Shown here in pieces: positions 1-50,830 of a stretch of 50,830 nucleotides of DNA. The notes beneath the pieces are model-generated. The model searched no databases and was not told the DNA's origin. It saw only the letters and a program-made list of their open reading frames with translations. This DNA is from a bacterium (GTDB lineage Bacteria > Patescibacteriota > Gracilibacteria > UBA1369 > PNNO01): positions 1 through 50,830 of the forward strand of contig JAGGUZ010000024.1 of NCBI GenBank assembly GCA_021158225.1, in the 5' to 3' direction. Every line of letters starts with the position of its first letter. The first letter of the stretch is position 1. Made by a program: the position numbers and the translations under genes.

Positions 1-38
1 ATGACTTAATTTAATGTTCACATTGAATTAATCGAAAA

Positions 39-69
39 CCCCTCGCCCTAAAGGCGGGGGGTTTTTTTT
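39..69 (+). terminator. Rho-independent terminator of an upstream gene
   Basis: A nine-pair stem (CCCCTCGCC with GGCGGGGGG, one U-G pair) with a CTAAA loop is followed directly by eight T residues. It would end a plus-strand transcript entering from left of the window and insulates the SLH gene at 137. Confidence 0.9.
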
Positions 70-136
70 ATACTCTCTTTATTTTTATGCCTTCGTATTG
101 TAAGCTGTAAGAAGCTGATTTGTTAACAATACTCAA

Positions 137-2002
137 ATGAAGAAAATAACTTTGGCAATAATTACCACATTGCTGTTTGTATCAAGCGTAAATGCTTTTA
201 CGGTTAATAATTCCCTTTCCGATCAAATTAATGCTTTTGATGGAACTGCTATTAGAGGAGAACAACTGGAGCTTGATCAGAGTGGGCTCATAGCTCAAAA
301 GCTTTTTATCAATCCACATTTTCCAACATGGAGAGATATGTATTTAAGTACATCGGACGGTATTTATATAAATCGTCAGTATAACGCTTCTTGGAGCAAA
401 CATGATTCACTAAGCGAACTTTTTCCAAAAGGGTTAACAGAAATAAAATTTGATGGTAAATACTCCACCAACTTAATGATGCTTGCTTACGATAAAAGTA
501 AAATTTATATGTCGTATAACAATGGAGATTCCTGGACAGATGTAACTCCGGAAATCAATGAAGATATTCTTTTTGCCGATTTTGGTCCGAATTATAGTCA
601 AAATAATCAACTCTATTTTATTACTGAAAGTGGTCTTTATAGAAAAAGTATGGCGTCCGGTAGTGTTACACGACTTATAGAAAGCACATCTCCCAGTTCC
701 GTTAAAAACTTTCGTTATGTAAGAACCAATCCTAGTGATTCTGTGTTTTATGTAGTAAATGGAGATACGCTTTTAAAAACGGAGAATTTTGGAAGTAGTT
801 GGCTTGAAAAAAAGTTTGACTCTCCAATAAAAGATTTTGAAATAAAGCAAAAAACTTTAACAAGCGGGCATTTAATGGTTCTAACCGATGATAACAAGAT
901 TCATTATTCAACTACCGGGCTGAGCTTTTTTGATTTTGATCTTCCGCCTGAAATAAGCCAAATTTATTCGGTTGATTATATTATTTTAACCGATCTTGGA
1001 TTTTATATAACTTATACTGATGGAACCTCGTGGTCTCATCTTGATTATGATTCTTCTTATGTTTCAGCCATTTCCGATTATGATTTTGTGCTTGATGGAA
1101 GTCAGAAAAGTTTTTATGTTACAAATGGCGGAACTTTATATCGTGATTATGATTTAACGGATGAGTTTAAAAATTATATGAGTGGAGTTGATACGACTAC
1201 TTCTTATATTACCGAAGGGACTGCTACTTCCAAGAATTTGTTAACGGAGCAGTTTGCTGATAATTACTCTATTGTTGAGGCTACTTTAAGTGCCGATGGC
1301 GATTTAAATAGTGGAACAATGGATTTTTATATGACTGCCGATGGGGAAAATTATGAATCTGTGGAACTTGGTGTTAAACACACTTTCTTGAATCCCGGAC
1401 ATGATTTGCGATGGAAAGTTGAGATGTCCGGTGCGGATTCTTCTGTTACACCTGTTTTGCGTGAAGTTACGGTTGATTATGGCATGGAAGAAGGATGTGC
1501 GGGTTTTTCTGATGTTGCCGTTGACGATCCACATTGTCCGGCAATTAAATATGTAAAGGCTCAAGGGATTTTTGAGGGATATCCGGATGGAACATTTGGT
1601 ATTGATACGGAAATAAATCGTGCGGAAACCGTTAAGGTTATTACTGAAGGATTCAATTATAAAATATCTTCAGATAATAATGGCGATCTTGGCTTTAGCG
1701 ATGTTGAAATTGGATTGTGGTATATGCCTTATTTAAACACGGCAAAGACTGCCGGCATTATAGAAGGTTATCCCGACGGCACTTTTAGGCCGGGCGATAC
1801 TGTGAATTATGTGGAGATGATGAAAATCTTCCTCGAAACAGCCGGTGCTGAGCTTGCAGATTCTGCTGAAGGTAGCGCTTGGTATCAGACATATGTGGAT
1901 TATGCTACGGAGAATGGTTTGGTGGTTTACGAAGACTTTGGTGCAGGGATGAAGCGCGCAGATGTTGCCGAGCTATTCTACGAGTACCCGGGTACTACTT
2001 AG
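137..2002 (+). CDS. Secreted S-layer-homology (SLH) protein with BNR/propeller-like repeats
   Basis: A 621-residue exported surface protein. Residues 1-20 are a signal peptide (MKK, hydrophobic core, VNA-F cleavage region). Residues about 50-340 hold repeated strands of the BNR/sialidase-propeller type (YNNGDSW and ENFGSSW Asp-box-like turns). The C-terminal 170 residues carry SLH modules with the typical FSDV and GIIEGYPDGTFRPG segments, which in this family bind cell-wall polymers. The last module, ending in ADVAELFYEY, looks short. The probable role is an S-layer or wall-anchored protein; any ligand of the propeller is unknown. There is no Shine-Dalgarno before the ATG. The gene is convergent with ahcY and overlaps it by 8 bases. 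Confidence 0.85.
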   Translation: MKKITLAIITTLLFVSSVNAFTVNNSLSDQINAFDGTAIRGEQLELDQSGLIAQKLFINPHFPTWRDMYLSTSDGIYINRQYNASWSKHDSLSELFPKGLTEIKFDGKYSTNLMMLAYDKSKIYMSYNNGDSWTDVTPEINEDILFADFGPNYSQNNQLYFITESGLYRKSMASGSVTRLIESTSPSSVKNFRYVRTNPSDSVFYVVNGDTLLKTENFGSSWLEKKFDSPIKDFEIKQKTLTSGHLMVLTDDNKIHYSTTGLSFFDFDLPPEISQIYSVDYIILTDLGFYITYTDGTSWSHLDYDSSYVSAISDYDFVLDGSQKSFYVTNGGTLYRDYDLTDEFKNYMSGVDTTTSYITEGTATSKNLLTEQFADNYSIVEATLSADGDLNSGTMDFYMTADGENYESVELGVKHTFLNPGHDLRWKVEMSGADSSVTPVLREVTVDYGMEEGCAGFSDVAVDDPHCPAIKYVKAQGIFEGYPDGTFGIDTEINRAETVKVITEGFNYKISSDNNGDLGFSDVEIGLWYMPYLNTAKTAGIIEGYPDGTFRPGDTVNYVEMMKIFLETAGAELADSAEGSAWYQTYVDYATENGLVVYEDFGAGMKRADVAELFYEYPGTT

Positions 2003-3275
2003 TCCCCTCCTGCCATGACTCCAAGTACTCAACTTGCTCCGGCGTGAGCTTATCAATTTCAACTCCCATTGTATCAAGTTGCAGTCTCGCGATCGAGTCA
2101 TCTATTTCCTCCGGAAGCATATGCACTTGCGCGTCCAACTTCCCGCGATTCTTCACCAAATATTCACACGCAAGCGCTTGCCCGCAGAAGCTCATAGACA
2201 TTACTTCACTCGGATGCCCCTCAGCCGCACTTAAATTTACTAACCTTCCGTCGGCAAGTATATAAATGCTACGACCATTATTAAGCGTATAACGTTTCAT
2301 AAACGGCCTTATAAGCGTTTGATCGGTGCTGGCCGACTTAATTCCCTTTACATCGATTTCAATGTCAAAATGACCCGAATTTGCCAAAATCGCGCCATCT
2401 TTCATAACACGCACATGTTCTTCTCGTATAACATGCTTGTCTCCTGTAACGGTAACAAAAATATCGCCTACTTTTGCCGCATTTTCCATTTTCATAACTC
2501 TAAAGCCGTCCATTTTAGCCTGCAACGCTGAAAATGCATCAACTTCTGTAACAATCACATTGGCGCCGAGCCCTTTTGCTCTCATTGCAACTCCTTTTCC
2601 GCAACTGCCGTATCCGGCTACAACAACCGTTTTTCCGCTAAATAAAATATTGGTTGCGCGTATAATCCCGTCAATCGTAGATTGTCCGGTTCCGTAATAA
2701 TTATCCATCAAATGCTTTGTTTTGTTGTCGTTTACGGCAATAATCGGTACGCGCAAAGCTCCATCTTTTTCCATTGCGTTTAGACGAACTATCCCGGTAG
2801 TTGTTTCTTCGCATCCTCCAACCATATCTTCTAAAAGGTCGGTTCTTTTTGTGTGAATTTCCGTAATCAAATCGCATCCGTCATCGATTGTTATGTGCGG
2901 TTTGATATCCAAAACATTATTCAAAAATTTATAATATTCTTCTGAGCTTTCTCCTTTATATCCGTATGTTTTAATTCCATTGGCTCTCATCGCCTCAGCA
3001 ACATCGTCCTGTGTAGAAAGCGGATTGCAACCTGTAATTGCAACCTCGGCTCCTCCGGCAATTAAAGTCTCAACCAAATTTGCCGTCTCTTTTGTAACAT
3101 GAAGAGCCATTCCTATACGCAATCCTTTAAGTGGCTTTTCTTTTTCAAATCGTTCTTTAATTTTCATTAAAGCTCCCATATGTTCACATGCAAGCTCGAT
3201 GTTTTTTTTGCCTTGCTCGATAAGGCTTTCTTTGTCATCCATGTTTGTATTATTTAAAGTATATTTATCGCACAT
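1995..3275 (-). CDS. ahcY: Adenosylhomocysteinase (S-adenosyl-L-homocysteine hydrolase)
   Basis: NAD-dependent cytosolic enzyme that splits S-adenosylhomocysteine into adenosine and homocysteine, clearing the product of SAM-dependent methylations. Hallmarks are the Rossmann motif GYGSCGKGVAMRAKGLGA, the NSGHFDIEIDV segment and DGRLVNLSAAEGHPSEVM near the C terminus. The length (about 426 aa) and N-terminal EKEKPLKGLRI suit the shorter form without the insert seen in many bacteria. The reading frame stays open to an ATG at 3329 and would add a Cys-rich leader. I chose the ATG at 3275, preceded by GGAG at about 8 bases; the ATG at 3242 is another option. It lies directly downstream of metK, so the two probably form one methyl-cycle operon. 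Confidence 0.9.
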   Translation of the reverse strand: MCDKYTLNNTNMDDKESLIEQGKKNIELACEHMGALMKIKERFEKEKPLKGLRIGMALHVTKETANLVETLIAGGAEVAITGCNPLSTQDDVAEAMRANGIKTYGYKGESSEEYYKFLNNVLDIKPHITIDDGCDLITEIHTKRTDLLEDMVGGCEETTTGIVRLNAMEKDGALRVPIIAVNDNKTKHLMDNYYGTGQSTIDGIIRATNILFSGKTVVVAGYGSCGKGVAMRAKGLGANVIVTEVDAFSALQAKMDGFRVMKMENAAKVGDIFVTVTGDKHVIREEHVRVMKDGAILANSGHFDIEIDVKGIKSASTDQTLIRPFMKRYTLNNGRSIYILADGRLVNLSAAEGHPSEVMSMSFCGQALACEYLVKNRGKLDAQVHMLPEEIDDSIARLQLDTMGVEIDKLTPEQVEYLESWQEGTK

Positions 3276-3329
3276 ACAACATTCTCCGCACATTCCGCAC
3301 ATACAACACCCCTCGCACATTCCGCACAT
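3267..3329 (-). repeat. Tandem ~27-bp repeat carrying duplicated RBS/start between metK and ahcY
   Basis: On the minus strand a unit of about 27 bases occurs twice in tandem. Each copy has a purine-rich ribosome-binding-like tract (GAGGGG in one, GGAGAA in the other) followed by TGTTGT and ATGTGC. Read in the ahcY frame, it encodes a run of CGMC/CCMC motifs. It could be a duplicated translation-initiation region, a Cys-rich N-terminal extension of AhcY, or a short leader peptide. Confidence 0.6.
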
Positions 3330-3332
3330 ACT

Positions 3333-4493
3333 CTATTTAAATGCTTCTTTGCGTAAAACATCTGCTTTATCTGTTTTTTCCCAGGTAAAATCGTCATCTT
3401 CTCGTCCAAAATGTCCGTATGCGGCTGTTTTACTGTAAATTGGTCTTAATAAATTTAAACTGCTGATAATTCCAGCCGGAGTTAAATCAAAATTTAGCCA
3501 AACAAGTTCTTCGATTTTTGCTACATCAATTTTTTCCGTTCCGAAACAATTAATTTTTAGCGATAAAGGATGAGTAACTCCGATGGCATAAGAAAGCTGA
3601 ATTTCACACTTGTCGGCTAAACCGGCAGCTACAATATTTTTAGCGACATACCTTGCCATATATGTTGCACTTCTATCAACTTTTGTAGGGTCTTTGCCGG
3701 AAAAACATCCTCCTCCGTGTGGTGCATATCCGCCATATGTGTCGACGATTATTTTTCTGCCGGTAAGCCCACTGTCTCCCATCGGTCCGCCAATAACAAA
3801 AATTCCTGTAGGATTAATGTAATATTTTGTATTTTTATCCACCAAATCTTCACATATTGGATTAATGACATATTTTTTAATATCTTCTTTAATTTGTTTT
3901 TGATCGATATCGGGATTATGCTGAGTAGATACAACTATTTGGTCGATTCTTTTCGGCTTGTCGTCTTCATATTCAATTGTTACTTGCGTTTTTCCGTCAG
4001 GTCTTAAGTACGCAAGTGTTTTGTCTTTACGAACTTTTTCAAGTTGCATCGCCAACTTATGAGCAAGAGAAATAGGGAGTGGCATCAATTCTTTTGTTTC
4101 ATTACAGGCAAATCCAAACATTATTCCTTGATCACCCGCACCAAGATCTTTATCGATAATATGTTTTTTATTAACTCCGACGGCGATGTTCGGACTCTGT
4201 TCATGAATTGAAGTTAAAACGCTACAAGTCTCATAATCAAACCCATATTTGGCTCTTGTGTATCCAATATCTTTAACAACACTGCGCGCGATTGATTGAA
4301 TATCTACATAACAATCCGTTGAAATTTCACCGGCGATAAAAATTAATCCGGTTGTTACAAGTGTTTCACATGCAACACGCCCATACGGATCTTGTTCCAA
4401 AATAGCGTCCAGAACTGCATCAGAAATCTGATCGGCAAGTTTGTCCGGATGACCGCTTGTAACGGATTCTGAAGTAAAAAAATATTTACTCAT
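3333..4493 (-). CDS. metK: S-adenosylmethionine synthetase
   Basis: Makes S-adenosylmethionine from methionine and ATP in the cytosol. The 386-residue length is normal. Signatures are [19 protein letters not shown] at the N terminus (ATP and Mg binding), the [16 protein letters not shown] hexapeptide region, and [19 protein letters not shown] with the P-loop-like substrate motif. It is the first gene of a probable metK-ahcY operon: its TAG ends only 3 bases before the longest ahcY frame, so the methyl donor is made and its by-product removed from one transcript. No Shine-Dalgarno is visible before the ATG. The upstream region is shared with the divergent glycosyltransferase gene. Confidence 0.97.
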
Positions 4494-4541
4494 TATTTTT
4501 TGTTAAGCACGCAGAATACTAGCAAACTGCTGAAACAAAAT

Positions 4542-4560
4542 CCAGTTTATGTTAAACTGG
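4542..4560. promoter_or_regulatory. Perfect 8-bp inverted repeat at the start of the GT2 gene
   Basis: CCAGTTTA-TGT-TAAACTGG lies 4 bases upstream of the GT2 ATG and covers a TATGTT that could serve as its -10 box. It is placed like a repressor operator in the metK/GT2 divergent region. No second copy was noticed in the window, so a chance palindrome or a short hairpin is possible. Confidence 0.4.
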
Positions 4561-4564
4561 ACTT

Positions 4565-5617
4565 ATGGAAAGTACACATCCTGAAATATCTATTATTATT
4601 GTTGGATATAAATCCAAAAAATACCTTGATGCATGTCTTAAATCAATCGAGCATCAAACTTTTTATTCTCCTGAAAAAGTGGAAGTTATTTTTATTAACA
4701 ATGGATCTTTTGATGGAAGTATAAGGCTTATTCAACGAAATTACAGGTGGGTTAGTACATTAAGAAATATGAAAAATGTCGGTGTTGCGGTCGCACTTAA
4801 TCAAGGAATTAAATATTGTTCCGGTAAGTATGTTCTTGTGATGAGTACCGATGTAATTTTAGAAAAAGATTATCTGGAAAAAGCTTACAAAAAAATGGAA
4901 TATAATAAGCGGATTGCCGCGATTATGGGTAAAATTTACAAATATAATTTTAATCAATCTGGCAAGACTCCTTATCTTGATTCTGTTGGTATTTTTTCTG
5001 TTGTGGATAGGGAAATATTGAGCGCGAGAGGAGTAAGAGACGAAGGTCAGTTTGAAGATTCGGAGCAGATTTTCAGTGTGAGAAATATTTGTGCGATGTA
5101 TAGAAAAGACGCTCTTGAAGATGTAAAAATTGATGATGAATATTTTGATGAGAATTTCTTTTTATATCTTGAAGATGTTGATTTGTGTTGGAGATTAAAT
5201 CTGTTCGGATGGAAAGTTTATTTTTTGCCCGAATTAATTTCTTATCATTTAGTTGATTCAGGTAAGAAAGCAGCATTAAGCGAGTCTCAAAAAAAAGAGC
5301 GTCTTGCGTTTATAAAAAACGAAAGGTTAATGATAATTAAGAACGAGTTTTTTCTTACGATAATGCATGATTTTTGGCTTATTACAAAAAAAAGATTTTG
5401 TAAAAAAACCTTTTTTATTGAAGGGGGTGTCTCACATTATTTAAGATATTTAAGCCAAATCCCGAAGGCGATTAAGAAGCGTGGAAAAATTAAGAAAAGG
5501 AAAAGAGTTTCAAGGCTTGAAATGCGAAAGTGGTTTATTCGCAGTAATAATAGTAGGTACCTTTATTATAAATCAAAAAGTTTATATATTTATGCGAAGT
5601 TTCCTCCGACTTATTAA
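4565..5617 (+). CDS. Family 2 glycosyltransferase (rhamnosyltransferase-like)
   Basis: A 350-residue GT-A fold enzyme that probably transfers a sugar during surface-polysaccharide assembly at the inner face of the membrane. The N terminus PEISIIIVGYKSKKYLDACL and VEVIFINNGSFDGS are the nucleotide-sugar binding strands. STDVI at about residue 95 is in the DxD-like position, and FFLYLEDVDLCWR is the conserved acceptor-side motif of this subfamily. The C terminus is very Lys/Arg-rich, suggesting membrane contact. The last 26 bases overlap the start of the sugar transferase gene at 5592, so the two are likely translated together. Donor and acceptor sugars cannot be read from the sequence. Confidence 0.85.
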   Translation: MESTHPEISIIIVGYKSKKYLDACLKSIEHQTFYSPEKVEVIFINNGSFDGSIRLIQRNYRWVSTLRNMKNVGVAVALNQGIKYCSGKYVLVMSTDVILEKDYLEKAYKKMEYNKRIAAIMGKIYKYNFNQSGKTPYLDSVGIFSVVDREILSARGVRDEGQFEDSEQIFSVRNICAMYRKDALEDVKIDDEYFDENFFLYLEDVDLCWRLNLFGWKVYFLPELISYHLVDSGKKAALSESQKKERLAFIKNERLMIIKNEFFLTIMHDFWLITKKRFCKKTFFIEGGVSHYLRYLSQIPKAIKKRGKIKKRKRVSRLEMRKWFIRSNNSRYLYYKSKSLYIYAKFPPTY

Positions 5618-6968
5618 TCAAAAAAGGCTTGCTGTTTTGGCACTTGCGTTCTCGGATCTTATCTTTTTCGTATTCGCATTTTTCTGTGCGTATTTTATTA
5701 GGAATGCTGTTGCAGGTGGTATCCAGCCGATTGAGGTTTATATAATGGCAATGCCGGTTTCATTTTTAATACTTGTAATTGTTTTTTATTTTTTTGGTTT
5801 ATACGAACAAAAAATTCGTATAAACGGAATGAGTGAAATTTATACTGTTACCAAAGCTATATTAATGTCTGCTGTTCTTCTTATGGCGGGATCTTTTTTA
5901 TATAAATATGATTATTCGCGGGGTTTTATCACTATTTTTATTTTTTCAGCTATTTTTTTTCTGAACATTGGAAGAGTGTGTGTTCGCATATTACGAAAAT
6001 GGCTTATCAAACATGGGAAAGGGGTAACCAATATTTTGATTATTGGTGCCGGTAAGCCTGGAAGAAAACTTGCCGAGCAATTGGGAAAATATAAAGATTT
6101 CGGATATAAAATAATCGGTTTTATTGATGACAATGTTAATAAACAGAAAGCTGGTGTCCAGATTCTAGGGCGTTTAGACGATCTTATTTTGCATATAAAA
6201 CTTCATAACATAGATGTTGTTTATGTGGCTGATTCAACAATTCCATATGAAAGAACGCTTGAGTTAATGGTTGATTGTGAACAATTAAAAGTTAAATTCA
6301 AACTTGTTTCGAGTTTATACGAAATTCTTGCCGGTAAAATTGATATAAATCAGATTGAAGGAATTCCAACTATTGATGTAAGTCCTAAAAAGGCGTTCGG
6401 ATGGTATAAATTTGTTAAACGATTAATCGACATTGGTTTTTCGATTATTGGGCTTGTTATTTTGCTTCCGATTTGGCTGATTATAGTTGTGGTGATAAGA
6501 CTTGATTCTCCCGGAAAGGCTTTGTTTAAGCAAAAAAGGGTTGGGAAAAACGGAAAAATTTTTAACATGTATAAATTTCGTACAATGGGAAAAAGTGTCA
6601 GTTTATATGAAAAAGCCCCACAGAATGCAAATGACAAACGCATAACTAAAATTGGAAAATTTTTACGAAGAACTTCTCTTGATGAACTCCCGCAATTTAT
6701 AAATATATTAAAAGGGGAAATGTCTTTGGTTGGTCCGCGTCCGGAAATGCCTTTTATAGTGAAAAATTATTCTAAATGGCAAAGAAAAAGACTTGAAGTT
6801 AAACCGGGATTAACAGGTCTTTGGCAGATTTTGGGAAGAAAGGATTTACCGCTTCATGAAAACCTGGAATATGATTTCTACTATATTCAGAATCAGTCAT
6901 TGCTTCTTGATATGGTAATAATTTTTAAAACAGTACAAGCGGTTATTACCGGTAAAGGGGCGTTTTAA
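5592..6968 (+). CDS. Polyprenyl-phosphate sugar-1-phosphate transferase (WbaP/EpsE-like)
   Basis: Integral membrane enzyme that places the first sugar phosphate on undecaprenyl phosphate to start exopolysaccharide or O-antigen-like glycan synthesis. The N-terminal half has four to five membrane segments (starting LAVLALAFSDLIFFVFAFFC). A CoA/NAD-binding-like domain follows (ILIIGAGKPGRKLAEQLGKY). The C-terminal bacterial sugar-transferase domain has KRLIDIGFSIIGLVILLP, the catalytic KFRTM segment, LRRTSLDELPQ and SLVGPRPE. I start at ATG 5592 (458 aa) because the longer frame from 5481 adds residues inside the GT2 gene that the family lacks. It belongs with the GT2 and Wzy-type genes. Confidence 0.92.
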   Translation: MRSFLRLINQKRLAVLALAFSDLIFFVFAFFCAYFIRNAVAGGIQPIEVYIMAMPVSFLILVIVFYFFGLYEQKIRINGMSEIYTVTKAILMSAVLLMAGSFLYKYDYSRGFITIFIFSAIFFLNIGRVCVRILRKWLIKHGKGVTNILIIGAGKPGRKLAEQLGKYKDFGYKIIGFIDDNVNKQKAGVQILGRLDDLILHIKLHNIDVVYVADSTIPYERTLELMVDCEQLKVKFKLVSSLYEILAGKIDINQIEGIPTIDVSPKKAFGWYKFVKRLIDIGFSIIGLVILLPIWLIIVVVIRLDSPGKALFKQKRVGKNGKIFNMYKFRTMGKSVSLYEKAPQNANDKRITKIGKFLRRTSLDELPQFINILKGEMSLVGPRPEMPFIVKNYSKWQRKRLEVKPGLTGLWQILGRKDLPLHENLEYDFYYIQNQSLLLDMVIIFKTVQAVITGKGAF

Positions 6969-7008
6969 GGAATTTTGTGATATATTTTACCGAGATAATA
7001 AAAATTAT

Positions 7009-8961
7009 ATGCAAACTAAAAATCAAAATTTAATTGATGATTTAATAGAATGGCTTATATATATTTCTGTCTTTCTTGTCCCGATTGTTTTTGTGCCACA
7101 ACTTGCTTCCGTTTTTACAACACCGAAGTTATATGTATTTAGGGCTGTTACTTTGGTAATACTTGTGCTTTTTGCGCTAAAACTTTTATTAAATAAAAAA
7201 GTTAAAATAAAATGGTCTTTTGCTTTATGGTTTTTTGTTTTATATGGTTTTGTTTCCATATTAAATACTGTTTTTTCAATAAATGTTTGGGATAGTATTT
7301 TTGGAATTTATGGAAGATTTGTTGGTATTGTTACTGTGTTGAATCTTTTGCTCTGGAGCTATATTGTCTTTCTAAAAATAAATACACGGAAAAAGATTTT
7401 AAATGTATTGAATATATCAATTGTGACAGCGGTTTTGGTTTCCGTATATGGGATCCTTCAATATTCGGATTTGTTCGTGAATATTTTTTATTGGACTCAA
7501 GATCCTTTAAAAAGGGCTTTTGCTACAATAGGTCATAGTAATCATACTGCTGCTTATCTTGGTATTAATTTTGTAATTCTTATCGGATTAATTCGTATTT
7601 CTTCGTTTGGATGGCGCAAAGTTCTTTATTGGATGGCTTTAATTTTATTAGCGATCGCACTTGTTTTAACGGGTAGTCGTGGAGGTGTTTTTGCTGTTAT
7701 TGTAGTGGTTATTCTCTGGCTTATCTACGGGCTTAGAACTCGTAGGTTTAAAAAGGATCTCAAGCAATATGGCAAATTTATTTTATTTATCATAACAATT
7801 TTGTTTATTGCTGGGCTTATTTTTAGAACGCAAATAAGGTCTCTCCCGATTATAAGCAGGTCAATTTCCACCGTTAATTACATAGAGGAAGGTAATATAC
7901 CGGATCGCATAAGTTGGTGGTTTAGTAGTTTTGAAATGATTAAGGATAAGCCGATTTTTGGATATGGGTTGTCAACTTACAGAGATGTTTACAATAAATA
8001 CAGGCGAACTGATTTTGTAACGCCGGATGACAGACAAGATGTTATTACTCCTCAATCGGCTCATAACGAATATTTAACAATTGCGTCTACGCAAGGACTT
8101 GTAGGTTTGTTTGCTTATTTGCTGATGATAATAATGACTTTTGTTTATACGAAAAAGTCTATGAATAATACAAAAGATCAAGTTCTTGCATATTCTATTG
8201 CAATGGGCATTACGGTTTATCTTGTCCAGGTTTTTGTTAGTTTTGGTGTTGTATCTATATTGTTTGTTTTTTATACGCTTCTTGGATTGCTTCTTTCCGT
8301 TTCACATATAAATAAAACTCCCAAAGAGTATAAAATCGGTTTGATCGTAAGAAGTATCGGTGTAATTTTGATTTTGATTTTTGTTATTGTAGGCTCTGTC
8401 TTTTCTTTCTTTTCATTGGTTGCTGAATATCATTACGAGCAGGCCAAATCTAATAATATCGAGGATGCATTTTCGCATTACAAAAAGGCTATTTTGTATA
8501 TGCCGTATATTTCTCAGTATTATGAAGGATATGGTGATTTCTTATTCAAACTTGGAATTGATATGCCTGAAGGCGCACAAGAACCTTATTTGCTTGAGGG
8601 CTTAGCGAATTATCAAAAAAGTTTAGATTTAAACGATTTATTGCCACATTTACATATGAACAGGGGATTGATTTATTCCAGATTGGCTGTGGAGGTGGCG
8701 TATCGTGATACGAACTTGTCGAATATTTATAAAGATATAGCAATCCAATCTCTTGAAGATGCTATTAAAAGGACAAGAAACAATCCGTTATATGTATATA
8801 AGAAAGCTGAAATGCTTGAGTTTTACAAGAGATATGATGAAGCATACGAGCAATATCAAAAAGTATTGAAAATACGCAATCCTTATAAAGATACCGAGGA
8901 GAAAATTAAAGAGCTTAACCCAAATTTAACTCTTCCTGTGCATGAGGAAGGAACTAACTAA
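7009..8961 (+). CDS. O-antigen ligase/polymerase family membrane protein with C-terminal TPR
   Basis: A 650-residue polytopic protein of the Wzy/WaaL superfamily, expected to polymerise lipid-linked glycans or ligate them to a surface acceptor on the outer side of the membrane. About 10-12 membrane segments fill residues 15-475. The Wzy_C core lies between them, with LTGSRGGVFAV and the periplasmic loop IFGYGLSTYRDVY...QSAHNEYL holding the usual Arg and His. Residues about 490-640 are TPR-like helices (DAFSHYKKAILYMP, YDEAYEQYQKVLKI). It follows the sugar transferase by 40 bases. Its 3' end overlaps the convergent yibE/F gene by 36 bases. Confidence 0.88.
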   Translation: MQTKNQNLIDDLIEWLIYISVFLVPIVFVPQLASVFTTPKLYVFRAVTLVILVLFALKLLLNKKVKIKWSFALWFFVLYGFVSILNTVFSINVWDSIFGIYGRFVGIVTVLNLLLWSYIVFLKINTRKKILNVLNISIVTAVLVSVYGILQYSDLFVNIFYWTQDPLKRAFATIGHSNHTAAYLGINFVILIGLIRISSFGWRKVLYWMALILLAIALVLTGSRGGVFAVIVVVILWLIYGLRTRRFKKDLKQYGKFILFIITILFIAGLIFRTQIRSLPIISRSISTVNYIEEGNIPDRISWWFSSFEMIKDKPIFGYGLSTYRDVYNKYRRTDFVTPDDRQDVITPQSAHNEYLTIASTQGLVGLFAYLLMIIMTFVYTKKSMNNTKDQVLAYSIAMGITVYLVQVFVSFGVVSILFVFYTLLGLLLSVSHINKTPKEYKIGLIVRSIGVILILIFVIVGSVFSFFSLVAEYHYEQAKSNNIEDAFSHYKKAILYMPYISQYYEGYGDFLFKLGIDMPEGAQEPYLLEGLANYQKSLDLNDLLPHLHMNRGLIYSRLAVEVAYRDTNLSNIYKDIAIQSLEDAIKRTRNNPLYVYKKAEMLEFYKRYDEAYEQYQKVLKIRNPYKDTEEKIKELNPNLTLPVHEEGTN

Positions 8962-10053
8962 TGCGGTAATTGGAATTGCGAAGAGTAAGCCGAAACTACC
9001 GGAAATTGATCTTACTATTTCTGCCGCAATAAAGTCGAAATTTATTATATGCATTAAAGTAAAATTATTTAAAGAGAATAAAAGCACTAAAGGTAATGAG
9101 CTTCCAACATAGGCAAGAATAAGAGTGTTAGACATTGTTCCCATTATATCTTTTCCAACTTGCATGCCGGATTGAAACAATTCAATCCTTGTGGCGTTTT
9201 TGTTAGCCTGATGTATCTCATTAATTGATGAAGCTATTGACATGCCAACATCCATTACGGCGCCAAGTGCTCCGATTATAATGCTTGCAAAAAAGATGTG
9301 AGTAAAATTAAGATCCGGCCTATTTATATAGAGTATCCTTGCGTTTTCGCCTGAAAGTCCGGTTAATAATCCCATTTTCCCAACAATATATGCAATTGCG
9401 GCCGCACATAAAACACCAATTATTGTTCCTATAATTGCACTAAGAGCTTTTTTATTAAATCCGGCAATAAGATATATTGTAACAAATGTAACTGCGATGG
9501 ATATTAATATGGATAGCCAAAGGGGGTCGTATCCTTGAAGGGTAAAGGGAATAAGTATAAAAAATATTGCTGCTACAGTAATAACCAAACTTATAAGTGC
9601 TTTAAGACCTTTTAATTTCCCTATAAGAATAAGCCCAATCCCGAACAACAGACCAAAAATTATCATTGTGTTATTTCTTATAAAGTCTATTGCGTAACCA
9701 TCAAAAGTTCCATCTTTATATGTCTTTAAAAGGAGCATAACTTTATCCCCTTTTTTTAGATGTACATCATAAATTTGTCCTGTTAGATCGTTCACGGCTT
9801 TAAAAATAGATCCTTTGTATTCTCCTTCAAGCACTTCGTAAGTAACATTCTGAGTTGTATGAAATTGAGGATCTCCTTTTGCTGGGTTATAGAGCGGGTC
9901 GTCGTGGCTTATTTGAACTTCTTGCTCGCTAATTTCATTAACTTGTCCTTCTGCATGACTTTGTCTTACCGGTAGGTTAAGCGGATCTGCTTTAGCAAAA
10001 GCGGTTGGAGTTATAATAACGGCTAACAAAAGTGCAAATAGAATTTTTTTCAT
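8926..10053 (-). CDS. YibE/F family membrane protein
   Basis: A secreted-head, membrane-anchored protein of the YibE/F family, whose biochemical role is not settled. A signal peptide (MKKILFALLLAVIITPTAFA) leads into an extracytoplasmic beta domain of about 110 residues (GQVNEISEQEVQI, YEVLEGEYKGS, KKGDKVMLLL) and seven or eight membrane segments with the family core ALGAVMDVGMSIASSINEI and GKDIMGTMSNTLILAYVGSSLP. I start at ATG 10053, since the frame to 10077 only adds residues before the signal peptide. It diverges from queG. Its C terminus is antisense to the end of the Wzy-type gene. Confidence 0.88.
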   Translation of the reverse strand: MKKILFALLLAVIITPTAFAKADPLNLPVRQSHAEGQVNEISEQEVQISHDDPLYNPAKGDPQFHTTQNVTYEVLEGEYKGSIFKAVNDLTGQIYDVHLKKGDKVMLLLKTYKDGTFDGYAIDFIRNNTMIIFGLLFGIGLILIGKLKGLKALISLVITVAAIFFILIPFTLQGYDPLWLSILISIAVTFVTIYLIAGFNKKALSAIIGTIIGVLCAAAIAYIVGKMGLLTGLSGENARILYINRPDLNFTHIFFASIIIGALGAVMDVGMSIASSINEIHQANKNATRIELFQSGMQVGKDIMGTMSNTLILAYVGSSLPLVLLFSLNNFTLMHIINFDFIAAEIVRSISGSFGLLFAIPITALVSSFLMHRKS

Positions 10054-10126
10054 GATCTTCAAATTAGTGCCAAGCAATGGTAACTCAAGGTGGCACAGTC
10101 AATCAAGGTTATGTATATTTGAAACT

Positions 10127-11041
10127 ATGAACGAGGAAATAAAAAAATTTGCAAAAGAGCTTGGGTTTCATCTTGTTTCAATTATTCCGGCTGAATGGTT
10201 AAAAGAAGACGAAAAGTATTTAACCGAGTGGATTAAAAGTGGTTATTCCGCCGATCTTGAATACATGAAAAAGGAATTTTCCAAGAGAGCGGATCCGAAA
10301 AAAAGCTTACCGAAAGCGAAAAGCATTATTTGTCTTGCTATGAATTATTATCAAGAGCGAAAAAATAATTCAAAGGATGCAATGGTTGCCAGGTATGCAT
10401 GGGGAAAAGATTATCACGGTGTTATAGAAAAAAAATTAAAAAAATTAAGAAGATTTATTATCGAAAATTCATTAAAGAGTTTAACGAAAAAAGATTTCAA
10501 GTTATATAGTGATGCGGGTTCATTACTGGAGAGAGCGTTTGCCGCAAAAGCCGGGCTTGGTTTTATAGGGAAAAACACAATGCTTATTACAAAAGAATAT
10601 GGGTCGTGGGTTTTTCTTGCTGAAATTATTACTACATTAGAGCTTGATTATGATAATCCCAAGCCGATAAATATGTCTTGCGGGTCGTGTACCAGATGTC
10701 TGGATGCGTGTCCTACGAAGGCTTTGGGAAAGCCGTATGTTCTTGATGCGAATAAATGTATTTCTTATCAAACCATCGAGAAGAAAGGCGATGTATCTGT
10801 AAATGTGAACGATAATGTTTTCGGATGTGATATTTGTCAGAATGTTTGTCCTCATAATTGTCGTGCGAAACAAACCGATATAAAAGAATTTTTAGATTAT
10901 CGCGCTGGTCCTAATTTATGTGCTAATGAAATTGAAAATATGACGGAGGATGAGTTTGCCGAAAAATACAAAGGGTCTCCTATTAAGCGAGCCGGACTTA
11001 AAAAGCTTAAAAGTACACTAAAAAATATGCTATTATCTTAG
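10127..11041 (+). CDS. queG: Epoxyqueuosine reductase
   Basis: Cobalamin- and [4Fe-4S]-dependent enzyme that reduces epoxyqueuosine to queuosine at the wobble position of GUN-anticodon tRNAs. Two ferredoxin-type cluster motifs are plain: CGSCTRCLDACP and CDICQNVCPHNC. The N-terminal domain carries the DUF1730 features (FSKRADPKKSLPKAKSIICLAMNYY, YSDAGSLLERAFAAKAGLGFIGKN). I use ATG 10127 (304 aa) rather than the in-frame start at 10052, which extends past the divergent yibE/F start. It sits within 2 kb of a cobalamin adenosyltransferase and of folE, which makes the queuosine precursor, so the group may share a theme. Confidence 0.94.
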   Translation: MNEEIKKFAKELGFHLVSIIPAEWLKEDEKYLTEWIKSGYSADLEYMKKEFSKRADPKKSLPKAKSIICLAMNYYQERKNNSKDAMVARYAWGKDYHGVIEKKLKKLRRFIIENSLKSLTKKDFKLYSDAGSLLERAFAAKAGLGFIGKNTMLITKEYGSWVFLAEIITTLELDYDNPKPINMSCGSCTRCLDACPTKALGKPYVLDANKCISYQTIEKKGDVSVNVNDNVFGCDICQNVCPHNCRAKQTDIKEFLDYRAGPNLCANEIENMTEDEFAEKYKGSPIKRAGLKKLKSTLKNMLLS

Positions 11042-11062
11042 TTGTCTTAACAAATAATCACA

Positions 11063-11440
11063 ATGAAAAAATACTTATCCATTTCTGCTAATATTATTCT
11101 AATCCTTATAGGTCTTTTAGGGCTTCATACACCATATGTAGTCGATTTTGTTATTGCAATAGGACTTGGAGGGTTCATGGATAATGCCTTGCTTCAGCCA
11201 CTTTTTATAGGTTTTGTAATTCTTGCTATCTACGCACAATTTAATAAAGCAAAGGAGACTTTAAGTTTTATGCCTCTTATTTTGGAATTTGTTGTCGGTA
11301 TAGTCGCATTTCTTTTTATTTTCCCGTTTAAGAATCTTATTGTTGGATATATTTCACTTGGATTGATTGTTTATTTGATGATTGCTCCGGTTATAAATAA
11401 GCAACTTCAAAAAAAGAAAGTTGTTAAAATAAAAGCTTAG
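11063..11440 (+). CDS. Four-helix membrane protein, unknown function
   Basis: A 125-residue hydrophobic protein with about four membrane segments (ISANIILILIGLLGL, PLFIGFVILAIYA, FVVGIVAFLFIF, YISLGLIVYLMIA) and a basic tail ending QKKKVVKIKA. It follows queG by 21 bases and is probably co-transcribed. The general shape resembles small MerC-like transporters, but no metal-binding cysteines are present, so I do not assign that function. Its TAG overlaps the convergent adenosyltransferase stop by 4 bases. Confidence 0.7.
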   Translation: MKKYLSISANIILILIGLLGLHTPYVVDFVIAIGLGGFMDNALLQPLFIGFVILAIYAQFNKAKETLSFMPLILEFVVGIVAFLFIFPFKNLIVGYISLGLIVYLMIAPVINKQLQKKKVVKIKA

Positions 11441-11952
11441 ACAATAATGTCTATATCGTTATTCGCTTTTCTTGCGAGCATAAAAAGCAAGTCTGAAAGT
11501 CTGTTTAAATAAGGGATTGCAAGTTTAAAAATATCCTCGTTTTTTGCGAGATCTATGCATGTTCTTTCCGCTCTTCTACATATTGTTCTTGCTAAATGTA
11601 ATGTGCTTGCTAAAGTTGTTCCACCTGGGATTATAAAATTTTCAAGTGGCATCAGCAAAGCATTTGTCTCATCTATAATCAGTTCAAGTTTTGCTATTTT
11701 GCTATTATCGAATTTTGGTAGTTTTTTGTCACATAAAGAAATATAGGATGATAATAAAAAAAGGTCGCGCTGTATGTCTTGTAAAATATTTTTTAAATTT
11801 TCATCTTTTGAAAAAGAAATTGCAAGTCCGATTGAGGAGTTGAGCTCATCTATATCTCCATGCGCACAGACACGAATAGAGTTTTTTGGAACTCGTTTCC
11901 CATTGCATAATAAAGTGGTTCCATCGTCGCCGGTTTTGGTGTAAATTTTCAT
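11437..11952 (-). CDS. PduO-type cob(I)alamin adenosyltransferase
   Basis: Transfers the adenosyl group of ATP to reduced cobalamin, giving adenosylcobalamin. The 171 residues match the PduO/CobA2 family: the N-terminal KIYTKTGDDGTTLL ATP loop, the DELNSSIGLA helix, and ARTICRRAERTCIDLA with the conserved Arg and Glu residues, then YLNRLSDLLFMLAR. The four-helix bundle is complete. A TATCAT -10-like box ends 6 bases before the ATG, so the mRNA may be leaderless. No adenosylcobalamin-dependent mutase or reductase is present in the window; QueG nearby uses cobalamin but not the adenosyl form. Confidence 0.93.
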   Translation of the reverse strand: MKIYTKTGDDGTTLLCNGKRVPKNSIRVCAHGDIDELNSSIGLAISFSKDENLKNILQDIQRDLFLLSSYISLCDKKLPKFDNSKIAKLELIIDETNALLMPLENFIIPGGTTLASTLHLARTICRRAERTCIDLAKNEDIFKLAIPYLNRLSDLLFMLARKANNDIDIIV

Positions 11953-12043
11953 GTGGAAATGATACCATAGCTTCTCGTGGAAATAAAAATCTGGTAAAAA
12001 TTGGTTTGCTCTGGCACAATGTAACTCGGTTTTAATATTTTAA

Positions 12044-12607
12044 ATGAAAATTATGGATATAGAAAAATTAAAGAATGTAGGCAAGGATTTTTTATTGGCG
12101 CTTGATGATGATTTAACAAGAGAAGGTCTTTTAGATACGCCAAATCGTTTTGCTACCGCGTGTGAAAAACTTTATTCCGGTTATGGGAAAAAACCTGAAG
12201 ATGTAATGAGAGTTTTTGATGATGAAAATTATGACGAGATGATTGTTGTAAAAGATATTGAATTTTACAGCACATGCGAACATCACATTCTTCCTTTTTA
12301 CGGGAAGGCTCATATTGGATATATCCCTAACGGAAAAATTGCGGGTATTTCAAAATTGCCCAGGATTGTAGAAATATTTGCGAGGAGATTGCAAAATCAA
12401 GAAAGACTTACTTCTCAAATTGCGGATACTATGGATAAACTTTTAAAGCCAAAGGGTGTTGGAGTAATTCTTGAAGCAAAACATCTTTGTATGATGGCAA
12501 GAGGAATTGAAAAGCAAAATACGGTTGTTACAACATCGGCTTTAACCGGACTTTTTAAAAGCAATATGAACACAAGAACAGAATTTTTAAGACATATTGA
12601 ACGTTAA
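12044..12607 (+). CDS. folE: GTP cyclohydrolase I
   Basis: Converts GTP to 7,8-dihydroneopterin triphosphate, the first step to folates and also to queuosine. The 187 residues include TCEHHILPFYGKAHIGYIP (zinc Cys and His ligands), GISKLPRIVEIFARRLQNQERLTSQIA and KHLCMMARGIEKQNTVVTTSAL (third zinc ligand and GTP site). It could start at ATG 12044 or three codons later. It is followed one base after its stop by recR and is near queG, so a queuosine rather than folate role is possible; no other pathway gene is in view to decide. Confidence 0.96.
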   Translation: MKIMDIEKLKNVGKDFLLALDDDLTREGLLDTPNRFATACEKLYSGYGKKPEDVMRVFDDENYDEMIVVKDIEFYSTCEHHILPFYGKAHIGYIPNGKIAGISKLPRIVEIFARRLQNQERLTSQIADTMDKLLKPKGVGVILEAKHLCMMARGIEKQNTVVTTSALTGLFKSNMNTRTEFLRHIER

Positions 12608-12608
12608 T

Positions 12609-13205
12609 ATGCTTCCATCTTCACTGCAAAAATTGATTGATGAGCTTGCAAAGCTTCCCGGGATAGGTCCGAAAACTGCTCAAAGGCTTGCTGTACATTT
12701 GTTAAGATCTCCGAATTCAAGAATAAAACCTCTTGGGGAAGCCCTTCTGTCACTTAAAGACGGACTTTCTTTTTGTGAGGAATGTTGGTATGTGACAGAA
12801 ACATCACCATGCAATATCTGCAGTGATGAGTCTCGCGATAAGACAAAAGTTTGTGTAGTCGAAGAAGTGCTTGATGTTGTTGCGATCGAGAAAACAGGTA
12901 AATATAAAGGACTTTATCATGTGCTTCATGGAGTTTTATCTCCAATTGATGGGGTCTCTGCGGATCAGCTTAAAATAGCTGAACTATTTAATCGCTTGGA
13001 TAGGCATCCGGAAATTAAGGAGATTGTGCTTGCAACAAATCCAAGTTTGGAAGGTGAAGCTACAGCGCTTTATATCCAAAAATATTTGGAAGGCAAAAAT
13101 ATCGCTATTACCAGAATAGCAAGAGGGTTGCCTATTGGGGCAGACTTAGAATATGCCGACTCGGTGACTCTTGGGAAAGCTCTTTTAAATCGAACGGATT
13201 ATTAG
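12609..13205 (+). CDS. recR: Recombination mediator RecR
   Basis: Toroidal DNA-repair protein that works with RecF/RecO to load RecA at gaps. The 198 residues hold the helix-hairpin-helix LIDELAKLPGIGPKTAQRLAVHLL, the four-Cys zinc motif (CEEC...CNIC) and a Toprim domain with VCVVEEVLDVVAIE and LATNPSLEGEATALYI. I choose ATG 12609, matching the usual family start, over the in-frame TTG at 12597 inside folE. The last 74 bases overlap the convergent ispE gene. Confidence 0.96.
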   Translation: MLPSSLQKLIDELAKLPGIGPKTAQRLAVHLLRSPNSRIKPLGEALLSLKDGLSFCEECWYVTETSPCNICSDESRDKTKVCVVEEVLDVVAIEKTGKYKGLYHVLHGVLSPIDGVSADQLKIAELFNRLDRHPEIKEIVLATNPSLEGEATALYIQKYLEGKNIAITRIARGLPIGADLEYADSVTLGKALLNRTDY

Positions 13206-13908
13206 AGATTGTAAAAATTGCTGTTCCACTTCCGCATAAAACTTGGTTTTTTGGAGTTTTTCCGAAATCGTTATGCATTAATTCCGAGGTTTTATTAAAA
13301 TTTCCCGATTTTATTTCTTCTATCATTTTATTTGTTTTATTTATTTGTTTCCCGCATAGAGATAAATCTAAATTTTTATACATATTTTTAGTTTTTTTTC
13401 TCTCTTTTGGGATTATTAAAATTTTATAAAAACTTTCTAATTTTATATTTGGCAGGATTGTAATCTTTTCGCCGTAATGTTCTCCGAGTGCCGTACCGGG
13501 TTCGATAAAAAATGGCACATCTATTCCTATATTACTGCCTATTTCCCTTAGCTTATCGCTTGAAAAACCAAGATTCTCAATTTTATTTAAAGCTCTTAAT
13601 ATTGTTCCTGCGTTACTGCTCCCTCCTCCAAGTCCGGCACCAATCGGAATATTTTTTTTAATAATTATTTTATATTTTTTTAATAATTTTAATTGTTTTA
13701 TTACGGATGTAATTGTGTTTTTTTTAGGGTTGATAAGATTAGCTTCTTCTCCTTCAAAAATTACTGAGTTTTTTGTCGATTCTTCAATGGAAATTTCATC
13801 GTAAAGTGGAATTTTTTGCAAAATGGTTTTAATAAAATGATATCCGTTTTTATCTTGTCCAAGGATATCAAGTGCAAGATTTACTTTTGCATATGATTTA
13901 AATATCAC
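13132..13908 (-). CDS. ispE: 4-diphosphocytidyl-2-C-methyl-D-erythritol kinase
   Basis: GHMP kinase of the MEP isoprenoid pathway, phosphorylating CDP-methylerythritol. The start motif FKSYAKVNLALDILG, the ATP loop IPIGAGLGGGSSNAGTILRAL and the C-terminal GSGTAIFTI are all present. I place the start at GTG 13908, which shares bases with the TGA of ispDF (GTGA), a typical coupled overlap. The frame upstream to 14022 lies inside ispDF and is not family-like. At 258 residues it is a little short. Its last 24 codons or so are antisense to recR. With ispDF it supplies three consecutive MEP steps. Confidence 0.92.
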   Translation of the reverse strand: MIFKSYAKVNLALDILGQDKNGYHFIKTILQKIPLYDEISIEESTKNSVIFEGEEANLINPKKNTITSVIKQLKLLKKYKIIIKKNIPIGAGLGGGSSNAGTILRALNKIENLGFSSDKLREIGSNIGIDVPFFIEPGTALGEHYGEKITILPNIKLESFYKILIIPKERKKTKNMYKNLDLSLCGKQINKTNKMIEEIKSGNFNKTSELMHNDFGKTPKNQVLCGSGTAIFTISNNPFDLKELSQESPSRHILSLPQ

Positions 13909-15083
13909 GCTTTTTTTATTGTTACTATACTGTATGCTTGTATTGCCTTGCCTTTGCCAAATGGAGTTAAATTTTCTCCGCTTGTTGCCGTAATGCCAAC
14001 TCTTTGTATTGGAATATCGCATGCCTTGGCAATTTTTTCGCGCATTTTTTTGCTGTATAAATCTATTTTAGGGTGTTTTGCTTCAATCATAACGCCTATG
14101 TTATTTACTTTATATTTTTTTCTACGGACTTTCTTAACAATTTTTTCAAGGTAAATTATGCTGTTTCTAATTTTCTTTTTTTTGCACCAATTGTTTGCAA
14201 AAGCTCCAAGAGATTTTTCTCCTATTGCTTGCAAGAGTCCATTGCAAATGGCGTGAACAATAACATCCCCGTCCGAGTTTGCTTTCATTCTTTTTTCATC
14301 CGGTATGAAAATTCCACCGAGTGTAAGTCCTTTTTTATTACTAAATTCATGGCTGTCTTGTCCAAGTCCTACTATATAGTCGTCGGGGAGATCTCCAAGA
14401 ATATGCTTTACCTGTTCATAGTCGGTTTGTGTGGTTATTTTTATATTATTTAAAGAGGCAGGGATATGAGAAACCTTCATTCCTGCGGTTTCAAAAAGTG
14501 ATGATTCGTCAGTCATATCAGCATATTTACTGCCGACTTTAACTAAAGCTTCAATAAATTTTTCATATATAAAACATTGAGGTGTTTGAGCCTTCGCAAA
14601 TTTATTTCTATCGTGAGTTTTTACAATATATTTTTTGCTTATTTCTTTTAGAGTTGAAGTTAAAGGTTCTATAACCGTGCAGGCGCCTGTTTTTTTCGCT
14701 TTTTTAATGCATAAAGAAATCTCATCAAAATGTACTATTGGATTTGCTCCGTTATGAATAACCAAAATATCTTTTTTCTTAGATTTTAAATATTTTTTAC
14801 AATAATTTATTCCTGCAAGAACACTTTGTGCTCTGGATTTACCTCCAATAACAATTTTTACTCTGTTTTTTTTCGACGAGAAAAAAGTTCGTACTATTTT
14901 TTTTGCGTCTTTATTGATTTTTTTATTAACAACAAGAATTAAATTTTCTATTTCCGGATGATCGTAAAAATTGCTGATTGTATGGTATAAAACGGGTTTT
15001 CCAGAAATCGGAAGCAGTAATTTTGGAGTTTTTCCTTCCATTCTTTTACTATTTCCTCCAGCGACAATGATTGCTATAGCCAT
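13905..15083 (-). CDS. ispDF: Bifunctional IspD/IspF (MEP cytidylyltransferase / MECDP synthase)
   Basis: A 392-residue fusion. Residues 1-225 are IspD, joining CTP and methylerythritol phosphate (AIIVAGGNSKRMEGKTPKLLLPISGKPVLYHTI nucleotide loop; TPQCF; TDESSLFE). Residues about 235-392 are IspF, making the cyclodiphosphate (GLGQDSHEF metal ligands; SDGDVIVHAICNGLLQAIGE; GITATSGENLTPFGKG). IspE, encoded downstream, acts between the two activities, so the coupled pair gives a compact three-step unit. IspDF fusions are known from several bacterial groups. Both active sites look intact, and the gene ends with TGA. Confidence 0.95.
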   Translation of the reverse strand: MAIAIIVAGGNSKRMEGKTPKLLLPISGKPVLYHTISNFYDHPEIENLILVVNKKINKDAKKIVRTFFSSKKNRVKIVIGGKSRAQSVLAGINYCKKYLKSKKKDILVIHNGANPIVHFDEISLCIKKAKKTGACTVIEPLTSTLKEISKKYIVKTHDRNKFAKAQTPQCFIYEKFIEALVKVGSKYADMTDESSLFETAGMKVSHIPASLNNIKITTQTDYEQVKHILGDLPDDYIVGLGQDSHEFSNKKGLTLGGIFIPDEKRMKANSDGDVIVHAICNGLLQAIGEKSLGAFANNWCKKKKIRNSIIYLEKIVKKVRRKKYKVNNIGVMIEAKHPKIDLYSKKMREKIAKACDIPIQRVGITATSGENLTPFGKGKAIQAYSIVTIKKA

Positions 15084-15115
15084 AAAAAGTTTTTATAAGT
15101 TTACTTGTCTATTGT

Positions 15116-15155
15116 AAAAAAAAGCCCCGCTAAGAGCAATGGACTTTAGCGGGGG
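15116..15155 (-). terminator. Rho-independent terminator after the 83-aa membrane protein
   Basis: On the minus strand a nine-pair stem (CCCCGCTAA with TTAGCGGGG) is followed by a T-run (A-run at 15116-15123 on the plus strand). It begins 4 bases after the 15159 stop codon and separates that gene from ispDF. Confidence 0.9.
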
Positions 15156-15158
15156 AAA

Positions 15159-15410
15159 CTACTCCTGCTTGTTTTTGCTAGTCTTGTTGAACAACGGAAA
15201 AAGCAAAAAATACACTAATATCCCGATATTTGGGATAAACAAGTATTGGCTCGGGACATCCTTTACAAGCATATAGCTTTGTATAAGAAAGTTGAGCCCG
15301 ATAATCACAGCGCCCCACGCTATCAATCTATCTAGAAACACAAAGATAGGGAGGCTCGCCATAAAGGCGACAAGACCGATGAGTGCGAAATTAAAAGCGA
15401 TCTCTTGCAT
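15159..15410 (-). CDS. Small two- to three-helix membrane protein, unknown function
   Basis: An 83-residue hydrophobic protein with membrane segments around residues 8-26 (ALIGLVAFMASLPIFVFL), 30-50 and 58-75, and a short charged tail NKTSKNKQE. A good AGGAGA ribosome site precedes the ATG (TCTCCT on the plus strand at about 15418), which is unusual in this Shine-Dalgarno-poor region. A strong terminator follows immediately, so expression as its own short transcript or as the last gene after nnrD is likely. No family was recognised. Confidence 0.7.
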   Translation of the reverse strand: MQEIAFNFALIGLVAFMASLPIFVFLDRLIAWGAVIIGLNFLIQSYMLVKDVPSQYLFIPNIGILVYFLLFPLFNKTSKNKQE

Positions 15411-15451
15411 TCTTGGTCTCCTTTCAATGAGCAGAAGTAAGGGAACGCATG

Positions 15452-16327
15452 CTACCGAAGAATTTGTTTAATTGCAAATGGAAGTTCAAGTGCTAAATCT
15501 GTTGCGCTAAAACAGTAATCTTTTTGTTTGTATAAGTAATCTCCCGTGTAGCCTACAACGAATGCACCTATTTTACATGCTTCATAAGGTGTTGCTCCTT
15601 GGGCAATCATAGATGCAATTACACCGGCAAGAACATCTCCGCTTCCACCTACGGTAAGTCCGGCGTTCCCATTCCCGTTAAATGTAATATCTCCATCCGA
15701 TGAAGCAATTATATCGATTGGACTTTTTAGCAATATGGAAATTTTCATCTCTGTGGCTATTGTCCGTACAAATTTAACTAATTCTTCGGTTCCGTGTAAG
15801 TCTTTAAGGGTTTTTAGTGTCAAATTCTCGAATTCATTTTTATGTGGGCATACAACAATAGGCTGGCTTAAAGGAACTTCTTTAACATGTTTTAAAACTT
15901 CTATCGCTGTTGAATCAAGAACTGTCGGGATTTGAAGTCCCTCTATAAGCTCCAATATGGCTCTTACCGTAACTTCTCTGTCATACATTCCAGGACCTAT
16001 AAGAACGCTGTCGCATTTTGTTGAAAATTCCAATATCTCTCTAACACCTGCATGTGTTAAATATTGTCCGGGAAATTTTTTAACGATAAAATCAGGATAA
16101 AGACTTCTTGTAACATCAAAATTTGATTCAGGTACAAACAAATACACAAGATCCGCTCCCGAATAAAGAGCCCCGAGTGCACTTAAAAGTGGTGCGCCAT
16201 AATACTCAATGCTTCCCCCTACAATCAGGACTTTCCCATTTAAACCTTTATGAGAATTACGATCCCGTATAGGAAAAACTTTGCGAATATGACTGCGTTT
16301 TAATAGTTTCCCTGATTTCATTTGCAC
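15452..16327 (-). CDS. nnrD: ADP-dependent NAD(P)H-hydrate dehydratase
   Basis: Repairs NAD(P)H damaged by hydration, using ADP (or ATP). The 291-residue ribokinase-like fold shows GKVLIVGGSIEYYGAPLLSALGALYSGADLV near the N terminus, the VCPHKNEFENL segment and NAGLTVGGSGDVLAGVIASMIAQG, the anion-hole and catalytic Asp loop of the family. The NnrE epimerase domain often fused in bacteria is absent here. The gene lies downstream of enolase in the same direction, 52 bases apart. Confidence 0.93.
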   Translation of the reverse strand: MQMKSGKLLKRSHIRKVFPIRDRNSHKGLNGKVLIVGGSIEYYGAPLLSALGALYSGADLVYLFVPESNFDVTRSLYPDFIVKKFPGQYLTHAGVREILEFSTKCDSVLIGPGMYDREVTVRAILELIEGLQIPTVLDSTAIEVLKHVKEVPLSQPIVVCPHKNEFENLTLKTLKDLHGTEELVKFVRTIATEMKISILLKSPIDIIASSDGDITFNGNGNAGLTVGGSGDVLAGVIASMIAQGATPYEACKIGAFVVGYTGDYLYKQKDYCFSATDLALELPFAIKQILR

Positions 16328-16379
16328 AATTTTTTACAGTCATTTGCAATTATATGTATAAAACTGTTCTTAGCACAAG

Positions 16380-17654
16380 TTAATCTAATGTTCCTGTATA
16401 TATAGCTTTGTTTCCCAAGTGTTCTTCAATGCGAAGTAATTGGTTGTATTTTGAAATTCTTTCCGTTCTACAAAGCGATCCTGTTTTAATTTGTCCGGTC
16501 TCCATTGCAACAACAAAATCTGCGATTGTTGTGTCTTCGGTTTCTCCGCTTCTGTGCGAAACAACCGATGTCCATTTGGCCTCTTTTGCTGTTTTAACTG
16601 TTTCTATGGTTTCGGTTAATGTCCCGATTTGATTTAATTTAATTAAAATTGAATTTGCCGCTTTCATATCAATACCTTTTTTAAGTCTCTTTACATTTGT
16701 TACGAAAAGATCATCTCCAACGATTTGTATCTTACTTCCTTGTCTTTCTTGTTGGATAACCCATCCGTCCCAATCATCTTCTGCAAGACCGTCTTCGATT
16801 GAAACAAGCGGATATTTTGCAAGTAATTTATCATAGTAATCAATCATTTCATGACTATTTAATTCTTGAGGCGTTCCGTCAACTTTAATCATATATTTAG
16901 CCTTTTCTTTGTTGTAAAATTCACTTGCTGCCGGATCGATAGCAAGCATGATATTTTCTCCCGCTTTATAGCCGGCTTTTCCAATGGCTTCAACGATTAA
17001 ATCAAAAGCCGCTTCATTATGTGGGAGATTAGGCGCAAATCCTCCTTCGTCTCCTACTCCTGTTCCCAATTTATGTTCTTTTAATATACCTTTAAGTGTG
17101 TGAAAAATTTCAGATCCCCATCTGAGTCCTTCGCTAAACGAACTTGCTCCAGTAGGCATAATTATAAATTCTTGTATATCAAGACCACTATCAGCATGTT
17201 TTCCACCGTTCATAATATTCATCATTGGTGTTGGCATTCTTTTTGCATCCGGATTTAAATATTCAAAAAGGAATTGTCCTTTTGAATTTGCTGCCAAGCG
17301 AGCGCAAGCAAGAGATATGCCCAGAATTGCATTTGCTCCCAATCTGCCTTTGTTTTCTGTCCCATCAAGTTCAATTAATTTTTTGTCCAATCCTTCTTGA
17401 TCGTAAATATCGTGCCCTAGCACAGATGGTTTTATTATATCATTTACATTTGATACAGCTTTTAGAACTCCTTTTCCTAGATATTTCGATGGATCTTCAT
17501 CTCTAAGTTCAACAGCTTCATGAATTCCGGTTGAAGCTCCGCTTGGAACAATTGCGCGAGCAAAATTATCTTCACTGAAAATATCGACCTCGACAGTTGG
17601 ATTACCACGTGAATCAAGGACTTGACGTGCATGAACATCTTTAATTATAGCCAT
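16380..17654 (-). CDS. eno: Enolase
   Basis: Interconverts 2-phosphoglycerate and phosphoenolpyruvate. The 424 residues show [15 protein letters not shown], the mobile-loop and metal segments ([22 protein letters not shown]), the metal ligands in [13 protein letters not shown] and VGDDLFVTN, and [19 protein letters not shown]. The C-terminal motif reads [20 protein letters not shown] where GAPSRSER is more usual, a mild variation. A TATAAT box at 17667-17672 ends 12 bases before the ATG, so the 5' leader is very short. It would accept 2-phosphoglycerate produced by the glycerate kinase encoded at 40620. Confidence 0.97.
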
Positions 17655-17846
17655 AATAATAAGGAGATTATAATTTGAAACACCTAAGTAACCGTAATAC
17701 TAAACCTAAAAAAACTCAAGCTTTTGCCTTATTGGTAAAAATCGAGTACAATTTGTCCCGGAGATGAGCTTTGTGAGATTCTTTGCGAGCTTAAGAGTAA
17801 GCCGGTATAAGCGAAGGCAAACTCCTTTTAATTTAACCGATATACT

Positions 17847-18473
17847 ATGGAAATCACATGGCATGGAGAACGATGTTTCACAATAAAGGGTAAAGATACA
17901 ACAATTGTTATTGATCCATATGAAAAATCCGATCATATACTAGAAGAGGTAAAAGCTGATACTGTTTTGTTGACTGGAGATTACGATGGAACGGCTGTTT
18001 TACGAAAAGGGGCGGATAAAGCTAAAAAAGTAAATTGGCCGGGAGAATATGAAATTCAAGGTGTCGCAATTGTTGCGATTCCTTCTTATTCAAAACAAGT
18101 ATTGGAAAACGATAAAACTGGAGGAAAGATTATACTTTTCAGTTTTATTGTTGACGGAATAAGAATGTGTCATCTTGGTACTCTTGGAGGTGAAGTTGAC
18201 GAAGAGACAATGGAAAAAATCGGGAATGTCGATGTTTTAATGGTTCCTGCCGCCGGGAAAGAAGCTCTTGATTCAAAGAAAGCTCACGAAATTATAGAAG
18301 CTATTGATCCTCGAATTGTTATTCCGATGAATTACAAAGGCAGTGAAGTTGATGTTCTACTTAAACAGCTTGGGATTACTGATCCGCGAAAAGAAGAGAA
18401 ATTGACTATATCCGGTAAAGCACAACTTCCGGAAGAAAAGACTGAGTTTGTTCTATTAGATGTGTCTCCATAG
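17847..18473 (+). CDS. Metallo-beta-lactamase-fold protein lacking the HxHxDH metal motif
   Basis: A 208-residue protein resembling the UPF0173/UlaG-like branch of the MBL fold. The start MEITWHGERCFTIKGKDTTIVIDPY is family-like, as are MCHLGTLGG and the VDVLMVPAAG and DPRIVIPMNYKGSEVDVL segments. Where active members have T-H-x-H-x-D-H the sequence reads LLTGDYDGTAVL, so the usual zinc ligands are lost and hydrolase activity is doubtful. A binding or structural role is one possibility. The last codons and TAG stop fall inside the 5' acceptor end of tRNA-Arg (10-base overlap), so translation and tRNA processing use the same nucleotides. Confidence 0.8.
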   Translation: MEITWHGERCFTIKGKDTTIVIDPYEKSDHILEEVKADTVLLTGDYDGTAVLRKGADKAKKVNWPGEYEIQGVAIVAIPSYSKQVLENDKTGGKIILFSFIVDGIRMCHLGTLGGEVDEETMEKIGNVDVLMVPAAGKEALDSKKAHEIIEAIDPRIVIPMNYKGSEVDVLLKQLGITDPRKEEKLTISGKAQLPEEKTEFVLLDVSP

Positions 18474-18538
18474 TTTAATGGATAGAACGAGGGCTTCCTA
18501 AGCTCTAAATGGTGGTTCGATTCCGCCTGGGGACACCA
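18464..18538 (+). tRNA. tRNA-Arg (anticodon CCU)
   Basis: A full cloverleaf can be drawn: acceptor GTCTCCA with TGGGGAC, D stem GTTT/GAAC, anticodon stem AGGGC/GCTCT with loop TTCCTAA (anticodon CCT), a four-base variable loop, T stem GGTGG/CCGCC with loop TTCGATT, discriminator A and encoded CCA. It reads AGG codons. The first 10 bases overlap the preceding coding sequence including its stop codon. Confidence 0.95.
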
Positions 18539-18595
18539 TTTTATTAAATAGCCCCAGTTTTAAGTTTAATTCTTGATAATTTTTCCACAAAGTAC

Positions 18596-18624
18596 TTGCT
18601 TTTTAAAAAAGAATATGTTATCAT
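18596..18624 (+). promoter_or_regulatory. Sigma-70-like promoter of the structured RNA/miaB leader
   Basis: TTGCTT at 18596-18601, a 17-base spacer and TATCAT at 18619-18624. Transcription would begin near 18631, exactly where the base-paired region starts, 58 bases after tRNA-Arg. Confidence 0.65.
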
Positions 18625-18630
18625 ATTAGC

Positions 18631-18860
18631 GTAACAGTGATTTTATTAGCCTCGTGTTAATGGAATTAATGTTACACCTCTTGATTCTCTTGCTCTCTAT
18701 ATAAATGGATCCTCGTGATCCTTCTATAAAAAGAGCATTCGGAATCATTCCTTGAATCCTTGGATACCTCGTGTATCTGATGGTTCTAACCCCCTTTAGC
18801 GGGTTCTTATAGTTCATTAGTTTCTTCACTGATACTTGTGGGCCGTAAGGCCCGCTTCCC
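18631..18860 (+). ncRNA. Unrecognised structured RNA: three hairpins with identical CUCGU loops
   Basis: The stretch between tRNA-Arg and miaB has no convincing gene but is dense in helices. A closing stem pairs CAGTGA (18635-18640) with TCACTG (18826-18831). Inside it lie hairpin 1 (18641-18665, about ten pairs, core TTAGC/GTTAA), hairpin 2 (18707-18721, GGATC/GATCC), hairpin 3 (18760-18780, core GATAC/GTATC) and hairpin 4 (AACCC at 18788 with GGGTT at 18801). Hairpins 1-3 have different stems but the same five-base loop CTCGT, spaced 61 and 56 bases apart. A seven-pair hairpin with a GTAA tetraloop follows (18838-18855). I recognise no known family; a stand-alone RNA or a miaB leader are both possible. 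Confidence 0.65.
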
Positions 18861-18955
18861 TTTATATAGGATTTGTTTTGTTTTTACTAAAGCTTGTCTT
18901 TGATAGACATTTTTTATTTATTCTGGTAGTTTTGTGACCTGAAGATATTTTTGTT

Positions 18956-20326
18956 ATGCAAAGAAAATATTATATACAAACCTTGGGGTGCCAAATGAAC
19001 TATTCCGATTCGGAAAGAATCGATAGGGTTTTACAGAATATGGGGTTAACAAAAGTAAATAAAATGGAAGATGCCGACTTAGTTATTTTTAATACTTGTT
19101 CGGTAAGGCAAAAAGCGGAAGACAGAGTATTCGGGCAGATGATAAATATCGGGAAATTACGCAAGAAAAGGCCACATTTAATAGCGGGAATAACCGGATG
19201 TATGGTTCGTAAAACATCAACAAAGAAATCTGAAGAAAAAGATAAACTTATAAATAGGGTTAGCCGAAATGATTTTGTTTTTAGGATTGAAGATTTGCCG
19301 AAATTACCGGGAATTATAAATGAATTATGGCCGGATATTAAACTTAACGAACCTCCTGAAGCAAATATTAAAAATTATTTTAAAATTAATCCGGTATATA
19401 CAAATAAGGCGCAGGCATTTGTTCCTATTGGGACGGGTTGTGATAATTTTTGTACTTACTGTATTGTTCCGTACAGCAGAAAAAGAGAGAAAAGCAGACC
19501 AATGGATGATGTAGTCAAAGAGTGTGACAATTTGGTTAAAAACGGATGTCTGGAAATTACTCTTTTAGGGCAGAATGTAAACTCATACGGACTTTCTAAT
19601 CTAGACAAAAAGACAAATGAATTTAAAGATGTTGACATGCCTTTTGTTCGTTTGTTGGAACAAGTTGATGCTCTTAAGTCAAAAGGGTTAAAGAGGCTTC
19701 GTTTTACATCGAATCATCCAAAAGATTTATCGGATGAGTTAATATCTGCGATGGCGAGATTGGAAACACTAATGCCTTATTTACACTTACCTGTTCAATC
19801 CGGAAGCGATGAAATGCTTAAAAGAATGAATAGGCATTACACGGCCGATTGGTACAGAGATCTTATTAAAAAGCTTAGAAAAGCAGTTCCGGGAATAGCT
19901 ATTTCTACAGATATTATCGTTGGTTTCTGTGGGGAAACAGAAGAAGAATTTATGGATACATACAAATTATTTGAAGATATAGAGTGGGATATGTGCTATT
20001 TGGCTCAATATTCAACTCGTAAAGGAACTTTTGCGAGTCAATATATGGAAGATGATGTGCCGGTTAATATTAAAAGTGAAAGATGGCACAGATTAAATGA
20101 GGTATTAAAAAGATCGGCTCTTAAAGGACATAAAGTTTTCGAAGGAAAAGATGTTGAGGTTCTTGTGGAAAAGTGTGAAAACGGAATTTGTGAAGGAAGG
20201 AGTGAACATTTTAAAACAGTTGTTTTTGATTCCGAAAAGAATTTAACCGGCACGCTTCAAAAGATACATGTGGATAGAGGTAGAGAATGGCAACTTGAAG
20301 GAACTCTTATTCAAGAACAGCTTTAA
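18956..20326 (+). CDS. miaB: tRNA-2-methylthio-N6-isopentenyladenosine synthase MiaB
   Basis: Radical-SAM methylthiotransferase modifying A37 of tRNAs that read UNN codons. The 456 residues contain the UPF0004 domain (YIQTLGCQMNYSDSERI, FNTCSVRQKAEDRVFG, a further Cys in GITGCMVRK), the radical-SAM motif GCDNFCTYCIVPYSR with its CxxxCxxC, GQNVNSYG and the LPVQSGSDEMLKRMNRHYT segment, and a C-terminal TRAM domain (VEVLVEKCENG). It requires i6A from MiaA, which is not in this window. The gene follows the structured RNA by about 95 bases, and its 3' end overlaps convergent alaS by 20 bases. Confidence 0.96.
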   Translation: MQRKYYIQTLGCQMNYSDSERIDRVLQNMGLTKVNKMEDADLVIFNTCSVRQKAEDRVFGQMINIGKLRKKRPHLIAGITGCMVRKTSTKKSEEKDKLINRVSRNDFVFRIEDLPKLPGIINELWPDIKLNEPPEANIKNYFKINPVYTNKAQAFVPIGTGCDNFCTYCIVPYSRKREKSRPMDDVVKECDNLVKNGCLEITLLGQNVNSYGLSNLDKKTNEFKDVDMPFVRLLEQVDALKSKGLKRLRFTSNHPKDLSDELISAMARLETLMPYLHLPVQSGSDEMLKRMNRHYTADWYRDLIKKLRKAVPGIAISTDIIVGFCGETEEEFMDTYKLFEDIEWDMCYLAQYSTRKGTFASQYMEDDVPVNIKSERWHRLNEVLKRSALKGHKVFEGKDVEVLVEKCENGICEGRSEHFKTVVFDSEKNLTGTLQKIHVDRGREWQLEGTLIQEQL

Positions 20327-22115
20327 TCCTTCTTACTCCGGCGCTTGAACTTTGCTCTTTTTTGATTCTGAACTTTCCAAGATCACGAGTGTTTTTTACA
20401 TGAGGACCTCCGCAGATTTCCATGCTAAAGTCTCCTATTTTATAAACTTTTACTTTTTCGCCGTATTTAGATTCAAAAAGACCTATTGCACCACGTTTTT
20501 TTGCTTCATCGACTGTCATTTCTTCATAAGTAACATCAAGACCTTTTTTAATTTGCTCGTTGACTATATATTCAACTTCTTTAATTTGTTCGGGTGTCAT
20601 TTTATCCGGGTGTGAAAAGTCAAACCTAAGCCGGTCAACGGTTATATTTGATCCTTTTTGTTTAACATGCGGACCTAAAACATTTCGCAATGCTTGATCT
20701 AAAAGATGTGTTGCCGTGTGCAACTTTGTTGTTTGTTCGCTGTGGTCGGCAAGTCCACCGGAGAATTTTTTTTCAGCTCCGACTCTGGAAAGCTCTTGGT
20801 GTTTTTCAAAAGCTTTTTTATATCCATCCATGTCTACTAAAATCTTATTTTCCTTGGCGAGTTCTTGAGTCATTTCAATTGGAAATCCATATGTATCGTA
20901 CAGTTTAAACGCTATCCTTCCAGGGAGCATAGGATTTTTTTCTTTCATTAAATTCGGTAAAAGTTTTTCAAATTCTTTTTCTCCTTGTAAGAGAGTTTTA
21001 CTGAATTTTTCTTCTTCTTTTTTTAGTTCGTTAATAATTTTCTCTTTAAATTCATTAAGTTCCGGGTATACATCTTTGTAGTAATCTATATAAATCTTTG
21101 CAATTTCCGCGGTGAATTTATTTTCTATCCCTATTTTTTTACCGTGTCTAATTGCTCTTCTAATTAGTCTTCTGAGTACATAACCTTGGTCTGTATTTGA
21201 GGGAGCAATGCCGTATGGATCTCCCAAAATAAATGTTGCAGCACGTAAGTGATCGGCAATAATTCTTTGAGATTCTATAAAATCCGTTTTACTTATTTCT
21301 CCGGCAAGTTCTCGAATTTTTTTAAGTGCGTCTATAAACAGCTCTGTTTCAAAAGGTGTTTCAACATTGTTCAAAATGGCAAGTCCACGTTCAAATCCGA
21401 ATCCTGTATCAACGTTTTTTTGAGAAAGAGGCTTAAAAGTTCCGTCTTCTTGTTTATCGTATTGCATAAAGACATCATTCCAAATTTCAACAAATTTCCC
21501 GCAATCGCAAGATACTCCAAGTTCATCACACTTTGGGCATTTTTGTTTACCTGTATCGTAAAACATTTCCGTGTCTGGACCGCATGGACCTGTTTGTCCG
21601 GCAGGGCCCCACCAGTTTTCTTTTTTCCCATAAAAATATATAAGTCCGCTGGCAAGTGGTTCTCCGTCCTTAACTCTTCTAAAACCAAGCTTCTCCCATG
21701 TGCTTGTGGCTTTTTCGTCACCTGTAAAACAACTAACAGATAGTCTCTTCGGGTTAAGTCCAAGACCTCCATCTTCAATTGAAGAGGTAAGAAATTCATA
21801 ACTCATCCTAATGGCCTCTTCTTTAAAATAATCTCCAAGCGACCAATTTCCCATCATTTCAAAGAAAGTTAAATGGGTTGTATCGCCAACTTCATCGATG
21901 TCATCGGTTCTTACACATTTTTGTATATCTACAAGTCTGTTCCCCTGAGGATGTTTTTCTCCGTATAAATAAGGGACCAAAGGATGCATTCCTGCAGTTG
22001 TAAAAAGTACGGTTGGATCGTTCTCCGGGATTAAAGATGCTCCGTTTATTTGTTTATGTTTATGTTTGTCTACAAAAAAATCAATGAATTGTTTGCGTAA
22101 TTGATTTGCTCTCAT
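20307..22115 (-). CDS. alaS: Alanyl-tRNA synthetase, short form without C-Ala domain
   Basis: Charges tRNA-Ala. The class II catalytic core is clear (MRANQLRKQFIDFF, TTAGMHPLVPYLYG, THLTFFEMMGNWSLGDYFK, the DQGYVLRRLIRRAIRHG motif 3 region), as is the editing domain (HTATHLLDQALR with its paired zinc/water-binding His residues, then ICGGPHVKNT). The protein stops at 602 residues, directly after the editing domain, where typical bacterial AlaRS continues to about 870 with the DHHA1/C-Ala domain. An insertion with CPKCDELGVSCDCG suggests an extra zinc knuckle. A TATAAT-like box lies about 13 bases before the ATG. Confidence 0.95.
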   Translation of the reverse strand: MRANQLRKQFIDFFVDKHKHKQINGASLIPENDPTVLFTTAGMHPLVPYLYGEKHPQGNRLVDIQKCVRTDDIDEVGDTTHLTFFEMMGNWSLGDYFKEEAIRMSYEFLTSSIEDGGLGLNPKRLSVSCFTGDEKATSTWEKLGFRRVKDGEPLASGLIYFYGKKENWWGPAGQTGPCGPDTEMFYDTGKQKCPKCDELGVSCDCGKFVEIWNDVFMQYDKQEDGTFKPLSQKNVDTGFGFERGLAILNNVETPFETELFIDALKKIRELAGEISKTDFIESQRIIADHLRAATFILGDPYGIAPSNTDQGYVLRRLIRRAIRHGKKIGIENKFTAEIAKIYIDYYKDVYPELNEFKEKIINELKKEEEKFSKTLLQGEKEFEKLLPNLMKEKNPMLPGRIAFKLYDTYGFPIEMTQELAKENKILVDMDGYKKAFEKHQELSRVGAEKKFSGGLADHSEQTTKLHTATHLLDQALRNVLGPHVKQKGSNITVDRLRFDFSHPDKMTPEQIKEVEYIVNEQIKKGLDVTYEEMTVDEAKKRGAIGLFESKYGEKVKVYKIGDFSMEICGGPHVKNTRDLGKFRIKKEQSSSAGVRRIKAVLE

Positions 22116-22222
22116 AACCTTAATGTTTATTATAAGTTTAGTGTATTGTATGAAATTTTCTTGTTAAAAACAATAAAATTTGCGATAGTATAATGGCGAA
22201 ATAACCCTATTAATAATTATAT

Positions 22223-23920
22223 ATGACTAAAAAAAATACGGGAATTTTTACTCGTAAGGCAATTGGTTTGATAATTGGACTTATTGGGGTGTTTCTCTTG
22301 GTTTTTATTGTTTTCTACATAATCTCACGAGTGTTTAGGCCTCAAGATCTTGCTACGATGCTTCCAAAAGATAATGTTGTTGCTCTTATGCAAGTAAGTA
22401 CAAATTCAAATCATGAGCAAGTTCAAAAATTTTATGAAAGGCTTAATAATTACGATTTGTACCATCCGGAGTCGTTAAAACTTCTAATTAATGAAACTTT
22501 TGAAACAAATTTTGATAAAGATATATCACCTTGGTTAGGTAGACAGGTTGGAGTGGCTCTGCTTGAGAAATCGAAGGGAAAAGGGCAAACGGATATTTTG
22601 TTGTTTGCTGAAGTGAAAGATAAGGCGAAAACGCTTGATTTTCTTAAGTCGAGAGGATTGCAAAGCAAAGAAGATTATTTGTTAAGCGATGATTATAAAG
22701 GAGTTAAAATTTACAGATATTCGCTTAGTCAAACATATAATTTTATGTTTATAAACAGCTATCTTGTGGTGTCTGATAATGAGAATGCATTGCAGGTTGT
22801 TGTTGATGCTTGTAAGAAACATAACAATCAATTAATTTCTAACGATTTATATAAAAAGATTAGTCAGAATTTACCTATAAATACATTGATGTTTGGTTAT
22901 GTGGATGTGGAAAAACTTATTAACGTGCTTAAAAATAATGAAACTTTTATGAGCGAAAAAGGACGTGAACTCCTTGCTTTTGAACCTTTTTTAAAACTTT
23001 ATAAAGCTTTTGGGATAACCGGACTTATGGAAAATGGAAATATTGCGGTGCAAACGTTTATGTCGTTGGATGAGAATTATGTTTCCGGCAAGAATTTTAT
23101 CAATTTTGATACAAAATTCAGAGCAAAACTTCTTAACTACATATCTAAGGATTTGGTTTTTTATTCCGGAGGACTTGATCTTCAAAAGCAGATTCATAGA
23201 TATGAAGATATAATGAGTGCGGGTGGAGAGGTGTCATATTTGATTTTTGAAGGAATGCTTGAAGCGCAAAAAAATAAGTATTTGGGGCCTGAAATAGACC
23301 TTACGGAAGATGTGTATCCGTTGCTTCAAGGAGAATACGCTTTTGCAATAAATAAAAATGACAAAGGGGAAGCTTTTTCCGTTATACTTAAACTTTCCGA
23401 TTCTCTGCGTGATAGAGATAAATTTGAAAGTATTGTTGATAGCTTTATAAGAAAAGGAGCTATTCTTGCTCCAAAAGTTGTTAATGTTGAGCTTGAAGAT
23501 GGTACAACGATGCAAGAGATTCAAACTGTTCCCGAAGAGATAATACGGTCCACGGAAGACTATCATGGATATGAAATTAATGTTCTAACAGTTGGTACTC
23601 AACCTTGGGGAATTTATTATGTATTTTTAGATAATGTTCTTGTAATTACAACGCAACAAAATCAAATTCACTTAGCTATAGATTTATTTTCCGATTCGGG
23701 GAATAGCATTAAAAATAGTTCTATTTTTAGGGAATCGATTTCGCCGATTATACGCACTACGGATGAAGTTATTTATTTCAATATCAACTATCTGCTTGAT
23801 AAAACAAATTGGTTGCCGGAATCTTTTAGCAAATTTATTGAGCCGTTTAAAGCTGTGAGTATGGGAACAAATTATTTTAGAGATGGGATTTCTTCAATGT
23901 ATTACATAAAAATCGATTAA
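22223..23920 (+). CDS. DUF3352-like membrane-anchored protein
   Basis: A 565-residue protein with one N-terminal anchor (IGLIIGLIGVFLLVFIVFYII) and a large extracytoplasmic part. It resembles the DUF3352 family in its opening PKDNVVALMQVS, the paired modules around LLFAEVKDKAKTLDFLKS and SVILKLSDSLRDRDKFE, and YFNINYLLDKT near the end. The function is unknown. It is translationally coupled to the DUF4012 gene: the TAA of this gene shares its last A with that ATG (TAATG). The pair may form one envelope complex; that is inference from the coupling only. Confidence 0.75.
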   Translation: MTKKNTGIFTRKAIGLIIGLIGVFLLVFIVFYIISRVFRPQDLATMLPKDNVVALMQVSTNSNHEQVQKFYERLNNYDLYHPESLKLLINETFETNFDKDISPWLGRQVGVALLEKSKGKGQTDILLFAEVKDKAKTLDFLKSRGLQSKEDYLLSDDYKGVKIYRYSLSQTYNFMFINSYLVVSDNENALQVVVDACKKHNNQLISNDLYKKISQNLPINTLMFGYVDVEKLINVLKNNETFMSEKGRELLAFEPFLKLYKAFGITGLMENGNIAVQTFMSLDENYVSGKNFINFDTKFRAKLLNYISKDLVFYSGGLDLQKQIHRYEDIMSAGGEVSYLIFEGMLEAQKNKYLGPEIDLTEDVYPLLQGEYAFAINKNDKGEAFSVILKLSDSLRDRDKFESIVDSFIRKGAILAPKVVNVELEDGTTMQEIQTVPEEIIRSTEDYHGYEINVLTVGTQPWGIYYVFLDNVLVITTQQNQIHLAIDLFSDSGNSIKNSSIFRESISPIIRTTDEVIYFNINYLLDKTNWLPESFSKFIEPFKAVSMGTNYFRDGISSMYYIKID

Positions 23921-26004
23921 TGCCTCTTGTTCGTGACATAAAAAATCGCGATTCAAAAAAAACTTTGGTAATTCAACTTGAAGAGAGTTCTAGGCGCACT
24001 AAAAAATTGACTAACAAAAAAATAAAAAAATCTGATGAATATTTGTTTTTTGTAAAAGATGAGACAGAAGGAATTATAAAAAAACCCAATAAAGAATTTA
24101 TAAGAATGCTTTTGGTAGGGTTTTTTATTGTGTTTATGTTTAACATTGCGCAAATAGGTTTTCAGTTATTCTCAATTGCATCCGATACGGAAGTAGATGC
24201 TTTTCAGGGATTTGATAGATTTGTTGAAGGGGGAAAGGATGCTATTAATGCGAATTTCGGTGGTGCGGTTCAATATTTTGATTCAGCTAGTTTTGCTTTT
24301 AAACAAGCTCAAGATAATGTTTGGTTTATTAAGAATCATGGACTTGTATCAAATAAAGATAGTTTTGCCGGAAGTGCTTATAGTGTTTTGGAAGCTGGAG
24401 AGCATATATCGTCAGCTGCTTCGTATTTTTCGCAAGGGGCCAGTGCTATGCAAGAGATCCCTATTTTATTTATGCAAGATAACATTAAACATGATGGGCA
24501 ATTGTCGACCAACCCCGTTTCTTTAACGGAAAAATTAAAGTCGGCATTGGAGCTTTTTGATAATGCTTTAGCGGAAGTTAAATTGGCGCAGAAAATTTTA
24601 CCTAAGAATCTGAATGGGAGATTTAAAGTATTGGCGAGTCAGTTAAATAAACTTATTGATACTTTGATGGAAATGGAAGTTAGGGTACCTGCAATTTTAT
24701 CTATGCTTGGTGATCGTTATCCTCATAGATACCTAATTCTCCTTCAAAACAATTCAGAGTCGCGTCCGACTGGTGGTTTTATAGGTAGTTTCTTGATAGT
24801 GGACATTAATGACGGGCACATAACCAAAGCGGATTTTCATGATGTCTATGATTATGATGGGCAACTTCAAGATCATATTGACGCACCGAAAGAAATTGAT
24901 GCACTTACGGATAATTGGCGTATGAGGGATGCAAATTATTCCCCGGATTTTGCTGTTTCCGCAAAAAAGATAGCATGGTTTTTAGAGAAAGAAGGTGGAC
25001 CAGGGGTTGATACTGTTATTGCAATTAATCAAAGTATTTTAAAAGATCTTCTTGGTATAACAGGTCCGTTATCCGTGGAAGGATTAAGTGGGGAATTAAC
25101 GGATAGCAATTATCAAACAATTCTTACATATATTGTCGAGTCGAAACTTGAAGGAAAAAACAATCCAAAGGCTGTTATTGGGCGGATTGTCCCTTCTTTG
25201 CGTGAAGCTTTAAGCAAAAATGCATCTATAAAAAGTTTGTTTACTCTTATTGGAAATCAAATTAGAGACAAAGATATTATGGCTTGGTCCAAAGATGAGA
25301 AAGTTCAAAAATTTTTTGACGATATAGGCGTAAGTGGGCGTATTAAAAAAATCATGAAAGATGAAGATTATTTTAATCTTGTTTCTATAAGTGTTGGTGG
25401 AAATAAAAGTGACAGATATATGGATTCGAGTATTTTACATGAGACAATTATTGATAAACGGGGCGAGATTAGAGATGTCGTAACTTATAAGCGATCCAAT
25501 ACATTCAATTCTAATGTTGTTTTGGAGTGGAAGAGTCAACTTTCGGCTTTTAATTATAATGATATTCCAAAGTGGCTTGAAGATATTCTTGGTGCTGGTG
25601 AGAATAAATCTGTTATTAAAATACTTGTTCCAAAAGGGAGTGAACTTGAAAATGTAATAGGTGTATCTGAAGATGCGGTGACAGTAGGCTACGATAAAGA
25701 CACGGACAAGAGCTATATGTATTTTACATTAAGCGTACCGCCGGGACAGGAATCTGTGGTAACGATTACATATAAACTTCCTTATAAACTTGATTTGCGT
25801 ATTGCTGATGAATATAATCTTACCGTTCAAAAACAACCTGGGGCTTTAAATGATGTTTCGTTTGTTAAAAAAATTATTGCCGATTCATCGGTGAATAATT
25901 ACAGAAGTTATCCGGAGGAGGTTATATATACAAATGGAAAAGCATTTGAATACAAAACATCATTAAAAACGGATTTGTATTTCTCATCGCTTTGGGGAAT
26001 TTAA
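23920..26004 (+). CDS. DUF4012 domain membrane protein
   Basis: A 694-residue envelope protein. A basic cytosolic N terminus of about 55 residues precedes one membrane helix (MLLVGFFIVFMFNIAQIGFQLF). A helical region follows (residues about 85-250), then the DUF4012 core with its diagnostic YLILLQNNSESRPTGGFIGSF and ITKADFHDVYDYDGQL. The family resembles LytR-CpsA-Psr-type or glycan-linked proteins in placement, but no activity is established. It overlaps the DUF3352-like gene by one base and ends 6 bases before the convergent mutL. Confidence 0.88.
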   Translation: MPLVRDIKNRDSKKTLVIQLEESSRRTKKLTNKKIKKSDEYLFFVKDETEGIIKKPNKEFIRMLLVGFFIVFMFNIAQIGFQLFSIASDTEVDAFQGFDRFVEGGKDAINANFGGAVQYFDSASFAFKQAQDNVWFIKNHGLVSNKDSFAGSAYSVLEAGEHISSAASYFSQGASAMQEIPILFMQDNIKHDGQLSTNPVSLTEKLKSALELFDNALAEVKLAQKILPKNLNGRFKVLASQLNKLIDTLMEMEVRVPAILSMLGDRYPHRYLILLQNNSESRPTGGFIGSFLIVDINDGHITKADFHDVYDYDGQLQDHIDAPKEIDALTDNWRMRDANYSPDFAVSAKKIAWFLEKEGGPGVDTVIAINQSILKDLLGITGPLSVEGLSGELTDSNYQTILTYIVESKLEGKNNPKAVIGRIVPSLREALSKNASIKSLFTLIGNQIRDKDIMAWSKDEKVQKFFDDIGVSGRIKKIMKDEDYFNLVSISVGGNKSDRYMDSSILHETIIDKRGEIRDVVTYKRSNTFNSNVVLEWKSQLSAFNYNDIPKWLEDILGAGENKSVIKILVPKGSELENVIGVSEDAVTVGYDKDTDKSYMYFTLSVPPGQESVVTITYKLPYKLDLRIADEYNLTVQKQPGALNDVSFVKKIIADSSVNNYRSYPEEVIYTNGKAFEYKTSLKTDLYFSSLWGI

Positions 26005-26010
26005 GTGGAT

Positions 26011-27720
26011 TTACTTTCGTTTAAATCTTTTTTCAAGTTCATCAAATGAAAGTTTTATCATAGATGGACGTCCATGTGGACAAGTGTATGGTCTTTTAAG
26101 TTTGTCCAGTTGCCTAATAAGAGCTGCCATTTCATCTATACTAAGATCTTTCCCGAATTTAATAGCACTTCGACATGACATATATTCTATTACTTTTTCA
26201 TGCGGATTTTTTGTTGCACGAGTTTGTTTATTTTCTGATAAATCGCTTATAACATTAAGAACAATTTCTTCGATATTTTGATTTGCAACAATAGATGGAA
26301 CACTGTGAATTATAAAAGTATTTTTGCCGAACACTTCTATTTCGAATCCCAGCCTTGCGAAAGTTTCTTTGTGTTGCTTGAAAATTTCATATTCAAGTGG
26401 CGAAAATTCTATTGTAAGAGGAAGAAGTAATTGCTGTTTTTTTTGAGATGATGCTTCAAATTGATTCATTAATTCTTCAAATCTAACTCGTTCATGTGCG
26501 GCATGTTGATCGATGAGAATAAGACCTTCGTTATTTTCAGCCAAGATATAAGATTTCGCAATTTGTGCTATTGGGATCATGCTTAAAGCTTCGGCCTCCT
26601 CTTTTTTATATGAATATTTATTTACTTTAGCTGGTCTTGAGTAGTCGTAAACAAACGGGGCGGGAGTTTGCGCAGAGGGGTTTTGACTGTTCGTTTCAAA
26701 ATTATTATCGATTACAAGAGATGGCATTAATATATTCTTCTCAAGAGTTTTTTCGGTAGATTTTCTTAAGATTGAAAATAATTGGCTTTGATTTACAAAT
26801 CTTATTTCGAGTTTTCTCGGGTGAACATTAACATCTATAAGGTGTGGCGCGATTTTAATATCAATAATAAAAAACGGTTTTTTCCCATCCATTAAAAGAG
26901 AATGATAACTTTCCGCTAATGCATAATTAAAAAGAGAATGTGTTATCGCCCGCCCATTTACATATAAGTGCTGATGTTTATTTCCTTTTCTGGCCAGTTC
27001 CGGCTTGCCTATAAATCCGTTTATTGATATTTCACTGCTTTTATAAAAGATTGGGATACAATTATCTGCTGTATATTTTCCAAGCGTGCTTGAAATTCTC
27101 TCTATAAAATTGTCGGTTTTTGGATAGTCGGCAACAATTTTGTTATCGTGAACGAGCTTAAAATGTATATCCGGATTAATAAGTGCTATATCTTGAAAGA
27201 TTTTTACGATAGATTGATATTCTGTTGATAAACTTTTTAAATATTTTTTTCTTGCCGGCGTATTAAAAAATAATTTTTTTATTTCAATACTTGTGCCGTT
27301 ATGAAAGTTATAATCTTCCAAAGTTTCAATTGCGCCGGCAATAACATTCACATTTGTACCAAGCAATTTTTCTTTCTTTTTTGTTTTTAAATTCATTATA
27401 GAAACGGAAGCTATACTTGCCAATGCTTCACCTCTAAAGCCAAGAGTATGTATGTTAAATAAGTCATCCTGTATCTCGATTTTGCTTGTAGCATGCCTTT
27501 CAAAAGCCAGTCTTGCATCTGTTTTGTCCATTCCTTTGCCATTATCGGTAACTTTAATAAGCTCATCTCCCGCTCCAATAATTTCGAGTGTAATCGAGGT
27601 GGCATCCGCATCAATTGAATTTTCCAATAGTTCCTTAACAACGGAAGACGGTCTTTCTATAACTTCGCCTGCGGCAATCTGATTAACCAAATGTTTAGGT
27701 AGTACTTTTATTATAGACAT
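26011..27720 (-). CDS. mutL: DNA mismatch repair protein MutL with endonuclease motif
   Basis: GHKL ATPase coupling mismatch recognition to excision. The N-terminal ATPase shows IAAGEVIERPSSVVKELLENSIDADA, DNGKGM and TLGFRGEALASIASV. The C-terminal domain has IDQHAAHERVRFEE, matching the DQHAx2Ex4E metal-dependent nicking motif, and CPHGRPSMIKL at the end. This makes it the nicking-competent type found in bacteria without MutH. The protein is 569 residues. It follows mutS by 9 bases and is likely expressed from the mutS promoter. Confidence 0.96.
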   Translation of the reverse strand: MSIIKVLPKHLVNQIAAGEVIERPSSVVKELLENSIDADATSITLEIIGAGDELIKVTDNGKGMDKTDARLAFERHATSKIEIQDDLFNIHTLGFRGEALASIASVSIMNLKTKKKEKLLGTNVNVIAGAIETLEDYNFHNGTSIEIKKLFFNTPARKKYLKSLSTEYQSIVKIFQDIALINPDIHFKLVHDNKIVADYPKTDNFIERISSTLGKYTADNCIPIFYKSSEISINGFIGKPELARKGNKHQHLYVNGRAITHSLFNYALAESYHSLLMDGKKPFFIIDIKIAPHLIDVNVHPRKLEIRFVNQSQLFSILRKSTEKTLEKNILMPSLVIDNNFETNSQNPSAQTPAPFVYDYSRPAKVNKYSYKKEEAEALSMIPIAQIAKSYILAENNEGLILIDQHAAHERVRFEELMNQFEASSQKKQQLLLPLTIEFSPLEYEIFKQHKETFARLGFEIEVFGKNTFIIHSVPSIVANQNIEEIVLNVISDLSENKQTRATKNPHEKVIEYMSCRSAIKFGKDLSIDEMAALIRQLDKLKRPYTCPHGRPSMIKLSFDELEKRFKRK

Positions 27721-27729
27721 AATAAGCGG

Positions 27730-30348
27730 TTATTTTTTCTTAAGTTCATTGAGTTTGTTTAGTGCTTCAAGAGGAGTCAGTTTGTCTATATCAAGATTGT
27801 CCAATTTCTCTTTTAACAACTTAAGACCTTTTGTTTTTCTTTCGAATTCTTCCAACAAAGCAGAATTTCCAAATAAATCCATTTGGTCCTCGGATCTTTT
27901 CTTTTTTGGGTCGTCAAGTCTTCTTTGGATTCCTTTTTCAACAACTTCTTCCTCAAGATCACTTAATATTTGTGATGATTTTTCGATGATTTCATTTGGG
28001 AGACCAGCTCTTTTTGCGACTTCTATCCCATAACTTTTATCAATACTTTTTTTCTGTAATTTATATAGAAAAATCACGCCATCGGATTTTTCTTTAACGG
28101 CTACGCTATAATTTTGTGCATGAGGAAGATTGTCGACAACTGAAATCAGTTCATGATAATGTGTCGCGAATAAAGTTTTTGCTTTAACATGATTATGTAT
28201 ATATTCGGTTATCGCCCAAGCAATACTAACCCCATCATAAGTTGAAGTTCCGCGTCCTATTTCGTCGAGAATAATTAAACTTTTATGTGTCGCGTTGTTT
28301 AAAATAAATGCAGCTTCCTGCATTTCCACCATAAAAGTACTTTGTCCTTTTATAAGATTATCGGATGCTCCAACTCTTGTAAAAATTCTGTCTACAAGTT
28401 GTATGGACGCACTTTCGGCCGGTACGAAACTTCCAATATGAGCGAGTAGAACTATTAAGGCTGTCTGTCTTAATATTGTCGACTTACCTCCCATATTTGG
28501 TCCTGTAATCAGTAAAAGTCGATTGTCTACATTGTCTAGTGTGATGTCGTTTGGAATAAAACTCGACGCAAATGTCATTTGTTCAATAACCGGATGTCGT
28601 CCGGCAACAATTTTAATACCATTGGTTTGTGTAATCTCAGGACGGCTATAATTGTTATATTTAGCAACGGATGCAAAAGAGACAAGAACGTCTAATATAG
28701 CTATCAACTTAGCATTATGCAGTATGTCGGTTATGTAGCTAACTGTTTTATCTCGAATTTTTTGGAACAGCTCATATTCAAGTTTAATAATTTTTTCTTC
28801 GGCACCAAGAATTTTTTCTTCATATTCTTTGAGTTCCGGTGTTATAAAACGTTCCGCATTTACAAGTGTTTGTTTGCGAATATAATTATCTGGAACCAGT
28901 TTTAAATTTGTTTTACTTATTTCAATAAAATAGCCAAATACCTTATTATATTTCACTTTCATTGAAGAAATTCCCGTTCTTTCAATTTCTTTTTTCTGTA
29001 AATTCTTAATAAATGTTTTACCTTCCCTGCTTATTGATTTAAGTTCATCGAGTTCTTTGTTGTACCCGCTTTTTATTATATTCCCGTCTTTAATGGGCAA
29101 TTTTGCTTCCGGATCTATAGAACTTTCAATAATTTCAACCAGCGCAGACATATCAATAAATGAATCGTGAGTTTTTTTAAGAATATTTGAATTTACAGTA
29201 GATAGAACTTTCTTAAATTCCGGCAAATATTTAAGAGATTCTTTAAGTGCAAGTAAATCTCTGGCGTTGCCTGTCCCAACACTTAATTTTGAAATAAGAC
29301 GTTCTATATCCGTAATATTTTTAAGCAATTCTTCGATCGATTGCTGTAATATATGATTTTCGAGAAATTTCTCTACGCCACTTAATCTGTCCTCTATTTC
29401 GTTTTTATCTAAAAGCGGATGTGTAAGCCAAAATCTAAGCATTCTGGCGCCCATGGGAGTATTACTCTTATCGATAACGGAAATTAAAGATCCTTCTTTT
29501 TCTTGATATCGCAGAGTTCTAAGTAGTTCTAAATTCCTTAATGTGGACTCATCAATTGGCATGTATTTACTTGTGGAAAGATATCTAATCGTATGTAAAT
29601 GAGGAAGCTTTGTTTTTTGAGTTTCCTGCAAATAATTCAGTAGTACTCCCGAGCTCTTTATTGCAAGTGGATATTCTTCTATGCCAAATCCATGTAAAGA
29701 ATTCACATTAAAATGGTTTATTAAAAGATTTTTTGCATCTCTAAAACTTTCAAAAGGGAAAAAGCAAACGGATTCAAAATGATTTTTAAGCTGATTTCCT
29801 TCTTCTGATTCATAAAATTCCGGAGATAAAATACATTCCGCCGGAGAAATTTTTGAGATTTCGGTAAGTAATTCCATAAAATCTAAAATTTGCGTTGCTG
29901 CAAACTCTCCTGTTGTTAAATCCGCATAAGAGAGTCCAAAACCTCTTTTGCCTTTAATAACACTCATAACAAAATTATTTGTTTTCATATCCAGTACATT
30001 GTCGTTAAAAGTTGTACCGGGTGTGATTATTTTTGTAACTTCTCGTTCAACTATTCCGGGTAAATTGGGATCGCTTACTTGATCGCAAATAGCTACTTTC
30101 TCGCCGAATTTTGTAAGTTTTGCAATATAATTTTCCGCAGCATGATGAGGAACTCCGCACATTGGAACTTTGCCGTCTCCTTTATTGCGAGCTGTTAGAG
30201 TTATATTCAAAAGTTTTGACGCTTTTATTGCATCTTCTCCGAACATTTCATAAAAATCCCCAAGCCTGAAAAACAAAATGCAATCGGCATGTTTACTTTT
30301 AATCTCATTATATTGTTTTATCATTGGTGTAGCCATAAAAAGCACCAT
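27730..30348 (-). CDS. mutS: DNA mismatch recognition protein MutS
   Basis: Recognises mismatches and recruits MutL. The 872 residues comprise the N-terminal mismatch-binding domain (TPMIKQYNEIKSKHADCILFFRLGDFYEMFG, including the Phe-x-Glu wedge), connector, lever and clamp domains, and the ABC ATPase with LITGPNMGGKSTILRQ, STFMVEMQE, LIILDEIGRGTSTYDG and ATHYHEL. The start at 30348 has AGGG 7 bases upstream; an in-frame ATG four codons later is possible. A promoter (TAGACA, 17 bases, TATAGT at 30371-30376) and a candidate LexA operator at 30403-30418 precede it. Confidence 0.97.
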   Translation of the reverse strand: MVLFMATPMIKQYNEIKSKHADCILFFRLGDFYEMFGEDAIKASKLLNITLTARNKGDGKVPMCGVPHHAAENYIAKLTKFGEKVAICDQVSDPNLPGIVEREVTKIITPGTTFNDNVLDMKTNNFVMSVIKGKRGFGLSYADLTTGEFAATQILDFMELLTEISKISPAECILSPEFYESEEGNQLKNHFESVCFFPFESFRDAKNLLINHFNVNSLHGFGIEEYPLAIKSSGVLLNYLQETQKTKLPHLHTIRYLSTSKYMPIDESTLRNLELLRTLRYQEKEGSLISVIDKSNTPMGARMLRFWLTHPLLDKNEIEDRLSGVEKFLENHILQQSIEELLKNITDIERLISKLSVGTGNARDLLALKESLKYLPEFKKVLSTVNSNILKKTHDSFIDMSALVEIIESSIDPEAKLPIKDGNIIKSGYNKELDELKSISREGKTFIKNLQKKEIERTGISSMKVKYNKVFGYFIEISKTNLKLVPDNYIRKQTLVNAERFITPELKEYEEKILGAEEKIIKLEYELFQKIRDKTVSYITDILHNAKLIAILDVLVSFASVAKYNNYSRPEITQTNGIKIVAGRHPVIEQMTFASSFIPNDITLDNVDNRLLLITGPNMGGKSTILRQTALIVLLAHIGSFVPAESASIQLVDRIFTRVGASDNLIKGQSTFMVEMQEAAFILNNATHKSLIILDEIGRGTSTYDGVSIAWAITEYIHNHVKAKTLFATHYHELISVVDNLPHAQNYSVAVKEKSDGVIFLYKLQKKSIDKSYGIEVAKRAGLPNEIIEKSSQILSDLEEEVVEKGIQRRLDDPKKKRSEDQMDLFGNSALLEEFERKTKGLKLLKEKLDNLDIDKLTPLEALNKLNELKKK

Positions 30349-30370
30349 AAATAATCCCTAGATGGATTAA

Positions 30371-30399
30371 ACTATAGCGGACTTCGGAGTTTATGTCTA
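30371..30399 (-). promoter_or_regulatory. mutS-mutL promoter
   Basis: On the minus strand TAGACA (30394-30399), a 17-base spacer and TATAGT (30371-30376). Transcription would start about 15-18 bases before the mutS ATG. The candidate LexA operator lies 3 bases upstream of the -35 box. Confidence 0.6.
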
Positions 30400-30402
30400 C
30401 TT

Positions 30403-30418
30403 GTGAATATGTGCTCAC
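30403..30418 (-). promoter_or_regulatory. Candidate LexA operator upstream of mutS
   Basis: GTGAGCACATATTCAC on the minus strand matches the two sites in the lexA promoter at nearly every position (GTGAGC-rCAnA-yTCAC). It sits between the 3' CCA of tRNA-Thr and the -35 box of mutS, so the repressor could limit polymerase access. It starts in the base next to the tRNA end. Confidence 0.65.
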
Positions 30419-30494
30419 TGGAGCCGACGACGGGAGTTGAACCCGTGACCTCTGCTTTACGAAAGCATTGCTCTACCAACTGAGCTACGTCGGC
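30419..30494 (-). tRNA. tRNA-Thr (anticodon CGU)
   Basis: The cloverleaf is complete: acceptor GCCGACG with CGTCGGC, D stem GCTC/GAGC, anticodon stem ATGCT/AGCAG around TTCGTAA (anticodon CGT), five-base variable loop, T stem ACGGG/CCCGT with TTCAACT, discriminator T and an encoded CCA. It reads ACG codons and lies upstream of mutS in the same direction. Confidence 0.95.
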
Positions 30495-30513
30495 GCAACG
30501 TGCAAGTTAAAAA

Positions 30514-30741
30514 CTACCACATTGCGATTTGACCGTCCATTTTATAACAAGGTTTTTTAAATGATTTGACCCAAGATTTACTTTTTTGAAACAAGGATCT
30601 TTTTTTAAAATTTGTTGGGAACGGTTTTATAAACCATAATCTTGGCTTTCTTGCGATACGAATATTCATTGTTATTTTGGTTATTTGAATATTTAAAGGT
30701 TTGATTAAAAAGTTGATGGAATTTGAAAATTTTCCATCCAA
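30514..30741 (-). CDS. Possible small basic protein, doubtful
   Basis: A 75-codon frame between lexA and tRNA-Thr would begin at a TTG. The product is rich in Lys, Arg, Trp and Phe (for instance RKPRLWFIKPFPTNFKKRS) and resembles nothing I know. There is no ribosome-binding tract. Internal ATG codons would give about 51 or fewer residues. The region could equally be the lexA 3' untranslated stretch plus the tRNA promoter. Confidence 0.25.
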   Translation of the reverse strand: MDGKFSNSINFLIKPLNIQITKITMNIRIARKPRLWFIKPFPTNFKKRSLFQKSKSWVKSFKKPCYKMDGQIAMW

Positions 30742-30760
30742 GAACTAATTTTTCCTAATT

Positions 30761-31375
30761 TTAATGATAATATCTAATAAGTCCGGTTACGGTTCCCTGT
30801 ATTATCAGTTCATGTTCCGGATATATGTCGCTATATTCTGGGTTTTCCGCTTTTAGATATTTAACTCCATCGGAAACGCTGTAACGCTTAACAGTATTTT
30901 GATTATCTACAAGTGCAACTACGATATTACCGTTTCTTGGAGTTTTTTCTGAATCAACAACAACAATATCTCCTTCGAATATTCCTGCGTTTATCATGCT
31001 GTCACCTATAACCTTAAGTAAAAAGAATCCTTCTTGTTTCTTGGCAATATCAGGTCCTACATCGTACCAAGAATCGATATATTCTTCCGTTAATATCGGT
31101 CCACCGGCTGGGACAAAACCAAGAAGTGGCAGTTTGACGGATTCTGATTCGAGTCTTCTTTTAACGCTATCCAATATTTTAATACCGCGAGGAGTATCAT
31201 CTTTTTTAATATATCCTTTTTCTTCCAAGGCTTTTAAATGCTTTAAAATACTGTTATCAGAATTTACATGAAACCGCTCCCGCATTTCCCTGATGGTAGG
31301 TGATGCGCCGTGTTTAAGCTGATACTTTTCTATGTATTTAAGTACAGCATCTTGTTTTGGTGTAAGAAACTTCAT
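30761..31375 (-). CDS. lexA: SOS repressor LexA
   Basis: Repressor that self-cleaves when RecA filaments form on damaged DNA. The 204 residues begin with a winged helix (LTPKQDAVLKYIEKY, GASPTIREMRERFHVNSDNSILKHLKALEEKGYI) and end with the S24 peptidase domain: cleavage site Ala-Gly in FVPAGGP, nucleophile Ser in GDSMINAGI and general-base Lys in NTVKRYS. All catalytic parts are intact. Two matching palindromes overlay its own promoter (31385-31400 and 31408-31423), consistent with autorepression. A third copy is upstream of mutS, giving a small visible regulon. Confidence 0.97.
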   Translation of the reverse strand: MKFLTPKQDAVLKYIEKYQLKHGASPTIREMRERFHVNSDNSILKHLKALEEKGYIKKDDTPRGIKILDSVKRRLESESVKLPLLGFVPAGGPILTEEYIDSWYDVGPDIAKKQEGFFLLKVIGDSMINAGIFEGDIVVVDSEKTPRNGNIVVALVDNQNTVKRYSVSDGVKYLKAENPEYSDIYPEHELIIQGTVTGLIRYYH

Positions 31376-31384
31376 CTTAAAAAG

Positions 31385-31400
31385 GTGAGTGTGTGCTCAC
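31385..31400 (-). promoter_or_regulatory. LexA operator 2 (covers transcription start)
   Basis: GTGAGCACACACTCAC, beginning in the base next to the -10 box and covering the expected transcription start near 31394. Its centre is 23 bases, about two helical turns, from operator 1. Confidence 0.8.
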
Positions 31401-31429
31401 ATAATAGGTGAGTCTGCGCTCACCGTCAA
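31401..31429 (-). promoter_or_regulatory. lexA promoter
   Basis: On the minus strand TTGACG (31424-31429), a 17-base spacer and TATTAT (31401-31406). This is a strong sigma-70-type promoter whose spacer is almost wholly filled by a LexA-like palindrome. Confidence 0.85.
31408..31423 (-). promoter_or_regulatory. LexA operator 1 (between -35 and -10)
   Basis: GTGAGCGCAGACTCAC occupies 16 of the 17 spacer bases of the lexA promoter. With operator 2 and the mutS site it defines the half-site GTGAG/CTCAC, close to but not the same as the E. coli (CTGT-N8-ACAG) or Bacillus (GAAC-N4-GTTC) boxes. Confidence 0.8.
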
Positions 31430-31444
31430 GACTTTTTTTAAAAA

Positions 31445-31984
31445 TTACTCAAATTCGAATATTTTTTTCTTGGAATATCGCATTAATAAGGCCGGAATTA
31501 GATTATATATTTTTCGTATTAAACGATTATGACTTCTAACTCTATTGTTGTATTCGTCAGACATATTGTTTAATTCTTTCCAAATATCTTTTAATTGTTT
31601 TTTTAATTCCAAGAAATTTGTATCTTCCGCAAGTTGAGAATTTCCTATAGCAAGATCCAGCAACTTGTTTACACAATCAGATAAATCATGTTCGATTATT
31701 ATTTTCTCACTTCCCGGATTGGGGGTCTTCTCGGAAATACTTCTTGTTTGAATTGTTTTTTGAATAAGCTTTTCATACTCGACTTTCTTGTCTTCGGGCG
31801 TATGAAGTCTGATTGTTTCTATTAAATTCGGGATAAGATCTTGTCTATATTGCAACTTATCCGCAAGATTATACCATCTTGTATTTATCTCATCACGAAT
31901 TGTTCGCATATGAATTATAGATATACTCCAAAAAAAAATTAGGACTATGCCGATGCCGATACTGACAAAAATAATATTTCCCAT
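31445..31984 (-). CDS. LemA family protein
   Basis: A 179-residue protein with one N-terminal membrane helix (IIFVSIGIGIVLIFFWSISII) and the LemA helical domain: NLADKLQYRQDLIPNLIETIRLH near the start and YNNRVRSHNRLIRKIYNLIPALLM near the end. LemA proteins are membrane-anchored helical bundles of unsettled function. It lies upstream of lexA in the same direction with 69 bases between, which contain the regulated lexA promoter, so the two are likely separate transcripts. Confidence 0.85.
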   Translation of the reverse strand: MGNIIFVSIGIGIVLIFFWSISIIHMRTIRDEINTRWYNLADKLQYRQDLIPNLIETIRLHTPEDKKVEYEKLIQKTIQTRSISEKTPNPGSEKIIIEHDLSDCVNKLLDLAIGNSQLAEDTNFLELKKQLKDIWKELNNMSDEYNNRVRSHNRLIRKIYNLIPALLMRYSKKKIFEFE

Positions 31985-32011
31985 ACATTTAGTTTAGCAA
32001 TTTTTATCTGT

Positions 32012-32671
32012 TTATGACAATCCTGAATTTGAACTTTCCGTAACCGGGTTAATTTGGTTTATAATATTTTTTGTTTTAATGTCATTTCTTATCGGATTTT
32101 CTCTGTTTATGCGTCTTGATGTATTTTCTTTCCTAGCTTCTATTTTTCGTTTTAATCTATTGATTTTTCTAAAATGATAATCTGGATTGGGTACGAATGT
32201 TAATACTTTTGTCGTTGAAACTGATGATAAAGTTATAATTAATTCTCCAAAGTTTAATAATTTCTTTACAATACCGTATTGTGATTTTTGTATGTCTTGT
32301 ATTTTTGAAAGATCGATTGCGTTTTTTGAATTTCTTAAATAGAGAGATTTATCCACATCAACTATACGGTAGTTGGTAAAAACAGTTATGTCTAAATAAT
32401 AGCGTACTAGTCTAAGGAAGAATTTATGAATAAATATAGTAAATAAACTAACTATCGATAATGCTAGAAATGCTACAAAAAAAGAATTTTTTGAGAAGAA
32501 ACTGTAAAGTCCATCAAAGTGTATTCCTGTAAATATTAAAACTGCAATAAACAGAATAAATTCAATCGTAATCTTAGCTAGAACGATCCAGTGTTTGCGA
32601 TAAAAGCACTCGATTATTTCACTGTCGAGTTGTCCTTTAAAATGCTTATTTCTGTTTCCATGTTCATTCAT
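32012..32671 (-). CDS. Bacterial PH-domain (bPH2/YdbS-like) membrane protein
   Basis: A 219-residue protein. Two membrane helices (IVLAKITIEFILFIAVLIF and FVAFLALSIVSLFTIFI) precede a PH-like domain with YYLDITVFTNYRIVDVD, DLSKIQDIQKSQYGIVKKLLNFGELIITL and the closing FRKINRLK helix. The C-terminal tail is basic and probably disordered. The family is often placed near envelope genes; its ligand is unknown. It overlaps the upstream small membrane protein by 4 bases and precedes lemA by 27 bases, suggesting one membrane-protein operon. Confidence 0.82.
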   Translation of the reverse strand: MNEHGNRNKHFKGQLDSEIIECFYRKHWIVLAKITIEFILFIAVLIFTGIHFDGLYSFFSKNSFFVAFLALSIVSLFTIFIHKFFLRLVRYYLDITVFTNYRIVDVDKSLYLRNSKNAIDLSKIQDIQKSQYGIVKKLLNFGELIITLSSVSTTKVLTFVPNPDYHFRKINRLKRKIEARKENTSRRINRENPIRNDIKTKNIINQINPVTESSNSGLS

Positions 32672-32922
32672 AAAATTGTATAGATTATGAATATGGTTGA
32701 GAATACCGCAAACATAAGTGAGAATATAATGTATGCTCCGGCTATGTATCTTAATCTGATAAATCCAAAAAGTAGAGTATATTTCGATTCGTTAAAACGG
32801 TATCGATTTATATACTGATAAAGTAGCTTGATATTTATCAAACAAAATATAGCTGATACTATGCCCATAATTGCGGTGATCCACACGAGTATCATGACTG
32901 TGTGGTTAGAATACCCTAACAT
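32668..32922 (-). CDS. Small two-helix membrane protein, unknown
   Basis: An 84-residue protein with helices at about 8-30 (VMILVWITAIMGIVSAIFCLI) and 55-82 (YIAGAYIIFSLMFAVFSTIFII), joined by a basic loop. Its last 4 bases overlap the bPH2 gene start (coupled translation), so it likely works with that protein. No family was recognised. Confidence 0.6.
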   Translation of the reverse strand: MLGYSNHTVMILVWITAIMGIVSAIFCLINIKLLYQYINRYRFNESKYTLLFGFIRLRYIAGAYIIFSLMFAVFSTIFIIYTIL

Positions 32923-32983
32923 TCATATAATATAACGAAATGCGAAAAAGTCAACATTTTCGTTTTTTAAAAAAGCAAGAATG

Positions 32984-34069
32984 TCAAAGATATTTATCCA
33001 ACACTTTAAGAATATTTTTAACTCCTTGGCTTTCTTTTGGAATTTTTTTCTTCCCAGGAACATAATTTTGCCATGGAAGAATCTTATTTATTGCATGAAT
33101 AAGTTCTTTGTGAGTTAGAAGTTCATCTTCTATTATGACAGTCTTACTATGGTTTTTTTGATACGCAAACGCATTTAGAAGTTGCTCGCCTCGACTTGCG
33201 TTTTTGCCTATTGGAATAAGTATTGCCGGAATTTGAAGCGCATCAATCTCCGCTAAAGTATTTGCTCCGGATCTTGCAATTACAAGATCTGTAATTTGAT
33301 AAAAATGGGGAAGTTGTTCATTTACATATTCGTATGCTTTATATCTTGATCGATATTTTTTAGTGATAGCGGATGTGTTTGGTAATTTACCTTTACCGGT
33401 TATGTGAATTAATTGATAATGAGATAATATTTGGTTTGCGGAAAGCAAGATTTCTTTATTTATATGTTCCGCTCCTTGGCTTCCTCCCATAACAAGTATT
33501 GTGGGTATATCGGGAGAAAACCTTGTTAAGTTATATGCCTGTTCTTGGTTCCCGTTAAATATGAATTCCCTTACCGGGTTACCTGTTACTATTTTATTTT
33601 TATGATATGTAAAATATTTTTGACTTTCGGTATGAGATAAACAAAGTACATCTGCTTTCTTTGCTCCTATTTTATTAGCGAGTCCGGGAGTTATATCGGA
33701 TTCATGCAGTATTGTAGGTATTTTAAGTAATCTGGCCGCGAACATAACCGGAATACTTACATATCCGCCCTTGCTGAATACAACATGTGGCTTAAAAGAT
33801 TTTAAAGCGAAAAAAGCTTGAATAATTCCAAACGGGATTTTAAAAATATCTATAAAATTTTTAAATGAGAAATATCTTCTTAGTTTGCCTGTTGCAATAC
33901 TTTTGTATGCGAGATCACTTTGTGGGATTATTTTAGACTCAGGTCCGTTTTTAGACCCGATATATAAAATATTAATATCCGGATATTTGTGTCGCAGTTT
34001 ATTAATTAAGGCGATATTCGGGATGACGTGCCCTCCCGTTCCTCCTCCCGTGAAAACGATGCGTTTCAT
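32984..34069 (-). CDS. murG: UDP-N-acetylglucosamine:lipid I transferase MurG
   Basis: Adds GlcNAc to lipid I, giving the peptidoglycan precursor lipid II at the inner membrane face. The 361-residue GT-B enzyme has the glycine-rich loop FTGGGTGGHVIPNIAL, FSKGGYVSIPVMFAA, HESDITPGLANK, the second loop VMGGSQGAEHINKEI and the donor site VIARSGANTLAEIDAL. It begins inside the last 68 bases of ftsW, a long coding overlap. The organism therefore appears to build peptidoglycan. Confidence 0.96.
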   Translation of the reverse strand: MKRIVFTGGGTGGHVIPNIALINKLRHKYPDINILYIGSKNGPESKIIPQSDLAYKSIATGKLRRYFSFKNFIDIFKIPFGIIQAFFALKSFKPHVVFSKGGYVSIPVMFAARLLKIPTILHESDITPGLANKIGAKKADVLCLSHTESQKYFTYHKNKIVTGNPVREFIFNGNQEQAYNLTRFSPDIPTILVMGGSQGAEHINKEILLSANQILSHYQLIHITGKGKLPNTSAITKKYRSRYKAYEYVNEQLPHFYQITDLVIARSGANTLAEIDALQIPAILIPIGKNASRGEQLLNAFAYQKNHSKTVIIEDELLTHKELIHAINKILPWQNYVPGKKKIPKESQGVKNILKVLDKYL

Positions 34070-35201
34070 AAGAAGTTGTATGTTTTGAAATATTAAGAAG
34101 AATTCCTATTCCGATAAGTGTGGTTAAAATGGATGATCCACCATAACTGATTAGAGGAAGTGTAACTCCTGTGACGGGTAGAAGAGCCGTATTAACACTG
34201 ATATTAATGAACGCTTGAGCTGTAATCCATGTTGTTATTCCAACAGCAAGAAGCATGGAAAATCTGTCAGGAGCCGTATTTGCTATTTTATACCCTCTAT
34301 ATGCAATAATGGCATAAACTATTACAACCAGAAAAATCCTTAAAAATCCAAGTTCTTCTGCCGATGCGGCAAAAATAAAGTCATCGGAAGCTTGTGGGAG
34401 CCAGTATGACTTTTGGACTCCTTGAGTAAGGCCTTTACCCCATAATCCTCCGCTACCTACTGCAATATTAGCTTGTTCTGATTGCCAGCAGTAGTCTTCT
34501 ACACAATCTTTATCAAGAGATATATATGCAAGGAATCTTTCTCTAACATGACTAACATTGGTAACAACCATAACAGAGAATAGAAAAGCTATAAGTGCTC
34601 CAAGGGCGAGGTGTTTTATTCGTGCTCCGGCAACAAAGTAAATTGATACAGCGATTGATACTAAAACTAAAGTTGATCCAAGGTCGGGTTGAAGTATTAC
34701 CGGTAAAATTATAAGTCCGGAAATAATTGAAAACGGGATAAATCCGTATTGGAAACTCCCCACATCTTTTGTTTTTTCATCCATCCATAAAGCTAAATAG
34801 AATATTAAAGCCAATTTTGCAAATTCCGATGGTTGAAGTGATGTGTTAAAAATGACAAGCCAGCTTCTTGCAAAAGTATTTAAGTTTGAGCCAAAAACAA
34901 GTACGAACAAAAGCAAGAACATAATAATTGTAAACATCGGCAATGCTATTTTTCGCCAAAATTTGTATGGTATTTTTGCGCAGATAAGAAGAGCTATTAA
35001 GCCGATAATCACTCTTGTTACATGATTTCGAAATAATAAGTAACAATCGACTCCTTCTTGTCCGCAATTCGGGTATAAAATATTTGGCGCGGAAAGCTGA
35101 ATTGATTTTGGAACTCCGATACTTGTAATCATAACAACTCCAAAAAGAAGAAGTGCAAGAGTAAGAACGAATAGTATTGTGTCAGCTTTGGTTTTCTGCA
35201 T
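34002..35201 (-). CDS. ftsW: FtsW/RodA-type lipid II glycan polymerase
   Basis: SEDS-family peptidoglycan glycosyltransferase of the division or elongation machinery. The 399 residues span about ten membrane helices with the family marks FNTSLQPSEFAKLALI, LQPDLGSTLVLV, the loop motif AVGSGGLWGKGLTQGVQ, PQASDDFIFAASAEELGF, and the ending TGVTLPLISYGGSSILTTLIGIGILLNIS. Its position before murG is that of ftsW in the dcw cluster. An extracytoplasmic insertion with cysteines (CVEDYCW, and CGQEGVDCYLLF near the start) is unusual. The basic C-terminal tail is encoded within the overlap with murG. Confidence 0.93.
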   Translation of the reverse strand: MQKTKADTILFVLTLALLLFGVVMITSIGVPKSIQLSAPNILYPNCGQEGVDCYLLFRNHVTRVIIGLIALLICAKIPYKFWRKIALPMFTIIMFLLLFVLVFGSNLNTFARSWLVIFNTSLQPSEFAKLALIFYLALWMDEKTKDVGSFQYGFIPFSIISGLIILPVILQPDLGSTLVLVSIAVSIYFVAGARIKHLALGALIAFLFSVMVVTNVSHVRERFLAYISLDKDCVEDYCWQSEQANIAVGSGGLWGKGLTQGVQKSYWLPQASDDFIFAASAEELGFLRIFLVVIVYAIIAYRGYKIANTAPDRFSMLLAVGITTWITAQAFINISVNTALLPVTGVTLPLISYGGSSILTTLIGIGILLNISKHTTSYETHRFHGRRNGRARHPEYRLN

Positions 35202-35284
35202 TTATTTAAATGTCTTATAAGCTTGGCAATAGTACATTAATTATGTGTTTGTAAGCAATATTTCATGCTATAGTTATGCTTGCT

Positions 35285-35743
35285 ATGAAAAATATTACAT
35301 GGAGATATATAGGAGTTTTTGTGCTGGTTGCGGTTTTTACTTTTGTAATAGATAGAATTGCAAAAGTATATTTTATTGGCATGTCGAATGAAAATTTTGA
35401 GATTATTCCGAATATTTTTGCTATTAGTGTTCAAGAGAATCCCGGGATAGCGTTTAGTATTCAATTACCTTATATCGTACAAATTGTACTGACTCCTTTG
35501 TTGATTATTGTCGGGCTGAAATTTGCGTTTGATTATTTGCAGATGAATAAGAATTTCGTATTGATAACGCTTGGTTTTGTTGTTGGAGGAGCTATGAGTA
35601 ATTATGTGGATAGAATACTTTATCATGCCGTTATAGATTATTTGTCTTTTTGGAGTTATCCGGTTTTTAATGTTGCGGATAGTTTTATTGTTATTGGCAT
35701 CTTCCTTATTGCCATATTTTATGGTAAAATAAAAAGAGTTTAG
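35285..35743 (+). CDS. lspA: Lipoprotein signal peptidase
   Basis: Signal peptidase II, cutting lipoprotein signal peptides after diacylglyceryl transfer. The protein has four membrane helices and the two catalytic Asp motifs: GGAMSNYVDRILYHAVIDYLSF and FNVADSFIVIGI; the NPGIAFS loop is also present. I prefer ATG 35285 (152 aa) over ATG 35276 because a TATAGT box at 35269-35274 would place the transcript start about 4 bases before it. A strong hairpin follows 5 bases after the stop. Confidence 0.94.
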   Translation: MKNITWRYIGVFVLVAVFTFVIDRIAKVYFIGMSNENFEIIPNIFAISVQENPGIAFSIQLPYIVQIVLTPLLIIVGLKFAFDYLQMNKNFVLITLGFVVGGAMSNYVDRILYHAVIDYLSFWSYPVFNVADSFIVIGIFLIAIFYGKIKRV

Positions 35744-35747
35744 AGTC

Positions 35748-35774
35748 GCGCAAGGCAAAACTCTGCCTCTGCGC
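35748..35774 (+). other. GC-rich hairpin after lspA
   Basis: GCGCA-AGGCA pairs with TGCCT-C-TGCGC around an AAACTC loop, giving ten pairs with one bulged base. No T-run follows, so it is not a standard terminator. Further GCGC and GAGTT/AACTC pairs continue to about 35830, making a structured, GC-richer leader before the gene at 35849. Confidence 0.55.
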
Positions 35775-35848
35775 GAGCACTCTGCGCAAGCGAAAACTTA
35801 TTGCGAGTTAGTGTGAGCAAAGCAAACTCATTATTAAAAAAAGCATTT

Positions 35849-36646
35849 ATGGATCAACAAAATACTGTAGATAGTGCACCTAAATTTACTTTTCTGTCAC
35901 TGATTACTCGTACAATTGCCGGTCTTGGTGGTGGGATTGCCGGAACAATAGTACTTCTTATCATCTACATGCTTAGCAGTTCCATACTTCAGCAAGCTCT
36001 TGTTCAGAGCGGTGAGGAGGCTGATGTAACATCGCTATTTACGGTTGTAATAATGGCGATGGTATTTGTGTCGTTATTGGTATCGAATATATTTTCACCA
36101 CTTTTTATTTCTTTTACGCAGGGTGAAAGATATAAAAAAGTAACAACATCGCTTTTTCAGATCTTTGTGTTAAATATTGTAATTTTTGTTTTACTTGTAC
36201 CGATTTATTTATTTTCGACAAACATCGGAATTGGATTTGTCTCTTTTACGGCCGGTTTGCAAATGGCGCTTTCGGTGCTTGCAAGTGCACTTGTTTTTGA
36301 GATAATATCAAATTATAGATATGCTTTACTTGGTGTATACAGCGTTATTTTCGCTGTGTTGCTAGCTATTGTTTTTAGTTCTATTATTTATCAAACGACA
36401 GGAAGTGTGCTTGCACTTTTATTTTTGGCATTACCGCTTTTATGGGGTGGAATAGGATTTATGTTTGGTCTTGTCGGTATGATTTACGCGTGGGTTGTCT
36501 CCGTATGGGGTGTTGATTATTTGGCGACTACACAGGAATATGCAAAAGATTACGGAGTACATGAAACTACCGATGAAGTTGAGGTTGTGGCTCCAGAGCC
36601 AAAAGATACGGAAGGTGTTGATTTTCTAAGAAAAGATGATCAGTAA
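35849..36646 (+). CDS. Multi-pass membrane protein (Yip1-like shape), unknown
   Basis: A 265-residue protein with about six membrane segments (IAGTIVLLIIYMLSSSIL, FTVVIMAMVFVSLLVS, LNIVIFVLLVPIYLF, MALSVLASALVFEIIS, AVLLAIVFSSIIY, FLALPLLWGGIGFMFGLVGMIYAWVVSVWGV) and an acidic tail. The helix pattern, with a Gly-rich last pair and a functionless-looking tail, recalls Yip1/YIF1-type membrane proteins, but this is weak. I start at ATG 35849; the frame from 35801 would run through the hairpin-rich leader. It overlaps convergent aroE by 7 bases. Confidence 0.65.
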   Translation: MDQQNTVDSAPKFTFLSLITRTIAGLGGGIAGTIVLLIIYMLSSSILQQALVQSGEEADVTSLFTVVIMAMVFVSLLVSNIFSPLFISFTQGERYKKVTTSLFQIFVLNIVIFVLLVPIYLFSTNIGIGFVSFTAGLQMALSVLASALVFEIISNYRYALLGVYSVIFAVLLAIVFSSIIYQTTGSVLALLFLALPLLWGGIGFMFGLVGMIYAWVVSVWGVDYLATTQEYAKDYGVHETTDEVEVVAPEPKDTEGVDFLRKDDQ

Positions 36647-37443
36647 AGTTTCTCGTTAAGTGCTTTCTCCATTATGCCAAAAGGTGCTTTTTGTGATGTC
36701 CAAAGTTGAAAAGCAAATATGCCTTGGTGAAGAAGCATTCTTTCTCCTGTAATTACAGATGCTCCTATTTCCTCGGCATCTTTGACTATTTTAGTTTTAA
36801 GCGGTTTATAGATCATTTCCATAATTGTCATTTTTTTGCGCAACGAATATTTTGGAATAATTTGTATATCATTTTTTTGATTAAGTCCCGCTGATGTTGC
36901 TTGTATAACAATATCCGTATTTTCAGGGGAAAAATCTTTTAAACCTCCATATTTACAATTAAATTCTTTTGCTAAAATTTCTGCATGCGCAATTGTTCTG
37001 TTAAGAATTGTTATTTGATTGGCGTTACCTTGTTTAAGTGCATAAATTGCAGCTCTACTTGCTCCTCCGGCACCAAGAACGGTAGCGTTTTTGTTTTTAA
37101 TCGAAGTTTTTTCAAGCAATGCTTGTCTGACTCCAATCCAATCGGCGTTTGTGCCAAGTAATTTGTTGTTTTTCCAATATACCGTATTAACTGCTCCTAT
37201 TGATTTTGCAACTTCACTAATGCTGTCAAGAAGAGGAATTATGGTTTGTTTGTGCGGATTAGAAACACTTAGTCCTTTGATCTTTTCTGTGCGAACTTTT
37301 TTGATGAAAGCCCTCAAGTCTTTTGGTTGTATTTCAAAAAAATCATATTTTGCGTTTATACCGAGGGCTTTAAATCCGGCGTTATGCATTGTTGGAGATA
37401 ACGAATGATAAACCGGAAATGCTAATATTCCATAAATATCCAT
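36640..37443 (-). CDS. aroE: Shikimate dehydrogenase
   Basis: Reduces 3-dehydroshikimate with NADPH in the chorismate pathway. The 267 residues include the substrate Ser pair in YHSLSPTMHNAGF, the catalytic Lys in NPHKQT, Asp in GTNADWIGVRQAL, the nucleotide loop VLGAGGASRAAIYAL with LNRT, and a Gln in LLHQGIFAFQLW. NxTD and VTxPHK of typical enzymes appear as NAD and VSNPHK, minor variants. No other shikimate gene is near. A TAAAAT-like box ends 6 bases before the ATG, so the mRNA may be leaderless. It diverges from mscS. Confidence 0.93.
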   Translation of the reverse strand: MDIYGILAFPVYHSLSPTMHNAGFKALGINAKYDFFEIQPKDLRAFIKKVRTEKIKGLSVSNPHKQTIIPLLDSISEVAKSIGAVNTVYWKNNKLLGTNADWIGVRQALLEKTSIKNKNATVLGAGGASRAAIYALKQGNANQITILNRTIAHAEILAKEFNCKYGGLKDFSPENTDIVIQATSAGLNQKNDIQIIPKYSLRKKMTIMEMIYKPLKTKIVKDAEEIGASVITGERMLLHQGIFAFQLWTSQKAPFGIMEKALNEKLY

Positions 37444-37466
37444 ATTTCTATTTTACTACATCTTTA

Positions 37467-37495
37467 TTGAAAAAGTACCTGTTTTTTGGTATAAT
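37467..37495 (+). promoter_or_regulatory. mscS promoter
   Basis: TTGAAA (37467-37472), a 17-base spacer and TATAAT (37490-37495), a near-consensus sigma-70 promoter. Transcription would start near 37502, about 20 bases before the mscS ATG. Confidence 0.8.
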
Positions 37496-37521
37496 TATAT
37501 GAAAAATATAAAAAACAAAGA

Positions 37522-38607
37522 ATGACTAATTGGTTTATCCCGACAGCACTTGCACAGGTTGGAAGTAATGTAACAGGAGAAACTCAAACTCAACTTACAG
37601 GTTTGTTTGATTTTTTTGTAGTTAAAATCCCGGCTTTTATTGCTGCATTTGTTGTATTTGTGCTTTTTTATATTATGGCTAAAGCTATTAAAAAAATTGT
37701 TGAAGGGAGAATGGCCGATAAGTTTGAAGAGCACAAAGAAATGCAAATTTTAGCCGGAAGAACAGCATCTACAGCTACAATCATTATTGGGGCAACGATT
37801 TCACTTAACATTGCCGGAATTGATTTAACAGCTATTATAGCTGCTGCCGGTTTTGGAGTTGGTTTTGCACTTAAAGATATTATTATTAATTTTCTTGCCG
37901 GAGTTATGATTCTGGCTCAAAAACATTTTACTATTGGTGATTTTATTAAGATTGATGGTACTATCGGAAAAATAATTGAAATTCAAACTAGAGCAACAAT
38001 ACTTCAGGCCCTAGATGGAACCATGGTTGTTGTTCCTAATTCAGACTTGTTTTCAAAGCAGGTTATTAGTTATACAAGTAATCCATTTAGAAGAATAGAA
38101 ATAGCGGTTGGTGTTGAATATGGAACAGATCTTAATAAGGCGGTCGAGGTTTGTTATAAGGCTCTTAAAGCTACAAAAGGGGTCTTAATAGAGCCTAAAC
38201 CGGTTGTTATTGTAATGGAGTTTGCAGACAGTTCTATTAATCTTGCAGTACGTGCATGGGTTGAATCTCGTGGAGGATGGCTTAGTATAAGAAGCACTTT
38301 GGCTGTGAATATAAAGAAATTTTTTGACCAAGTTGGTATTAACATCCCATTTCCTATTACGACTGTTATTTTTGATAAAGATGCTAAAGCGGAGCAGGAA
38401 GTTCAAGCTGAAAAAATGATGAAAGAAAATCCGAAATGGCTTGAAGATAAAGCTAAAGCACAAGATCCCACTAATGTTTCTTCGCAAAAAGAGGCTCCTG
38501 TCTCATTGAAGCCGGTTGTCCAAACATCTGTTACAAAAGATCAACCGGGGAATACATTTCTATTGCAAAACAGTCCACAAGTTCAGCCATTAGAGGAGAA
38601 TTCATAG
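37522..38607 (+). CDS. mscS: MscS family small-conductance mechanosensitive channel
   Basis: Tension-gated membrane channel releasing solutes on osmotic downshift. The 361 residues have an N-terminal hydrophobic stretch, membrane helices at about residues 30-60 and 85-105, and the pore helix with the Gly/Ala pattern AAAGFGVGFALKDIIINFLAG. The cytosolic beta domain follows (FTIGDFIKIDGTIGKIIEIQTRATIL, DGTMVVVPNSDLFSKQVISY), then the alpha/beta vestibule domain. A long, probably disordered Gln/Pro/Lys-rich tail of about 70 residues ends the protein. Confidence 0.93.
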   Translation: MTNWFIPTALAQVGSNVTGETQTQLTGLFDFFVVKIPAFIAAFVVFVLFYIMAKAIKKIVEGRMADKFEEHKEMQILAGRTASTATIIIGATISLNIAGIDLTAIIAAAGFGVGFALKDIIINFLAGVMILAQKHFTIGDFIKIDGTIGKIIEIQTRATILQALDGTMVVVPNSDLFSKQVISYTSNPFRRIEIAVGVEYGTDLNKAVEVCYKALKATKGVLIEPKPVVIVMEFADSSINLAVRAWVESRGGWLSIRSTLAVNIKKFFDQVGINIPFPITTVIFDKDAKAEQEVQAEKMMKENPKWLEDKAKAQDPTNVSSQKEAPVSLKPVVQTSVTKDQPGNTFLLQNSPQVQPLEENS

Positions 38608-38681
38608 TTCACTTTGAGGGGATTTTGTAAAACATCTTTTTGTCTTTTTGCATAATTGCAGACTTTGATTTTTAACTAAAC

Positions 38682-38711
38682 AAAAACCCCCACAGATATA
38701 TTAGTGGGGGG
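38682..38711 (-). terminator. Minus-strand Rho-independent terminator
   Basis: CCCCCAC (38687-38693) pairs with GTGGGGG (38704-38710). On the minus strand the stem is followed by TTTTTG, while on the plus strand no T-run follows, so it serves a leftward transcript coming from 38720-39000. This is the main evidence for an RNA there. Confidence 0.8.
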
Positions 38712-39000
38712 AGAAATTCCATTCTATCAACTGCATTTTGTTTTTGTATGCCGCTGAGAATTTAGGCGGAATTTTGTTTTTGTTTTACGGTGACCAAATG
38801 TTTTTTGATTCTGCTGTGCTTTGGCAATATTTTTAGTCAAGCCACCGACCGTCTGTGGGTGTGTCATTACAAGGACTACTAGGAGTCGCAGGAGAATGGC
38901 ACCAGACAAAAGTAAGCGGTCCAGTTGGTCAATAAAGGACCATTACAGAGCAGAACATGGAAATAATTGAAAAGCTTAATTTCATTCATTGCACATTTTC
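38712..39000 (-). ncRNA. Possible minus-strand non-coding RNA between mscS and the CofE-like gene
   Basis: The 497 bases from 38608 to 39104 hold no clear gene, yet a strong leftward terminator lies at 38682. On the minus strand TTGAAA (39026-39031), 17 bases and CATAGC form a weak promoter. Within the interval TGGTC/GACCA and GGTCC/GGACC offer alternative hairpins near 38913-38943. A 60-codon Lys/Thr-rich frame (38727-38909) exists but has repetitive ACAAAA codons and no ribosome site. No RNA family was recognised; a small gene is the alternative. Confidence 0.4.
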
Positions 39001-39104
39001 TGCTATGCTTTTTACGAGTCTGATTTTCAAGGTTCTGAGATCTAACGATACATTTATACTATCAATATCAATGTTTCATATCAGTATATAAAAATAGGCT
39101 GTAA

Positions 39105-39893
39105 GTGTCAAAATATTACTATGGACGTATATTCAATAACTTGTCTAATTTGGAGATAACAGGGGTAAAAACTAGAGTAGTAAAAGAAAAAGACAATATT
39201 GTCTCGATTTTAATTGAATCGCTAAAAAAGCAAAAAATTGTATTAAAGGAGAAAGATATTATCGTAATTGCGTCTAAAATAGTGGCACTTTCGCAAGGAA
39301 GAGTGGTTGAAATAAAAGGAACAGACTATAAAAAAGGTGATCTTAAGAGTTTAATTCAAAAGGAGGGGAAGGCTCTGTTTCCTACAAACTTTTGTTGGCT
39401 TACTTTTAAAGATGGACATTTAATACCAAACGCGGGGGTCGATCAGTCTAATGTTCCAAAAGGAAAGGTTGTGCTTTGGCCACGCAATCCATATAAAGAG
39501 GCTCAAAGTATTCAGAAAAAACTTCGAAAACATTTTAAACTTAAAAAGCTTGGAATAATTATTGCCGATTCCACTTGTGCTCCGCTTCGTCCGGGAGTTC
39601 ACGGCATTTCAATCGGACACTTCGGATTTAAAGGCATTGATGATTGTCGAAATAAAAAGGATATTTATGGGAACAAGATGAGGGTAACAAGGCGGGCATT
39701 AGCGGATAGTCTTGCTACTGCGGCTTTAATCCTTATGGGCGAAACAAACGAGAAGAAGCCGTTTGCTGTAATAAAAGATGCTCCGGTGGATTTTATTAAT
39801 AAACGGGAGAGGAAATCTGTAATACAATTGAAGTCAGACCTTTTCTACGGTATGTATAGTGACGAGTTTATAAAGTTTGCATCTAAAAAATAA
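39105..39893 (+). CDS. CofE-like F420-0:gamma-glutamyl ligase family protein
   Basis: A 262-residue protein of the CofE/FbiB-N family, whose archaeal members add glutamate to coenzyme F420-0 with GTP. Family marks are IVIASKIVALSQGRVV near residue 55, GVDQSNVPKGKVVLWP, the IIADSTCAPLRPGVHGISIGHFGFKGIDDCR block and ADSLATAALILMGE. The start is a GTG. No F420 biosynthesis gene (CofC, CofD, CofG/H) is visible, so the true substrate in this organism is uncertain; an amide ligase using another acid is possible. It precedes purN by 4 bases. Confidence 0.85.
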   Translation: MSKYYYGRIFNNLSNLEITGVKTRVVKEKDNIVSILIESLKKQKIVLKEKDIIVIASKIVALSQGRVVEIKGTDYKKGDLKSLIQKEGKALFPTNFCWLTFKDGHLIPNAGVDQSNVPKGKVVLWPRNPYKEAQSIQKKLRKHFKLKKLGIIIADSTCAPLRPGVHGISIGHFGFKGIDDCRNKKDIYGNKMRVTRRALADSLATAALILMGETNEKKPFAVIKDAPVDFINKRERKSVIQLKSDLFYGMYSDEFIKFASKK

Positions 39894-39897
39894 GAAT

Positions 39898-40485
39898 ATG
39901 TATAAAATTGCAGTACTTTCATCAACAAACGGAACCGATTTACAGGCGATTATAGATGAAATGAAGGCTGGAAAGATGGAAGGAATAGAGTTGAGTGTTG
40001 TTATTAGTAACAGAAAATCAGCATATGCACTTGAAAGGGCGAAAGAACAAGGATATGATACGGTTTTTGTAAGTCCAAGAGATAAAACCCGCGAAGAATT
40101 TGATAAAGAAATGGCGGTTATTTTAAAAGAGAAAGGAGTGGATTTAATTTGTTTAATAGGTTATATGCGCATTCTATCTTCATGGTTTGTAAGAGAGTTT
40201 GAAGGGAAAATCATAAATGTTCATCCGGCAATCAATATGAAAAAATATGCAGGTCTAGGAGCTATGAATCTAAATGTTCACAAAGCTGTAATCGAAAATG
40301 GAGAAAAAGAGTCAGGTTGCACAATTCATTACGTAACGGAAGGTGTTGACGAAGGACCAATTATCGCGCAAGCAGATGTTCTCCTTGAGGAAGGAGAAAC
40401 TCCAGAGAGTTTGAAAGGAAAGGTGCAAGCCCAAGAGAAGCTATTGTACCCGGAGGTTATTAGAAGGTTTGCGAGAGGGGAGTAA
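39898..40485 (+). CDS. purN: Phosphoribosylglycinamide formyltransferase (PurN-like)
   Basis: Expected to move a formyl group from 10-formyl-tetrahydrofolate to GAR in purine synthesis. The 195 residues have the N-terminal IAVLSSTNGTDLQAIIDEM, VISNRKSAYALERAKEQG, the catalytic Asn and His in INVHPA, and SGCTIHYVTEGVDEGPIIAQADV with the catalytic Asp. The segment after NVHPA reads INMKKYAGLGAMNLNVHKAV where many have SLLPKYPGLH, so substrate specificity could differ from GAR. I start at ATG 39898 rather than 39877. It is encoded 4 bases after the CofE-like gene. Confidence 0.85.
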   Translation: MYKIAVLSSTNGTDLQAIIDEMKAGKMEGIELSVVISNRKSAYALERAKEQGYDTVFVSPRDKTREEFDKEMAVILKEKGVDLICLIGYMRILSSWFVREFEGKIINVHPAINMKKYAGLGAMNLNVHKAVIENGEKESGCTIHYVTEGVDEGPIIAQADVLLEEGETPESLKGKVQAQEKLLYPEVIRRFARGE

Positions 40486-40619
40486 GAAGTTTGCTAAGAA
40501 ACATAACGAGCACAGTTTTTGATGTGTTACGAACAATTTTTATTTAAAATAAGCCGATTTGTTATAAAAATCCAGTCTTGGGGCGGAAGCATGTTTAACA
40601 AATTTCCTTTTGAGAGGAT

Positions 40620-41870
40620 TCAACTTCTTCGTATCAACATCAAATCCCCCAGGTTTGTTCCTGTTGGGCCGGTAACTATTAGGTCGTTTGTTTTTTCGAA
40701 AAAGTGATAAGAGTCGTTGTTGTCTAAAAATTTCACCATCGATAATCCTAATTCTTTGGCTTTAGCTAGTGTTCTCGGAGTTCCCACTGCTCCAGCGGTT
40801 TTTTGTGGACAAATTCCGTCTACGCCGTCGGTTCCTATGGCGAGCACTGTAAAGTTTTTCCATTTTAAATTTGAATCGATTTCGTTTAAGGCGGAAAGTA
40901 CGAACTCTTGATTGCGTCCGCCCATTCCTTTTCCTTTGATTGTTACAGTTGTTTCGCCTGTGATTATGTAAACTTTTTCCGGATCGACAACTTGTTTAAG
41001 GGTGTCGATGGCTTTGTCACGACATTCTCCGGACAAATCCGTAGCAAGAATTTCTGTATTTAATCCACTATCCTCACAGCATCTTTTAGCAAAATTGGCG
41101 ACAGTTTGATGATTGGCTAAGATAGTCGTATCAACTCCTTCGAAAATTCCTTGTCCTGATTTAATCGTTTCTGTATTTCCACCTTTAAGATAATTAAGAA
41201 CTGTTTGAGGTACATTCTCGGTTAGCGCGTATTTCTCTAAAACTGCAACAGCATCTTTAAAAGTTGTATCATCGGGGGAAAGGGGTCCGGAAGCAATAGT
41301 ACTTAAATCATCACCAATTACATCCGAAATGACGATATTTATACACCTTGCCGGATAAATTGCTTGCGCCAAGAATCCTCCTTTAATTTGTGAAATATGC
41401 TTTCGAACAGTATTAATCTCATTAATATTTGCACCTGAGTTAATTAGCAAAGTGGTTGTATCAATTTTTTCTTCTAAAGAAATCCCTTCAACAGGTAAGC
41501 ACATTAAAGCAGATCCTCCTCCTGAAATAAGTGAAATAATTAAATCACCTTCTTCTGCATTATTTGCTATCTCTAAAATTTTCTTAGCTCCTTCCATTCC
41601 ATTGTTATTTGGATATGGATGGGTTGCGTAAGTGTATTTAATAAAGGCCAAGTTTGGGGTTTTCTCATTTTCCGGAATAATAACCAGCCCGTCTTTAATG
41701 TCGTCGTCAAAATGCTCTTCAACAGCTTCTGCCATTCGAGCAGCTCCTTTCCCAGTACCTACAACATACAAATTCGTATATCCACCTATATCAAGAGTCT
41801 CCAAATAATCTTTTACAAGCAAAAACGGATCAATTTTTTCAAGAACACACTTAGCGATATCCAGTAGCAT
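40620..41870 (-). CDS. Glycerate 2-kinase (GckA/MOFRL type)
   Basis: Phosphorylates D-glycerate to 2-phosphoglycerate. The 416 residues show the N-terminal GckA fold (LYVVGTGKGAARMAEAVE, ATHPYPNNNGMEGAKKIL, LISGGGSALMCLP, NTVRKHISQIKGG, SDVIGDDLSTIASGPLSPDDTTF) and the C-terminal MOFRL region (GETTVTIKGKGMGGRNQEFVL, AIGTDGVDG). It is the last of five genes sharing one strand with gaps of 6-27 bases: split transketolase, aminotransferase, hydroxyacid dehydrogenase, this kinase. Its product is the substrate of enolase. Confidence 0.93.
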   Translation of the reverse strand: MLLDIAKCVLEKIDPFLLVKDYLETLDIGGYTNLYVVGTGKGAARMAEAVEEHFDDDIKDGLVIIPENEKTPNLAFIKYTYATHPYPNNNGMEGAKKILEIANNAEEGDLIISLISGGGSALMCLPVEGISLEEKIDTTTLLINSGANINEINTVRKHISQIKGGFLAQAIYPARCINIVISDVIGDDLSTIASGPLSPDDTTFKDAVAVLEKYALTENVPQTVLNYLKGGNTETIKSGQGIFEGVDTTILANHQTVANFAKRCCEDSGLNTEILATDLSGECRDKAIDTLKQVVDPEKVYIITGETTVTIKGKGMGGRNQEFVLSALNEIDSNLKWKNFTVLAIGTDGVDGICPQKTAGAVGTPRTLAKAKELGLSMVKFLDNNDSYHFFEKTNDLIVTGPTGTNLGDLMLIRRS

Positions 41871-41876
41871 TTACTA

Positions 41877-42845
41877 TTAGTTAACAACATACTTAGGCTT
41901 GCGGGCTTGTAAAGCATCAATAATATTTTGAGCTGCAATTTCAGACATTTTTGTTCTGGCTTCAGCTGTTGCAGATCCAAGATGTGGTGCTAAAACAGCA
42001 TTGTCGAGAGTTTCAAGACTGTGTGCCATAGCGGGTTCATTTTCATAAACATCCAAACCGGCTCCAAAAATTTTCTTTTCCCGAAGAGCTTTAACAAGAG
42101 CTTTTTCATCTATTATTTGTCCTCGAGCCGTATTAACCAAGACTGTATCTTTGTGCATCATATTAAAAACTTTTTCATTAATAAGATGATGAGTTTCCGG
42201 TGTATAATTAAGGTTTATAGATATGAAATTACTTTCTTTACAAAGAGTTTCCAAATCAACTTTTTTTGCTCCTGTTTCTTTTTCGAATTCGTCTTTTGTA
42301 CTTCTGTCAAAATACAAAATATTCATACCAAACCCTTTATACATTTTTTTACCTATTGCTTGCCCGATTCTTCCAGCTCCGATAATCCCGAGGGTCTTTC
42401 CTGTTATTTGCTTGCCAAGTAAGAGCATTGGAGCCCACCCTTTATATTTGTGTTCTCTCATAAATCTGTCTCCTTCCGTAACACGTCTTGCGACTGCAAA
42501 TATAAGTGCGATAGCCATATCAGCTGTTGCATTGGTTAGAACACCGGGCGTGTTTGTTACTATGATATTTCTTTCCGAAGCGGCATTAGTATCAATATTA
42601 TTATACCCAACAGCGTAATTGGAAATTATTTTACAATTTGGTCCCGCAGCATCCATAACCTTATCGTCCATTTTGTCTGTAAGAAGGCTTAAAATAGCAT
42701 CTCGCCCTTTTACTTTTTCCATTAATTCATCGTAATTCAGCACTCTGTCATCTGGGTTAACTTCAACCGAGTTCTCCCCAAATGCATTTTTTAGCATTTG
42801 AAGTCCTTTTTCCGGGATTCTGCGTGTAACGTAGATATTTACCAT
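41877..42845 (-). CDS. D-2-hydroxyacid dehydrogenase (hydroxypyruvate/glyoxylate reductase-like)
   Basis: A 322-residue NAD(P)-linked enzyme that likely reduces hydroxypyruvate to D-glycerate (or glyoxylate to glycolate). It has the Rossmann motif LGIIGAGRIGQAIGKKM, the signature NTARGQIIDEKALVKAL with the catalytic Arg, Glu in DVYENEPAMAHSL and the catalytic His in APHLGSATAEARTKM. The lineage resembles GyaR/GRHPR enzymes. The gene 6 bases downstream encodes glycerate 2-kinase, which supports hydroxypyruvate as the physiological substrate. Confidence 0.9.
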   Translation of the reverse strand: MVNIYVTRRIPEKGLQMLKNAFGENSVEVNPDDRVLNYDELMEKVKGRDAILSLLTDKMDDKVMDAAGPNCKIISNYAVGYNNIDTNAASERNIIVTNTPGVLTNATADMAIALIFAVARRVTEGDRFMREHKYKGWAPMLLLGKQITGKTLGIIGAGRIGQAIGKKMYKGFGMNILYFDRSTKDEFEKETGAKKVDLETLCKESNFISINLNYTPETHHLINEKVFNMMHKDTVLVNTARGQIIDEKALVKALREKKIFGAGLDVYENEPAMAHSLETLDNAVLAPHLGSATAEARTKMSEIAAQNIIDALQARKPKYVVN

Positions 42846-42856
42846 TCGGAAGGGTG

Positions 42857-44056
42857 TTAAGAAATACTTTCTATAAAAGTTTTTATGCGTGCAAGCCCTT
42901 CTTTAATATCATCTTCTGTGGATACATACGAGAATCGCACAAAATCATCTCCAAAAAGACCGAATACGGTTCCCGGAAGAATAAGCACATGAGCTTCTTT
43001 CATAATTCTGTCGCAAAGTTCGTCTGCGGAAATAGACAATTTATCTAAAAGTTCTCTTACATTTACCATCAAATAAAATGCTCCTTTTGGTGAGTGGCAA
43101 TGTATTCCAGGAATTTCGTTTACAAGAGAAACCATTAAATCTCGTCTTTTTTTATATTCATCAAGCATATAATCAACTTGGTCTTGTGGACCGGTAATTG
43201 CTTCTAGGGCTGCATATTGCGCGATTGTACTTGTACAAGAAACATCATTACAAGCTAACTTCTCGATGTATTCTGCCATTTCTTTGTTGCTTGTAACAGC
43301 CCATCCTACTCTGTAGCCTGTCATAGCGTATGTTTTTGAGCATCCGTTTAGCATAACGGTTCTTTCTTGCATTCCCGGAACGCTGGTAATTGAAATATGC
43401 TCTCCTTCATGAACCATTCTGTCATAAATCTCATCCGATAAGACCCATAAATCATTTTCAATAGCTATTTGTGCTATTTCCTCAATAAGTTCTTTTGTAT
43501 AAACTCCACCGGTTGGATTTTGTGGAGAGTTAAGAATAATCATTTTAGTTTTTGGAGTGATAAGAGCTCTTAAATCTTCAGCCGTAAAATTAAAATTACG
43601 ATCTTCTCTTAATTGAATCGGCACCATTTTTCCTCCCAAATATTCAGTTACAGACCCGTAAATCGGATATGATGGATTAGGGACAATTACTTCATCTCCC
43701 TCATCTATCAAAGCGTTTATCATATAAAACATAACCGGTTTTCCTCCGGGGAGGATAATTACATCTGAAGCTTTGTAAGGTACAGCCGAATAATTTGATG
43801 AAATTTTTGCAACAGCTTCACGTAGTGGTTGTATTCCGGTTGTGGCGGTATAATGAGTTTGATTATCATTTATGGCTTTTATAGCGGCATGATTTATGTT
43901 GTCCGGAGTGTTAAATCCGGGCTCGCCGATTTGAAGATATACGAGTTTTTCGCCTTTTGGAGCAAGAACTTCTTGTTCGAATTTTTTTGCTTTACCTATT
44001 ACGGAAAAAGCGTTCTCTGTGCCGAGGTGTGGCATTCTTTTTGAGAAGGGTTTCAT
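42857..44056 (-). CDS. Class I/II aminotransferase (AspC-like)
   Basis: A 399-residue PLP enzyme of the aspartate/alanine aminotransferase branch. Seen are YLQIGEPGFNTP, HYTATTGIQPLREAVA, ILNSPQNPTGGVYTKE, LSDEIYDRMVH and the PLP Lys in GCSKTYAMTGYRVGW, plus a C-terminal FVRFSYV Arg. The substrate cannot be read exactly. In this operon a serine:pyruvate or alanine:glyoxylate role, giving hydroxypyruvate, would fit the two genes that follow. Alternatives are ordinary aspartate or aromatic transamination. Confidence 0.88.
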   Translation of the reverse strand: MKPFSKRMPHLGTENAFSVIGKAKKFEQEVLAPKGEKLVYLQIGEPGFNTPDNINHAAIKAINDNQTHYTATTGIQPLREAVAKISSNYSAVPYKASDVIILPGGKPVMFYMINALIDEGDEVIVPNPSYPIYGSVTEYLGGKMVPIQLREDRNFNFTAEDLRALITPKTKMIILNSPQNPTGGVYTKELIEEIAQIAIENDLWVLSDEIYDRMVHEGEHISITSVPGMQERTVMLNGCSKTYAMTGYRVGWAVTSNKEMAEYIEKLACNDVSCTSTIAQYAALEAITGPQDQVDYMLDEYKKRRDLMVSLVNEIPGIHCHSPKGAFYLMVNVRELLDKLSISADELCDRIMKEAHVLILPGTVFGLFGDDFVRFSYVSTEDDIKEGLARIKTFIESIS

Positions 44057-44083
44057 AGCCTGTGGTTATGTTAAAGAGTAGAA

Positions 44084-45031
44084 TTAAGTTTTCCGGTTAA
44101 GCACTTCCTTTGCTTGTTCGATAATTTCTTTGGAAGTTATTCCATATTTTTCCATAAGCTCACGAGGTTGTCCGGATTCACCAAAAGTATCGTTTATACC
44201 TACCATTTCGGCAGGTACAGGATGATCTTGCATTAATACCTCAAACACCGCGCTTCCCATTCCGCCAGCCATTTGATGTTCTTCGGCAGTAACAAGACAT
44301 CCTGTTTTCTTAACCGAATTAATAAGCGTTTCTTTATCTATTGGTTTTATTGTATGAAGGTTAATTACTTCCGCATTTATCCCTTCTTTTGCGAGTTCTT
44401 CCGAAGCATCTAAACTTTCTGCAACCATTGTGCCACATGCAATAATCGTTACATCGTTCCCTTCTTTCATTATATTTGCTTTTCCAACTTCGAATTTTGA
44501 TTCTTCATTTGTAACAACCGGAACTTTTTCTCGTCCGAATCTTATATAAACTGGGCCGTTTATTTCTGCGGCCGCGAGTACGGCTTTTTTTGTCTCGTAA
44601 TAATCCGATGGAACTAAAACAGTCATGTTTGGAATAACCCTCATAATGGCGATTTCTTCAAGTGCTTGATGAGTTGCTCCATCTTGTCCTACGGAAATTC
44701 CTCCGTGAGCACCTCCGAGTTTTACATTTAGTTGTCCGTAACAAATACTTGTTCTAATTTGCTCCCAAGCTCGTCCGGAAACAAAGACTCCATATGTTGA
44801 TACAAAAGGAATAAGTCCGGTGAGCGAAAGCCCTCCGGCTGTATTAATCATATTTTGTTCCGCAATTCCCATATCAAAAAATCTCTTCGGGTACTTGTTT
44901 TTAAAATTTATCGTAAGAGTCGATTTAGCAAGATCGGCATCCAGAACGACAACATTTGGGTTTTTCTCGCCCAGTTCCAATAGCGCGTCTGACCACCCTT
45001 GCCTTGTTAACATCATCTGCCTTTCAGCCAT
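44084..45031 (-). CDS. Transketolase, C-terminal subunit
   Basis: Second half of a two-gene transketolase (315 aa). It carries the Pyr and C-terminal domains: VVVLDADLAKSTLT, FFDMGIAEQNMINTAGGLSLTG (thiamine-activating Glu), GAHGGISVGQDGATHQALEEIAIMRVIPNM and VYIRFGREK. Split transketolases occur in archaea, Thermotoga and many CPR genomes. It starts 12 bases after the N-terminal subunit gene and is followed by the aminotransferase, linking pentose-phosphate carbon exchange with the glycerate enzymes; transketolases can also use hydroxypyruvate as ketol donor. Confidence 0.93.
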   Translation of the reverse strand: MAERQMMLTRQGWSDALLELGEKNPNVVVLDADLAKSTLTINFKNKYPKRFFDMGIAEQNMINTAGGLSLTGLIPFVSTYGVFVSGRAWEQIRTSICYGQLNVKLGGAHGGISVGQDGATHQALEEIAIMRVIPNMTVLVPSDYYETKKAVLAAAEINGPVYIRFGREKVPVVTNEESKFEVGKANIMKEGNDVTIIACGTMVAESLDASEELAKEGINAEVINLHTIKPIDKETLINSVKKTGCLVTAEEHQMAGGMGSAVFEVLMQDHPVPAEMVGINDTFGESGQPRELMEKYGITSKEIIEQAKEVLNRKT

Positions 45032-45043
45032 TTCTTGTAAATT

Positions 45044-45907
45044 TTAAGAATATTTTTTATTTACATTTTTCTCTTGTTCATCAAGATCTTTCATTGCTTG
45101 TGCGAGTTGCTCATCATTAGGTGCTTTTCCATGCCATTCAGCTTTATTTTCCATATATGAAATTCCTTTTCCTTTAATCGTATCGCAAATAATAACAGTC
45201 GGTTTTCCTGTAAGAGTTAAAGCTTTTTGAATTGCTTTCCTGATTTGTTTAAAATTATGACCGTCTTTTACTCTTAAAACATGCCAATTAAAGCTTTCAA
45301 ATTTCTTATCGAGAGGAGCAACACCCATTACATCTTCGCAATTACCATCTATTTGAAGTTTGTTGTAATCGACAAAAAGTATCAAATTATCAAGCCTGTA
45401 GTGAGCTGCAGACATAATTGCTTCCCAAGAATTTCCTTCCTGGAGATCTCCTTCACTGGAAAGTCCATATACTCTATTTGATTTGCCCTGAGTTTTTAAT
45501 CCAAGAGCTATTCCTTGAGTAATTGAAAGATTTTGACCGAGTGATCCGCCAGACATTTCTAATCCTTTTGGGTGAAATCTATAAGGATGTCCCTGAAGAT
45601 CGGAACCAAAATGTCTAAAAGTAGTTAATGTTGCCGGATCGAAATATCCCGTTCTTGCAAGAATCGAATAAATTGCCGGAGTGATATGTGCTTTACAAAA
45701 AATCATACGATCACGCTCTGGCCATTTTGGGTTGTCCGAGTCATGTTTAAGAAATTCATAATATAAGGTTATAAGAATTTCTACGGATGATAGGGATCCT
45801 CCCGGATGTCCGGATTGAGCGCTGTGAACCATCTCGACGATGTCGCGCCTCATTTGGATTGCTTTAAGTAATCTTTCTTTATCTGTAAGTATTTTTGGGT
45901 ATGTCAT
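45044..45907 (-). CDS. Transketolase, N-terminal subunit
   Basis: Thiamine-diphosphate-binding half (287 aa) of transketolase, moving two-carbon units between sugar phosphates. Visible are IVEMVHSAQSGHPGGSLSSVEIL, ARTGYFDPA, FRHFGSDLQGHP, GSLGQNLSITQGIALGLK, and the TPP motif GLSSEGDLQEGNSWEAIMSAAHYRLDNLILFVDYN (GDG-like with Asn). It is the first gene of the five-gene operon. The 156 bases upstream (45908-46063) hold its promoter and the end of the SMR gene; no clear terminator was seen there. Confidence 0.94.
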   Translation of the reverse strand: MTYPKILTDKERLLKAIQMRRDIVEMVHSAQSGHPGGSLSSVEILITLYYEFLKHDSDNPKWPERDRMIFCKAHITPAIYSILARTGYFDPATLTTFRHFGSDLQGHPYRFHPKGLEMSGGSLGQNLSITQGIALGLKTQGKSNRVYGLSSEGDLQEGNSWEAIMSAAHYRLDNLILFVDYNKLQIDGNCEDVMGVAPLDKKFESFNWHVLRVKDGHNFKQIRKAIQKALTLTGKPTVIICDTIKGKGISYMENKAEWHGKAPNDEQLAQAMKDLDEQEKNVNKKYS

Positions 45908-46063
45908 TTCTTATTTCAAGTATAGCTGTTGCACAAGTGATAATGGATTTTTGGATCAATTTCAAGGAATAAGCGTTGTGCAATTGTACAAAAAGTACTG
46001 AAGTTTATATTTTAAAAACACGAAAAAAGAGGTAAAAAATGTGTTTTACAAAAATGACATTTT

Positions 46064-46381
46064 TTATTTCAGATTTATCAATATAAGACCGATTATTATT
46101 ACTCCAATGCCGGTAAGTTGAATATTGGATATCTCTTCTTTGAATATGAAGTAGCCAAGTATTGTTACTGCAACAACTGATAGTGCTATCCACAAGATGT
46201 TTGTAATTGCCATTCCCTCGTATTTGAGTGATTTTGCGAATACATATCCCGCACTACCAAAAAGCATGATTGTAGCTATTAGTAGTAGCGGGTTTTTATT
46301 GATGCTGTAGAATTTTGCACAAAGCGTTCCGGAAAGATCCAGCAGAGTTATTATTGCAATATTTATAATAAATGGATTCAT
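46064..46381 (-). CDS. Small multidrug resistance (SMR)-type transporter
   Basis: A 105-residue four-helix protein of the EmrE/Gdx family, proton-coupled exporters working as antiparallel dimers. Helices lie at about 3-22, 31-50, 57-78 and 84-104, with AITNILWIALSVVAVTILGYFIFKEE matching family helix 3 and the helix 3-4 loop. In helix 1 the proton- and substrate-binding Glu of EmrE (A-E-V-I-G-T-T) aligns with Asp in LLDLSGTLCAKFY. It could therefore carry different substrates. It follows the nucleotidylyltransferase gene by 16 bases. Confidence 0.8.
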   Translation of the reverse strand: MNPFIINIAIITLLDLSGTLCAKFYSINKNPLLLIATIMLFGSAGYVFAKSLKYEGMAITNILWIALSVVAVTILGYFIFKEEISNIQLTGIGVIIIGLILINLK

Positions 46382-46397
46382 GTCAAAATTATTGATT

Positions 46398-47705
46398 CTA
46401 AATTTTTCCTCTCATTTTATTTCTTGCATCCTTTTCCAACTTAGCTTTGTTTTCTCGAATTTCCAATTTTACATTGCCTTTGACAAATTTATTCTCTTCT
46501 ATGTCGTAAGGAATAACCAGTCCGGCTCCAATTACGCAATTGCTCCCTATTTTTACGCCGGGCATAAAGCTTGTGTTTATTCCGCATCTAATGTTTTCTC
46601 CTGTAATAAGGCCGAATTTGTTTGTTTCACTTGATATTTTCTCTCCTTTTATGTTTACCGAGATATTTTTTTCGTCGAGTCTTAAGTTCCCTGTAACTGT
46701 TCCGCTTCCAAATGAGCAATTGTCCGAAATTATGCTATCTCCTATGTAATTTGCGTGTGTCCAGACGTTTTTCCCGATGGATGATCGCGCAATCTCTGTT
46801 GAATACCCGATAACACATCCTTCGTTAATCATTGAATCTCGTACCAAAGAATTGTTTGCAACAACTACATTTTTGCCAATATAGCAAGGACCGTTAATAG
46901 TAGCATGATCAAAAATTCTTACACCTTCTTTAATAATCACATTACCTTTTATCACTGCCGTATCCGCAATTTGTGCATCTTTTGAAATTGTGCTCTCCAT
47001 GTTTTTAAAAAAATATTTCATTACATCAAAAACATGCCATGGGAATTTAATTGGCTGCCAATAGCCATCAAACTCTACTGCTTTTATCTTCAATCCACCT
47101 TTTATTAAAGAATCTAAAGCAACTTCGTATCTATCATCTTTGTTGCTCGAAATTTTTTTTAATTCTTCAATAAGTTTTTTTGGATTTTTATGACAGTGGA
47201 TAACGATATTAACAAGATTGCTCGGTTCGTTTCCTTCTCCGGGTTTTTCGATTACAGAAGTAATAAAACCCTCTGAATCAATTTTCAAATATCCGCCCGG
47301 AAAATATTTTTTAACTTTTTTACCGACAATCACACTATCAACATTTTCGTCATTTACGGTATTAACAATCAGTTCGTAAGCTTTCTCATCGACTATGTCA
47401 TTTGAACTTACAATGCAAACGAGATCATTTCCAACGACTTCTTCACAGGCAATAATTGCTCCGGCCATTCCTTCGTCAAGATTTTTTTGCTCTATAATTT
47501 GATAATTAATATTTTTAAACTCTAGCTCTTTTAATTTGTCCAAATTATGGGAACCACCAATTACAATAAAATCATCAAAACCTGCTTTTATTAAAGACTC
47601 TATTTGATGAACGATTAACGGCTTTCCCAAAAACATTAAAAAATTCTTGTCTGGGATTGGTTGCATTCGCTCGCTTTTTCCAGCGGCGAGTAGCAATACT
47701 TTCAT
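46398..47705 (-). CDS. Bifunctional GlmU-like sugar-1-phosphate nucleotidylyltransferase
   Basis: A 435-residue two-domain protein. Residues 1-235 form a nucleotidyltransferase (VLLLAAGKSERMQPIPDKNFLMFLGKPLIVHQI), with VSSNDIV and DGYWQPIKFPWHVFDV typical of archaeal-type GlmU/RmlA enzymes. Residues about 240-415 are hexapeptide left-handed beta-helix repeats (IADTAVIKGNVIIKEGV, IGKNVVVANNSLVRDS, GVKIGSNCVIGAG), often acetyltransferase. It probably activates a sugar phosphate, perhaps to UDP-GlcNAc. It is third in the purP operon, 7 bases downstream. Confidence 0.87.
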   Translation of the reverse strand: MKVLLLAAGKSERMQPIPDKNFLMFLGKPLIVHQIESLIKAGFDDFIVIGGSHNLDKLKELEFKNINYQIIEQKNLDEGMAGAIIACEEVVGNDLVCIVSSNDIVDEKAYELIVNTVNDENVDSVIVGKKVKKYFPGGYLKIDSEGFITSVIEKPGEGNEPSNLVNIVIHCHKNPKKLIEELKKISSNKDDRYEVALDSLIKGGLKIKAVEFDGYWQPIKFPWHVFDVMKYFFKNMESTISKDAQIADTAVIKGNVIIKEGVRIFDHATINGPCYIGKNVVVANNSLVRDSMINEGCVIGYSTEIARSSIGKNVWTHANYIGDSIISDNCSFGSGTVTGNLRLDEKNISVNIKGEKISSETNKFGLITGENIRCGINTSFMPGVKIGSNCVIGAGLVIPYDIEENKFVKGNVKLEIRENKAKLEKDARNKMRGKI

Positions 47706-47712
47706 ATGTAAT

Positions 47713-48900
47713 TTAAGTTACGATTTCTGCCAATTTACCTGCTTTGATTGCGTCATTAATTTCCATGGCAATTCTTTGCCCGTAGCTTATGCTTTGTCCG
47801 TATAAATATCCAGAGTATGGAGTAAATGGAGTTCCGGGCGATCCGGGAATTCGCATGCTAACATCAAATATTACGATTTCTTCTTTTCCATGTTCGGCTG
47901 ATACCGCGCCCTGTAATGCAAACGGTCCAATCATTCCAGGTGCAACTTCTTTTTTAAGTGTGGCAACAAATTTTTCGCCGGCAGCAAATGCTTTTTCCAA
48001 AATAGATTCTTTAACTGTACAGGCAATGTGTCCCATCTCAATCATTTTTGGCTTGTATCCGTTATTAAGTAATGTCATTTGAATTTTTGCGTCTAGTCTT
48101 AAAAATCCATCTAGCCCAGTTTGTCTTCTGGTATCTGTTCCCATAAGCTCGAGTTCACCTGTTAGCGATGAATAGAAAAAATTAAAATTTACTTGTGCTC
48201 CTATAATAAATTCTTCAATAACGGCATTATCTAAATCAGCCTGAACAATAAGGCCTTTTCCCATCATATCCTTGCTCGTTGAAAAGAAATCATCTGTCTT
48301 TGTAATTGTAAAAAATGCTCTTTCATATCCTCTGATAGCCTCATTAACTTTAATAAGAAGTGGTCCTCCTTTTTCATCAACAAAATGTTTATTCAAAGCT
48401 TTCCTTAGCTGTTTTTCGTTCATGCCACTGTTTCCTTTCCTAATAATTCTCGGAATTCTAATTCCCGCTTTCTCAAGAAGTTCGTATTGATTATTCGGTT
48501 GGTCTCTTTCTTCAAGTTTTACAAGAATCCTGTTGCCGTAAATTGGAACATTAAATCGTTTCTCTACAAGATCAAAATCTTTAAAATAAACCCAAAAATA
48601 TCTATTGTGGATGAAGATAGTATTTCTTTTTCTAAGTTCCTCCTGAATATCTTCGTTAACGATATCGGAGAATTTGTTAACGATAATCGTTTCATCGATA
48701 CATCCCTTTCCGTCACGGGTTTTGTAATATTTGTCATATGTTTTTTCTCGTCCTTTTTTACAAACAGCCAATGTTTTGAACCCGAGCTTTTTTGCTCCTG
48801 TACATACATCCAAAGCAGAGTGTCCACCAAGTACACCTATAGTAATGTTGTTTAAATCGTAACCTTCAACTACAGGTTTTATAGTTTGTTGAGTAATCAT
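47713..48900 (-). CDS. PurP-family ATP-grasp ligase, divergent paralogue
   Basis: A 395-residue homologue of the archaeal enzyme PurP, which formylates AICAR from formate and ATP in the step before IMP. Family parts are VLGGHSALDVCTGAKKLGFKTLAVCKKGR, LLEKAGIRIPRI, FIIGAQVNFNFFYSSLTGELELMGTDTRRQ and FALQGAVS...IFDVSMRIPGSPGTPF. The IPHGSF motif kept in the upstream partner is here IHNRYF, and there is a longer N terminus and an insertion, so it is likely a specialised paralogue. It is encoded 12 bases after the other copy. Its exact substrate is uncertain. Confidence 0.82.
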   Translation of the reverse strand: MITQQTIKPVVEGYDLNNITIGVLGGHSALDVCTGAKKLGFKTLAVCKKGREKTYDKYYKTRDGKGCIDETIIVNKFSDIVNEDIQEELRKRNTIFIHNRYFWVYFKDFDLVEKRFNVPIYGNRILVKLEERDQPNNQYELLEKAGIRIPRIIRKGNSGMNEKQLRKALNKHFVDEKGGPLLIKVNEAIRGYERAFFTITKTDDFFSTSKDMMGKGLIVQADLDNAVIEEFIIGAQVNFNFFYSSLTGELELMGTDTRRQTGLDGFLRLDAKIQMTLLNNGYKPKMIEMGHIACTVKESILEKAFAAGEKFVATLKKEVAPGMIGPFALQGAVSAEHGKEEIVIFDVSMRIPGSPGTPFTPYSGYLYGQSISYGQRIAMEINDAIKAGKLAEIVT

Positions 48901-48912
48901 AAGTAAAATTTG

Positions 48913-49929
48913 TTAACCGAGTACATCATCGAGTCTGTCTTGCTCGATTGCCATCTTAATATCTCTTGCTATCCTTCGTCCAGTACTCATTGGTTCATTA
49001 TATTTAAGCCATGTATAAGGTGATCCGTTAATAAAAGGATTTGTTCCTGCAACTATTCTTGCTGAAATTTCAAAAACATAAAAATTCAAATTCGGATCGA
49101 TAATCGCCTCCAGACAAAAAGGTCCGTATAGTCCTTTCCCGACCAGTTTTTGTGAAGCTTTAACTACATTCTCTCCCATCTCAAACACTTGGGGAAGAAT
49201 GGATTCTCTTATAACAAGGGGAATATTTCCTGTAATTGTATAGGAGGTTCTTATGTCTGCATCAAGCTGATCTTGAGCTGAAATTCTTCCGATTGAATCG
49301 GCGTTCGATTCGTATCGTTTATCAAAACTCATAACTTCAAGTTCTTCTGTAATCGGTGAATAGAAAAAATGAGTATACATTGGAACACCCACTATATATT
49401 CCTGTAATACATATTTCTTATTTCCGGGATAGTCTTTAATTCCTTCATAAAAATCTTTAGTTGATTTTGCGACGAAATACCCTTTGCCTCCTTGTGCTCC
49501 GTGGAATTTAACTATAACCGGAACATCTATGTCTTCAGGTTTGTCGAAGATGCGTGGCATCTTACATCCGGCATCAAGTAGCCAAAGTCTTTCCTTGTCT
49601 CTGTCTGATTCGAATTCTAAAATTCCTTTTGTGCCGTAATGCATGACTTTTAATTTCTTCATGCTTTGTGGACCGATGTATGTAACAAAAGATCCGTGTG
49701 GAATCATAATCGCATTTTGTTTGATAAGTTCTTCTTGTAATCCAAAGAATTCATCAAAGTTTTCAATTTCGATTATATTGTCCGCCACGCCGTAACTTTC
49801 ATACGGCTTACTTCTTCCTTTCATGCAAATACAGATGGTATCAAATCCTTCATCCTTAGCTCCTTTTAGGATTTGAAGAGCACTGTGGCTTCCAAGTGTT
49901 GCGATTTTGTAATCTTTTATAGATGGCAT
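48913..49929 (-). CDS. purP: PurP-like 5-formaminoimidazole-4-carboxamide ribonucleotide synthetase
   Basis: A 338-residue protein close to archaeal PurP in length and motifs: ATLGSHSALQILKGAKDEGFDTICICMKGRS, AIMIPHGSFVTYIG, MHYGTKGILEFESDRDKERLWLLDAGCKMPRIF, VIVKFHGAQGGKGYFVAKS (ATP-grasp lysine and glycine loop), VGVPMYTHFFYSPITEELEVMSFDKRYESN and FEISARIVAGTNPFINGSPYTW. In archaea the enzyme uses formate and ATP in place of the PurH transformylase. It is the first gene of the operon, with a TATAAT promoter about 26 bases upstream. Confidence 0.87.
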   Translation of the reverse strand: MPSIKDYKIATLGSHSALQILKGAKDEGFDTICICMKGRSKPYESYGVADNIIEIENFDEFFGLQEELIKQNAIMIPHGSFVTYIGPQSMKKLKVMHYGTKGILEFESDRDKERLWLLDAGCKMPRIFDKPEDIDVPVIVKFHGAQGGKGYFVAKSTKDFYEGIKDYPGNKKYVLQEYIVGVPMYTHFFYSPITEELEVMSFDKRYESNADSIGRISAQDQLDADIRTSYTITGNIPLVIRESILPQVFEMGENVVKASQKLVGKGLYGPFCLEAIIDPNLNFYVFEISARIVAGTNPFINGSPYTWLKYNEPMSTGRRIARDIKMAIEQDRLDDVLG

Positions 49930-49954
49930 AACTTAGGAATTTCATATTTTGCCT

Positions 49955-49984
49955 ATTATAATACTTATTATGGATTTTTTGCAA
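49955..49984 (-). promoter_or_regulatory. Promoter of the purP operon
   Basis: On the minus strand TTGCAA (49979-49984), an 18-base spacer and TATAAT (49955-49960), about 26 bases before the purP ATG, so the leader would be about 18 bases and has no clear ribosome site. Confidence 0.7.
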
Positions 49985-50238
49985 GAAGACTTATAATTAT
50001 AAAATAAATAGCCAAATGGTCAAATATTTTTAAAAATGTTGATAATTTGAATTTTTAATTGATTACTTTCTATATGTTGTCTATAAAAAGCGACTGTTAG
50101 CCAAAAAAAACCTATTTGTATTGAAAATTATAAAAATCGCACAAAAAACAATAAAATGTTCACGAGAAATGTCAAGTATAAACCTTTCTTTGCTTATCGG
50201 ATGCCATATATAATTACATAGGTCTGAAAATAAATCGC
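49985..50238. other. Intergenic stretch with no feature recognised
   Basis: About 250 AT-rich bases between the purP promoter and the LysM-gene promoter. I see no gene, repeat or strong hairpin here. Confidence 0.5.
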
Positions 50239-50268
50239 TTGACAATTACTTGCTTGTTTAAGTAGACT
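50239..50268 (+). promoter_or_regulatory. Promoter of the LysM-gene transcript
   Basis: TTGACA (50239-50244), an 18-base spacer and TAGACT (50263-50268), giving a start near 50275. The consensus -35 box makes this one of the strongest promoters in the window. Confidence 0.75.
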
Positions 50269-50271
50269 CGG

Positions 50272-50357
50272 CTACCGTGAGTTTACATGGAAGCTGGAAC
50301 TAATTATTGTCATTCTTAATTACAAGGCGCTGTCTGCCACATCGAATGTAAACGTAG
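50272..50357 (+). promoter_or_regulatory. Structured 5' leader, riboswitch-like three-way junction
   Basis: CTAC plus GTTTACAT (50272-50288, bulge CGTGA) pairs perfectly with ATGTAAAC plus GTAG (50346-50357). Inside, TAATTA (50301-50306) pairs with TAATTA (50317-50322), and a short GGC/GCC hairpin follows at about 50326-50338. This looks like a closing stem with two arms. No known riboswitch consensus was recognised. It could be a regulatory leader of the cell-wall gene downstream. Confidence 0.45.
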
Positions 50358-50455
50358 GTCTAAGTGACGGAATTCAATCTCGATGTTAATACAAGGAAAA
50401 CAATCTTATAAATACATATACCGGAAAAATTGCAGTAAACAGAATCGCAAGGAAA

Positions 50456-50830
50456 TTGAGGCATAGAAAAAACTTCAATAAGCTTGGTTCCATAGGTTCT
50501 ACGCTTGTTTCATTTATTAAGAAACCTCTAACCGTTAAGCGGTCAGTTGGTTCGTATAAGCCTGTCTCTCAAGTGCATATTCTAAAAAGGGCGCTTGGGT
50601 TCATGGCTTTTTTTGTAATTATTACTTCATTTACGCCCAATATAGCGTTTTCAGATGCTAATTTTGCGGTCGCACAAATGGATTATCCGCAAATATCTTC
50701 AAATATAATTGCCGATGATTCCGGTTTTTTGATTCCGATAAATCCTCAGACAGGTCAAGCTGATAGAAGTGAAATGACGGATAAAATTACGCACATAGTT
50801 AAGAGTGGAGAAACACTTTCTTTAATTGCA
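50456..50830 (+). CDS. LysM-domain envelope protein, 5' part (cut by window end)
   Basis: A frame open from 50390 to the window edge. It encodes a basic N terminus, a hydrophobic export or anchor segment (LGFMAFFVIITSFTPNIAFS), a linker, and the start of a LysM domain (THIVKSGETLSLIA), which binds peptidoglycan GlcNAc chains. Such proteins often continue into an M23 peptidase, but that part lies outside the window. There is no ATG before the anchor; TTG 50456 is a provisional start, with an AGGA tract only a few bases ahead, and a start nearer 50408 after AAGGAAAA is possible. Confidence 0.6.
   Translation, partial: MRHRKNFNKLGSIGSTLVSFIKKPLTVKRSVGSYKPVSQVHILKRALGFMAFFVIITSFTPNIAFSDANFAVAQMDYPQISSNIIADDSGFLIPINPQTGQADRSEMTDKITHIVKSGETLSLIA

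What the first reader, a model, noticed from the sequence alone, without database searches (positions are those of the whole stretch)
18631..18860. Unrecognised structured RNA with three CUCGU-loop hairpins
Three hairpins with unrelated stems (TTAGC/GTTAA, GGATC/GATCC, GATAC/GTATC) share the same loop CTCGT and are spaced about 60 bases apart. All lie within a closing stem (CAGTGA/TCACTG), followed by a GUAA-capped hairpin and preceded by a promoter 6-7 bases upstream of the first pairs. Different stems with a fixed loop is the pattern expected when the loop is read by a protein or another RNA, as in titration RNAs of the CsrB type. I know no family with this loop. It may be a stand-alone RNA or a miaB leader.
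Basis: partly seen in the sequence, partly recalled or inferred. Interest (0 to 1): 0.78.

Follow-up and report, generated by a model that had tools for sequence, protein, structure and literature searches.

The report
New four-hairpin RNA beside miaB
A tiny-genome Peregrinibacteria lineage carries a previously undescribed, evolutionarily conserved small RNA of about 230 bases beside the tRNA-modification gene miaB; the repeated loop that drew attention is probably only a replaceable stabilising cap, and the unpaired C/U-rich linkers between the hairpins look like the working part.

Summary
Three CTCGT-loop hairpins lie at 18631-18786 in a region that folds far better than shuffles (z -6.5); no shuffle of 3000 gave three equal loops. 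It is a real structured RNA. Homologues sit directly upstream of miaB in six of seven genomes of the family (the seventh contig is truncated), twice in tandem in one, and in one genome of another family. In the modelled 3' half, 25 of 34 pairs show changes on both sides. It matches no Rfam family.

The 'fixed loop read by a protein' idea is not supported. Relatives replace CUCGU by UUCG, CUCG, CUUG, GUUA or UUUU, so the loops look like interchangeable caps, and CsrA is absent. The CAGTGA/TCACTG closing stem is not conserved; the fourth element is a long stem, GCGGG...CCCGC.

Best reading: a stand-alone sRNA with its own promoter and a terminator-like 3' hairpin. Capped hairpins are joined by accessible, 84%-pyrimidine linkers (often CCCUUU), probably the contact sites. 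Partner and function are unknown; pairing to Shine-Dalgarno sites is unlikely because this genome lacks them. A miaB leader role remains the main rival.

The parts
18596..18624 (+). Promoter of the RNA: -35 TTGCTT (18596-18601), 17-nt spacer, extended -10 TG-T-TATCAT (18616-18624)
   Evidence: Read from the sequence; aligns with TTGACA-17-TG.TATNAT sites in homologues. Below the threshold of the tool's consensus scan in this genome.
18631..18675 (+). Hairpin 1, loop CTCGT 18651-18655
   Evidence: Folds alone at z -4.9; compensatory changes in G001/G002; loop is UUCG in G005/G010, GUUA in G001, CUUG in G006, UUUU in G003
18676..18681 (+). Linker 1, ACCUCU, unpaired (UCCCUUU in G001 and G003)
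   Evidence: Unpaired probability about 1.0
18682..18747 (+). Hairpin 2, loop CTCGT 18712-18716
   Evidence: loop is UUCG in G001, G003, G005 (both copies), G006 and G010
18748..18753 (+). Linker 2, UUCCUU, unpaired (CCCCUUU-type in G001, G002, G003, G006)
18754..18786 (+). Hairpin 3, loop CTCGT 18768-18772
   Evidence: 12 of 13 pairs change on both sides across 8 sequences, 97% of cells paired; loop is CUUGU in G001, CUCG in G003, UUCG in G005b, G006 and G010
18787..18797 (+). Linker 3, UAACCCCCUUU, unpaired
   Evidence: Unpaired probability 0.98; ACCCC(U)UU in most family members
18798..18856 (+). Hairpin 4, long stem AGCGGGU...GCCCGCU; probable terminator; local alternative GGGCCGUAAGGCCC within 18838-18855
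   Evidence: helices 2-4 have 13 of 21 pairs with change on both sides; the counterpart in G010 is followed by TTTTTTATT
18857..18866 (+). 3' tail UCCCUUUAUA, the end of the RNA or just past it
   Evidence: Terminator-like tail; TTTCCCTTT-type tail conserved in the family
18904..18932 (+). Probable separate promoter of miaB: TAGACA-17-TG-G-TAGTTT
   Evidence: Position conserved in G002 (TGGACA-17-TACTTT) and G001 (TGGACT-17-TAGTTT), both with TGG before the -10; TAGACA-16-TAAAAT before miaB in G010
18956..20326 (+). miaB (UPF0004 + radical SAM); constant downstream neighbour, not part of the RNA
18464..18538 (+). tRNA-Arg(CCU); upstream neighbour in genus g1 and in G010, not part of the RNA

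Best explanation
A stand-alone small RNA gene of about 230 nt. RNA polymerase starts at about 18631 from an extended -10 promoter and stops after hairpin 4. The RNA folds into four hairpins, most of them capped by stable loops of the UUCG (YNMG) type, with CUCGU as this genus's version of the cap. The hairpins space and protect unpaired pyrimidine-rich linkers, often CCCUUU. The linkers and tail are the contact sites, most likely for a single-strand RNA-binding protein that the RNA sequesters or carries, less likely for purine-rich RNA targets. Supported by comparative sequence: the RNA, its structure, its interchangeable caps, and linker accessibility. Inferred: termination at hairpin 4, independence from miaB, the linkers as contacts, and the kind of partner.
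For: Fold z -5.1 to -8.1 in all eight copies. 25 of 34 pairs covary in the 3' half against 6-10 for slid partners; structure taken from G000 alone is also supported on a sequence-only alignment. Each tandem copy in G005 has its own promoter, as does G010. The 3' end is a GC-rich stem with a T-containing tail; in G010 the tail is TTTTTT. A promoter-like site lies between RNA and miaB. No long ORF is shared among copies. Linkers are 84% pyrimidine against 60% overall and mostly unpaired. tmRNA, RNase P RNA and 6S RNA are encoded elsewhere.
Against: No transcript data. The U-tract after hairpin 4 is interrupted in the window (TTCCCTTTAT). The RNA always sits next to miaB even where the upstream gene differs, which suggests a cis link. 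The CCCUUU motif is imperfect in some linkers and absent in G010. No partner was found; a simple search for complementary sites gave nothing convincing.
Confidence: 0.5

Rival explanations
1. A cis-acting leader (attenuator or riboswitch) of miaB: the RNA is the 5' end of the miaB transcript and hairpin 4 is a conditional terminator.
For: Directly upstream of miaB, same strand, in every genome that has it, although the upstream gene changes (tRNA-Arg in g1 and G010, other ORFs in G005 and G006). Two competing pairings share the GCGGG segment: ACCC/GGGU and GCGGG/CCCGC.
Against: Both pairings keep the 3' arm of hairpin 4 paired, so they do not make a terminator/antiterminator pair. The tandem copies in G005 each have a promoter. 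A promoter-like site lies between RNA and miaB. Pairing covers nearly the whole RNA with no conserved unpaired ligand-pocket-like core.
Confidence: 0.25
2. A CsrB-like titration RNA whose repeated CUCGU loop is read by a protein.
For: Three identical loops on different stems in two species; the inner hairpin 2 stem differs strongly between G000 and G002 while the loop is kept.
Against: In the same hairpins of relatives the loops are UUCG, CUCG, CUUG, CUUGU, GUUA or UUUU. No CsrA in seven host genomes. CCTCGTG is not enriched in the genome against its reversed control.
Confidence: 0.1
3. An anti-Shine-Dalgarno sRNA: CCCUUU linkers pair with ribosome-binding sites and block translation.
For: The linkers resemble the 16S tail CCUCCUUU; C-rich unpaired motifs act this way in staphylococcal and rhizobial sRNAs (own knowledge).
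Against: AAAGGG occurs in the 20 nt before 0 of 670 starts and AGGAGG before 1; G is depleted before starts. AAAGGG is not enriched at start regions. No Hfq.
Confidence: 0.06
4. The loops pair with tRNA-Arg(CCU) encoded just upstream: CCUCGU with ACGAGG.
For: Complementary in G000 and over five bases in G002; in G001 the hairpin 3 loop is CUUGU and the tRNA has ACAAG, one matching change.
Against: Post hoc, a single event; ACGAGG is also in two other tRNAs of 39; relatives with UUCG loops keep neither the match nor always the tRNA.
Confidence: 0.03

Closest known systems
CsrB/RsmZ titration RNAs
   Same: Own promoter, several hairpins with a repeated loop in unrelated stems (in this genus)
   Different: Loop is not GGA, is replaced by other stable caps in relatives, and the hosts have no CsrA; the more constant elements are the linkers and hairpin 4
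C-rich-motif sRNAs (staphylococcal UCCC sRNAs, Listeria LhrC, rhizobial 'cuckoo' RNAs with CCUCCUCCC); from own knowledge, not compared here
   Same: Several accessible C/U-rich single-stranded sites between or on stable hairpins; tandem copies
   Different: Those pair with Shine-Dalgarno sites; this genome has almost none
Leader RNAs and riboswitches with intrinsic terminators
   Same: Constant position upstream of one gene, promoter, terminal GC-rich hairpin
   Different: Promoter-like site between RNA and gene, tandem copies with separate promoters, no terminator/antiterminator exchange seen
6S RNA (RF00013)
   Same: Structured RNA of about 200 nt with its own promoter
   Different: A separate 6S RNA is encoded in G000 at C12:20991-21145; the fold here is four separate hairpins

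Membership tests
CsrB/RsmZ-type titration RNA | Host encodes CsrA/RsmA | tested here: not met
   PF02599 absent from 7 host genomes; control finds it in E. coli, B. subtilis and T. maritima
CsrB/RsmZ-type titration RNA | Repeated protein-recognition loop conserved across homologues | tested here: not met
   CUCGU replaced by UUCG and others in the same hairpins
Hfq-dependent base-pairing sRNA | Host encodes Hfq | tested here: not met
   PF17209 absent from 7 host genomes
Anti-Shine-Dalgarno sRNA | Target start regions carry complementary purine-rich sites | tested here: not met
   AAAGGG before 0 of 670 starts; SD motif absent
Any Rfam 15 family | Match at gathering score, or a plausible weak match | tested here: not met
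   Window at gathering score; seven loci at E up to 5 gave only tRNA-region matches and isolated chance matches far below their gathering scores
6S RNA | Covariance-model match at this locus | tested here: not met
   6S found elsewhere in six of the seven genomes, over the cut-off in five
miaB leader / riboswitch | Same transcript as miaB | not testable with these tools
   Needs RNA-seq; sequence shows a promoter-like site in between
miaB leader / riboswitch | Mutually exclusive terminator and antiterminator | tested here: inconclusive
   Alternative pairings exist but both pair the 3' arm
Stand-alone structured sRNA | Covarying structure, own promoter, terminator-like 3' end, no shared coding sequence | tested here: met
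   all from sequence, no transcript evidence

The most novel reading that the evidence does not exclude
A lineage-specific RNA that mimics several copies of the 16S tail (CCUCCUUU-like CCCUUU linkers) on a rigid UUCG-capped scaffold and titrates a ribosomal or RNA-binding protein in a bacterium that starts translation without Shine-Dalgarno sites and has neither Hfq nor CsrA: a protein sponge built on linkers rather than loops.
Probability: 0.1. Interest if true: 0.85.

Novelty: new member of a known kind. Interest (0 to 1): 0.52.

Why it matters
My literature searches found no description of this RNA. It has strong covariation support, a recognisable promoter and a fixed genomic place, in hosts that appear to lack Hfq, CsrA and Shine-Dalgarno signals, so any role must run through other partners. 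It also cautions that identical loops on different stems within one genome need not mean a recognition motif: relatives show the cap being swapped freely.

Tried and rejected
Closing stem CAGTGA/TCACTG: not in the folds, not conserved. Weak BLAST hits in other families and the R1 hit in G032: not followed as homologues; L030 around the latter is not like the RNA. R2 hit in G048 (E 0.0056): appears to lie in a coding sequence, judged chance. Pattern hits GTGATGAT...CTTCGG (mostly judged from the matched letters) and promoter-start pattern hits outside the known copies: no four-hairpin fold, chance. Base pairing with Shine-Dalgarno sites: rejected. Direct complement search for linkers: no convincing target. 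Known RNAs: not tmRNA, RNase P RNA or 6S, which are elsewhere. A simple-pattern search for SRP RNA was uninformative. Literature: nothing found on a Peregrinibacteria RNA of this kind. GWF2_38_29 (L035) has a promoter-like site and hairpins upstream of miaB but no clear relation.

Full report
Observation. The window holds three hairpins with loop CTCGT at 18651-18655, 18712-18716 and 18768-18772. In 3000 dinucleotide shuffles of the region none gave three equal five-base loops on five-pair stems, and no other stretch in a + strand sliding scan of the window does. The region folds at z -6.5 and hairpin 1 alone at -4.9. The proposed closing stem is not formed or conserved. The GUAA hairpin is a weaker alternative to a long stem AGCGGGU...GCCCGCU.

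Homologues. Two other species of the genus (G001, G002) have the RNA between tRNA-Arg(CCU) and miaB. A covariance model of the 3' half (R1) found it in G005 (two tandem copies) and G006. Looking upstream of miaB added G003 and, in another family, G010. A model of all eight (R2), run over 341 class genomes, found only copies of this family plus one chance hit. G010 is recovered at E 4e-9 with less strict filters, but it is a member of the model, so this is not independent. G010 rests on position, promoter and four-hairpin plan more than on sequence. The seventh family genome, G004, has a contig that starts 145 bases before miaB and shows no RNA. The clade is Candidatus Peregrinibacteria/Gracilibacteria by named relatives; L032, named Peregrinibacteria CSMAG_310, has the same first 3000 bases as the G004 locus. 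In a Peribacteria contig (L034) tRNA-Arg is followed by miaB after a short gap with no RNA.

Structure. Eight copies fold into the same four-hairpin plan, z -5.1 to -8.1 (MFE strings). On the model-fitted alignment of hairpins 3 and 4, 93.5% of cells pair and 25 of 34 pairs change on both sides, against 6-10 when partners are slid and 11.2 on average when shuffled. That alignment leans towards the structure. On a plain sequence alignment of three species, with structure taken from the window alone, 84.3% of cells pair and 10 pairs change on both sides, against 38-46% and 1-5 for slid partners.

Loops. Loops of hairpins 1-3: G000 and G002 CUCGU in all three; G001 GUUA, UUCG, CUUGU; G005a UUCG, UUCG, CGUAAAAA; G005b UUCG three times; G006 CUUG, UUCG, UUCG; G003 UUUU, UUCG, CUCG; G010 UUCG three times, and a fourth in hairpin 4. 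Most are stable caps of the UUCG/YNMG type (class recalled from general knowledge). That CUCGU is a YNMG-like cap with an extra U is my inference. The loop is therefore probably a cap, not a fixed recognition site, although its uniformity in two species is not fully explained.

Linkers and ends. Unpaired linkers are 84% pyrimidine against 60% for the whole RNA, and most have unpaired probability near 1. CCCUUU or a near form recurs in linkers 1-3 and in the tail; it is weak in G005b and missing in G010. Promoters: TTGACA-17-TATTAT in G010, TTGACA-17-TATGAT and TTGACT-17-TACAAT for the two G005 copies, all with TG before the -10. The window's site is TTGCTT-17-TATCAT with TG, too weak for the scan. 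The 3' stem scores terminator-like in the window and has TTTTTTATT in G010. A conserved site of the form TnGACn-17-TGGTAnTTT lies between RNA and miaB in the three g1 genomes, and TAGACA-16-TAAAAT in G010, which suggests separate transcription of miaB.

Mechanism. Shown by comparative sequence: a conserved, covarying, apparently noncoding RNA with interchangeable caps. Inferred: that it is transcribed alone and acts through its linkers. Pairing with ribosome-binding sites is unlikely: AAAGGG precedes 0 and AGGAGG 1 of 670 ORFs, with start regions poor in G. A protein partner is therefore preferred, but none is identified. CsrA and Hfq were not found in seven hosts. A leader role for miaB remains possible, because the RNA stays with miaB even where the upstream gene differs.

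Known or new. No Rfam match; tmRNA, RNase P and 6S RNAs lie elsewhere; the open literature searched has no description. I rate it a new family of a known kind, a lineage-specific structured sRNA.

Noticed in passing
whole genome G000 (C2 is the window): Start regions lack Shine-Dalgarno motifs (AGGAGG before 1 of 670 ORFs), are poor in G and rich in A, with TTTAA about 15-17 bases before the start, although the 16S tail reads GGATCACCTCCTTTC; it recalls Bacteroidetes.
   Followed up: partly
window 18464-18538 (tRNA-Arg) and 18650-18656: The CCUCGU loop is complementary to ACGAGG in the neighbouring tRNA-Arg(CCU); in G001 both loop (CUUGU) and tRNA (ACAAG) carry a matching change. ACGAGG is also in two other tRNAs.
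   Followed up: partly
hairpin 1 of G001, G002, G003, G005a, G006: A tandem G-A internal loop (UGAU/UGAU type), as in box C/D or SECIS cores, sits near the base of hairpin 1 in five copies; absent in the window, G005b and G010.
   Followed up: no
L035 (Peregrinibacteria GWF2_38_29), a few hundred bases upstream of miaB: A promoter-like site followed by hairpins, one with GGCTTCGTCC, and a terminator CCCGACC...GTCGGGGTTTTT; unclear relation to this RNA.
   Followed up: no
G000 C22:7675-9139 and 18165 onward: 16S and 23S rRNA genes lie about 9 kb apart on the same strand rather than in a compact operon.
   Followed up: no
G005 C1 (L028 1367-1905): Two tandem diverged copies of the RNA, each with its own promoter, the only duplicated case.
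   Followed up: yes
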